DNA of 64,000 bases from Daphnia pulex (taxonomy: Eukaryota > Arthropoda > Branchiopoda > Diplostraca > Daphniidae), in NCBI RefSeq assembly GCF_021134715.1, contig NC_060018.1, positions 5,907,501 to 5,971,500 of the forward strand, given 5' to 3'. Positions 1 through 64,000 of this stretch are shown here, in pieces; within the stretch, counting starts at the first letter, position 1; every line of letters begins with the position of its first letter. The position numbers and the translations under genes are program-made. Below the pieces are notes generated by a model. It did not search any database, was not told where the DNA came from, and was given only the letters and a program-made list of their open reading frames with translations.

Positions 1-3000
1 CGTCGTTCCTATGTGCGTCGAGTGTGGTGCCGCCGGCTGGTCCCGTTTATGTTTCCCGATAGTCTGACCTGATAACAATTTATAAAGCTATACAAGGACA
101 GAAAACAATATAAAATATTACCTACGTTTCAATAATAATTCGGTTTCTTTGGCTGTTTTTTCCTTGTACGAAATTGTTGAAAACATTTTGTTGTTGTTGC
201 GGAAAATGAACCGGAATGTGTAGCGACCAGCAATAAGTTGGGTTTCTTTTTTAATGACATACTACTCTCATATCTGGATCAAAGTGTACGCATTAAAGGC
301 TATATATATATACGTAGTAAATGATGCTGGTGTTGCTATGGTCCGCGCTGGCCGATCCCAAATTTGTGTGCTTCCTTATCTCCTGTGTAAAGTGTCGCCT
401 TTGAGACGCCAGCCATATACGCGGCTATATGTGTGCTACCAGCAGTATTGTGTGTGTATATGGTGGTCATTTGTGTGGGTATAGTAAGAACACGGTTTGG
501 ATATGGGTTCACTCCATTACTGGATGGGGTCTATCATTTCACTTTCACGGCTACTTTTTATCTACGATAGAAAACCTGGGTAATTAAGTTACTGTATGTT
601 TTCCTTGGATGACATTTGTGTATACGATTCAATCATGTGATGGTGGAAGCCGCGGTCGTCACCCTCCGTGGAGAAATAGAAACCAGTTAACATTAAAATT
701 GACCGTCACTATATGCGACTAACAAATCGAATGAAAAAGAAATCAATCAACAGCGATCGATCTTGCTTGTAATGTAACGCAGGGAGGAACTAAAAAAAGA
801 ACTGTCGTGCTACCTATATAGATTACATTACTTTCCTGCATGTGTTATATAGAATTCAAGGGCCTCTTTATCTTTATCTTTTTTCAAATGGAAGCAAAAC
901 AAATTAACAATAACAAACCCTTAACTGTAATAAAAAACAAAAAGGGGCGAACACCGGTCAGACCGGTCTTTTCATTGTCGATTGAATGGCGCTGTCATCT
1001 GCTTTGAGTCGGTTGTCCTGGCAGTGGCAAAGTATTCAAAAGGTTTTTGGGGCCCGTTGTCTCTTCTACTGCAATGCACACACATCCCCAGATGACAGAA
1101 CGTAAAAGGAAAGAATATAGACGATCAAAATATCGTCGCTCGTTTATCAATAGGAGAAGCAGTGTGCGCCAATTATTTACATATGTAAATATTATTTCTA
1201 GACGACACAACGGATCATGACGGAGTTTTCGAAAATCTCCCAAAGAGTTTTCTCTTCGCCTTGTCATACATATTCTTTATTTGGATTTTTTTTGTTATGC
1301 GACATATCGGGCTTGTATACCGGTAAGGAGATTAGACTTTGAAATTCAAAAGAAGAAAATCCCTCCTTTTTATTCTTCTTTCTTTTTCCTAGCTGTTCGC
1401 TTATTATTCCAGGCGACATCTCTGTCGTCTCTCGAGCATCCAAGGACAGAGTTGCCGTTCCGAAATGTCGTTTCCGCCATAAATTCCAGCAGGCGGGATA
1501 GGATAAGCGAGCCGATGTCGAATAGGAAGAGAAGTTAAACCGTAACTACTATATTCCTCCCTCCTTTTTCCTTTTTTTCTTTTTCTTTTTGCATGTATAG
1601 CACATCTAGAAATATCGTTTATGGCAGGCAACTTGGAACTTCTTCTTTTCTTTTTTCCGCGCAGAGAAAAAGGAATAAAGCGCAAGCTCTTTATATTCCT
1701 GGGCCAACCTCGTTAAAGAGTTATCGTGCAGCACGTCGCTCGTTTCCCATGCGCAATTCATCTGTCCATATATAGCGCTGCCAGTCGAGACAGGCAATCT
1801 AGATAAGAAGAAGAATAGGGGGGAAATTTTTTGATCGGTTTGCAAATGATCTTGTTCCAATCAGACAGAGAACGCTGGGAAAGAAAAAAATTAGGAAGCT
1901 CGTTAAACGAGTCGTCTATAAAAGGCGGCGCTTTCCCCGTGCAAGAAAAGAATGAGCTCATCGGACAACGGAATGAATCGAGTCTTTGCGCAAAAGAAAA
2001 AAATATGATTTGTGTTTACTTTTGTTCAAATTGGCTTGTTGCCTTGTAGCCCTGATTCCGCCAGTCTGTACATAACAAGCAGACGACGTAGGTATAATAC
2101 GCACGCGTAATAGCGAGTCAAATGCATATAAAAGAATTCCTGTCTGCTGCTGGACGAGATAAACAACAAGGCGAGTCGAGGTAGATGAATGAGTGACGCA
2201 GAAGAGCAAGAAGATGGATCGACTCCATTGTCGGTTGGTGCCCGTCGGTCCGGCTTTCCTCATAAGGCCATCGCCTATGCAAATCGCGGCGCAACCCCAT
2301 GTGACGTCCCCCCCAACAAAAACAAAATATCTAATACACCGTCGTGCTGTTGCTGGACGTGTATATCCGTAACTATGGAAGCGGCGCCATTGCGACCATT
2401 TTTGAATCCTTGTTGTGTCGTTCTTATTGTCGTCGTCCCCGGCTACAGACGGACTCAAAGTTGGGGTCAACTCTTTTCCCTATCGACAGGCACGCACGTA
2501 AATTCACGAGTCTGAACAAACAAATTGCAGACGTTGTGTGTTCCATCCGTCCGTTGGCTCATTTCGTGAGCGAGAAAACAAAAATCCAGAACTTTTGCAG
2601 AGCTATGCAAAAGATGCGTCATCGTTTTTGACACAATTTATTATCCTCGCTCGTATGCGCGTTGGTGTATAGTGGAAACAGTTTGGGAGGGCCAAAAGTC
2701 ACACGGGCGTAATGGCGATAATATTTGCTGAGATCCGCGCAACAGCGTTCCCTTTTTTTATTTTTCCTCCCCATTGTCGCCCAGCCAAAAAGGAGAAATG
2801 CCAACGTCAGGTTGTTCTCGCCGTTGTTGTTGTTGCTGTTCATTTAAATCACACGGCGGATAGGTTTACACGCGCTCTCAAGTTGTTGCTGGACAAAACA
2901 AAAGGGGCATCAGTTGGCGCAAGAGAAAAATATTCAGCAGAACTGTCAAAGGTTCAAGTTTGGTTTTAGGGAGACCCGACCGAACCACTTTTTGGTTGTT

Positions 3001-4230
3001 TCTCACGTGAACTGCGTCGTATATCAACGTGCAGGTGTGTTTGGGGGGTAACTGGAGAGGAGACTATTGATAAGGTGACTGGTGGAGTCGACAGGCAATA
3101 ACCCAACCTGACGGTGCTGCGCATTTAGTCTGGCACTTGCACGGAAACACATCGTCGCCCATTTGGCGCTAACTTCCTTCTTGTCTCGTTTGTATTTCCC
3201 CTCACGATGATTATTTTTCGTTTTCTGTTTTCCCGTCGCTTGCAGTTTCTCTGTATAACGACGGACGGAGCGCTTTCTCTCCTTTGGCTCACGAACGTTC
3301 GTGAACTGACCCTCAAGAGGACATGATCACACGTGCGCCAAACGGGCCAACTTTCTATAGCGCGTCCATTTGTATTAACTGCTGACTTGCCTGTTTCGAG
3401 AGATATGAGTCGTCCTATTTAATGTCGGGGAAATGGGATACAAGTTCAAGATGAAAATCCACATGTTGAATTCTTCTTTTATTAATCGCCATTTTCTTTC
3501 ACCCCGTGTTGTGAAAGCTTTTGGTAATTGGAGGCTGGAGCCTCGTCGCTGTGGTAGCGTCTGAGAATGTTTCCGAGAAGTATATTTTGAATGTTTGAAT
3601 ACTAATTGCGCATACAGGAACCGGACGGATTTTTCTTTACCCTTTTCCTAACTTTATTCATCACCCATGTCTCTCAGCCCTTCCCTTTCTAAAAAAAAGA
3701 TCACGTCATTTCTAGTCCCCCCTCTCTCTCTCCTAAACACAGACGATCCCCTCGAAAAAATTGCTGTTATCCGAATGTAATATTTATTGGAAAGTATCGG
3801 TAGTAGGAATGATAAAAGAGCCTCAGGGGGGTTAGAAAGAAGAGACGGAGGTGGTTGGTTTGCATCGATTAACTGGCCAATGGATTTGTTTTTCTTTTCT
3901 CGAATGTCAAGGGGAATAGACCACCTACCAAGTCGACTGAGAACCTCGCTGGAATAAATACGACCCTCGACCCTTGAATAAAAAACACAAGTTGGCTCAA
4001 CTTCAACTGTAGCGTTATAGCTAGTTGTATAAAAACATCGAGGAGAACAACCATCAGCCAGACAGGAATCTATGAAAAATATTATTTCTTGACGGAGAAT
4101 TTTTGTTTTATGATTGTCTGGCACCTCTGTTATGTTTTGAAATTTAGATGTACGAAATGGTAGATTTAAATATTCGATTAAATGATTTCCAACGAATCAG
4201 AGTAAAGTGGCAAAACAAAGGACGATTTAT
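1..4230. other. Intergenic region, no gene recognised
   Basis: Scattered short open frames on both strands show no recognisable domain, no chain of phase-compatible exons and no conserved motif. Pyrimidine tracts, A-runs and short CG-containing stretches are common around 1.2-3.4 kb. The stretch could hold the promoter and untranslated exons of a gene to the left, or the 3' UTR of the proteasome gene that ends at 4231 on the minus strand. I cannot support a specific feature here. Confidence 0.5.
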
Positions 4231-6012
<1,782 letters not shown>

Positions 6013-7803
6013 GATGACAATGAAAGTTTAACAGAATCGCCAGACCAAGTGATCCGTCGGCTGCAGTATCCCATACATGCTACTTCCGCTAGATGGCCAA
6101 ACATACGATGTCAAATCTTACCGATAGAGGAGTTTTGACATTATAATTTCAAAAATGTTCGTGACTAATCACGATTTTTCGGCTCTGCGGCACAAGCAAA
6201 ATAAATACAGATAAACTTCTTATCTGAAACTGAAAGGATCTAACGTAAAATTTAAAAAATTCCTAGGAGAGTGCGGAAAAATGACCTCAAGTCGCAAGCA
6301 AATGCTAATACTCGACTCTAATACTCGTCGGCTCGCAATCACTTGTATATTTTTGTACCAAGTTACCTCTCACAAATAAATAAAACATGCAGTGATGATG
6401 CGCAATCATTTCGACTGTACTACATCCTTGATTAAGGCCGTAAAGGGCTAAGCTTGCTTAGGAAAAGCACAGAGTTTCCTGTTTCGCAAAACTTTCCGAG
6501 CTTTACTGCTGCCGATGCTTTTTGTCTCGCTTTTTGTCTGTTAATTGAACTAGCCATTTCGGGAAATAAAATAGACCACACACTAATATGTGTTTCACGG
6601 TGTGTTTCTCAAGTGACAGGTCCCAAATCGCCCAAATCCAATGTTTTTTACAACGATTTGACATTTCATTTATTAAGGGGAGTTTTCTTTTCCCCTCTGT
6701 TTCGGCATTTTTACTGCTGTTTACTCAGTCTCAAAGTAAGCTAGTATAAGTATAGAAGAGAAGAAAAGTGTCTGATTCTGTTTGGTTTTGAAAACGAAAT
6801 TCCAAGTTTAAGATAAGAGGCAAAACGGAATGATGGCATTCAAAATTCAGCTGAAGGTAAAATTCAACATGAAATAATTAAGTGATAAAGATAAAGTATT
6901 TTTTAATATTTAAAGCCAATCTGGAAAGCAATTGTGTCGATTTTCGAAAACAATCGGTCAATTGGTCTTGCACATTTTCTTTAACTATTTCATGCTGTGT
7001 CAACTGTCAATCATTGTAGCTTCAAGACAAATGCATTATTGTTTGCAATTTTAAGCATTCCGATTTTTGGTAGGACTAACCACATGTGTTTCAAAATTTA
7101 AATTGTTGAATGATTTTCCAATTCAATTATGTTTTAGCTTTAATCTCTAAAAGCAAAGTGCAACTAGAAAATTTATTATCAAGAGGGAGCTGCCGCCACA
7201 CCGGCCGGCTGACCACCGGCACCTCTTGTTTCTGCAGTAGGCTTTGCACTTGTCTGTGAGCATTAAACCAACTAAGATTGCACTACCGCTACTTACAAAA
7301 CGCAGCCGACCGCAAAACACTGTAATCCAATGAGCTTAGGAGTTGTATGACAACCTTCCTAAATTTTATCAAATTTTGAGCCTTACGATAGTACGGTATT
7401 TATTTTTTACGAATTTACAATTAGACACGCTGTTTCGTAAGCTACTATTTTACATCCACCACGCACGCACATAGATTGTGAAATTAACTATGTGTCTATA
7501 TGTACACGTAATTATTTGGCTTAGAAAATTGAAACCTACGTGATTCAAATTTTTATAGACGATAAGATGAAGACCTTCATGCTGTGGACTAGATTAGCTA
7601 GCGCAATATATGTTCATTTACGGATATATAAGTGGTGACTCCCCCCAAAACTTATTAGTTGCAATTTATTTCAGCACTGCAGGAGGCCTATACTACCTAC
7701 CTAGTACCTACCAACAATCGATATAATTGTTGTTAAGGTTACATTTCCCTTATACTGGGAACAGTAAAAACTAAGCAGAGTACACTCAATAGAAGAAGAA
7801 AAA
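6013..7803. other. Intergenic region between Rpt5 and the chitinase cluster
   Basis: This AT-rich stretch separates the divergent Rpt5 and chitinase A starts, so both promoters probably lie here. No open frame resembles a known protein. A TATA-like element for chitinase A lies at its right end. Confidence 0.5.
7624..7633 (+). promoter_or_regulatory. TATA-like box upstream of chitinase A
   Basis: The sequence atatataagt lies about 175 bp before the chitinase A start codon. This fits a TATA box with transcription starting near 7650-7660 and a short 5' UTR. It was called by motif and position only. Confidence 0.4.
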
Positions 7804-10800
7804 ATGAGATTCCTCATTTTTGGATTAGTTCTTTGCAGTGTTTTGATGGTTGCACGTAAGTTTGTAATTATATTCATTAAAAATCTCTCTTGTACCTACA
7901 TTCACCTTAATTGTTGATCTTGATTCACGATTTTCTCTGCATATAAACCAGCTAATATATATTTTTTAAAATCAGATTCACAAAAAAAGATGGTGTGCTA
8001 CTATGGTACATGGGCAGTGTATCGTCCAGGAAACGGAAAATTCGATGTAGAGGACATTGATACCAACCTCTGCACCCATATCATTTACGGATTCACAGGA
8101 CTCGGAACGGACAACACAATTCAGTGTCTCGATCCATGGAACGACCTTTACGACGGCGGTGGAAAGGGAGCTTTGTATCGTTTCACTGGACTGAAAAGCA
8201 AAAAACCGTCGATGAAAGCGCTTGTCGCAATTGGGTAGGATTTTTTTATTGTAATTTTTCACTCAGAAAATATTCAACCAATTTTTTATGTGGTTTATAT
8301 GATAGCGGATGGAACGAAGGGTCCGAAAAATACTCTGTGGTAAGTTGCGAATACACCTGTTTTTTCCATTGTATTACTAAATGAAAAGTTTATTTATTTC
8401 AGATGGTGTCTGATCCTGCCAAACGAGCGGTATTTGTCAACTCCGTAGTGAATTTTATAAAAAAATTCAATTTCGACGGACTTGACTTTGACTGGGAATA
8501 TCCAGCTAATAGAGGCGGAATCCCTTCTGACAAGGTAAGCGTTCTATATGCTTTGCGCAGAAGTGAAAAGTAGTAAAAACTAGGTTTTTTTCTATAACAG
8601 CAAAATTTCGTCAGCATGATTCAAGAATTGAGGAATGCTTTTGCCCCGTACGGTTGGCTGCTTACAGCTGCTGTTTCTCCTGGAAAGTCGACAATTGACA
8701 GCGCATACGATATTCCAGCGGTAGCGAGGTAAATCACTTTATAATGGTTTCTTTCGCAAAGGTATCATATTATTAAGTGAAACACTTTTTTTTAGTAATT
8801 TGGATCAGGTCCATGTTATGACCTATGACTATCATGGGGCTTGGGACCCGTACACTGGTTTGAATTCTCCGTTGTTCTCAAACAATCTTGTCGATAAAGG
8901 CACTGACAATATCTTGAATGCGGTATGTTAGAAATCGGACAATTATTTTAGCAAAGAACGGAGCAACCCTTAAATGCTTAATTTTGTATGTTTTCCTAGA
9001 ACTGGACGATTAACTACTGGATCTCGAATGGTGTACCTCGTTCTAAAATCATTTTCGGGATGCCACTTTACGGTCGCGGATTTGTTCTTGACAATCCTTC
9101 CGTAAATGGCTTCTATGCTCCAGCCGCTCTTCCTATTCCCGATGGACCCTATACGAGGCAAAATGGAACATGGGGATACAACGAGGTAAATTCATTTTCA
9201 GAATTCTAAAGTTGCCGATTTAAGTAAAATAATCTAAAAAAATGTCTCTTCAGATTTGCGAGAAATTTAAATATGAAGCTGGATGGACAGTTGTTCGTGA
9301 CTCATGCTACATGTCTCCTTACGCAGTCAAGGGAAATCTTTGGATAGGATACGATGACCAACAGTCATTGCGGGCTAAGGTTTGAATTTATTTCTCGCGA
9401 GTTTTAAACATGCAATAAGTTATTGATGTGTTCTTTTCTTTTTTTTAACTCAAGGCTCAAATGGTTGCTGCCATGAATTTGGGCGGTGCACTTATTTGGG
9501 ACATGGATACTGACGATTTCCGCGGTCTTTGTCACGGAACAACATTCATTTTGACCAAAACAGTTATCGATGCCATGAACGGGCCAACTAACCTCATGCC
9601 AAGTCCGAGTTATCCTTGTAGAACTGATACTACATTAACAACTACATCCGTAAGCACAACTACTGCAACTCCTCCTTCAACGAAGAAAAAGATGGTGTGC
9701 TACTATGGTACATGGGCAGTGTATCGTCCAGGAAACGGAAAATTCGACGTAGAGGACATTGATACCAACCTCTGCACCCATATCATTTACGGATTCACAG
9801 GACTCGGAACGGACAACACAATTCAGTGTCTCGATCCATGGAACGACCTTTACGACGGCGGTGGAAAGGGAGCTTTGTATCGTTTCACTGGACTGAAAAG
9901 TAAAAACCCGTCGATGAAAGCGCTTGTCGCAATTGGTAATGAGTATTGACGTTAAAAATAATTATCTAAATTATTCAAGCAAAACTGATTTCATCTTTAT
10001 ACAGGTGGATGGAATGAAGGCTCTGAAAAGTACTCAATGGTTAGTCTAAAAATTTACTTGTGGTGTATTCAAAACTGCAAATAATCTTCTTTCAGATGGT
10101 TTCTGATCCAGCCAAAAGATCAATCTTCGTTAATTCCGTAGTGAACTTCATCAGGAAATATGGCTTTGATGGTCTAGATTTCGACTGGGAATATCCAGCT
10201 AATAGAGGAGGAATCCCATCTGATAAGGTAAAGTACTAAAGTTGTGTGTGTGTTTTGTGCAGGATTGAGGAGAATGTGATAAACAAAAAGGTTTTCCCCA
10301 TTACAGCAAAATTTCATCAGCATGATTCAAGAACTGAAAAATGCTTTTGCCCCGTACGGTTGGCTGCTAACAGCTGCTGTAGCTTCAGGAAAATCGACAA
10401 TTGACACTGCGTACGATATTCCAGCAGTAGCGAGGTAAATCACTCTCTAGTAGATGATTTTGCTAAATAATCTGGTTTAAATTTAAACACTTTCTTTCAG
10501 TATTTTGGATCAAGTCCATGTGATGGCCTATGACTATCATGGGGCTTGGGAGCCGTACACTGGTTTGAATTCTCCGTTATTTTCAAATCCTTATGTTGAC
10601 AAAGGAACTGACAATATTTTGAACGTGGTATGTATTTAAACTTAACATTTGCTTTCTTATTAGAAAAACAGTAACTTACGTAGCTGAATCATCAAACGCT
10701 CAATTTTGTATGTTTTCCTAGAACTGGACGATTAACTACTGGATCTCGAATGGCGTACCTCGTTCTAAAATCATCTTCGGGATGCCACTTTATGGTCGCG

Positions 10801-12250
10801 GATTTGTTCTTGACAATCCTTCCGTAAATGGCTTCTATGCACCAGCTGCTCTTCCTATTCCCGATGGACCGTACACTAGACAAAATGGAACATGGGGTTT
10901 TAATGAGGTAAGGCTATAATTATGAAGGCAATGATACAAGTTATTAAACAATTCCATTACCTTCAGATTTGCGAGAAGTTCAAATATGAATCTGGATGGA
11001 CTGTTGTTCGTGATTCGTGTTATCAATCTCCCTATGCATTCAAGGGAAATCTTTGGATAGGATACGATGATCAACAGTCATTGAGAACAAAGGTTGGAAT
11101 TCATTTTGAGGGATGCGAAAAAATTTCACATATTTGTTTTCTCTGCGATGTAGGGTCAAATGATTGCTGCTATGAATTTGGGCGGTGCACTAATTTGGGA
11201 CATGGACACTGACGATTTCCGCGGCCTTTGCTACGGAACAACATTCATTTTGACCAAATCGATTATCGATGCCATGAATGGTCCAACTAATCTTATGCCA
11301 ACTAATCCATGCGCAACAACATTTACATCAACTACCCCGACGACAACTACTACTCGGACGACTACTCCAACAACAACAACTACTCCAACAACTACTACTC
11401 GGACAACCACCCCAACAACCACTACTACTCCGACGACAACAACTACTCCAACAACAACCACTCCGACCACAACTACTACTCGGACAACCACCCCGACAAC
11501 CACTACTACTCCGACGACAACAACTACTCCAACAACAACCACTCCAACCACAACTACTACTCGGACAACCACCCCAACAACCACTACTACTCCGACGACA
11601 ACAACTACTCCAACAACAACAACCACTCCGACCACAACTACTACTCGGACAACCACCCCGACAACCACTACTACTCCGACGACAACAACTACTCCAACAA
11701 CAACAACCACTCCGACCACAACTACTACTCGGACAACCACCCCGACAACCACTACTACTCCGACGACAACAACTACTCCAACAACAACAACCACTCCGAC
11801 CACAACTACTACTCGGACAACCACCCCGACAACCACTACTACTCCGACAACAACTACTACTCGGGCAACAACAACTACAACAACTACTCCCCCAACGTCG
11901 ATTGCAACAATACATCCACCCAGTTATTACTGCAAAAGAGAAGGATATAATGCTGATCCGGACGACTGCGGTGTTTTCCATCAGTGTGTATACTACACTG
12001 AAACTGGATGGCAGGATTTCGTTCAACCGTGTGCGCCGGGAACCGGTAAGTTCGCATTACGTATAATAATTACAAAAAACATGACTATAACCCATTATTT
12101 TTAAGTTTTTCTTCCAAAATTTTACAATTTCTTATTTCTCTACAAAAAATTTCAGTATTCAGTGAGAGCATGTACACATGCGCCCAACCAGAATTGGTCC
12201 CGGGATGTGAATTCTACTACGAAAATAAAACCACGCAACAGATATCTTAA
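7804..12250 (+). CDS. Chitinase A: secreted, two GH18 modules, mucin linker, CBM14
   Basis: Predicted secreted endochitinase that hydrolyses beta-1,4-linked N-acetylglucosamine in chitin. Seventeen exons: 7804-7855, 7976-8234, 8306-8339, 8403-8534, 8601-8728, 8796-8922, 9000-9185, 9254-9379, 9455-9935, 10005-10039, 10096-10227, 10307-10434, 10501-10627, 10722-10907, 10967-11092, 11154-12045 and 12156-12250. Phases are continuous and give 1081 residues. A hydrophobic signal peptide ([17 protein letters not shown]) leads. GH18 module 1 spans about residues 22-390, with [10 protein letters not shown] and catalytic Glu near 147. A short Thr-rich linker joins GH18 module 2 at about 427-790, with the same motif and Glu near 552. 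A Thr/Pro/Arg mucin-like region runs from about 809 to 999. A six-cysteine peritrophin-A domain (CBM14) begins near 1010. Both modules keep YDYHG and WDMDTDD. The second module repeats the exon pattern of the first, so it arose by internal duplication. Confidence 0.93.
11325..11890 (+). repeat. Coding minisatellite, 84/81-bp unit, mucin-like Thr/Pro linker
   Basis: Inside exon 16 of chitinase A a unit of 84 bp (sometimes 81 bp) repeats about six times. It encodes blocks of four to five Thr separated by Pro, with one Arg per unit ([10 protein letters not shown] then TTTTTP blocks). Unit lengths are multiples of three, so array changes keep frame. The region should be heavily O-glycosylated and act as an extended spacer between the catalytic and chitin-binding domains. 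It is likely length-polymorphic. Confidence 0.93.
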
Positions 12251-14467
12251 ATCTAGCAGCAATTGTTCTATATTTCGATCAACTCTATTGGATCAATTTA
12301 CCGCAATTTTTTAAAATTTCATTTTCTTTACAGGGTGGTGGAAAATTTCTGTGAAATATATTCAATTAATTACAAGTGCATACTAAATTCTAAATGAATT
12401 ATTTTACATATTTTATGTTCAAACTTTTCTTTCCTTGTTTCAAAAATTCTTTTAACTAGATCATATTATCTGTACACTATGTACATGGCTCGTACAGTAC
12501 TTAACTCTTTTAAATTGTTTCGTATCATGTTGTTCTTGGAAAATTGAAACATAAACAAAAAGCCTTTTACACACCAATATGAAAACGAATTTAAAAAGCT
12601 ACGACGCACCAAACAAAAGTTGCAGCAAGAAACGTTGGTTGGACGGGCTATTGTTTATCCTCGCAGGACTTTTGGTTTTATGAATAGTATACTATAGTGT
12701 TTTAAGTATGAACCAAACCAAGTGTAAGTGTGTGTGTGTGTTAGTTGTTAGAAGCATGGCCGCTTCTGTTAGGAGAAACCACTGTGCCTTCCTTTTCAAT
12801 GAAAGATTATAATCAGATTCAATAAGTCATTTATTCAAAGTTATTCCTGTTTTTTTTTTAAAGAAAATGGACTTTGAGGTCGTCAGTTTGCTGAAACTTA
12901 TTGGGTTTGGGGCACGAATCACCATGTCGAACAAGTGTCGACAAGTGTGTATAGATGTGACACGTATTAGTTCTTTGATTTATAATTTTAACTAGAGGAA
13001 ATCATAAAGCCATTACTAATCTAAAAATCCATTGTGATAGGTGTTCATCAGTCAGTAAAAAAATATAGGAGGGAGATGGTAGGGCCTACAGATAAATTAA
13101 GTAGCTGAAATATATGCTGTCTATTGTCAGTGTAAGGAGTCTGTGGGAGTATTTGCTGTTTGCTACATTAGGTATTTCAGGTAAGTTCGAATTTAATTTC
13201 TTACTAAATATATAGTAAAATTGACCTATGTGAAATTGTTCCAATGTGAAATGTGAAAAAGTGTTCCTGTCAAGTGTCTGACATTTCTCTTAAGCTCATT
13301 CTTATCCATTGAAATTTATACAATCCTTATTAAAGGATGAAATCTGACATTAACAAATATTTGTTAGTGATTTACTGTTTTACTTTAACAAAAGGTCATC
13401 AGAATTTGATTTTAGTTAGTGTGATTGGTCTTATCATTTTCTTAAGGTCAGGTATAATCTACAGTATGATCTCGTGTAATAAATATGTCTTCAGTTTTAC
13501 GCGCGGTAGTCAGCTAGGCGCTGGGAAAATATCGGTGAAAATATTTGAGTCTGCTTAAAGTATATAGTGTACCCGATTAATTCTGATGACATTTTTACGG
13601 GGGATTATTTGTTATTGCTTTCATAGGATCATCAAGCGATAGACATCGAACGTCAGAAAGAATTGTGATACGTACCCTTGCACCCCCTTACATTACCCAG
13701 TAACCTATATTTCTTTAACCGAATCAGCTGATATGTCTATCCCTTTCGGCATAGAAGCTATGGATTTTTACAGCTACGGTTAACTTTGCACAGCATTTTT
13801 TATTTGCGAAACAACGTACCCTTTATAGTTTAATTGTAATACTAAGTAATGACGTGATCAGTTAATCTTCTGGAATATGTTAAGCCTTAAAGTCATAAAA
13901 TAAGATATCAAGGCAACCATCAAGGTCTGAAATCACTAAATGATTGCTGAATATCCGTATATCCTCTTTCCCTTACAGGTGTTTGGGTGCATTCCAATAG
14001 ATAAGGTTATTTCATACTGTGACGACATGCAACGAAATAAAAATTGGATGAAGAAAAGCGATGCAATTCTCTCACAAAGGACCGCTGGGATTTGAATCCT
14101 TCTCCTTTTCCCATATTAACTATATCCGACCATATCTTCTCGATCTTAACTGTAAACAAGTGTGAAAACACCTGAAAGAGGCAATAATCTTGAAATTTCA
14201 CGGGAATAAAAAGGGCATTATTTGTGCCGTTACACACAGTCGTCAATTTGAAATCACGTGGATAAGAAATCCCTTCACAACAGACCGACAGAATTTTTTC
14301 GTTATACTTTGTCGAGTGGATAGGCTGGTAAGTAAATTTTTGCTCAAATATTAAATCAGTAAAAATAATTGTCATCGTTGCCTATTGTAGGTTTTTAACG
14401 CCTGATATATTGGCATTAAAGTTTAAAATAACATTGTATTGTTTAATTCACAGATTTTACTAGAAAA
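12251..14467. other. Intergenic region between chitinases A and B
   Basis: AT-rich DNA with the 3' UTR of chitinase A at its left end and the promoter of chitinase B at its right. It contains a short GT run near 12725-12741. Open frames are short and match nothing I recognise. Confidence 0.5.
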
Positions 14468-16983
14468 ATGAAGGTAGTAGGCTTATTAGCGTGCTGCGTA
14501 TTTGCAGTTGCTATTCACTTTTCGAATGGCGCTGCAGTTGAACCTAAAGGTAGGGCAAAGTTCGTTATGTACTTTAAGAAATCAAAATTTTAAATTACGA
14601 TCTCTGTTTGATAATAACGAAGCTGGAGGAAAGAGCATGGTGTGCTATTACGGAAGCTGGGCGGTCTATCGGCCGGGAAACGGCAAGTTTGACGTTGAGC
14701 AAATTGACCCGTTCCTCTGCACGCATATCATCTACGGATTCACTGGACTTGGTACCGATAACACTATGATACCTTTGGATCCTTGGAACGATCTCTACGA
14801 CAACTGGGGCAAAGGAGCTTTCCTAAGATTCACCGGGTTGAAACAACAAAACCCGAATTTGAAAGCCCTGATAGCCATTGGGTTAGTTACCGTATATTTA
14901 ACATTTAAAAATGTTGTACATAAAATTGATTGCGGCAAATTTTTTATTTTCAGAGGATGGAACGAAGGATCAGAAAAATACTCAAGAGTAAGTTTCGTTT
15001 ATAGACCGATAAATTTCATAAGACGTAGCCAAATTATATTTTTGTTTCGCTCTAAAAGATGGTGTCTGACCCCGCAAAAAGAGCTACATTTGTTAACTCG
15101 GTGGTTAATTTCATTAAGAAATATAACTTTGATGGCTTGGATTTTGACTGGGAATACCCTGCAAATAGAGGCGGTCTTCCTTCGGACAAGGTAAATCTTT
15201 ATTTTCCGATTTCTCAAATGATAGTGGGTTTAATTTGGAGACGAACTAATCTTTGATTTCATTTTCAGCAAAATTATATCAGTATGATTCGCGAATTGAA
15301 AAATGCATTCACGCCATACGGTTGGTTGCTTACAGCTGCTGTTTCTCCTGGAAAGTCGACAATTGATTCTGCGTATGATATTCCGGCCTTAGCAGGGTAA
15401 ACGATCAAGCGCAATACAATTAGTTTCAGTTTAGTGCATTTCTACGCTTTTTTTAGTATCCTGGATCAGGTTCATGTCATGAATTATGATTACCACGGAA
15501 GCTGGGAAACTTATACTGGATTGAATGCGCCTTTGTACGCCAACCCCAACTACGATCTTACAATGGATAACCAATTTTTGAATGCGGTGAGTCTAATCTA
15601 AATGTAGTAACAATTTCTTCAAAACTTAAAGTAATAACTAAATGTTTCTATTTGACGATAAAACGGACACAGAACTGGACAATTTATTACTGGCTTTCAA
15701 ATGGAGTACCCCCCTCTAAGATTATTATGGGTATGCCACTTTACGGTCGCGGATTCCAGCTAGATAATTCAGCTAAAAATGGTTTCTATGCAAGCGCTGC
15801 TAATCCTATCCCGGCTGGACCGTACGTATATTATTTAAATCATTTAAAAAAATGGAAATAATCAGACATATAAAAATATTACTTGCGTATAGTTACACAC
15901 AACAAGCCGGCACATGGGGATACAATGAAGTAAGCAAAATAGCTGGGAAAAAAAGCGCTGTGATATTCCGTGCATTAATTGTTATCGATTTCGTTTCTCA
16001 CTTAATCAGATTTGCGAGAAATTCAAAGCCGACGGTACTTGGACTGTGGTTAGAGACTCTTGCTATCAAACGCCATACGCCTACAAGAACAATTTATGGA
16101 TTGGCTATGATGACGAGCAATCTTTAAGGAATAAGGTAGAATTTTTGTATTTATTTAGTTTTTTTAGCTACAGCAAATTGACATTTGTTTCCTTCCAACT
16201 AAAACAGGGTAAGTATATCGCGGCCATGAATCTAGGAGGCGCTCTTACCTGGTCGATAGAAACTGACGACTTCAGAGGATACTGTCATGGAACACCTTTT
16301 ATCTTGACAAAATCGATTGTTGAGGCCATGAACGGACCTACAAACCTCATGCCAACTAACCCTTGTGCATCAGGTTCCCCACCACCTCCTACACCACCTC
16401 CTATTGATACTACTACTAAGTCTACTACTATCCAAATTACTACTCCTAATAAAGTTACTACAACTACAACAGCCACTCCTAGTACAACTACTACTAAAAT
16501 AAGTACTAACCCGACTCCCACAATTACCTCGACTCCACCCTCGACTCCTTCTTGCACTTGTGCAATTCCTACTGGCACTCCAGCTCCCCCAGTAACCACT
16601 ACGGTACGCAACAAAATCTGACGAGAATTCAATAAGAACTTATTTTATATAACCAATATGTTTTGGCAACATGTCAGCAGGCATCATCAGGTGGAACGAC
16701 TTCGGAACCTAATTCCGTTTGTAAGAAAGAAGGTCTGAACGCCGATCCAAATGACTGTGGGATATTTTACCAATGCATAGCCCAAGCAAGTAACGGATGG
16801 CTTGTGTACACCCAGCACTGTGCAGCGGGAACGGGTAAAACAAAATTTTAAAGCAATGTCGGCACTCGTCAGTTGTTCCACAACTTACATTTCAATATCT
16901 CGTTTCCTTTAGTTTTCAATGCCAAGATAGACGTTTGCGACTTTCCACAAAAGGTTCCAGGATGCGAGAACTATTACGGATAA
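14468..16983 (+). CDS. Chitinase B: secreted, single GH18 module, linker, CBM14
   Basis: Predicted secreted chitinase, second in the array. Twelve exons: 14468-14549, 14623-14881, 14954-14987, 15059-15190, 15269-15396, 15457-15586, 15673-15821, 15893-15929, 16010-16135, 16208-16603, 16681-16834 and 16913-16983, giving 565 residues. The signal peptide is MKVVGLLACCVFAVAIHFSNG. The GH18 module holds [24 protein letters not shown] with the catalytic acid, MNYDYHGSWE and WSIETDD. A Pro/Thr/Ser linker without the regular minisatellite of chitinase A precedes a six-cysteine CBM14 domain beginning CKKEGLNADPNDCG. Compared with A and C it has an extra intron inside the GPY(T) codon region, at 15822-15892. 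The exon 11 start could instead be 16678, because a CAGCAG acceptor is present. It shares the intron inside CBM14 with chitinase A. Confidence 0.92.
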
Positions 16984-17539
16984 CAAAACAAAAGACAGAA
17001 GACTATTTCATCAATACATTTTAGGATTCTAGTAATGAAGCAAAAAAATGTGTCACATTTCCATTGTTTCATTGTAGTACAGTATGTATTCTATTCTGCA
17101 TTAACGTGATTTTTTTTTTTTAATAAGTTTGTTTCTATTGTACAAAAAACGCAATTAACATATATAATTGGCGATAAATTTGCGATTTTCTGCTCGGAAC
17201 TACTTTACTTTATACTTATACATCATTTTTAGTCACTGGCCTATTTTGAAAATCGTTTCTCGTTACTTCATAAAAAAAAATAGTTCTTCAACTACAATCA
17301 AAAGGTGCCGCCTAATAAAAAAAAAAGGAACTTGACATCTGAGTTCACGGAGAGTAAATAAATTACACGAAACAAATCTATGCAGTACTTTTCCTGTTGC
17401 GCGTTAAAATGGTGGATGAAACTGCACCGACAAAGCCAAGCTTATCTTGCCGATCATAAAGCTTTCTCATCATTACATAGGCAATTGTAAAACTATTGCA
17501 CACTTCACACATAGTTACCAGCATGGGGAATTAGTAATC

Positions 17540-18243
17540 TATGGAACGCCATAGGGACAAAAAATTAACTGCTCCAAAGTAAGCATTAATTTAGTGCTCT
17601 CCAAAAATAAGTGCTCAAAATTTAGTGCTCTCTCGCATCCGCCCTCTAGCGGGCGGTTCAAAATATTTCGCTATCAATGAAAATATTGACAATTGAATAT
17701 CGATTAAAATCTAATTTTCGAATACATCAGCGTCGATCAGCGTCTTGCCCCATCACCTCCGCCACCACCCTTCTGTCCTGTGATTTTTATCGTGTCTTTT
17801 TATGATTCCATCTTTGTCGAAGTAATCTTCGTGACTAGTACTTCGTCGATACTTTTTCCGACTTTTTCTTCTTCCCCAGCAGAAGTAACAATATTATTAG
17901 TCCTGGCATGTTCCGATGTTCGGCATCGCCGGAATCCGGAATGGATGGATGACGGATTTCAGGATTCTCAGAAGACATAAGGGGTTGCCGGGTTGGCAAA
18001 GGTGATGAGGCAAGAAAAAGGGCAAGCATTCGAATTTAGAAATCCCATAGTTAAGCTAAATATTGGATTTTAATCGATAGCTTCTAACTCCTCTCACAAG
18101 CAGGCGGAGAAACGAAATATTTTGAACCGCCCGCTAGAGGGCGGATGCAAGAGAGCACTAAATTTTGAGCACTTATTTTTGGAGAGCACTAAATTAATGC
18201 TTACTTTGGAGCAGTTAATTTTTTGTCCCTATGGCGTTCCATA
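17540..18243. mobile_element. Non-autonomous DNA transposon (MITE-like), 131-bp terminal inverted repeats
   Basis: The left arm 17540-17670 and right arm 18113-18243 are almost perfect reverse complements, beginning tatggaacgccatagggac. Outside the arms both flanks read gtaatc (17534-17539 and 18244-18249), consistent with a 6-bp target-site duplication. Shifting the boundary one base outward gives a 4-bp taat reading instead. Each tip contains a small palindrome, ctatgg/ccatag. The internal 440 bp has no transposase-like frame, so the element would need help to move. The near-identity of the arms suggests a fairly recent insertion. I cannot assign a superfamily. Confidence 0.9.
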
Positions 18244-18249
18244 GTAATC

Positions 18250-20021
18250 CAGCCTGTAGAATATTAACCTTCAGTGATCAACCAACAAATTGTGAGTTGC
18301 AATATTCATTGGTTTGACAGGCTTTGCACCTGACCGTGACACACTGGCATTCATTTCATACCCTTGGTTTTGATATCTCGTTTACGGTTGCGCCAGGATC
18401 AGCGTCAGAAAAACTCTCGATGGTTATGATGAGATTCTGAACCGGGCTGATACCGTTATTTTGTTTAGCGTTGCACAGTCTAATGTTTACATTTGCGCAG
18501 TTAAGTTTATGCAACACCAATACACAGAATGTCGGAATGCCGCTTAATTATCAAAGCTAATTTCAATGAGCCTCACACCTATGTGTTGACCATTGTACAC
18601 CTGTGCACATTACAGCATTACGCAATATGGGAAATACCCGACACTTGGAGACAAGTCTTTTCACACCATGTTTACAAAAATAGGCCTACTTTGTTACCTG
18701 TACACTATAAACTTGCTTCCAATATTCCGTAGCGGTAAAAACTCAACTCAAAAAGCCCTCGAGGCAATCCATAATATCTCTCTGAGGAGTGAACCGCACA
18801 AAATATATGCAGAGAAAATTTTCTCCCCTAACGAACGGTTTTAACCCCATTCCTTACCCAGACTTGAAGAAGTCTGCGTTACTCTTTCGAAGTAGAAAAA
18901 AAGAAAAGAAAAAAAGAAAGAGCTTTCTAGAATTTGTTTCGTAACTTTAGGATAAGGGATAGGTGAGAAAAAAAGGTGTTTTTGTGCAGACTGCAGAACT
19001 TCACCTTCAAGTCGTTTGGTACGTAACATGATTTTGTTTTGACATTTTTTTTTTAATTCTTCTTCGTTTTATTCGTGCGGCTACAAAAATCGAAATTTGA
19101 AAATTAGGTCATATACTTGTATAAACGTCTGATTTTAACAGGAAGCCAATTATTTGGTAAAATTCTTTTCGTGAGATATACAACTAAATTTTATTGGCTT
19201 ATATTGTTTCACATCAACAATATCCAAATCCCCTTGTACCTTGCTGATAAACAGACTAATTGAACTTCTCTTTCGGGATTCAGCGTTGGTCAATTTGTTT
19301 TTTTCCAGAACGTGCGGATCTTGTCATACTGTGGATTATTTACTTTCGTGTAAACATAATGTTGCAAGCAATTAAGCAACGGGAAAAGGCGATTCCCAAC
19401 AAATACGCTCGCAAGAGAATAGAATTTAGTTGAAAAATCGTTTCCTAAGATAAGTCACGAAACTGTGATCCTTTTAGCCATTGTAGTCTCGTACTTATTG
19501 AACGGATTTCGCCTCTGCTGGATTGAATAGTATTTAGGTAGAAAACAAGGTCAATTGTCAACAAAGCGCAGACCATAATTATTACTAAGTCCGAAATTTC
19601 CCTTGTAGAGACGGATTAATCTCAAATTTGAGGCGTCATTTATCACCGAGCAGCGCCCGGATGGTGCCGGCTGCCCTGTATCTCAATCAGCTTGACGTAA
19701 TGCTACGGTGTCCTATGACACTTTACTGCGGCACAGATTGTGCAACCGTGTGTTTCACTTGTGTAAAAAGTCAACAGTTTGACCTTTACTTTTCTCACCT
19801 TCTCAGCGGCATATAAAGAAAGGAAACACAGTGCATTTCTTCAGAGTCTTATTGAATCAAACAGCAGAGAGTTTCGTGCGCATCTGAAATCAGAATATCC
19901 ACATCTATAACCACTTGAATAGAAGGTGAGAAACCTACCATAACATAATAATTAATACTGGGTCTTACATTTTGTATTTGTATTATTTTCTTTTTAAAAT
20001 AGCCGCCAGGCCAAATAGGAT
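18250..20021. other. Intergenic region upstream of chitinase C
   Basis: No coding gene is recognised. The right part carries a TATA box at 19812 and a probable untranslated first exon near 19840-19925. That exon ends at the donor aagGTGAGA, and a 3' acceptor lies at aaaatAG near 20002. The 5' UTR of chitinase C is therefore probably split by an intron. Confidence 0.45.
19812..19818 (+). promoter_or_regulatory. TATA box upstream of chitinase C
   Basis: TATAAAG lies about 30 bp before a plausible start site at 19835-19850 and about 210 bp before the start codon. A likely 5' UTR intron (about 19927-20003) separates the first exon from the coding start. Confidence 0.5.
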
Positions 20022-22412
20022 ATGAAAACTCTATGGAGAATAGTTGTTTTGGTGGCTTTAGCCCACCAGGTCATGTCGCTTGCCATAGAAAAAGGTAATT
20101 AATTAACAGCGTAAAATGTGTGATAATTCATTCCTTGAAAAGATAAGTAGCTAAATATTCGTTTGTTCAAAAAGCGGCCGAGAAAAAGAAGATGGTTTGT
20201 TATTACGGTAGCTGGGCAGTATATCGTCCCGGTAACGGCAAGTTCGACGTCGAAAATATTGACCCGTTCATCTGCACACACATAGTCTACGGTTTTGCTG
20301 GTTTGGGATCAGACAACACGATCAAACCCCTCGACCCCTACAATGACCTTTACGAAAACTGGGGAAAAGGAGCATTCCTTCGCTTCACGGGACTGAAGAA
20401 GAAAAATCCTGAACTCAAAGCGCTCATTGCTATCGGGTATTAGGGACTCACATCTTTGCAAAAGAATTACTTAATAATTCATGATTTGTTTCGCTTAATT
20501 TTTTACAGTGGATGGAACGAAGGATCGGAGAAATATTCATTGGTAAATACTACCTAATAGTCTATTGCTATGGGTTGGTTTTCTAGGATCTCTCCTCTTT
20601 ATTAGATGGCATCTGATCCAGCAAAGAGAGCAATCTTTGTAAACTCGGTGGTGAACTTTCTTATAACCTACAATTTCGATGGGTTTGATTTCGATTGGGA
20701 ATACCCTGGAAATCGAGGTGGTGCCATAATAGACAAGGTATTGCCCAATGGAACCTCATTCAAACAAAAATTGACCTTTCATGTATGACGTTTTATTCGA
20801 CTTGAGTGCAGATCAACTTCGTGCTTTTACTTCGTGAACTGAAGTCGGCGTTTGCTCCATATGGTTTTCTTCTTACCGCAGCTGTGTCTCCCGGCAAATC
20901 AGCAATTGATTCCGTATGTCTTATTATCTGTTAAACATTTATTTTAATTTCTTAATTACCTTTTTTTTCTCGCGTTTCTGTAGGCTTATGACATTCCTGC
21001 AGTGGCAAGGTAATTTATAATAAAACTACTAGAACAAATTTTTTTTCTTGTGTTCTTAATGATGATTATTTGAATTTAGTGCTTTGGATCAAATTCACTT
21101 GATGGCGTACGATTACCACGGGAGCTGGGAGACCTACACAGGATTGAACGCGCCCTTGTACGCCAATCCCAGTGTGGAAAGCGGAAGCAATTTGTTGTTG
21201 AACGTGGTAAGTAACTGGACAACATTTTGCGCACAGTTATTGCGAATTAAAAATCATGATTAATGTATTTTTGTTGTCATGACATTTTTAGAACTGGACT
21301 GTAAACTACTGGATTTCAAATGGTGCTCCTGCTTCCAAAATCATTTTGGGTATGGGTCTGTATGGCCGTGGCTTCACGTTGGCATCGCCGACTCAAAACG
21401 GTTTCTACGCTTACGCTCCGCAACCGATTACCGCTGGACCTTACACTCGGGAATCTGGAACTTGGGGTTACAACGAGGTATGCAGCTCTTGAAATACATC
21501 ACAGCTGAAATGTTCAAAGTTCCTAAAATAATTCCATCCCTTTAGATTTGCGAAAAGTTTAAGGCCGATCCTTCGTGGACTGTCGTTCGTGACTCCTCTT
21601 ACCTAACACCATATGCATTCAAATCTAGCCAATGGATCGGCTACGACGATCAACAATCTCTTACAATCAAAGTAAGCTTTACAAGAGATGATGCTGTTCT
21701 ATCTATTTATATAACACTGTCAATTTCACTTACTAGGCCCAGTATGCTAGTTCGATGAATTTGGGAGGAGCTATGGTCTGGTCGATGGAAACGGACGATT
21801 TCAGGGGTCTCTGCCACAATGTACCTTTCATCCTTATTAAAACCATCTACGAATCTATGAATGGACCTATCGTCACTCCTTCACCAGTTACTACTACCTC
21901 GACATTGTCGACAACAACAAAAGCCACAATTACAACCACTACAACCCCAAGAACCACGACGACCACAACAACCCCTGTGACGACTACAACTACTAAAATC
22001 ACATCATCACCTTCTACCCCCAGTACAACTACTCAGGGCACCACTATTTGCGGTCCTACGAGTTCTATTACAACTACAGTAATGACATTTAAAAATATTT
22101 TGCCTCGCATGGATGTGTTTATTTCACATCTTTTTTTAATTTATCGAATGACAGAAAAGTCCATCAATTTACACGACATTGCCACCAATAACCACGACAG
22201 CCGGAGCACCTCCACCGAATACGCTTTGCAAAAGTGAAGGCCTCAATCCAGATCCCAATGACTGCGGAATCTTCTACACTTGCATCAACAACGGCCAGGG
22301 TGGATGGACGATTTACACGCAGCGATGTGCCAATGGAACCGCATTCAGTGACGCACTGAACACGTGTACCTATCCAAATCAGGTCTTAGGATGTGAAAAT
22401 TATACCGGTTGA
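20022..22412 (+). CDS. Chitinase C: secreted, single GH18 module, Thr linker, CBM14
   Basis: Predicted secreted chitinase, third in the array. Eleven exons: 20022-20094, 20175-20436, 20509-20542, 20606-20737, 20812-20913, 20984-21009, 21080-21206, 21292-21477, 21546-21671, 21737-22078 and 22155-22412, giving 555 residues. The N-terminus MKTLWRIVVLVALAHQVMSL is a signal peptide. The GH18 module carries [26 protein letters not shown] with the catalytic Glu, MAYDYHGSWE and WSMETDD. A short Thr-rich linker precedes the CBM14 domain (CKSEGLNPDPNDCG). The conserved exon after DGxDFDWE is split by an extra 70-bp intron at 20914-20983. The CBM14 domain lies in one exon, without the intron seen in A and B. 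Confidence 0.92.
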
Positions 22413-23512
22413 TTGAAATCGCGCCACATTATGTGCCACTATTTTTTCCGATTTATCTGATTAATTTTTTTAAACAAAGAATATACGATAACAAAAATCA
22501 ATTTAAACAAAATTTTCTGTAGTCAAAAAAGTAAATTTGTATAATCACATGATTTAATTTTTTAAATAGTTAAATAAAAGCAAATTACAATCCATTCAGT
22601 TTGTACTTCTAGGTTTTACCGTGTCAAGTACAAATGCTAACTACAGATTATAATTAAGAAACCTCTAAAATAAAGTAACAACTGAAAAATAAAATCTAAA
22701 GCACATAGTTGCGCATATTTGCTGCGGCGCAGTACGACAACGAATAGCGACTCGGTGATAACGATAAGTAATCATCGTAAGCCGTCGTAAGCCGATCAAT
22801 CACCTTGAATGGAAATCAACGACAGTATATTACAATCTTTCCACGCAGAAAGTTGTATTTTAATTACCACTGCCAATTTTGTATTTTACTTTCAATATTA
22901 AACCAGTTCGTTGTTTTGTATAGGAAAGAGCCACATCGAGTAAGGTTTGAATTAATTCTTGTATACTGTTTACTTATTACATAACTATTAATGCCTTAAG
23001 CCAATAGTGTGGAGTAAAGTTAGTTGTATAGAGTTCCTTCTTGTCTAGACATGAAATTTGGTTTTCTTACCCTTTCCTCGCCTTTCCTTATTTAAAAGAA
23101 AACAAATATGCCGAAAAAAATGGGTTGCAGGAGCCCATTTCCATTTACAAAAAAAAATATCCCAAATAGTGAAGTAATTACATTAGTTAGTCTGTGTTCG
23201 GAGTCGGCAGAGGTATGGTGTAGATAAGTGACGAAGACTCAGCGTAAAACTTTACATTTCAACGTTTATCCGATTGCATTGCTATGTTATGTCGAGAGAT
23301 TGAAACATCTACACATGCAATATTTATTCAGTTATCTTGTAACGTAATCATAACTGTCTGAACGAGTTGAATGTATACAGCACAGTATACTTTTGTAATT
23401 TTCATTAATTCCAGTCCATTCTGATTTTCATTTCTATCTTAATATTTCGGAAAGCGCTCATAATTTCTCTTTTATTTCAAGAATTGGAAAGGCCTGATTT
23501 GTCAATTAAAAA
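22413..23512. other. Intergenic region between chitinases C and D
   Basis: AT-rich DNA with a probable polyadenylation signal for chitinase C (aataaa at 22573-22578). No open frame resembles a known protein. Confidence 0.5.
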
Positions 23513-25833
23513 ATGAAGTTTTCATTTGCTGTGCTAGTTCTCGTAGCCACTCTACATGTATCTGCTTCCTTATCCGTCGGGTCGAAAGGTAATACTCTTG
23601 TTTGTTGTAATTGTTTTATGCGGAAACTCAGATGAGACAAAAAAAAATATATGGTATTTTTGTTAATTCGAATAGCCGATAAAAAGAAGATGGTTTGTTA
23701 CTACGGCAGCTGGGCTGTCTACAGGCCAGGAGCCGGAAAATTTGACGTTGAAGATTTGGATCCCTTTATTTGCACTCACATTATTTACGGATTCGCTGGA
23801 CTCGGTTATGATAACACCATCATCTCACTAGATCCGTACAACGATCTGCCGGAGAACTGGGGCAAAGGTGCGATGGTACGTTTCACCGGACTCAAGAGCC
23901 AGAATCCTGAACTGAAAGCAATTTTGGCTATTGGAGGATGGAATGAAGGATCGGAAAAGTATTCCAAGGTTCGAGTTTTTATCGCCACTTTAATGAAACA
24001 TTTATTAGAAGTTTGAATCATTAAGTTGACCTCATACATTAACAGATGGTCTCTAGTCCTTCCGAGCGAGCCAAGTTTACGTCTTCTGTCGTAGAATTTC
24101 TCCTCAAGTATAATTTTGATGGCTTAGATTTTGATTGGGAATATCCTGCAAATAGAGGTGGTGCCATAATAGATAAGGTAAGGTCTACTTTATACGGATG
24201 GATCAATGGTTAGGCCTACTTATTTAATATATATTTTTTCAAAGGAAAATTTCATTCGTATGATTGAAGAGCTCAAAACTGCTTTCGCCCCACACGGTTT
24301 GATGCTGACAGCCGCCGTCTCCGCTGGAAAAACAACAATTGGTCTCACACATTTCTTTAGTTTACAACTATAATGAAGTATTTATTTTTTTGTTTTCATA
24401 CCATTGCAGATACTGGATATGATATCCCATCAATGACTAGGTATACAAATAATTTGTTTAGTGTGAACTTCAAAAAGACATATAAATGGCTTAATTTACT
24501 ATATTGATGGTGCATGTGCATGAAAATATTACAGGATATTGGATCAAATTCATATCATGGCATATGATTTTCATGGAGCATGGGAAACTTTTACTGGTCA
24601 CAACTCACCGGTATTAATTTAAAAAGTTGTTTTTTGCAACAGTTTTTTAACTTCTTTTTTTTTTGCGTTAAGCTTTATGGCAATGAACTCGATTACGGAG
24701 AATTCGTCGACTTCAATCAAGTATGTTGCGTTTCAGATATATGTTGACATTTTTGGGTTTTAAAAGAAACTATCTTTCTGGCTGAACGTTAAAAAAGGAT
24801 TTCGCTGTCAACTATTGGATTGAAAATGGAGCTGATCCTTCCAAACTGATTTTAGGAATGGGTCTATATGGACGAGGATTTGTTTTGAACAACCCAGCTG
24901 ACAACGGTTTCTACGCTCCTGCAAATCAACCGATCTCTGCCGGGCCGTAAGTATCCTAAAATTAACAACAACACATACTGCAGACATACAGCTGTAACAA
25001 AAATATTCTGCACAGATACACTCGCGAGGCCGGAATATTGGGATATAATGAGGTATGTTTGTGACAGGACCCACGTAATCGCAAAAATTCTTTCCTGTAA
25101 CATAAACTCGTTTCCTAGATTTGCGAGAAATTTGCTGCTGAGCCAGGCCTCTGGACTGTAGTCGTTGACCCCTCTTACATGTCTCCTTACGCTTACAAAG
25201 GCAACCAATGGATAGGCTACGACGACCAAAATTCTCTTAAGACTAAAGTATTAATGAAACTCTTTGTTGACACTCTGTGGATTAAGCGAAATTTGAACAG
25301 TTCATTTTTATAGGCTCAATATGCTGCTTCGAAAGGATTAGGTGGGGCCATGGTATGGTCGGTTGAAACGGATGATTTCCATGGCACTTGTCACGGAAAC
25401 AACTTTATATTGGTAAAAACAATCTACGAGACTCTGAATGGGCCCATCGTTTATCCATCTCCACCTACCGGTTCAACAGGAGAGTTTACCACCGAGAAAT
25501 ACTCAACCACTACGGTAAGTGATGTGAAAAACTTAATTCCTAAATAGATTCTTTAAATATTATTCTATTTTTATTTGATATTTTATACTTATCTGGCAGA
25601 GCACTCGTCCAACAACCATTACCCCTCCACCAAATCAAACTTGCCAGTCAGAGGGATACTTCCGTGATCCGAATGATTGCGGAAAATACTATCTTTGTGT
25701 GGCAAACGGAAGTGAATGGGTCATTTACAATTTTGAATGCGGAGCTGGAACTGTTTTTGATCCATCTACCAACAACTGCAATTTCCCCTATAACGTTCCC
25801 GGCTGCGAAAATTATCCTGGAAAAGACAATTGA
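23513..25833 (+). CDS. Chitinase D: secreted, single GH18 module, short linker, CBM14
   Basis: Predicted secreted chitinase, fourth in the array and the most diverged. Twelve exons: 23513-23588, 23676-23968, 24046-24177, 24245-24341, 24410-24440, 24535-24610, 24673-24720, 24798-24946, 25016-25052, 25119-25247, 25314-25514 and 25600-25833, giving 500 residues. The signal peptide is [20 protein letters not shown]. The GH18 module holds [24 protein letters not shown] with the catalytic Glu, [10 protein letters not shown] and WSVETDD. The linker is short, with only a few Thr residues, and CBM14 begins [14 protein letters not shown]. It lacks the intron after IAIGG found in A-C, but has extra introns after GKTTI, after HNSP and inside GPY. 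An aataaa lies at 25866, shortly after the stop. Catalytic motifs are intact, so it is probably active. Confidence 0.91.
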
Positions 25834-25865
25834 AGCGATTCAATTTGATTTTCTTTCATTTAACA

Positions 25866-25871
25866 AATAAA
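25866..25871 (+). terminator. Polyadenylation signal of chitinase D
   Basis: AATAAA lies 33 bp after the chitinase D stop codon, followed by AT-rich sequence. It is the likely cleavage and polyadenylation signal. Confidence 0.55.
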
Positions 25872-26458
25872 CTAAGTACAACAAACGTACATCGTGTTTA
25901 TGACAAATACAATTTCTAAGCAGTTCTATTTCTTAGATAATATTCCCCAAATCTTTTGTCAACTGTAACGACCCAATTAGAATTTTGAAAGTGTGGCGTA
26001 AATGTGGCGTCATAGAACACGACATCATCATGCGTCGCATTGGGATTAGATATCAAGTGTGTGTGCCGTGTGTGTGGATGCGAATGCGTTTAAATAGTTG
26101 TTAAAACTGGGCACTAGATGTCGGTAGATGTCATTTTAATGCTTGCTTATAAAGCGATTAAAAAGTAAAAACTGTTGTAAAATCTAGATCTAATTAAGTT
26201 TTTGGCATTTTAAAACTTTATTTATAATCATTTAAAATAATTTAGTTAAAAATGAGGAAAATAAAATGTTTGCTTCACTTCAGTTAAGCTCAGATATCGA
26301 TATAAACATGGCGTCGTGTTTCAGACTTCTGCTTTTATCGCCCCCAAATGCCTAAACGTCTACACCCAAAAGGAATGTTAATTCCTATAATTTAAAACTT
26401 ATTTCGTTGAAACCGTGCTTTTTCCGATGAAATTTCAATTAATTCGCTGGTGCACAAC

Positions 26459-29400
26459 ATGAAGGAGATGGTTGGTGGGTGTTGTGTATGCTCCGATGAT
26501 CGGGGCTGGACGGAAAATCCATTGGTATACTGCGACGGAGGAGGATGTACTGTTGCTGTCCATCAAGGTAAATTATAATATGCCAAAACTACAAGAAACG
26601 TGTTTTAAATAATAGTGGTAACTGTTAACAAGAAAATGAAGCAACTTGAATGAGATTGTTTGATTGTTTTTATAGCTTGTTATGGAATTGTAACGGTACC
26701 CTCAGGGCCGTGGTTTTGCAGAAAATGTGAATCCCAAGAGAGGGCTGCTAGAGTGGTGAGCTACACTTACAAACAAAACAAAATTCAATATAGCTAATAA
26801 AAAGGATTTATTTAAAGCAGAGATGTGAATTGTGTCCTAGCAAAGACGGTGCTCTAAAACGCACAGACACTACTACTACAGGTTGGGCACATGTTGTTTG
26901 TGCTCTGTACATCCCTGAAGTCAGATTTGGTAATGTTTCAACCATGGAGCCCATAATTTTGAGCATGGTTCCTCCAGAAAGATTCAACAAGGTATGCTGG
27001 TACATGTGACATATTTTGTTTATGATTCATTATAATCGGGTATCTTTCTTAGGGCTGCTATATTTGTGAAACTCAAGGAAGAGAATCAAAATCTAAAATT
27101 GGAGCTTGCATGAACTGCAATAAACAAGGGTGTAAACTCCATTTCCATGTTACTTGTGCCCAAGCTCAGGGATTGCTTTGTGAAGAGGCTGGAAACTACA
27201 TGGACAATGTGAAATATTGTGGATATTGCCCACACCATTATGGAAAGCTGGTGTGTTCAAATTAATTGCAATTCTGCTACAAAACGTGTTTTCCTATAGA
27301 CTCCATTTTGTATTTTAGAAAAAGGGCGCTAACTTGAAAACGATTCCAGCGTTTAAACCTTTACCTCCAGTTGGTGCACCTGTCGATCCCAATGCTTCTG
27401 AAAAGTCTCTCCCGATTCAGGCTGGCGGGTCAAGTTGGGGTGGACAACCTCCTCCTGCCAACAGTGGCAATGGATCAAAGGAGAAGCAGCGTAAAAAACC
27501 TGGTAGAAAATCAACCACCCAAGCGTCTCCCAAGGTAAGTGTTGAAAAGTCATAATGCCGTTCATATTTCTAACCTAAAAAAATATCGATTGTAGGCTGG
27601 CAATAATCGGGAATCTTCATCCGTCATCGTTGAGGGGCCCAGTGCAAATGATGACTCTAAGATGAAATCGTCTAAGAATGAAGGACTTCCTTTTGCCAAT
27701 GTACTTGCTGGGGTTGGTTTAGTACCCGGCCCAAGGGTGTCGATGAATGATCAAAACAACAGTGGTGTAGTAAACAGACACGAACCTAGTGACAACTTTA
27801 AACAGGAAAATGCCCGTAACTCGGAAACATCCTCTGCGAGCGGAATGAAAAAGAACGACAAATTTAACGACAGCTCCAAACTTTCAGGCAGCATTCCTTC
27901 TACTTTCGTAGAAGGACCAAATACGACAAACAAATTGGATAAAAGTCGAACGTCTCGTCGAAAAGTTTCCATTCGTTCAGCAAGCCCAACCAGCCAAGGC
28001 GGCAATGACACAGAATCTACACTATCGAACATATCAGATACAGGTCATGCTTCAGCTTCAGAGCAGTTCTTGGTTAGTGAACAATGTACCAAAGGCTCGG
28101 TAACTGTCAAAGTTGAGACCCCTATCGCATCTGAAGCCAATTCATCGATGGTTCACAGTGTTATAGTTTCTAGTGCGTCTGCTGTTCCGTCGGAAAACTC
28201 CAGCACTCTGGTGCAGTCATCACAACCAGTCCCTCAGCGAGCCGTCTCTCCCTTGATTATCTCCGCGTCGACTAGTGGCAGTAGTCAAATTCACATGGAT
28301 CAGGCAAAATCGAATTACGACGACGCGTATCAAAGTGTGGGGAAGGAGTCGAGACCACTTCCGCCAGCAGTGCCGGCCAAGAAACCTCGGAGAGGGCGTG
28401 CCCCCAAAGTGAGTATTCCTGTAGTGCCGGACTCACCACCCAGTAGTCCCGATTCTGCCGGAGTTGAACAGCAACCCAAAAGGAGGAAAAAAGCTACAAA
28501 AAGCACACCTTCCACAAACGAAGAACAACATCGCTTACCGGCAGCAATTAATCGCCAGGGAGATAATTTCATGCCTGCTCATGTCAACCAACAAACATCA
28601 CAAGCTACTGAGAATATGCGAAGGGATAGTCCTTCTCAGAATCAATTGCCCAGAGAGAATCTTAACGCTAGTAAGGCACAAGAGCCTCCACTGCCTCCAG
28701 TTATAACATCTTTTCCAACGATCCCTGTCATGAATTCTGGAACAAAAGATCTCAACCAATATAAGGATAATCCAAGTTCCTCCATCCATGGCAAGGAAAA
28801 CAGTCACTACCTCATTCGAAATGGCATTACCGCACCGCATATGTTGGGAAATCAATTGAATCCTAATTCTAGTGTCGCTCAGAAAATGACGGACACATTG
28901 GTCGCCGAAGTGGAAGCCCACAGTGTTACGGGTGAATCTTCCCCGATTAGTACCACAAACCTGATTGGAGTACCTTTTCCGCTACGCACCGTTTCTCCGT
29001 CGTTAAAGGTGCCGTCAAGTGGCGGTGCTCCTTCTTTCCCGCACAGTCTGGAACAACTTTTGGAGCGACAGTGGGAGCAAGGAAGCCAGTTTTTAATGGA
29101 ACAAGCTCAGCACTTTGACAGTAAGACTTTTTGATTACAATGTATTTTGAAGCGTTAAATTCATCTACCGTCATTTTAGTTGCTTCATTGCTGTCCTGCC
29201 TGCACAATCTCAAGGAAGAGAATATGCGACTCGAGGATCACGTTGCCAATCTGCATAGAAGAAGAGACCATTTATTAGCTGTCAATGCCAGACTGTCTGT
29301 ACCACTTCAGTCCAGCCAAATGGCTTATGCGACTACCGTTGCTAATACGTCTGATAGATCTACACCGGGTAAACGTTCTTTTTCTTGTTAAATTATGCTT

Positions 29401-30159
29401 CAACCTGGGCAATATGAAGTTACGATTAATGGGCTATTTTCCATTTTCTTTGTATCCATCAACTACAACTAAATATATCTTTACACAATTGTGTAGGTCC
29501 AGGGCATCCAGCTATCCACGTAGCACTACGCTCTTCTCCGCAAGAACGAGAGCGCAATAATCGGGGAACGCTTTACATGCCTCATATGGAGAACGGAATC
29601 AGCATGACTGAACATTTGTCAGCCTCTATGGCAGGAAATGCGTTTTCCATGGCACACGGTAACCATAGAAGTCCCGCTAGCTCGAGTCATCAGAGCGATC
29701 GTGTTCTACCCAGTCCGGTCATTGTTTCTTCGAGGTGCGTTTTTGTTATTGTATTATTTCTATGTGTGAATTTAACCGGCTTTTTAATTAAAATTCAGAA
29801 TGAATTCCGTTTACCATCCGGTTCTTTCCGGCGGAGCCATAAGTATACCATCGACCATGTCACCGGTTCAGGGATCGTCCAGCTTCATGTCTGAAAGCAG
29901 AAATCTAACAGTGCTTCGTAGCCCATCTTCAACGCCGGAGATGCGTCCTGAAGTAGCCCGAAGCACACCTTCTCAACCACAATCATCGTACCCTTATGTG
30001 TCGCCACCTTTATCAGCCCCTACCCACCATCCAGGTTCTTACTCCGGCATGACAATGACTCAATCGAATTCATCGAGTCAACAGATTATGAATGCCAGGC
30101 GCGAAGGTTCCGATTCACGACATCCTGTCGGCAGACCAAGTCCCATCGAACGCCGATGA
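26459..30159 (+). CDS. MLLT10: AF10/AF17 (Alhambra)-type PHD-finger chromatin protein
   Basis: Nuclear cofactor of the AF10/AF17 family. In animals these proteins read histone H3 through a PHD-zinc knuckle-PHD module and bring the DOT1L methyltransferase through an OM-LZ motif. Exons: 26459-26567, 26676-26755, 26821-26991, 27053-27250, 27319-27534, 27596-29120, 29180-29368, 29497-29734 and 29799-30159, giving 1028 residues. PHD1 starts at residue 8 (CCVCSDDRGWTENPLVYCDG). A zinc knuckle (CELCPSKDGALK) and an extended PHD2 (CYICETQGRESKSKIGACM) follow within the first 185 residues. A long Ser/Pro-rich low-complexity middle has basic patches. The octapeptide EQLLERQWEQG and a leucine-zipper stretch (SLLSCLHNLKEENMRLEDHV) straddle the exon 6/7 junction. 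The tail is Ser/Pro/Gln-rich. The start methionine is the first in frame, two residues before the usual MVGGCCVC. Confidence 0.93.
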
Positions 30160-31525
30160 TTCGGGTTGTTCTCTGGTTTCCCTTATTTTGTTGTCCTCAG
30201 ATTTCGTTCACAATCACCGGTTCTCGTTCGATCCGGTTCCAATCTCCTTTACACAGTTATGTTTCCCCTTATCCGTATTTTTAAAATAGTAGCGCGCGCG
30301 TCTTAGTGGTTTCGTTGTGTCTTGTTATTCCTTTTCCTGTCGTAACATTCATCGCGAGGAATTTGTTCAGTTGTTTTTTAGTTTGCTTCAGTATTACGAA
30401 TCTACGTTGGAAAACACAGGTCATCTGGCAACCCGAATGTAGAGGAAGGCCGAAGGAAATGACGCGAAACATGTCCGTCGTTTGGTGGACTGCCTCTGAT
30501 CCAATTATGCCAACAAGCTGCCTGCTGCAATGCTTTTGTCTCTTCTCGCCCACCGCGCCCTGTTTTGAACGAAAAATGTACAAACGAAAAACGCGATTCG
30601 TGCCCTCTCACGCCTTTGACCATACCACAATCCACTTTTCATTGTGTTTCTTCTTCTTTTTTAAGCAAACAAGAAAAACACTGTTCCGACAGATCTCGTG
30701 TCATCAGTCTACGCGGATCTTTGTTTACAAAATCCGCTTGCAGGTCCGTACTTCCTCCGTTTTGATCAATGCTCCTTCAAACTTTTTTAAAGAAAAAATT
30801 GTCTACCAATTCAGAAAATAGTAAAAAAAAAAAAAGTGTCCATGTCGTGGTTAACGTGAATCGAAATGTCAAGAACATTTTTTTGTTCTTATGTGTAAAC
30901 AAGAAAAAGCACTACGGGTCGCGTCTCACGGACCAGTCCATCTCAGTTGTGTTCCCTCTTTCTTCTTCTCTTTGTTCGATCGTTTTTTCTGTCTTTCTTG
31001 TTTTTAGTGCAGTCTGCCATTTTTCTAGACATGTTGAGTGAACGACTCGTAGAGTTTTTGCTTTCAATTCGTTTTGTCAAAATTGTTTACGTTATTTCAT
31101 CTGTTTTTCCCCCCTCGTGCCGTGCGCACCTGTCTCTTCCAAATTCTCTGTCCAAAGCTTCATGTCACACGAATTCTACGTTGTCTTGACCCCCCCCCCC
31201 CGTTCTATTGTTTTTGCTACCCTAAACTAACTTTCTTTTCCCTCTTCAGTCTGAAAAAAAGTGTTGACAGTTTTTTCCCGCAAATCAATGTCATTTTTCA
31301 ATCCGGCGAAAAAGTTTTTTTTAAAGAAACCCCAAATTTGGTCTAATAAAAGATTCTATGCCATTTCTTTTATTCAATCAGATTTTGTGTTTACTCCTTT
31401 GATTCTTAGCTAATAACACGCCATTAACAGAATGTACAGGTGGTCAAGTGCTACTAGAAGAGGAAGATATTTCTCGTGTTGTGCCAGCAACTCAAGCTGT
31501 ATCAATATAAACTTCGGAACTACGG
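30160..31525. other. Probable 3' UTR of the AF10-like gene and spacer
   Basis: T-rich, pyrimidine-rich sequence with a run of 13 C near 31189-31201 and AATAAA-like signals near 31345. No coding exon is recognised. It most likely holds the long 3' UTR of the AF10-like gene and the 3' UTR of the convergent enkurin-like gene. Confidence 0.45.
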
Positions 31526-32688
31526 TTAACCGGAGACAGCCATGCGAAGATTCAATTCAATGCTCCGCAACTCGTCCTCGATTGCCTCGCGTTTATCCGG
31601 TCGGGAGAAACTGATCAATCCTAAACGCTTCTCGAGCTCGATCCACCGCTGCTGAAGCTTCTGTGTAATAATAGTACGTAGCGTCAATTGGACGCGTTAG
31701 AAATTGCAGTGAGAAATCACGAACCGAATTCATCTGTCTGACCTCAATGTCCTTGTTGACGACTCGCGTAGCCGCTTTAGGGCGCTCTTTCGTCGTTTCC
31801 GATCGTGATTGGACATCCTTTGACGAATCTCCGTGCTGCGACTGGGTTTGGCCGAATTTGAGATAGTTTGGTACTCGTCCGAAAGTCTACTCAAGGTAAG
31901 GGGAATATCAGATTAATTGTTTTCGGATTCCTAATTTTATTTCACTTAAAACCGATTTTGTAGTGTAGTGTGGAACAAGTCCTGATTTCTCCAGATCCAT
32001 AACGTGCCCATCTTTGGAATCAACTATCTGTAGCTTAGGCTCGTGACAGTGAATTGGATCCACATGTTTAGCGTTATAATCGATGTAGTTGTCGTGGGAA
32101 GGAGGATAGGGAGCTGGTACAGGATCATTTCTTTTTGGGACGGGCGGAAGCCGTTGGCATGAACACCGATTGGCTCTCGGTCTCCGACCGACGTATCCTA
32201 TAAAATCTCATCAAAGAAGTAAAAGCGTTATTTTATTTAAAGCGATTTAAAGACAAAAACAAAAATGTTTCTATCTAATCTTTTTCTTTTCTCGTTCGTC
32301 TTCGTCCTCTATCAACAACCCACGATCGAAATTCCAGAACCTTCCATTCCAACCTTTGCATATAGGGCTTGTCAAAACGTAGCCAGAGATGGAAGTCTTT
32401 GGACGAAGAGAGGGGGGAATAAGGTATCTCATCATCTCACGATAGAGTATACGAACCTTCTCTTTCAGCAGGGGTGACGTGATTCCTTTTGATCGATCGA
32501 CCCGATTTCGAGGTTTCGGTTTGAAATTCTCGTTCCCTTTACAGACAATTTGGACGATAGAGAATGAGGAAATGCAAATATACGGCTCAGATGCAATGCG
32601 GTAAATTTATGCAAGAATCTGATTTATAGAGTCGTCGGAACCGATTAACGTACCTCACAGTGTTTTTGAGCGCACCTGGTCCAGCCAT
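31526..32688 (-). CDS. ENKUR: Enkurin-like ciliary/flagellar microtubule protein
   Basis: Enkurin is an adaptor in sperm flagella and motile cilia, known as a TRPC and calmodulin partner and an axonemal inner-junction protein. Minus-strand exons: 32688-32654, 32536-32457, 32197-31953, 31886-31743 and 31660-31526 in continuous phase, giving 212 residues (vertebrate proteins are about 255). Family signatures are SGLVPHYTTKS followed across an intron by TFGRVPNYLKF, and the C-terminal enkurin-domain helix LQQRWIELEKRLGLIS then RPDKREAIEDELRSIE. A basic, proline-rich middle (QRLPPVPKRNDPVPAPYPP) matches the family's PxxP region. The family assignment from the C-terminal half is strong. The two N-terminal exons rest on phase and a plausible ATG only. 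The gene is short and wedged between two large chromatin genes on the other strand. Confidence 0.8.
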
Positions 32689-33058
32689 TTCTGCTCTTTT
32701 TTGCGAAAATCTGTCGTCACATTCGAAGCGTTTTGACGTTACCCGCAACTACAACGAGACATGCAAAATCCCTTGATGCGTTAAAAGAAAATGAAGAAAA
32801 AATTATTATTAGTTGAAAAGGTTGCTAAGCAACGATATTCTCTCCAGTCCCACCCCAATCTCCCCACCGGAACTGGAGGTGCCTTCAAGTTTAGAACGTT
32901 ACCGCTCAGCGCATCGTGGCGCTAGTAGTAGATTTGCCCCCAAACGGTGCGGAGAGTGCTGCTGCTTGTTTTGTGATTCTGGTACACCGCTCGAGTTTTT
33001 TCCACTTTATTTTTTTAACTTGATCATCTGAAGAAATTTTATTGAAATATACCACTCC

Positions 33059-40139
<7,081 letters not shown>

Positions 40140-41400
40140 ACATTTCTTCAGATAGCTTTTTTTTATAGTATAACTTGCATAACACACTTTCTCACTTCAC
40201 CTCCCCCTCCCCCTTTTTCTTCCATTTTTCATTAAGGAGTTAATTGGCTGCTCAAAACATTCCTGCCCTCTACCCTGACGACTGTGCTGTCTTTTTCTGC
40301 TCGATACCTCCCTCCCTCCCTCCCAACGTCTTTTGATTTGATTCTCGTAATCGCCGCTTCTTTCACTGTATTTATGACTATAATTCTCTTCATTAAATTT
40401 TTTTTCTAATTTTGCCATTGTGTCCGGACTCATTCAAACCATGTTCTCTGTTTCACATGATTGTTCCATTTGTGTTGGCAAAGCGTTGACTTCCTTGAAT
40501 GATAACCTTCATATCTGCGGATCGTAAGAATAAAACTAATAATGAACCTTCAACTTTAATTGTCTTTGTAGGAACAGGATGAAGTGTTGTTTAAATCCAC
40601 ACACAAACAAACAAATATTGCCTTACGTTGCTGTTGTTCATTTCAGGAAACTCGTGGCTCTACTGGGTTATGTGATTGTGATACAAGGAATTCAAATATC
40701 CGTCAGATTTCCTGCGCAGTCGGTATTCTTGGAAAATCAGGTGTAATCAGTATGTAAAACAAGAAAGTATTATTACGTATATGATTTCCCTTTTTAGTTT
40801 TTGAAGATCAACTCATTTCCGAATGTGTGGTTTGTAAACAATGGAAACACGAGAATCTTAAATCGCAGGTAACGTCAAATCTTTCGTATCACAGGATGTA
40901 TTGTGTGACAGTGAGTTCGTTTCTTCATGAGCAGAGATTATAATACTGCCTAGAAGGGTGCCGGACATTCAGGCCAGCAAGGAAGCAAGGTTGATGATCG
41001 TGGCCGGCAGGCCGCCATTGCCCACATTCGTGATGTGATGGCCCACGTTCGAGTGTATAAGTGAACGTCGGCTAAGGTTCACGTATAATTTAAAGAACTC
41101 GAGGGTTAGTGTAGTTTTTTTTTTTAAAACTAACCCTCAAATTCTTCAAAAATTATGAAATAATTCACGGGTCATCGTGAAGGGCAATGGATAATAATGG
41201 TGCAATTTTTTTAAAATTGCACCATTATTATTGCACCACCTAAAAGAACATTCGCAAATCCCGTGTGGGCCGTGTTTGTGAAGCACGTAATCAGTAGGGA
41301 AACGGGGAAAATACCTAAAAAACATTCTCCAATTCTATTGACCTGCGCCCTAGCGGCAAGCTCAAGTATCGCCTAGAGAGAGTTATAGGGGATTTCCGTC
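40140..41400. other. Mi-2 3' UTR and spacer with small hairpins
   Basis: Pyrimidine-rich sequence follows the Mi-2 stop, with aataaaac near 40530 as a possible polyadenylation signal. Further right are two hairpin-forming stretches: 41105-41147, with gagggttag facing ctaaccctc, and 41193-41229. No open frame is recognised. Confidence 0.45.
41193..41229. repeat. Perfect 17-bp-arm hairpin
   Basis: The arms aataatggtgcaatttt and aaaattgcaccattatt are exact reverse complements separated by three T. It lies just before the decayed, repeat-rich region and may be the remnant of a foldback element. Confidence 0.8.
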
Positions 41401-41449
41401 TTTACTCTTTACAGTCTTTAGTCTTTACATTCGTAGTCTGTGGTCAGAG

Positions 41450-42670
41450 TAAACGTGAAAGTCGTGCAACCCACCGTCAACTATTTTGTTCAAACTCATT
41501 GTATTCTACTGTGTAATCAAAATGATACAGGTGAAAACCAACACTAGCTTTATTTCATGCTAAAACATATACTCTTCTCATGTTTTATTAGGATTAATCT
41601 TAATTATCGGCTGTTTTGGTTTTATTTACAGGTTTCTAAATTGGCATGACTGACTATATGAGAAGTTATGTCCTTCCAAGAAAAGGACTTACAGTCAACA
41701 AGATTTCTTATTTGCTAACCCGTTGGCTGCTACCCATGAATCTCCCTATTTGTCAACAACAAACAAAGAGGTTAAATATTGCGATCATGCTATCATCATT
41801 GTAAGTTGTGTTTACATTGAATTTAGAGAAGTTGTCATACTAATAGCAATTTTAACGATTGTTTGGTTTCTTATTTAGATGTTGCCTATAAGACCAAATG
41901 TGGGGCATATGGTTATCCCTCCAAAATAAGGCAATCACACGTTCAATGCGGATCATTCACTTTGTCATTGAACTTGACTCATTCCATCTTCTGGATTGCT
42001 TAGGAAAGCTGATTGGTGTTATTCTGTGTAACTTCATTGTCATGTCACTGAATTTAAATTTTGTTTACATTTTGTTTAGCTTGATTTAGCCATTTAGGTA
42101 ATGACCGAGAAGATGCGGCCTACATGAACATCATTTAGGCGACCAGCATCATTCGACTACCCAACCGGCTTCTACTACCCTGCTCTCAACACAGCATGGA
42201 GTTTTACTCTTAGATTTTTGGCTGTTCGCGATGTGTGATGGCGTTTCCTTGGACGAGATGATGATTTTGGCGAGAAAAATATTGCGTGAGTATATACTTA
42301 AAACTGTTTAATTATTCTTTTACTTCTTTTTTAAATGTTTTTTTTTTTTTTCATTTACAGCAACCTGAAGGTTCCTAAATTTGCATGACAGACTTTATGA
42401 AAAGTAATGTTCTTTCAAGAAAGTCAACAAGGTCCCTTTTTGCTAACCCAATGGCTGCTACCCTTGAATCTCCCTATTTAGCTCCTTACACAGTCCCTCT
42501 TGATTTGAGGTATTGCTTTTTGTCGCTACAATCTTCTTTGAATATTATTGTCATCCAAATAAATGTTCATTCTGCTTACAGGGTGATCCTTCGCTACTGA
42601 TCATGGACTCCATTGGTGAAACTGAAAACCGACGAGAGAATGCTGTAATCCAAGACTGATAAATTGTGTG
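41450..42670 (+). repeat. Segment duplicated at 47.6-48.4 kb (copy 1)
   Basis: Blocks here match blocks near 47610-48390 in the same order. One block reads actattttgttcaaa then caacactagctttatt. A second reads gcatgacagacttta then gctgctacccttgaatctcc. A third reads gtattgctttttgtcgct then aataaatgttcattctg. A further internal copy of the second block lies at 41644-41760. A short frame (MTDFMKSNVLSRKSTRS, from 42385) appears partly coding, and a later frame reads KLCADLNKLRLENHLQ after a stop. I do not recognise the parent gene. It lies directly upstream of the stromalin pseudogene and may be part of the same duplicated locus. Confidence 0.6.
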
Positions 42671-42827
42671 CTGATTTAAACAAGTTGCGACTGGAGAACC
42701 ACCTGCAGGTCGAGGGTCTATGAGAAAGGTAACCGATTAATTATTTTTAATGTGCTTATCATGTAAACATACAACATGTAGTAGTGGAGATTTTCATATG
42801 AATTATTATTATTACAGATTCCTACCG

Positions 42828-45162
42828 TCAAAGAAACCAAACAAACCCAAGGTCGCCGTGTACGACTTACTGAACATTTCATACCAACTCTTCCTCTGTT
42901 ACTCGGGAAATATATGACTGATCCCGAACAAGTTGCAAACCTCTTGTCAATCCCTCAATACTTAATATGGAAATCTATACTACCTCACGTCAAGAGAAGG
43001 TGAGTTCGTTTGATTTATGATATTGTTTTCAAAAGGCTGAGATACTTAACTTCTCAAATTTCAGAGTCTAGATTCGTTATTGCGCTTGATCCAGAATATA
43101 GTGGAAAGGCACACCACAACAGAAGTGTTGGAAGGCTGCGCTCAAGCGCTGGAATATCTTTGTAATGAAGATTACGCCATATCTTCTCGATGTGATTTAA
43201 CAAGGAACACTTTAATTGATCGTATCGTTAAGAAATGCGAACAAGATTATGAAAATTATGTAACACTGATGGCTGGCGTAAGAATTTATTTAGTTTGCAA
43301 TTTTTTTTCCTCGTCTTATATACTTATTCATGTGTTTTTATAGGACGACGAGCCCAACAAGGATTCGGTGTTTACGCTGGTATTGGGTTTGAAAAAAATT
43401 GCCTTATTCTCGTCACATCACAATCTTGGGACATGGAATTTGTGGGATGTTTAACGGAATTCAAGAAACTTTAAACCTAAATCGGTCAATGCCACTTGAA
43501 GTATCTAGTGATTTTCTTGGTTTTATTTCCGCAAAATATTATGCAGTTATTTTTTTAGGCTATAAAATATTGCATTTCTGCTTGCCATTCTGCTGTTTTA
43601 TGGGAGCTTCTGCAATTCAAAAACTGTTCTGGACAAGGAACGTCTGCCGCTCAACAACAGAAACAATTAAGAGATCATTTGGACGCGTACATGTCTTTGA
43701 TGACTGAGCTTATCACTTCGAACGTTGCTGATTTTAGAGAAGAGGTTGGTATTGTTAGTGAAAAATTCTTGTCATTCCACGCGTATTTATAATTTTGTTT
43801 TTTAGGCATACGTGTCTGTAGGGGATTTGCTTATATGTTTTAGCAAGCGACTAAAAGACAATCCTCAGTTAAAACCGCTTGTTTACGAGCCTGATCGTGA
43901 CCTACAACAAATTCTGGAAAATTTCATTCAGACTTATGTATTTGTTGAAGAAGAAGAAGATGTAGACGAGGAAGGCGACGAACATAAAAAAATTGAAAAA
44001 TTGCACAATCGCCGGAACTATTTATCGGTTTTCTGCAAACTCGTGGCTTGCAACGTCTTGCCTGTAAAAGCTGCGGCAGGTGTTATTAGACACTATGTCA
44101 AGTATTACGATGATTACGGTGACATCATTAAGACATTATTGGGAAAAATTCGAAACATCAACAAAATTACCAGTGCAAAAACTATGGTTCTTAGTCTCTC
44201 ATTGCTGTGTCACGATCTAACAAGGGATGGTGGAAGTCGTATTGATCGGCAGTCAGAAGAATTTCTTAGTGTCAAGGTATGAAACAAATTTAAACCTTAC
44301 TGACAGCATTACTTTTCACGCAAATATTTATAATGAAATAATAATAATTGTAATAAATTTGTCCGTAGGAATTGGCCAAAGAAATGGCCATGTCATTTGG
44401 ACTCGATACGGTGAAAAATCGCGAAGCTATCACCGCCCTTCATAGAGACGGAATTATTTTTGCCAAATCCACTCGAGAATCCAAATAATCAAATTGGCCC
44501 TCTTCCTAATTTAGCGTTTCTTGAAATTTGTGGCGAGTTTTCAAACAAACTGTTAAAACAAGACAAAAAGGTGGTTTTACAGTTTTTGGACCGAATGCTG
44601 ATCATGGGTAGGCTTTCACCTCGTCGAGAATGGGAACCTATCTTGTTCTACCGGAATTCCTTGGTTCATGGCGAAACTGATCCACCTCCGCATTCTGTCA
44701 GGAGCGCTAACAGACGACGTCGTCGCGATACAGGTATTTTATGGAATTTCTTAGAAGCTTTCTCTTGTGCATAATTTCAAATTAACCTTCGTTCTATCAT
44801 GTACCATTTTCAGTTTGTATTTTCTAAATTGTCGATAGAGTTGGCGTAATTACTTACGTCTTTTGTTCCGTTCCTAAGGTTCATTACCTTAATGTTAATG
44901 TGGGACACATTTTTTTTTCACTTAATTGCCATCCATATAAACCCTACAACAGAACCTAGTTTTTGGAATATAGCGGGAATTCAGGGTCAAATATGATGAA
45001 TATTTTCATAGTTGACCGTTGTGTCTCATCTGTTCCTGGTGACCGCATGTAATTGATTTACTGACGAGATTTCAATTTGTTCGCAGGTGGAGACGACGGT
45101 GAAATCGCTGATAAGTGATAACGATGATGGATCAGATCACGAATTTGCCGAGGGTGGGTAAT
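42828..45162 (+). pseudogene. STAG: Decayed copy of cohesin subunit SA/STAG (stromalin)
   Basis: The translated pieces follow the order of a stromalin C-terminal half. They are RLTEHFIPTLPLLLGKYM; SLLRLIQNIVERHTTTEVLE; AYVSVGDLLICFSKRLKDN (43806-44277); [60 protein letters not shown]; then GPLPNLAFLEICGEFSNKLL and YRNSLVHGETD. Introns with GT-AG ends are kept, so this is an unprocessed duplicate rather than a retrocopy. At least three frame breaks are visible: near 42968 (1-bp loss before MEIYTTSRQEK), near 43447 (WD to FNGIQETLNLNR) and near 44465. The N-terminal half is absent. Either it is a pseudogene or the assembly has errors. The breaks are reported as they stand. Confidence 0.85.
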
Positions 45163-46290
45163 GTTACCCGGTTTGACTTCAGCATTTGAGTCTTGTGAAT
45201 GAATGAAGTGAATTCGTAGTAACATAACATGTACGTGTAAAAGTTTCATTTCATTTTTTGATAAATTTCCAGTGTTAACGCATCTTATCTGCGATGATTC
45301 TAGGAAATGTTAGTTTTTATTAACGTTTGGTGAGGTGCTTTGTTATTTATCCTTTTGGCTACTGAACTGCGACATGTAAATTTCCATTTTAACAATGGAT
45401 CCTGCTGTTAGATTACGTACGATCGCACTTGTAGGATTCTCTAGGATAAATAAACACAGTTGACAGTTGTGACGGTTGTGAATTGATTGCTGTCTCGTTT
45501 GTCTGCTAAATTAAAAAACAAACAAAATGTGTTCATTCAAAAAGAAAGATTTATCACGGGTTAGGTAAAGTGCAGAATGACAGGAATAAAGCTAAAAGGG
45601 TGATACAGGTGATTATTAAAACAATCAGATGCCCAGTCCCTATTGTGTGAGGATCACATGAGCCTGGAACATGCTGTTGTTGTGAGACAGGGTAGTGTTT
45701 CACCATCCGTTGTGATTGATCTTACATTTGCTGTTGCCTTGTAGTATGTAACCTAGTAGAATGCCACAGTGAATAGAAACACATTCTGAATAACGGCAGG
45801 TTTACCCTACCAACTAGGTGTTTATCCTTTCAGCAATCCACTGTCCAAGCACTGTTGCCTAGGTGCTGAAACGTCGGGATCACTTGCAGGCAAGGTACAT
45901 GAACGGATAGTACATGAACGGATATCACCGCCTTGAGTGCCTTTTCCTCAGTGTAGAAGTTGAACTGGCGTCTATTATCACCCTGAGGATTTCGTCTGTT
46001 GTGATGTGTCATGCTGCGTGGTGGCTTTTTGGTGAAATTTGACAGGGTAAATATTACGTGAGTATGAAAATTATTTGTTACCTTTGTTTGTTAGTTCTTT
46101 CAATTTAGTGTCTGAGCTAGAGCGGACATTGTTTTCATGTTACTTTTTAAACGTTTCTTCTTTCTGACGTTAGACGGCATGGTCTTTGATAATTTTTTAC
46201 CTGTCAGAATCTTACTTTGCACCTATCTGAAGAAATTTCTCGCTACTACTACAAAGAACTTTTTTGTGATAACTGTCAGTTTCTATTTCA
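45163..46290. other. Intergenic, no gene recognised
   Basis: No recognisable coding potential or RNA gene. It contains aataaacac near 45447. It may include 3' flanking sequence of the stromalin copy. Confidence 0.4.
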
Positions 46291-46684
46291 GGAACAAAGC
46301 TCACTTGTTAGATTTTTAATAATATGTATTTTTTTTCTACTTCCGGTTTTCTCATTTTAGTCAGTAGTTCAGTAAATATTCATTCGACGCACAAAATAAC
46401 CACATATTCGTGATCCTCGTCAAATTTGTGGTAAAGTTCATGTTTTGTTTTGTACGTTTTCGTACTTCCGGTTTTGAGAATTTTCCTGAACTATAGTTCA
46501 GGAAAATTCTCGATTTTGGCCAAAATCTGGATTTAGTTTAAATTACATCTAATCGACCCCAAATTTCACGTAGATCACGAATATTTGGTTTATTTGGTCG
46601 GCAGCTCAATGGTTGAGGCGCTATCGCTTACTTCCGGTATACTTCCGGAAAATTTGCATAAAACTAGCAAGTGAGCTTTGTTCT
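46291..46684. mobile_element. Candidate small element with about 20-bp inverted ends
   Basis: The left end 46291-46310 (ggaacaaagctcacttgtta) is nearly the reverse complement of the right end 46665-46684 (tagcaagtgagctttgttct). Inside are repeated acttccgg motifs, a 36-bp perfect palindrome and a tRNA-like A-box stretch (agctcaatggttgag). No protein is encoded. No clear target duplication was seen, so the element call is tentative. Confidence 0.45.
46476..46511. repeat. 36-bp perfect palindrome
   Basis: The left half gagaattttcctgaacta is followed exactly by its reverse complement with no spacer, centred on ctatag. It could extrude as a cruciform or fold as a hairpin in RNA. Confidence 0.9.
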
Positions 46685-46843
46685 CTGCACAATTCTAAAG
46701 ACTCCTTGCCAGCTAAAGCAAACAGAAAAGGTCTTTTTGATTTACTTTTGTGACTTTTGTGACTATCTAAAGCCGGTCCTTTAGATAGTGAGTTTTGGAC
46801 GTGTCTAATAGATGGCGTGAAGGAATATTGTGTTGTCAAATGG

Positions 46844-47420
46844 CATGGACTACTTAAGCTAGAGGACGGGTCTCTTCGTCAATTCCTATGTCGGCTACCA
46901 TTTTTTTTTTGTTACTGAAATCAATAGAGCTTTAGAAATGAGCTATAGTTTATTAAATTATCCCTATGCGGCAAATATTTAATTTCGATGATATTCTAAT
47001 TAGAAATTGACGGAGGTGCTCGTTGGTTGTCGCCGCCTAGCGGTGATTGTTGGTTGACCACTCTGTGATTCTCTGGTTTTGGTTTGGTTTGGTATGATTA
47101 GGTGCGTCTGCTATCTGTGATTCTCTGGTGATTCTATGGATTCTGTTTGTTTTCTTTCTAAAAACCATGGAAGAGTTTAGAATTCTTGGCGCTAGGTGGA
47201 GACAACCAACGAGCACCTCTCCCGTTCCCCTCAAAATTTAAGCGCAAATATCTTTTTTTTTAATATCTTCACAAGAAAGGAGCTTTGGAGACTTAGAATA
47301 GCTTTTTAAATCTCTATCGATTGACCCTTCTTCAAAAATTATGATTAAAAATCCACCCGACAAGCTATAACACGGCGGGATAGGACGAGAGACCCGTCCT
47401 CTAGCTTAAGTAGTCCATGC
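46844..47420. mobile_element. MITE-like element, 33-bp terminal inverted repeats, 5-bp target duplication
   Basis: The left end gcatggactacttaagcta (from 46844) through ggacgggtctct is the exact reverse complement of the right end finishing at 47420. Both flanks read aaatg (46839-46843 and 47421-47425). No transposase frame is present. A second inverted-repeat element lies inside. Confidence 0.85.
47013..47219. mobile_element. Nested 207-bp inverted-repeat element
   Basis: The left arm starts gaggtgctcgttggttgtc and continues with a near match to cctagcg. The right arm, ending at 47219, is its reverse complement with one or two mismatches. It lies within the 577-bp element, so it inserted after it or marks a composite element. 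It has no coding capacity. Confidence 0.75.
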
Positions 47421-47599
47421 AAATGGCTTATGGCGTCTCGTCTAAATCTATCTTCAGCTACAGCCTACAGCTATTTTCTTCGAAAGTTACAAATGGACAC
47501 ATAGGTTAATTCGAGTAATTTCGTTTGTAACTTGTCGGTTATGTGTTCTATTCCGTGTTCGTGTTGGATAACCTTAGTGTTTCTCACCAACTTACAGGA

Positions 47600-48390
47600 G
47601 GAAACGTAGCCTACCGTTGACTATTTTGTTCAAAATGTGCCATCGAAATGACACAGGTAACTACCAACACTAGCTTTATTACAGTATTGTTGAAAAACAT
47701 ACAATCTTCTCATCTTTTATTAGGATTCATTATAATTATCTGCTGTAAGAATTGGACTTGCTAGATCACCCCATCACGGACAAATCTCTCATTCCATCTT
47801 CTAGAGAACCTTGGCTAACTGTTTGGTGGTTTCAAGTGTAAGTTCACTTGTCATGTCAAGGAACTTTCTTTGTTGCAGTTCAAAGTTTTGATCTGCACTC
47901 ACGTCTATGGTTATAAGACGATTTCAACTGCAGTATACTGATTACTGTTTAATTATTCTTTTAGATAGTTTATTTTCATAGTTTTCAAGTACATTGATGA
48001 CACAAATTATTAACAGGGTGACTTAATTTTCTTATTTTTTATTTACAGGTTTGAAACTATAGGTTTCTAAATTTGCATGACAGACTTTAAGTAAAGTCAT
48101 GTTGAAGAAAAAGGACTGACTGACAGTCAACAATGTACACTACCTTGTTTGGTAACCTGTTGGCTGCTTCCCTTGAATCTCCCTTTTTACTTTCTTAAGC
48201 TTGATTTGAGGTATTGCTTTCTGTCGCTCAAATATTGTTGAAAAATTATTCTCAAACTAATAAATATTCATTCTGTCTACAGGGTAACTCCTTCGCTACT
48301 TATCATGGATTTCATCCATTGGTGATGCTATAATTCAAGAGAATGCTGTCATTCAAGACTGAAAAGTTGTGTAGTTGTTAGATAAAACAA
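47600..48390 (+). repeat. Segment duplicated at 41.4-42.7 kb (copy 2)
   Basis: This is a diverged, shorter copy of the segment upstream of the stromalin pseudogene, in the same orientation, with about 6 kb between the copies. Splice-like tacagg junctions are kept before the last shared block (ctccttcgctact, tcatgga). No intact reading frame survives. Confidence 0.65.
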
Positions 48391-48669
48391 GTGCATGTCT
48401 GGGCTCCCTTCTTCTTTGGCCCCATTTCCCTAACTAACCACTAACCAACGCCCGCCGGTGGTCACTCACCCGCTGTGAAACCAGGAGGAGGGGAGGGCTC
48501 TGGTCGAACGGGGACTTGGAAGGCGCATGATCCGACGAAAACTTTTAGAGGGTCATGAGTCTAACCCGGAAGCCTAGTATGACTAATCGCTCCCCAGTAA
48601 AACTTGCCTCGCACTCTTCTCTCCTCTTCCATTTCCAGGTAATCTCCCTGGATCTACGCCGACACTGCA

Positions 48670-49052
48670 TGTGCGAGTTTTAGCAAGCAATCCGCCACCC
48701 AATTTGACAAAAAGTGATAGTTTCTTTTTACGGAAATTTCGTCAGACGGTTACAAAATTTCTAATTCAACAATCTGATGTAGAAATTTGCATCTAGTCTA
48801 CTGGTGCAAATTGCGATTCTTTAAGCTTGATTATTTAGGAGATGTGTTAAAAAACCCACAATTGCTTTTAACGCATCACCTAAATTAATCAGGCTTACAG
48901 AATCGCAATTTGCACCAGTAGACTAGATGCAAATTTCTACATCAGATTGTTGAATTAGAAATTTTGTAACCGTCTGACGAAATTTCCGTGAAAACAAACC
49001 ATCACTTTTTGTCAAATTGGGTGGCGGATTGCTTGCTAAAAAGCCTCGCACA
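48670..49052. mobile_element. 383-bp foldback element, almost wholly palindromic
   Basis: Left-arm sequence (tagcaagcaatccgccaccc, gtctactggtgcaaattgcg) recurs as its reverse complement on the right. Pairing continues almost to the centre near 48861, leaving only a short loop. The arms are therefore about 180 bp each with few mismatches. The tips read tgtgcgag. No clear target duplication or protein is visible. Confidence 0.85.
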
Positions 49053-49202
49053 AAAAAAATTGTCTCGAACCGGACGCTCTGTTTAATGAATTATTTATTT
49101 TGTAAGTGTTCCAGAATAAAAATGAGGTTTATGTATTACATAGTTGGTTTATTTATTCAACAATAATATTTACATATTATAGATATTTGACATTTGTGGG
49201 GA

Positions 49203-49318
49203 AATGGGGGTTTAAGAAATGGGTGTTGGTGGAAGTTATGGGGTTTAAGGAATGGATGTTGGTGGAAGATATGGGGCTTAAGGAATGGATGTTGGTGGAA
49301 GTTATGGGGTTTGAGGAA
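49203..49318. repeat. 33-bp tandem repeat, about 3.5 copies
   Basis: The unit gaatggatgttggtggaaga then tatggggcttaag repeats with few changes. The period is divisible by three, so frames stay open and would give 11-residue repeats, but there is no evidence that it is translated. Confidence 0.8.
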
Positions 49319-49399
49319 TATATGTGGTTATATAGGTAGGTATATGGATGTGATAGACAAAGGATTTTATGTCAACCTTATTAAAACAAACCACGACTT

Positions 49400-51340
49400 C
49401 TTCTAGCTAATGAAAATCAATTGCCCCCCTCCCCCCAATCTCCTCTTCGCTGGTTTCATGTTTATTATTGTTCAACGTAAAAATTCCCCGTATTACTATT
49501 TTTTCATTCTCAACATATAAACGGTTAACTTCATAGACGCAAATATCAATTAAAACTGGATGTAACTTTTGTGCACAACACCAGCAGTCCGGCACCAAGG
49601 AACAGCAACAGCATAACTCGATGCAAAAAAACTTTCACCAGTATAGGCTGCAACAACATGCATATTGGACAGCAACATCACTGCTACGTAAACATAAACC
49701 TATGACCAAAATGAAATTAATGTTTGATCATTGGAAATTTTGTATAAAATAAAAAAAAAATCACTTCAAATGGAGTTCACCCAAATATTCTATGGCAAAA
49801 CTATCTGATAACTATAGTTTAAACAAAAATTTACATGAAACTAGATTACTCATTTAATTCATTTGAAATTTGTAGTGCTCTGCAGCGAAACAAAAACATT
49901 CTTCTACAGATCTGCCTATCTTTTTAACCAATTCCCCTTAAACAATCCATAACTCAATTTACATACGATCAAAGGAAAGAGCTGTTGATATGATGAAATC
50001 CCCAAATGTTAAAATTAAACAAAGTAAGCAATTATAGTAGTCCAAGCATGATACTTCCCAAGTTAGAACTTATAATTTTTATCAAATTACCATTTCAAGG
50101 AGTCTTCTTGCAGTTCTACTAGATGTCCAACATTTCGGCAACCACAATGCAGCATGATCCAGCGTCAACTCCAGAAGACTTGAAGCATGGGACTCTCCCA
50201 CACTCCAGGACAACATCAGCACCAAAGACTGCATGCAACAGCTCAATTTAATCACACCTTTCACTGGATGACTGCAACCAATCCATGCGCACATTAGACT
50301 GCAACAAAGAAGCGCAGACTTCACCTGGCTATTGAAAAACAAAAACAAGTTACTAACAAGGAACAGAATCTCATGTGACATAACAAAACAACAGAAGTAG
50401 TTAAACTATACAATCTCTCAGAATTATCTTGATACATCTTACAAAGGAATTTGTAGTTGTCAAGTATTACAACTTGAAAATAACAAATGTAATCCACATT
50501 TCCATAATGGTCTTAACTCATAATTGCAACAGAGAAGCAAAGGGGTCTACTCTCTAGTCATTAACTAAATCTGTAGCGATCAACTATCAGTTGAATACAA
50601 AATAAAAAATAAAAAAAACAAAACCAAACAAAAAACACAACAAAACACAACATACAAAATACAAAAAAAAACAAAAAAAAAACACAAGATTTCCCAAGTT
50701 ACAACCAATAATATCAATCAAATTACCAATTCAAGAAGTTTTCCTGCAGTCACACTTGGGATAGCACCAGCTCGATAAACTGCATGCAGAAGCTGCAACT
50801 CAACCATGACTCGATCACACCTTTCACAAGCTGGCTGCAATAAAACCACATTAATGATACTACAGCCATGAAGCTCAGACTTTGTCGTGTTCTAAATTTC
50901 TGCAACAGTTTAGCAAAGGGATCTCCAATCTTCCGACCTGAAAATCAACTAATAAAAGTAAAACCTATTGCATTATTGCAGGGAGATTGATCAAAAAAAT
51001 AACTTTACTAGCTCCGAAGTGTTTCTGCACCAGATGAGACGTACAGCTAACAATGGCCGACATTTCGACAAAATGGACAGCACAGCAGTTTCGACCCACG
51101 TCATCACATTTGGCCAAGTGAAATTATATGCCAGACTACCTGTAAATTCAGACAGAGACGTCAAAGATTAATTAAATTTAAGAAATCCAAACTAGCATTA
51201 CCAATTACATTTAATGGCTAAAAATGTAGATCGACACCAATAGACTTGGAAGACACTTTCATGTCAGCGTCTCGGAACAAATGGCAAATATTTCTTCCTC
51301 ACGAAGACACTCGCGCCACCTGGCGGATGGGGGGACAATC
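49400..51340. other. Intergenic, AT-rich, with a diverged tandem duplication
   Basis: No protein gene is recognised. Two related stretches, at about 50050-50330 and 50690-50880, share blocks such as atcacacctttcac and actgcatgca. An A-rich tract lies at about 50595-50690. These could be exons of a non-coding transcript or remains of a repeat family. Confidence 0.45.
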
Positions 51341-51344
51341 CGCC

Positions 51345-51580
51345 GTTATGGCGACCGTAGAACTCCACCGACAATAGAACCCCAATATTTAAAATAATTT
51401 TAAAAATTTCTTTGTATGCGACAGTAGAACTCCAAAGACATAAGATGATAAGAACTTATTTTTTAAATATTATTTTAAAAAAACCGACAATAGAACTCCA
51501 GTGCCCGACAGTAGAACTCCACTACGCGACAATAGAACTCCAATAAATTCTTTAATTATTTTCATGTTCGACAGTAGAAC
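51345..51580 (+). repeat. Dispersed 15-bp motif, about seven copies
   Basis: The motif cgacaRtagaactcca occurs about seven times in 240 bp with irregular spacing, once truncated and with small variants (gcgaccgtagaactcc, ttcgacagtagaactc). It lies a few hundred bases upstream of the YIPF/ADAT3 start. It is either a degenerate minisatellite or a cluster of binding sites. Confidence 0.7.
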
Positions 51581-51907
51581 TCTATTGAATTTTAAATATT
51601 TTAAATGTGACTAGGGGCCTATGACTATGGGCCTATGGCAGAGAAAATTTCCGTGTTTTGGGGCAGGAAAAGGGAATTTTTGTAATTAGTTCTATATTAT
51701 TTGACCGCTAGATGGCGTTGTGGCGAAACGTTTTTTTTTTTTTTAACATTTTTTTTGTGACCCTTTCGGCGTGCCATAGTGACTTACGCCATCTATAGGA
51801 GAATTTCGTATTAGAAGGCCAGCGGGAATTCAGCCGACGCAATATTTTGACGTTAATTGTGAGACTTCGAGAATCGAGATAGCCTCTACGTGGCACTAAA
51901 AATAAAA

Positions 51908-54693
51908 ATGGATTTCACGGTAAAATAATGTTGTTATCAAACTCGTTTGGATTCTGATTAATTTACTTCTTTCAAATTGTTTTTGATAGAACAAAGCAAA
52001 TGATGCCGAAGCTCTACTGCAATTCCAAGGTGATTATTTTGAATTTAATATGTGTTTACACTACATTACTTGAAAAGATTTGTTCTCATTCCAATGGATA
52101 ATAATTTGTGTTATGTCAATTTATACTACAATATGGCAGATTTTGGAATGGGAAGTACAGCTACAGGAAAACCACCTCCGTATGAGCAAACCCACAACTT
52201 CACCGATTATCCCTCATCTCATGTTGACATTGATGAGGTAAATACTTAAATATTTATATGTTTTAGTTGTTTGTTACTTGGGAAATAATGATTAGGTTCC
52301 ACCTGCCAAGAGGAGTCGTAAATCCATTGAACATCCAATTGCCATTTTGAGCTTTGCAACCATGAACCCGATTCCTGTTGTTAATGTCTGGGTAGCAAAA
52401 ATTGTTGAAAAAAAGGCTACACAGGCTCTTGTGAGAGGCCTGAGTGAAATTCAACCTTCTTTGCATCATTTGAAGCTAGTAAAAAATCAGGGAGGAGAAT
52501 TAAAAATTATTATTGGTTTAGCGGAAAATTCAGCTGTGGAGTGCAAACAAAAACTATTCTCTCAAGGTTTGAAGTTAGAAGGATTAGACTTGTTAGAAAA
52601 CTGGGAAGAGATCGAAGTTTCCAAATTTCTTCCACAAACAAGGTCTCAATATGATATGGCTAGCAAACTCTGGCCATGTAATTTTCATGAGGACAAAACC
52701 ATTGAGAGGCTTCTAACAGGTAGCTGGTTCAGTTCCCAACAACTTGAAATGAAATTTAAATGGATGCAGCTCAGTTTAGCTATCAGTCACCTACCAGACA
52801 ACGTGTTTACGTGGTATGAGAATTGCGGAGTTAAATTAGCTGAAGATTTGTTTAACGGGAGCAATCAAGTTGATCGCTCCACTAGCGCCTGCATGGGACC
52901 ATCGATGGGTGTAGTAGTGGTTAACCCTTCTGGAGATGCCGTTATTGCTGCCGCTTCGGTGCGGAAGGCTTTACATCCCCTTCATCATGCTGTAATGATT
53001 GCTGTCGACCTTGTGGCTAGAAGTCAAGGAGGTGGAGCTTTACCTTTAACCGAGGGATTAAATGTTAAAGAAGAGTCCATTATTGAGCCGAATTCTTATT
53101 TGTGTACAGATTGCGAAATTTATCTGACCCATGAGCCATGCATCATGTGTTGCATGTCTCTTCTCCATTCACGAGCAAAAACTGTATTTTTTATCGAAAA
53201 CTGTTCAGGGGGAGGGTTGGTTTCCGAAGCGCGACTTCACACCTTGCCAACAATCAATCACCGTTTCCAAGTTTTCAAAGGCTTAGGACCTGTCTAATTT
53301 TTATGTGTAAAAAAAATGTGACCCAATAAATTAGACCTTTTGCTTCAAAATGTTTTTCTGTATTTTGTCTCTTTGAATCCCTTTGTATAGTTTACATTAA
53401 TTAATTTATTCTATCTAAAACAGGATCAAACTCAAGGCCCAACCCAAACGGCCCAAAGCTCTCAAGATAATGGCCCTTCTATGCTAACGTTTGCTTACTA
53501 CCAGAGATACTTTGACGTCGATACGCCACAAGTGAAGGAACGATTGATATGGTCTTTCGTCCCCCGTCCGTCACGGGATACACTCACGCATTACATTCGA
53601 CCGTCGCCCGATCTATACGGTATCTTCTAGCTAGTGACGCCTCTAATCGCCCCTAATATTTTTAATTGCTATGCTGATTGCCAGGTCCTCTTTGGATTTG
53701 TGTTACTCTGGTATTCTGCGTAGCGATTATGGGAAATATTGCAGATTATTTACATTCGGGTGGAGAGGGTCAACATTGGAGATACGACTTTCGCAAAGGT
53801 GAGAATGTTGTTGTTTGAGCACAACGAAGAATTTCGACTGCTGCCTTAAACTAAAGATTAAGATGTCGGGTGCTAAACAACTTGATCTTATTTACTTTTT
53901 CTTCTCTTACGTAAATCAGTCTCTATCTCGGCATCGACAATCTTCAGTTACGCTCTGCTCTTACCATTAGTCTTGTGGCTTCTCTTGTGGTGGCGCCGGA
54001 AAGAAGGTGATCAATCCCCACTTGGTTTCATCGAGATTGTTTCTCTATACGGCTACTCATTGGCCATCTATATCCCGATATCGGTAGGTTTACTTCGATA
54101 ATATATTAAGTACACGCTGTAATATTTACCCTTACCTTCCTTAGGTTCTGCTGACGATTCCTTTCCCTTTCATTCAATGGACATTGGTGATTGTTGGAGC
54201 AGCGCTATCCGGTTCGGTGTTGGTTTTCTCTTTATGGCCTCCACTCAGTGCCAGCCAGCGAGGAATTGCCGTCATTATTCTCTCTGCTGTTTTGGCATTC
54301 CATTTCTTATTAGCCGCCGGTCTTCAGCTTTATTTTTTTCGCTATTCCAATGATGTAGTCATAGTTTCCAACAGTGGTGGAACATCACATGGTCATTTAA
54401 GGGCTGTTGACTCTTCAACACTCGATAAAGTTACAGAACTACAGCCCCTGAGTTTAATTCGTGCCGTTGAGGATTATTCGCCATCTGACACCACCAATGC
54501 AGAAACTACCGTTGCGAAAACCACTACAATTGGCGTGGATTTCCCAGCTACTGCAATTATTAACAATACTAAAACTGAGCAAGAAATTATTAAATCTATC
54601 CACATCAAAAATACTACTAGCGATTTTGCACCCAACCAAACAATATCTAAATTGTTAACCAAGATATTGGAAGAAAGCACAACTGTAGCTTAA
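51908..54693 (+). CDS. YIPF1: YIPF1/YIPF2-like Golgi membrane protein (Yip1 domain)
   Basis: Yip1-domain proteins are multi-pass membrane proteins of the ER-Golgi system that bind Rab GTPases. Exons: 51908-51919, 51990-52029, 52140-52237, 53424-53619, 53685-53798, 53920-54083 and 54145-54693 in phase, giving 390 residues. An acidic, soluble N-terminus (MDFTNKANDAEALLQFQ) leads to the family signature PSPDLYGPLWICVTLVFCVA, which starts the first membrane span. Further hydrophobic segments follow: SYALLLPLVLWLLLWW, a span ending LAIYIPIS, LLTIPFPFIQWTLVIVGAAL, and AVIILSAVLAFHFLLAAGL. A hydrophilic Thr-rich tail of about 110 residues makes it longer than human YIPF1 (about 306). The 1.2-kb intron 52238-53423 contains the ADAT3 coding exon. 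Confidence 0.88.
52362..53297 (+). CDS. ADAT3: ADAT3: non-catalytic subunit of tRNA A34 deaminase
   Basis: ADAT3 pairs with ADAT2 to convert adenosine 34 to inosine in tRNA anticodons. The cytidine-deaminase fold shows HHAVMIAVDLVARSQGGG, where Val replaces the catalytic Glu of active deaminases, as expected for ADAT3. The zinc-binding EPCIMCCMSLLHSRA and the C-terminal NHRFQVFKGLGPV are also present. N-terminal family features include SFATMNPIPVVNVW. The reading frame stays open upstream to a splice acceptor at 52295 and reads VPPAKRSRKSIEHPIAILS in the same phase as the end of YIPF exon 3 (52237). A spliced product sharing YIPF's first three exons would have 383 residues; starting at the first internal ATG gives 311. 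AATAAA at 53325 supports its own 3' end inside the YIPF intron. Confidence 0.92.
   Translation: MNPIPVVNVWVAKIVEKKATQALVRGLSEIQPSLHHLKLVKNQGGELKIIIGLAENSAVECKQKLFSQGLKLEGLDLLENWEEIEVSKFLPQTRSQYDMASKLWPCNFHEDKTIERLLTGSWFSSQQLEMKFKWMQLSLAISHLPDNVFTWYENCGVKLAEDLFNGSNQVDRSTSACMGPSMGVVVVNPSGDAVIAAASVRKALHPLHHAVMIAVDLVARSQGGGALPLTEGLNVKEESIIEPNSYLCTDCEIYLTHEPCIMCCMSLLHSRAKTVFFIENCSGGGLVSEARLHTLPTINHRFQVFKGLGPV
53325..53330 (+). terminator. Polyadenylation signal for ADAT3 inside the YIPF intron
   Basis: AATAAA lies 28 bp after the ADAT3 stop codon and about 90 bp before the YIPF exon 4 acceptor. Use of this signal would end the ADAT3 transcript; skipping it by splicing would give the YIPF mRNA. 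Confidence 0.6.
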
Positions 54694-54879
54694 ACTTACT
54701 ATAATTTTGTGTTCCAAAAACGTTTTTTTCTAATTATATTGGGCGAAGTATAATAATTACGTAACTTACTTGTTCATTGAATTACAACTCCATACATGAA
54801 ATGTCGTCGTACTTTGTATTGTCACATACAAGGCAGCACTGAAATGATAGAAAGAAGTCGCAACTTCGGACAAGTTGAA

Positions 54880-55611
54880 TCAAGCTGAAGCGCATCGCAA
54901 CATCCACTCTTTTGCCTGGCCACTGTTTAGTTTATCGCCTAGTAGGTTGGATAAGAAAATATCGGCGAGTGATTTAACTCCGGGTAGAGGTCCTACTAGC
55001 CATTTACGTCCGTCAGGATGACCCAGTTGATTTTGAATTCGCCGTATCAACATCAAGAACTTGGAATCGCCAGACTGAATGCAACCTTCCCATGTATCCA
55101 ACCAATCGTCGATCTGTGAGCAAATGCTTGAATCAAAATTTTCATACATTGCACAATCTGTCCAGGATTCAAGAATGCGGGCCAGTAGACGAGCGATGGC
55201 GGCTTCACCGTGGATATCTCCGTTAGGCCGATTGACAATCTTGACGATGGGATGGCGTCCTATTGGCTTCCAAATCCAAGTAAGATTGCATTGGTTGTCA
55301 ATTCGACTGCCATCTGATACAGTCAAGTTCGGCCATTGCATCAAATCGGTTGGACAAGCACTTGCCAAAGATGAATGCTGATGAACGGTCACTATGGTAC
55401 GGGCATCTCCTCGAGCTACCAGGAGTCTCACCAAGGTTTGAATTGATCGTGGTGGATATTTCGGATCAGCCTCTATGACAAGAGTTAATTTTTCTTCAGT
55501 AGTTTTGCCTTGTCTTTTTAACTTCTTCACTTCAGTTTCAATGCCACGTAGTCGAGTCATGATCGAATCCATGCGATTCTCCAAGTCCTGCAAATCGTCT
55601 GTTTCCTTCAT
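54880..55611 (-). CDS. AIMP2: AIMP2 (p38), scaffold of the multi-tRNA synthetase complex
   Basis: AIMP2 is a non-enzymatic scaffold of the cytosolic multi-aminoacyl-tRNA synthetase complex. The frame has a predicted coiled coil (LENRMDSIMTRLRGIETEVK) followed by thioredoxin-like and GST-C-like parts. The GST-like part includes WIWKPIGRHPIVKIV, GEAAIARLLARILESW and KSLADIFLSNLL, matching AIMP2 in order. From ATG 55611 it gives 243 residues, shorter than human AIMP2 (320), because the usual N-terminal lysyl-tRNA-synthetase-binding peptide is missing. A 3' splice acceptor (cccttccag) ends at 55628, just upstream of the ATG, so an upstream exon may exist. Only about 200 bp separate it from the FARSA stop codon on the same strand. 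It converges with YIPF, leaving about 190 bp between stop codons. Confidence 0.85.
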   Translation of the reverse strand: MKETDDLQDLENRMDSIMTRLRGIETEVKKLKRQGKTTEEKLTLVIEADPKYPPRSIQTLVRLLVARGDARTIVTVHQHSSLASACPTDLMQWPNLTVSDGSRIDNQCNLTWIWKPIGRHPIVKIVNRPNGDIHGEAAIARLLARILESWTDCAMYENFDSSICSQIDDWLDTWEGCIQSGDSKFLMLIRRIQNQLGHPDGRKWLVGPLPGVKSLADIFLSNLLGDKLNSGQAKEWMLRCASA

Positions 55612-55812
55612 TTCAGAACCACGGTGTCTGGAAGGGAAAAACAAGTTTTGCTTGTAAGGATACCTTATAAAAATCAATAACTTTTAACTTGAATCAACAA
55701 AACCAAATAGTTTAAAATGAAAGCTGTGTTTCACTTGAGAAAACTTATTATGAAATGTTAAGGTATTTAAAAACAAATAAAATAAACAAACATATGACAT
55801 GGTGGATGTAAG

Positions 55813-57988
<2,176 letters not shown>

Positions 57989-58806
57989 ATTTCACTTCAG
58001 GGAAAAGTATAAGACTTAAGTCTTTAGTTTTGAGTCTTCTAATAAGACTTTAGTCACGGTGCGTAAACCAAACGACGGACTATTCCAAACCTAACTAGCC
58101 AGAAATATCTGACGTAATTATTTTAGAGGACTAAAAGAGCCGTAAGAGCGTGACGTTACAACAGGAAGAAAATTCGTCTGCTTCCTGCATTGACAACGTG
58201 TGTTGTTTGTGAATAATGCGAAGTTCGGAAAGTGGCAGGAGCGCAAGTTTAAAATTAAAAAAATAACAAGTTTTTACGAAAATAGTTTTATCCATTTCAA
58301 ATTTAGAAGTAAATAAAGTAAAATGAAATAAAATAATAGAAGAAATAAATAATAGGAAATATGAAATTAAAGGAGTACGGTACCAAAGATGAAAGAAGAC
58401 CTAGTGACCTACATGTATAATAAGATGGAGATGCAGATGCTACCTATATTTTTCGTATAATTTGATCATTTATCCTCAGTTAGTAGGCTATATCAGATTA
58501 TTGAATAAAGGGTTGGAACTGCCAGCAATTTACTGAGCCTTCACCCTTACGATAAAATGGAACATACCAACAAATTCTAGTGGTACCGCACTAAAATGAG
58601 ACTACACGGCTACACCATGCAGACATAAGTAAGTACACGCCAAAGAAACATAATAGTAACTCGATAACAGCTTTATTGTAAACATTCCAATTCCCAACAT
58701 TTCTATAATTATCGAACGATATATGATTGGTAAAAAAATTATGCTGAGTACTTTAAACTTATAATCTGCTGGTCACAGATGAAGACTCGTAAGCTCTTTT
58801 TTGTTG
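57989..58806. other. Spacer between FARSA and the IDH gene
   Basis: Probable FARSA promoter on the left and IDH 3' UTR on the right. The middle (58250-58350) is A-rich. No gene is recognised. Confidence 0.5.
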
Positions 58807-61224
58807 TCACGCCAACTTGATTTTAAGATTTTCGGCTAACTTATCCATGAATTCGAAGGTATTCAAATAGTCGCCTCGAGTTACGCTAGAATATAGAAAT
58901 ACAAAATCAATAAACCATTCCATTCTATCGCACAAAAAATTAACGAAAATTACCCATTCATTCCCTTGATGCAAATGGCCAAATCTTTGGTCATGAAACC
59001 AGCTTCGATAGTCTCAACGCATACGCTTTCTAATGCGCTACAGAATCGTTTCAAAGGCTCGTTGTTGTCCAACTTTGCACGATGCTCCAGTCCACGCGTC
59101 CAGGCGAAAATGGAAGCTGATTTAATATAATAACCATTATTGGTATAAGAAAATTGAAAAACGTATTTGCCTGCGATGCGGGCGAGAACACAGTAACTAA
59201 CCAATAGGATTTGTGGATGTCTCTTTTCCTTGCTGATGCATTCTGTAGTGGCGGGTCACTGTTCCATGAGCAGCTTCAGCTTCAACAGTTTTCCCATCTG
59301 GGCAAATGAGGACGGAAGTCATCATCCCCAAAGATCCATACCCTTGAGCAACTGAGTCTGACTGGACATCACCATCGTAGTTCTTGCATGCCCAAACAAA
59401 CCCACCTTCCGATTTCATAGCATATGCAACCATATCATCAATCAAACGATGCTCATACCAAATCTTCTTGGCTTCGTACAACGGCTTGTACTCTCTGCGC
59501 ACACGAAGTTAGTCAATTTTTATGTAATCGTACGTATAAAATATGTAGACTTACGCATCGTAGATTTCTTGGAAAATATCTTTGAAGCGACCATCGTACT
59601 TTTTCAAGATAGTATTTTTGGTGCTGAGATAGAGAGGATATTCTCGCTGCAGAGCGTATTGCAACGAAGAATGAGCAAAATCCCTTTCATCAAAATGAAA
59701 TAAATTAGTCCTGGCCTTTGAATTCGAATTTGCACCAAACAATTACCTAATGGAATCGTCAGTATTGTACATTCCAATAGCAACTCCAGCACCCTTGAAG
59801 TCATTGACGATATGCACAATGCTTGTGGATCCATCAGCAGCAGTCCATTTCATTTCCAATTGGCCTGCTCCAGGGATTAAAAAATCAGTTGCTCTATACT
59901 GTTAAATCAAATTGAACCATCAGTATCAACTTTCGTAATGTCACATGACAAATTATAAGCTACTTGGTCGGCGTGAGCGTGGCGACCAATGATGATCGGA
60001 GCAGTCCATCCAGTTACCAACCGAGGAATGTTTTTGCAAATAATGGGTTCTCGAAAAACAGTTCCACCAAGAATGTTTCTTAGTGTACCATTCGGAGACT
60101 TCCACATTTTCTTTAAATGGAATTCTAAAAAAATTAATAAATAGAAAATAAATAAATAAAAATAAATAAATAAATTATAAATAAATAAAAAATGACACAA
60201 AATTAAATCAAATTTAAAATATAAACTTGGTTAATTTACCTTCAACTCGTTTCTCATCAGGTGTAATGGTGGCACATTTAATACCAACGTTGTATTTCTT
60301 TACTGCTTCCGCGCAATCAATGGTTACCTGGTCATCGGTGGCATCGCGGTTTTCCATGCCAAGATCAAAACTAAAAAATATAGTACATTCATCATTGAGT
60401 AAATTCACAATATTATTTGAACGGCACTAGAATTACGTGTGGAGTTCGACATCCAAGAAAGGTAGAATGAGTTTATCCTTGATGATGTCCCAAATGACAC
60501 GAGTCATTTCATCTCCGAGGATGTCAACAACAGGACCGGCTGTTCAAAAACGTTCAAAAATTATTGCAGTAATTGATTCATTGACATGATAAGCAAATTC
60601 TGTAATACACTTTGTTACAAATGAATAGACATCCAGTAAATTTACGGTTGGTTTTCTCTAGCTTAATCAATGACAATTTGACCTAGTGGCTTATAAAATC
60701 CGTACGCTTCTTTACTGACCAGTCAAGTTTTGACATCGAGTTTTCAGCTTCTTTTGGGAAGCAAATACAGATCGCCGAAGATAAAGTGATAACATGTATT
60801 AACTGTAGTAACCACGGCTACGACCGTCGGCTATCGCTATTGCTGGGAATAATTTCGATATGTGAAAATAATGTCCACAAACCAGTGACAGCGTCAAGTT
60901 TTTGAATTCCGACAATAACTTTCGAAGATCCTTCAAATCGAAACTTAAATGCTTCTAAAAACTTTCAAATCTAAAGGAATTTCAGATGCAGCCATTTGTA
61001 ATAAAACCTCTGACATGTAGATCGTAGGCTGGACGCCACCCCTCGAAGGAATTCACTTCCTTGGAAACAAACAAGGCAAACCATCTTCAATTTTATTTGC
61101 TAACAAATGGTCATCACATGACAGTCATGACACAAAGAATATAGACCATGTTCTCGATGACACAACGATTTAAATGACAACTTCAAAAGGGTTCCAGTTT
61201 CAACTTACCGGAGATTTTGGCCAT
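58807..61224 (-). CDS. IDH1: Isocitrate dehydrogenase (NADP+), cytosolic type
   Basis: Oxidative decarboxylation of isocitrate to 2-oxoglutarate with production of NADPH. Exons: 61224-61209, 60539-60437, 60370-60240, 60124-59964, 59898-59747, 59683-59555, 59494-59202, 59116-58954 and 58885-58807 in phase, giving 408 residues (human IDH1 414). Signatures are [93 protein letters not shown] (metal and substrate site) and [12 protein letters not shown] (NADP site). The protein starts [15 protein letters not shown] with no mitochondrial presequence and ends ENLKIKLA with no SKL peroxisome signal, so a cytosolic location is inferred. The first coding exon holds only five full codons and sits before a 669-bp intron, where an alternative mitochondrial first exon could hide. 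I did not find one. Confidence 0.95.
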
Positions 61225-61697
61225 TTTGACAGCAAAGGATTTATAATCTAAGAGAGGCAATGGAATACAGCAACTGCACACACCCGACGATAACAGAGAA
61301 CTGAGAAGCAACTTGCTTAAGGGTTATAAGGAAGACATTGGCCTTAACCGGTCCATCTGTTGACACACTTTTTTGTAAGGGCATATAACGTCAACAGCCG
61401 CCACGTAATTTGGGTCACTATTCAACGACATCTATCCATTACCAGAACAAGTTTTCATTTTATGATTTTGTATAAAAAGTAGAAAAAAGTTTTGAAAAAA
61501 ATTAAAACCAATTTAAATGCACAACAAAAATGTAAAGTTTTAGAAGAAAATTTCGATATTTATTCGTACAAATTATAATATACACGTAAGCATTCTTGAG
61601 GCCAACCAACCAAAATATTTTCACTTCGAATATTGAATTACTGAATTGGTTAGCTACTATTGCGGCTCCCCTGACAGAACACAAATTGCAGTTTGAA
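61225..61697. other. Spacer between the IDH gene start and the USP25/28 gene end
   Basis: Short stretch with the probable IDH promoter at the left and the USP 3' UTR at the right. No other feature was seen. Confidence 0.5.
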
Positions 61698-64000
61698 TTA
61701 AGGGCCAAGAATACGGTGCTCATTACAAATCAACCACATTTGTTTCCATTTCAACGCCAACTTCTCGCCGTCTTCAGGACTCTCCGGAATATGCCCCTTG
61801 AATTCAAATGATGTTTGTTCGTCGTTTCCCGTTTGGTTTAACACCAACTCGACTTTTCCCAATTTTTTTTTAATTTCTGCGAATGTTTGGAGGCCAGAAG
61901 CAGTAGCGCATTCCACAGCATGGCCAAGATAATGCTTCACCTGTCGACTCCAATTCTCGGAGATCCGACGAGAAGAACATCGGGCGGCTGATGAGGATGT
62001 AAAACAACGACGGTAAACGATCACCAAAAAAATGATAAAATAAAATAAATAGATTACCTTCAAGATGATTGGCGTCAGCATATTTACACCAGTTTATAAT
62101 TGCATCAAAAAGGACAGAGCAAGCTAGTTCCCCAACTGACTCCAAATCACTTTCCAAGAGTTCTTCACTCAGGGACTAATCATATAAGAAAATAATTGCA
62201 TGCTGGTCACTAACAATAGTAAATTAAGCATTATTGAATTTTGTTTTACCGTCACGGATTTTTCTATCAAAGAGTGTATGATTCTCGGGTTTACACTCAT
62301 TGTAGATCCTCCTAATGAGTTGTTCATAAGACAATGATGCAGGTACAGAGATTTAACCGCCAACGGAACAGCAGCTGAAAAGCTGAAATTAAACAAAAAC
62401 ATGTTGATCACGAAGCTGAGGAGTGAGGAAATTACCAAAATCCATACTTGCTGCTGAAGACGTGAGTTATTCCGTTCATCACATGGCGAATGATCAAGCG
62501 AAACTGGTAATAAGCTGTGTTCCACTGGATGAATAATTTTTTCTGCTCTTGCGTCGATGAACACTCTACAAACGCCAGCATACGTCGTGCGGCTGTACAA
62601 AAACGACTAGTTCTGGAAACAGCAAAATCCACTGACGATGTATTATAATCGTCCAACGTCAAATTATTCATTTGTCTTATTACCCTTCTTCTGCTAGCAA
62701 AGCAAAGCTTGCAAAATGCTGTAATAGAGCCCAGTAAACGAAAGGCTCAAATTTTACTTGGTTAGCAAGCAAATAAACACCAAAATGCAGCAATCGCTCT
62801 TCTTCTCCGTTATGACTCATGGATTTCTGGCAAACTGAATATAATCTTTGTCGCTCGCTGTCTAAAGCCTAAATATGAATAGCAATTCATGATTATATAG
62901 AAAGAAAAATATCAAAATATCAAAATAATTTACTCGAAAAAGTAAGACAGAAGGATCCATTTCATTACTATTAGCCGCAATAGTTGCGCGGACGGCTGCA
63001 ATCGTTTGGCTTTTGCCATAAGCAGAATGCCGAGTACGTACATCAGTATGATCTTTCAAATAGCGCAACACGTCCATAGGTCCAATGTCATATTCTTCTT
63101 TCATATCTGAAATATTAAATATTAAATGCTTATGAAAATTATAAATTAAAGAAAACAGTGTTTTACCCAAAAGTGAGTAAGTCTTAGGCACATCAAGGTA
63201 AATGAGGCAATGAGCACTACTTTCTTGAGTAGCACCTCCAAATGATGTTTTTACTATAATATCCCAGGTTACTTGGCGAGTAAATTTGTCGTCGATATGG
63301 TACCAATGATTTTGCTGGCTATCCCAAACGTAGATCCAATAGTGACCGCCATCTGACTGTCCAGCATGGACCATCACCGCATGCAACTGATATGGGCGGC
63401 AGATATGCATTTTGCGACTGCGAATATGTTCTAATTGATAATTTAATTGCTGGGATTGGTGACGATGTTCATTCATCTTTGTTTGAATTTCAGTTTCCCA
63501 TGTAAGATTTAAAGACCGCAAAAGGTCAAAATTAACAGAGGTTTCTCCTACCGTCTCTTGATAGTTTTCATATAATTTTTTAAGTTGTGGCACGTCCTGG
63601 TGTAGAATCGCTAGTGACCGTAATTGCTTTGTAAGTCCCTTTTTTGTGGAAGAAAGATTTTTAAGAACTCTATCGAGTTGTAATACTTGCTCAGAGTTTT
63701 CAGACAAAAAACGATCCATAAAAACTAGGGATGGGAATGTCATTTGATGATTGGATTTAATTAATTCTGTCGGATTGGTCCCGCTTACCAGCCGACACAA
63801 ATCAATTAAAAATACTGGTGGAAGATTGCTAAAACATAGTTGCTTGGGATGTTCAAGTGGCAAACTGGAATGTAAAGTGTGAGCTGAATCAATCCTTAAT
63901 GAACTGGAATGACTTTTGAGAGACTGTTCCAATAAATCCAACAGGGTAGCATCTTCATTTACTTGTAAAGTATATTGCATGAATTCTTGATGCTGGATGC
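61698..64000 (-). CDS. USP28: USP25/USP28-like ubiquitin carboxyl-terminal hydrolase (3' part)
   Basis: Cysteine deubiquitinase of the USP25/28 family. The gene runs off the right edge, so the N-terminal UIM and UBA-like region and the Cys box are missing. Exons: 64000-63167 (partial), 63106-62934, 62868-62684, 62612-62436, about 62382-62251, 62175-62058 and 61987-61698. The catalytic domain ends with LCFSNLPPVFLIDLCRLVSG, an internal coiled-coil insertion, then the His box LHAVMVHAGQSDGGHYWIYV and SFGGATQESSAHCLIYLD. The C-terminal helical region typical of USP25/28 follows (QWNTAYYQFRLI, MNNSLGGSTMSVNPRIIHSL). The end is WKQMWLICNEHRILGP. The edge of the 62251-62382 exon may be off by one base. 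Which of USP25 or USP28 it is closer to cannot be decided by eye. Confidence 0.9.

Follow-up and report, generated by a model that had tools for sequence, protein, structure and literature searches.

The human membrane-protein gene SCAMP4, paired with ADAT3, and the genes for VAChT and ChAT, which lie on the same strand, are the closest described systems with which the locus analysed here can be compared. A 2008 survey gives ADAT3/SCAMP4 as a human promoter-sharing pair, with N/A in place of co-expression data for the pair, and gives + strand positions on chromosome 19 for both, 1856416 and 1856372, which are taken here as transcript starts 44 bp apart (accessible text of PMC2568002). This confirms, as promoter sharing, the tie between human ADAT3 and SCAMP4 that the first-pass annotation of our sequence had brought up. 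In the available part of a study of AML, ADAT3 tops the list of genes co-expressed with SCAMP4, with a value of 0.81 (PMC8382833). At the cholinergic gene locus, VAChT has a single-exon coding region inside the first intron of ChAT, alternative splicing contributes to both messages, there are multiple promoters and both proteins belong to one pathway; the available portion of that source describes no shared coding sequence (PMC3053374). Two more human pairs, RBM12/CPNE1 and FASTKD5/UBOX5, give different proteins from one promoter, and in-frame sharing of an N-terminus is not described for them in the accessible text of the survey (PMC2568002). More generally, the available sections of two further papers report that nested intronic genes, parallel ones too, are common in animals (PMC8527503) and that mammals and flies favour opposite-strand nesting (PMC8467205). 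Finally, alternative last exons and intronic polyadenylation isoforms arise when either a proximal terminal exon and its poly(A) signal are used or splicing goes on further downstream, and the isoforms in the accessible description of InPACT are noncoding or truncated transcripts.

Here we analyse a locus of the crustacean Daphnia pulex in which an ADAT3 frame is nested on the same strand within an intron of a YIPF1/2-type gene, whose product is an unrelated membrane protein of the Golgi. The window, that is, the whole stretch of DNA that was analysed, comprises 64,000 nt of contig NC_060018.1; all coordinates are positions in it and all features lie on the + strand unless stated. As in the human ADAT3/SCAMP4 pair, the same tRNA deaminase subunit is paired with a membrane-protein gene, but the Daphnia host is YIPF1/2 and three coding exons would be common in frame. 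As the host gene differs, the arrangement is likely to be an independent parallel to the human one, a judgement drawn from two species only. As with VAChT, a single-exon coding region sits in an intron of its host and splicing would contribute to both messages; unlike at the cholinergic locus, the two products are unrelated and a single promoter may serve both. Like RBM12/CPNE1 and FASTKD5/UBOX5, the locus would yield different proteins from one promoter, with the difference that the N-terminus would be shared in frame. The choice would be that of an alternative last exon, whereas the proximal product would be a complete, unrelated enzyme subunit. The arrangement in Daphnia was not treated in the literature covered, as judged by titles and the beginnings of abstracts in a collection that mostly leaves subscription journals outside.

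The re-derived model of the host gene has seven exons, GT-AG at every intron and a 390-aa product with a Yip1 domain at residues 97-266 (Pfam PF04893, E=2e-15); we assume subfamily 1/2 from its resemblance to human YIPF1/2. Exon 1 (51908..51919) carries the ATG and codons 1-4, ends in phase 0 and is followed by the donor GTAAAA. Exon 2 (51990..52029) encodes ...LLQFQ and exon 3 (52140..52237) carries on with DFG, which together presumably resemble the N-terminal motif of human YIPF1; GAG closes exon 3 in phase 0, and the GTAAAT donor follows at 52238. Intron 3 (52238..53423, 1186 nt) houses the ADAT3 frame, and exons 4-7 (53424-53619, 53685-53798, 53920-54083 and 54145-54693) lead on to the Yip1-domain product. 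When YIPF residues 1-273 were searched against the genome (E<=1), five matches were returned, each of them an exon at this locus.

The nested frame is identified by homology. The putative ADAT3 terminal exon (52296..53297) comprises 333 codons and a stop, with an N-terminal and a pseudocatalytic deaminase domain. In phmmer searches of PDB sequences it matches mouse ADAT3 (7nz7_B, E=1.5e-31) over residues 15-151 and 202-330 and yeast TAD3 (7bv5_C, E=1.9e-15) over residues 228-304, the deaminase part, and the Pfam domain dCMP_cyt_deam_1 is found in the exon. An HAV motif is present, HHAVMIAVDLVAR pairing with mouse LHAVMVCIDLVAQ, and the PCxxC motif HEPCIMCC pairs with mouse REPCVMCA; we take the HAV valine to be the pseudocatalytic residue and PCxxC to supply zinc ligands. 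The available text of another study equates mouse V128 with human V144 (PMC12404733), so human ADAT3 is numbered 16 residues further than the mouse protein. Homology and gene model together uphold the nesting on the same strand within YIPF intron 3, and the poly(A) signal that had been noticed inside the intron is there as well, an AATAAA at 53325..53330 shortly 3' of the ADAT3 stop. Given 333 codons without an intron, a retrogene origin of the exon is possible.

ADAT3 gave a single match (E<=0.001) in the genome searched, which comprised 133,188,837 bases in 13 contigs; no second copy was found by this homology search or by a PF00383 profile search. The seven matches of the profile, classified by eye, are the ADAT3 exon, two pieces of one dCMP-deaminase-like gene, one other dCMP-like sequence, two cytidine-deaminase-like sequences and one ADAT2-like deaminase at G000:C7:6648740-6648967, which lies above the PF00383 cut-off and was read as ADAT2 by eye from its HAE/PCIQC. 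No relatives were found in viral, bacterial and archaeal contigs (20 pattern matches in one collection, 0 in the other), collections that say nothing on conservation.

Our preferred reading, to which we assign a probability of roughly 0.65, is that the locus is one transcription unit in which two alternative last exons encode unrelated proteins under the YIPF1/2 promoter. Transcription would begin at that promoter, and exon 3 would be joined either to a weak proximal acceptor, at 52295 or at the in-phase 52310, or, when the proximal acceptor is skipped, to the strong acceptor at 53423, giving YIPF. In the first case, cleavage after AATAAA 53325 would produce an ADAT3 mRNA with a YIPF-derived N-terminal tail of 50 residues, common exactly over 45 to 50 residues depending on whether the first codons after the acceptor are ADAT3's own. 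We infer the junction of exon 3 with ADAT3, the use of the host promoter and of the exon 1 ATG, and the use of the poly(A) site. The 50-residue extension itself is probably passive and flexible; in mammalian ADAT3, too, a long stretch precedes the first strand.

The geometry of the proposed junction is as the first-pass annotation had described it. The ADAT3 frame is shut upstream by TAG 52293-52295, which is the acceptor itself (AG 52294-52295) and ends a putative intron of 58 nt (52238..52295) with a GC content of 0.21. Phase 0 applies both to the end of exon 3 and to the start of the ADAT3 exon. The joined product would have 383 aa, 50 of them common with YIPF, with a predicted junction peptide around SSHVDIDEVPPAK. 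The in-phase continuation from exon 3 is therefore real as a matter of coordinates, but as an argument it is near chance, because 959/2000 dinucleotide shuffles of 52244-52361 contain an in-phase AG with an open frame, 45 nt or more from the donor.

What carries the preferred reading is the sequence between the acceptor and the earliest ATG in frame within the exon (ACCATGAAC, 52362..52364), which is residue 23 of the ORF and would serve as the start codon under a promoter of ADAT3's own. Between the closing TAG at 52293-52295 and position 52362, a scan of the ADAT3 frame found no ATG. Local alignments with mouse ADAT3 start at ORF residue 15 (at residue 16 in one, with 7nz9_B) and run ungapped across the ATG at residue 23; a BLASTP alignment with yeast Tad3 (26.6 bits), whose query sequence was matched to 7bv5_C, also starts at residue 15 and is ungapped through NVW. 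Just 5' of the ATG, the eight codons IAILSFAT (52338..52361) resemble both the mouse and the yeast protein, with BLOSUM62 scores of 7 and 8, respectively. Their summed score was reached by 3/749 noncoding, 37/13263 base-shuffled and 74/20000 residue-shuffled 8-mers, nulls that flatter the match since the residues were picked because the local alignments already reached them. Furthermore, the 22 codons at 52296-52361 have a coding score of 7.5 in frame and of 2.9 and 5.0 in the other frames; in windows that overlap and stem partly from the training data, a score of 7.5 was equalled in one of 51 noncoding windows, and 33% of 73 coding windows scored no higher. The shift from intron-like to exon-like base composition is best placed at 52294, with 13 positions in 52275-52299 lying within one bit.

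With homology from residue 15 and no in-frame ATG 5' of 52362, an upstream exon must give the start, unless a non-AUG codon is used; the start codon of ADAT3 is thus probably supplied by a spliced upstream exon, as far as the sequence allows one to say. Through donor 52238, the in-frame ATGs available are that of exon 1 or, given an inner promoter, those at 52094, 52133 and 52148. A start in the shared exons is favoured by the donor of exon 3, which is the region's best and to which the exon 1 ATG reads in frame. It ranks first among GTs in 51850-52270, followed by the donors of exon 2 and exon 1, in a ranking where all three donors belonged to the training set; its score is reached by 10/3404 + strand GTs in the window, its own site counted, and its leave-one-out score of 8.6 is the highest of 18.

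These scores come from a matrix trained on 18 hand-curated introns placed by frame, six from YIPF, nine from a gene that we take to be FARSA and three from one that we take to be IDH. A splice-site model trained without supervision on 264 kb was dropped, having settled on compositional noise and scored the YIPF sites poorly too. By the matrix, the weakness of acceptor 52295 is the main result against the shared-exon reading. With a score of -1.3 it falls short of every one of the 18 curated acceptors (-0.7 to 7.7, leave-one-out), and 2040/3381 + strand AGs in the window match or exceed it. Pyrimidines make up 0.35 of positions -20..-4, whereas each of the 18 curated introns reaches 0.53 or more there; T makes up 0.65 of positions -40..-21, a larger share than in any of the 18. 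A single yUnAy branch-point match falls within the final 45 nt, 43 nt upstream of the acceptor; 17/18 curated introns have at least one. The 58 nt of the putative intron are 1 nt below the shortest curated intron, 17 of the 18 measuring 59-144 nt and the remaining one being the 1186-nt host intron. The neighbouring in-phase AG 52310 scores -0.6. The YIPF acceptor 53423 is the top of the 74 AGs in intron 3 (9.1 in training, 6.5 leave-one-out), so the weakness of 52295 is also compatible with a proximal exon that is used part of the time. The proposal that one promoter yields two proteins with a common N-terminus hence holds up in part: homology, coding score and composition 5' of ATG 52362 speak for it, and the acceptor, weaker than any curated one, speaks against it.

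The strongest competitor, unlikely in our judgement, is a promoter of ADAT3's own, located within the span of YIPF introns 2 and 3, with translation from ATG 52362; the codons upstream of it would then be 5' UTR, open by chance. Besides the acceptor, weak by score, pyrimidines and branch point alike, this explanation can draw on the A at -3 of ATG 52362, on a short leader that would be clean, with no ATG between 52288 and 52362, and on the 401/2000 shuffles of 52230-52361 in which 22 codons before the internal ATG are open. The off-phase AG 52351 scores 2.3, better than 52295; splicing to it would make all that precedes ATG 52362 leader, and it could suit a message that starts there. However, the mouse and yeast alignments and the coding score reach upstream of 52362. 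AlphaFold, run on the lone 333-aa ORF as a single sequence, gave a poor model (mean pLDDT 32) with a first strand, at low confidence, at residue 29; if the model is right, a start at ATG 52362 would leave about six residues before that strand. In T. brucei ADAT3, according to the available part of the structural report, a well-resolved linker of residues 4-12 leads into the N-terminal domain, which occupies residues 13-140 (PMC9643335). This linker speaks for the preferred reading, though with limited force, because an internal start shortens the lead without removing it.

A second promoter, close to YIPF intron 2, would keep the splice from exon 3 to ADAT3 and place the start at ATG 52094, 52133 or 52148, so that exon 3 would be shared and exons 1 and 2 would not. 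All three ATGs are in frame to donor 52238, yet use of the host promoter is simpler and we regard this variant as improbable. As an observation on the host gene itself, these ATGs, within or just past YIPF intron 2, run in frame through exon 3 and permit a shorter alternative N-terminus for the YIPF or the ADAT3 product. Trans-splicing of a spliced leader to AG 52295, which would make ADAT3 a downstream cistron of the YIPF pre-mRNA, is very improbable: the accessible text of a study of the amphipod Parhyale mentions spliced leaders being trimmed from transcripts (PMC5111886), but a leader without ATG would leave the conserved upstream codons still lacking a start.

Other elements of the window were noted alongside. 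Upstream of the YIPF/ADAT3 start, 51352-51584 contains seven copies of CGACARTAGAACTCYA with at most two mismatches, where 0.10 are expected. Genome-wide, CGACARTAGAACTCCA, a 16-mer counted by exact match, has 448 copies, 218 on one strand and 230 on the other, and its reversed control has 0. Six further stretches, chosen for clustered matches, hold 7-10 copies each, with recurring spacings of 17, 21, about 42, 51 and 64-66 nt and a switch of orientation in 4/6 stretches; the copies are a dispersed element of iterated units. On the - strand, an exon at 54880-55627 with a Thioredoxin_16 domain (E=5e-11), which we take to be AIMP2-like, lies directly behind the last exon of what we take to be FARSA; a likely acceptor at about 55628 suggests that an upstream exon may supply its missing N-terminus. 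At 7924-24016, five ORFs have the repeated start MVCYYG(T/S)WAVYRPG...FDVE, some followed by long threonine-proline repeats; presumably they are tandem GH18 chitinase-like genes.

Returning to the proposed shared transcription unit, conservation of the KRSRKSIEHPIAILS codons, of the in-phase exon 3 and of the nesting in other Daphnia, branchiopods and insects would date and support the arrangement. In its broadest form, the proposal is that YIPF and ADAT3 have the same 50 translated residues at their N-termini and draw in competition on one pre-mRNA, and that, in animals, genes for membrane proteins of the secretory pathway have captured ADAT3 at least twice, SCAMP4 in humans and YIPF here; taken as a whole we consider this unlikely. 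If the competition holds, each ADAT3 message would cost one YIPF message. Repeated capture could reflect a regulatory reason, the coupling of wobble-inosine capacity to secretory-pathway expression, and a second, different host of ADAT3 would let comparison test whether capture was repeated chance or selected. For annotation, the preferred reading would mean that a single-exon ADAT3 model beginning at the internal ATG is mis-started. For Daphnia, it would mean that the only ADAT3 found in the genome relies on the promoter of its host as well as on a splice choice that is weak, and that its N-terminus is a foreign tail.
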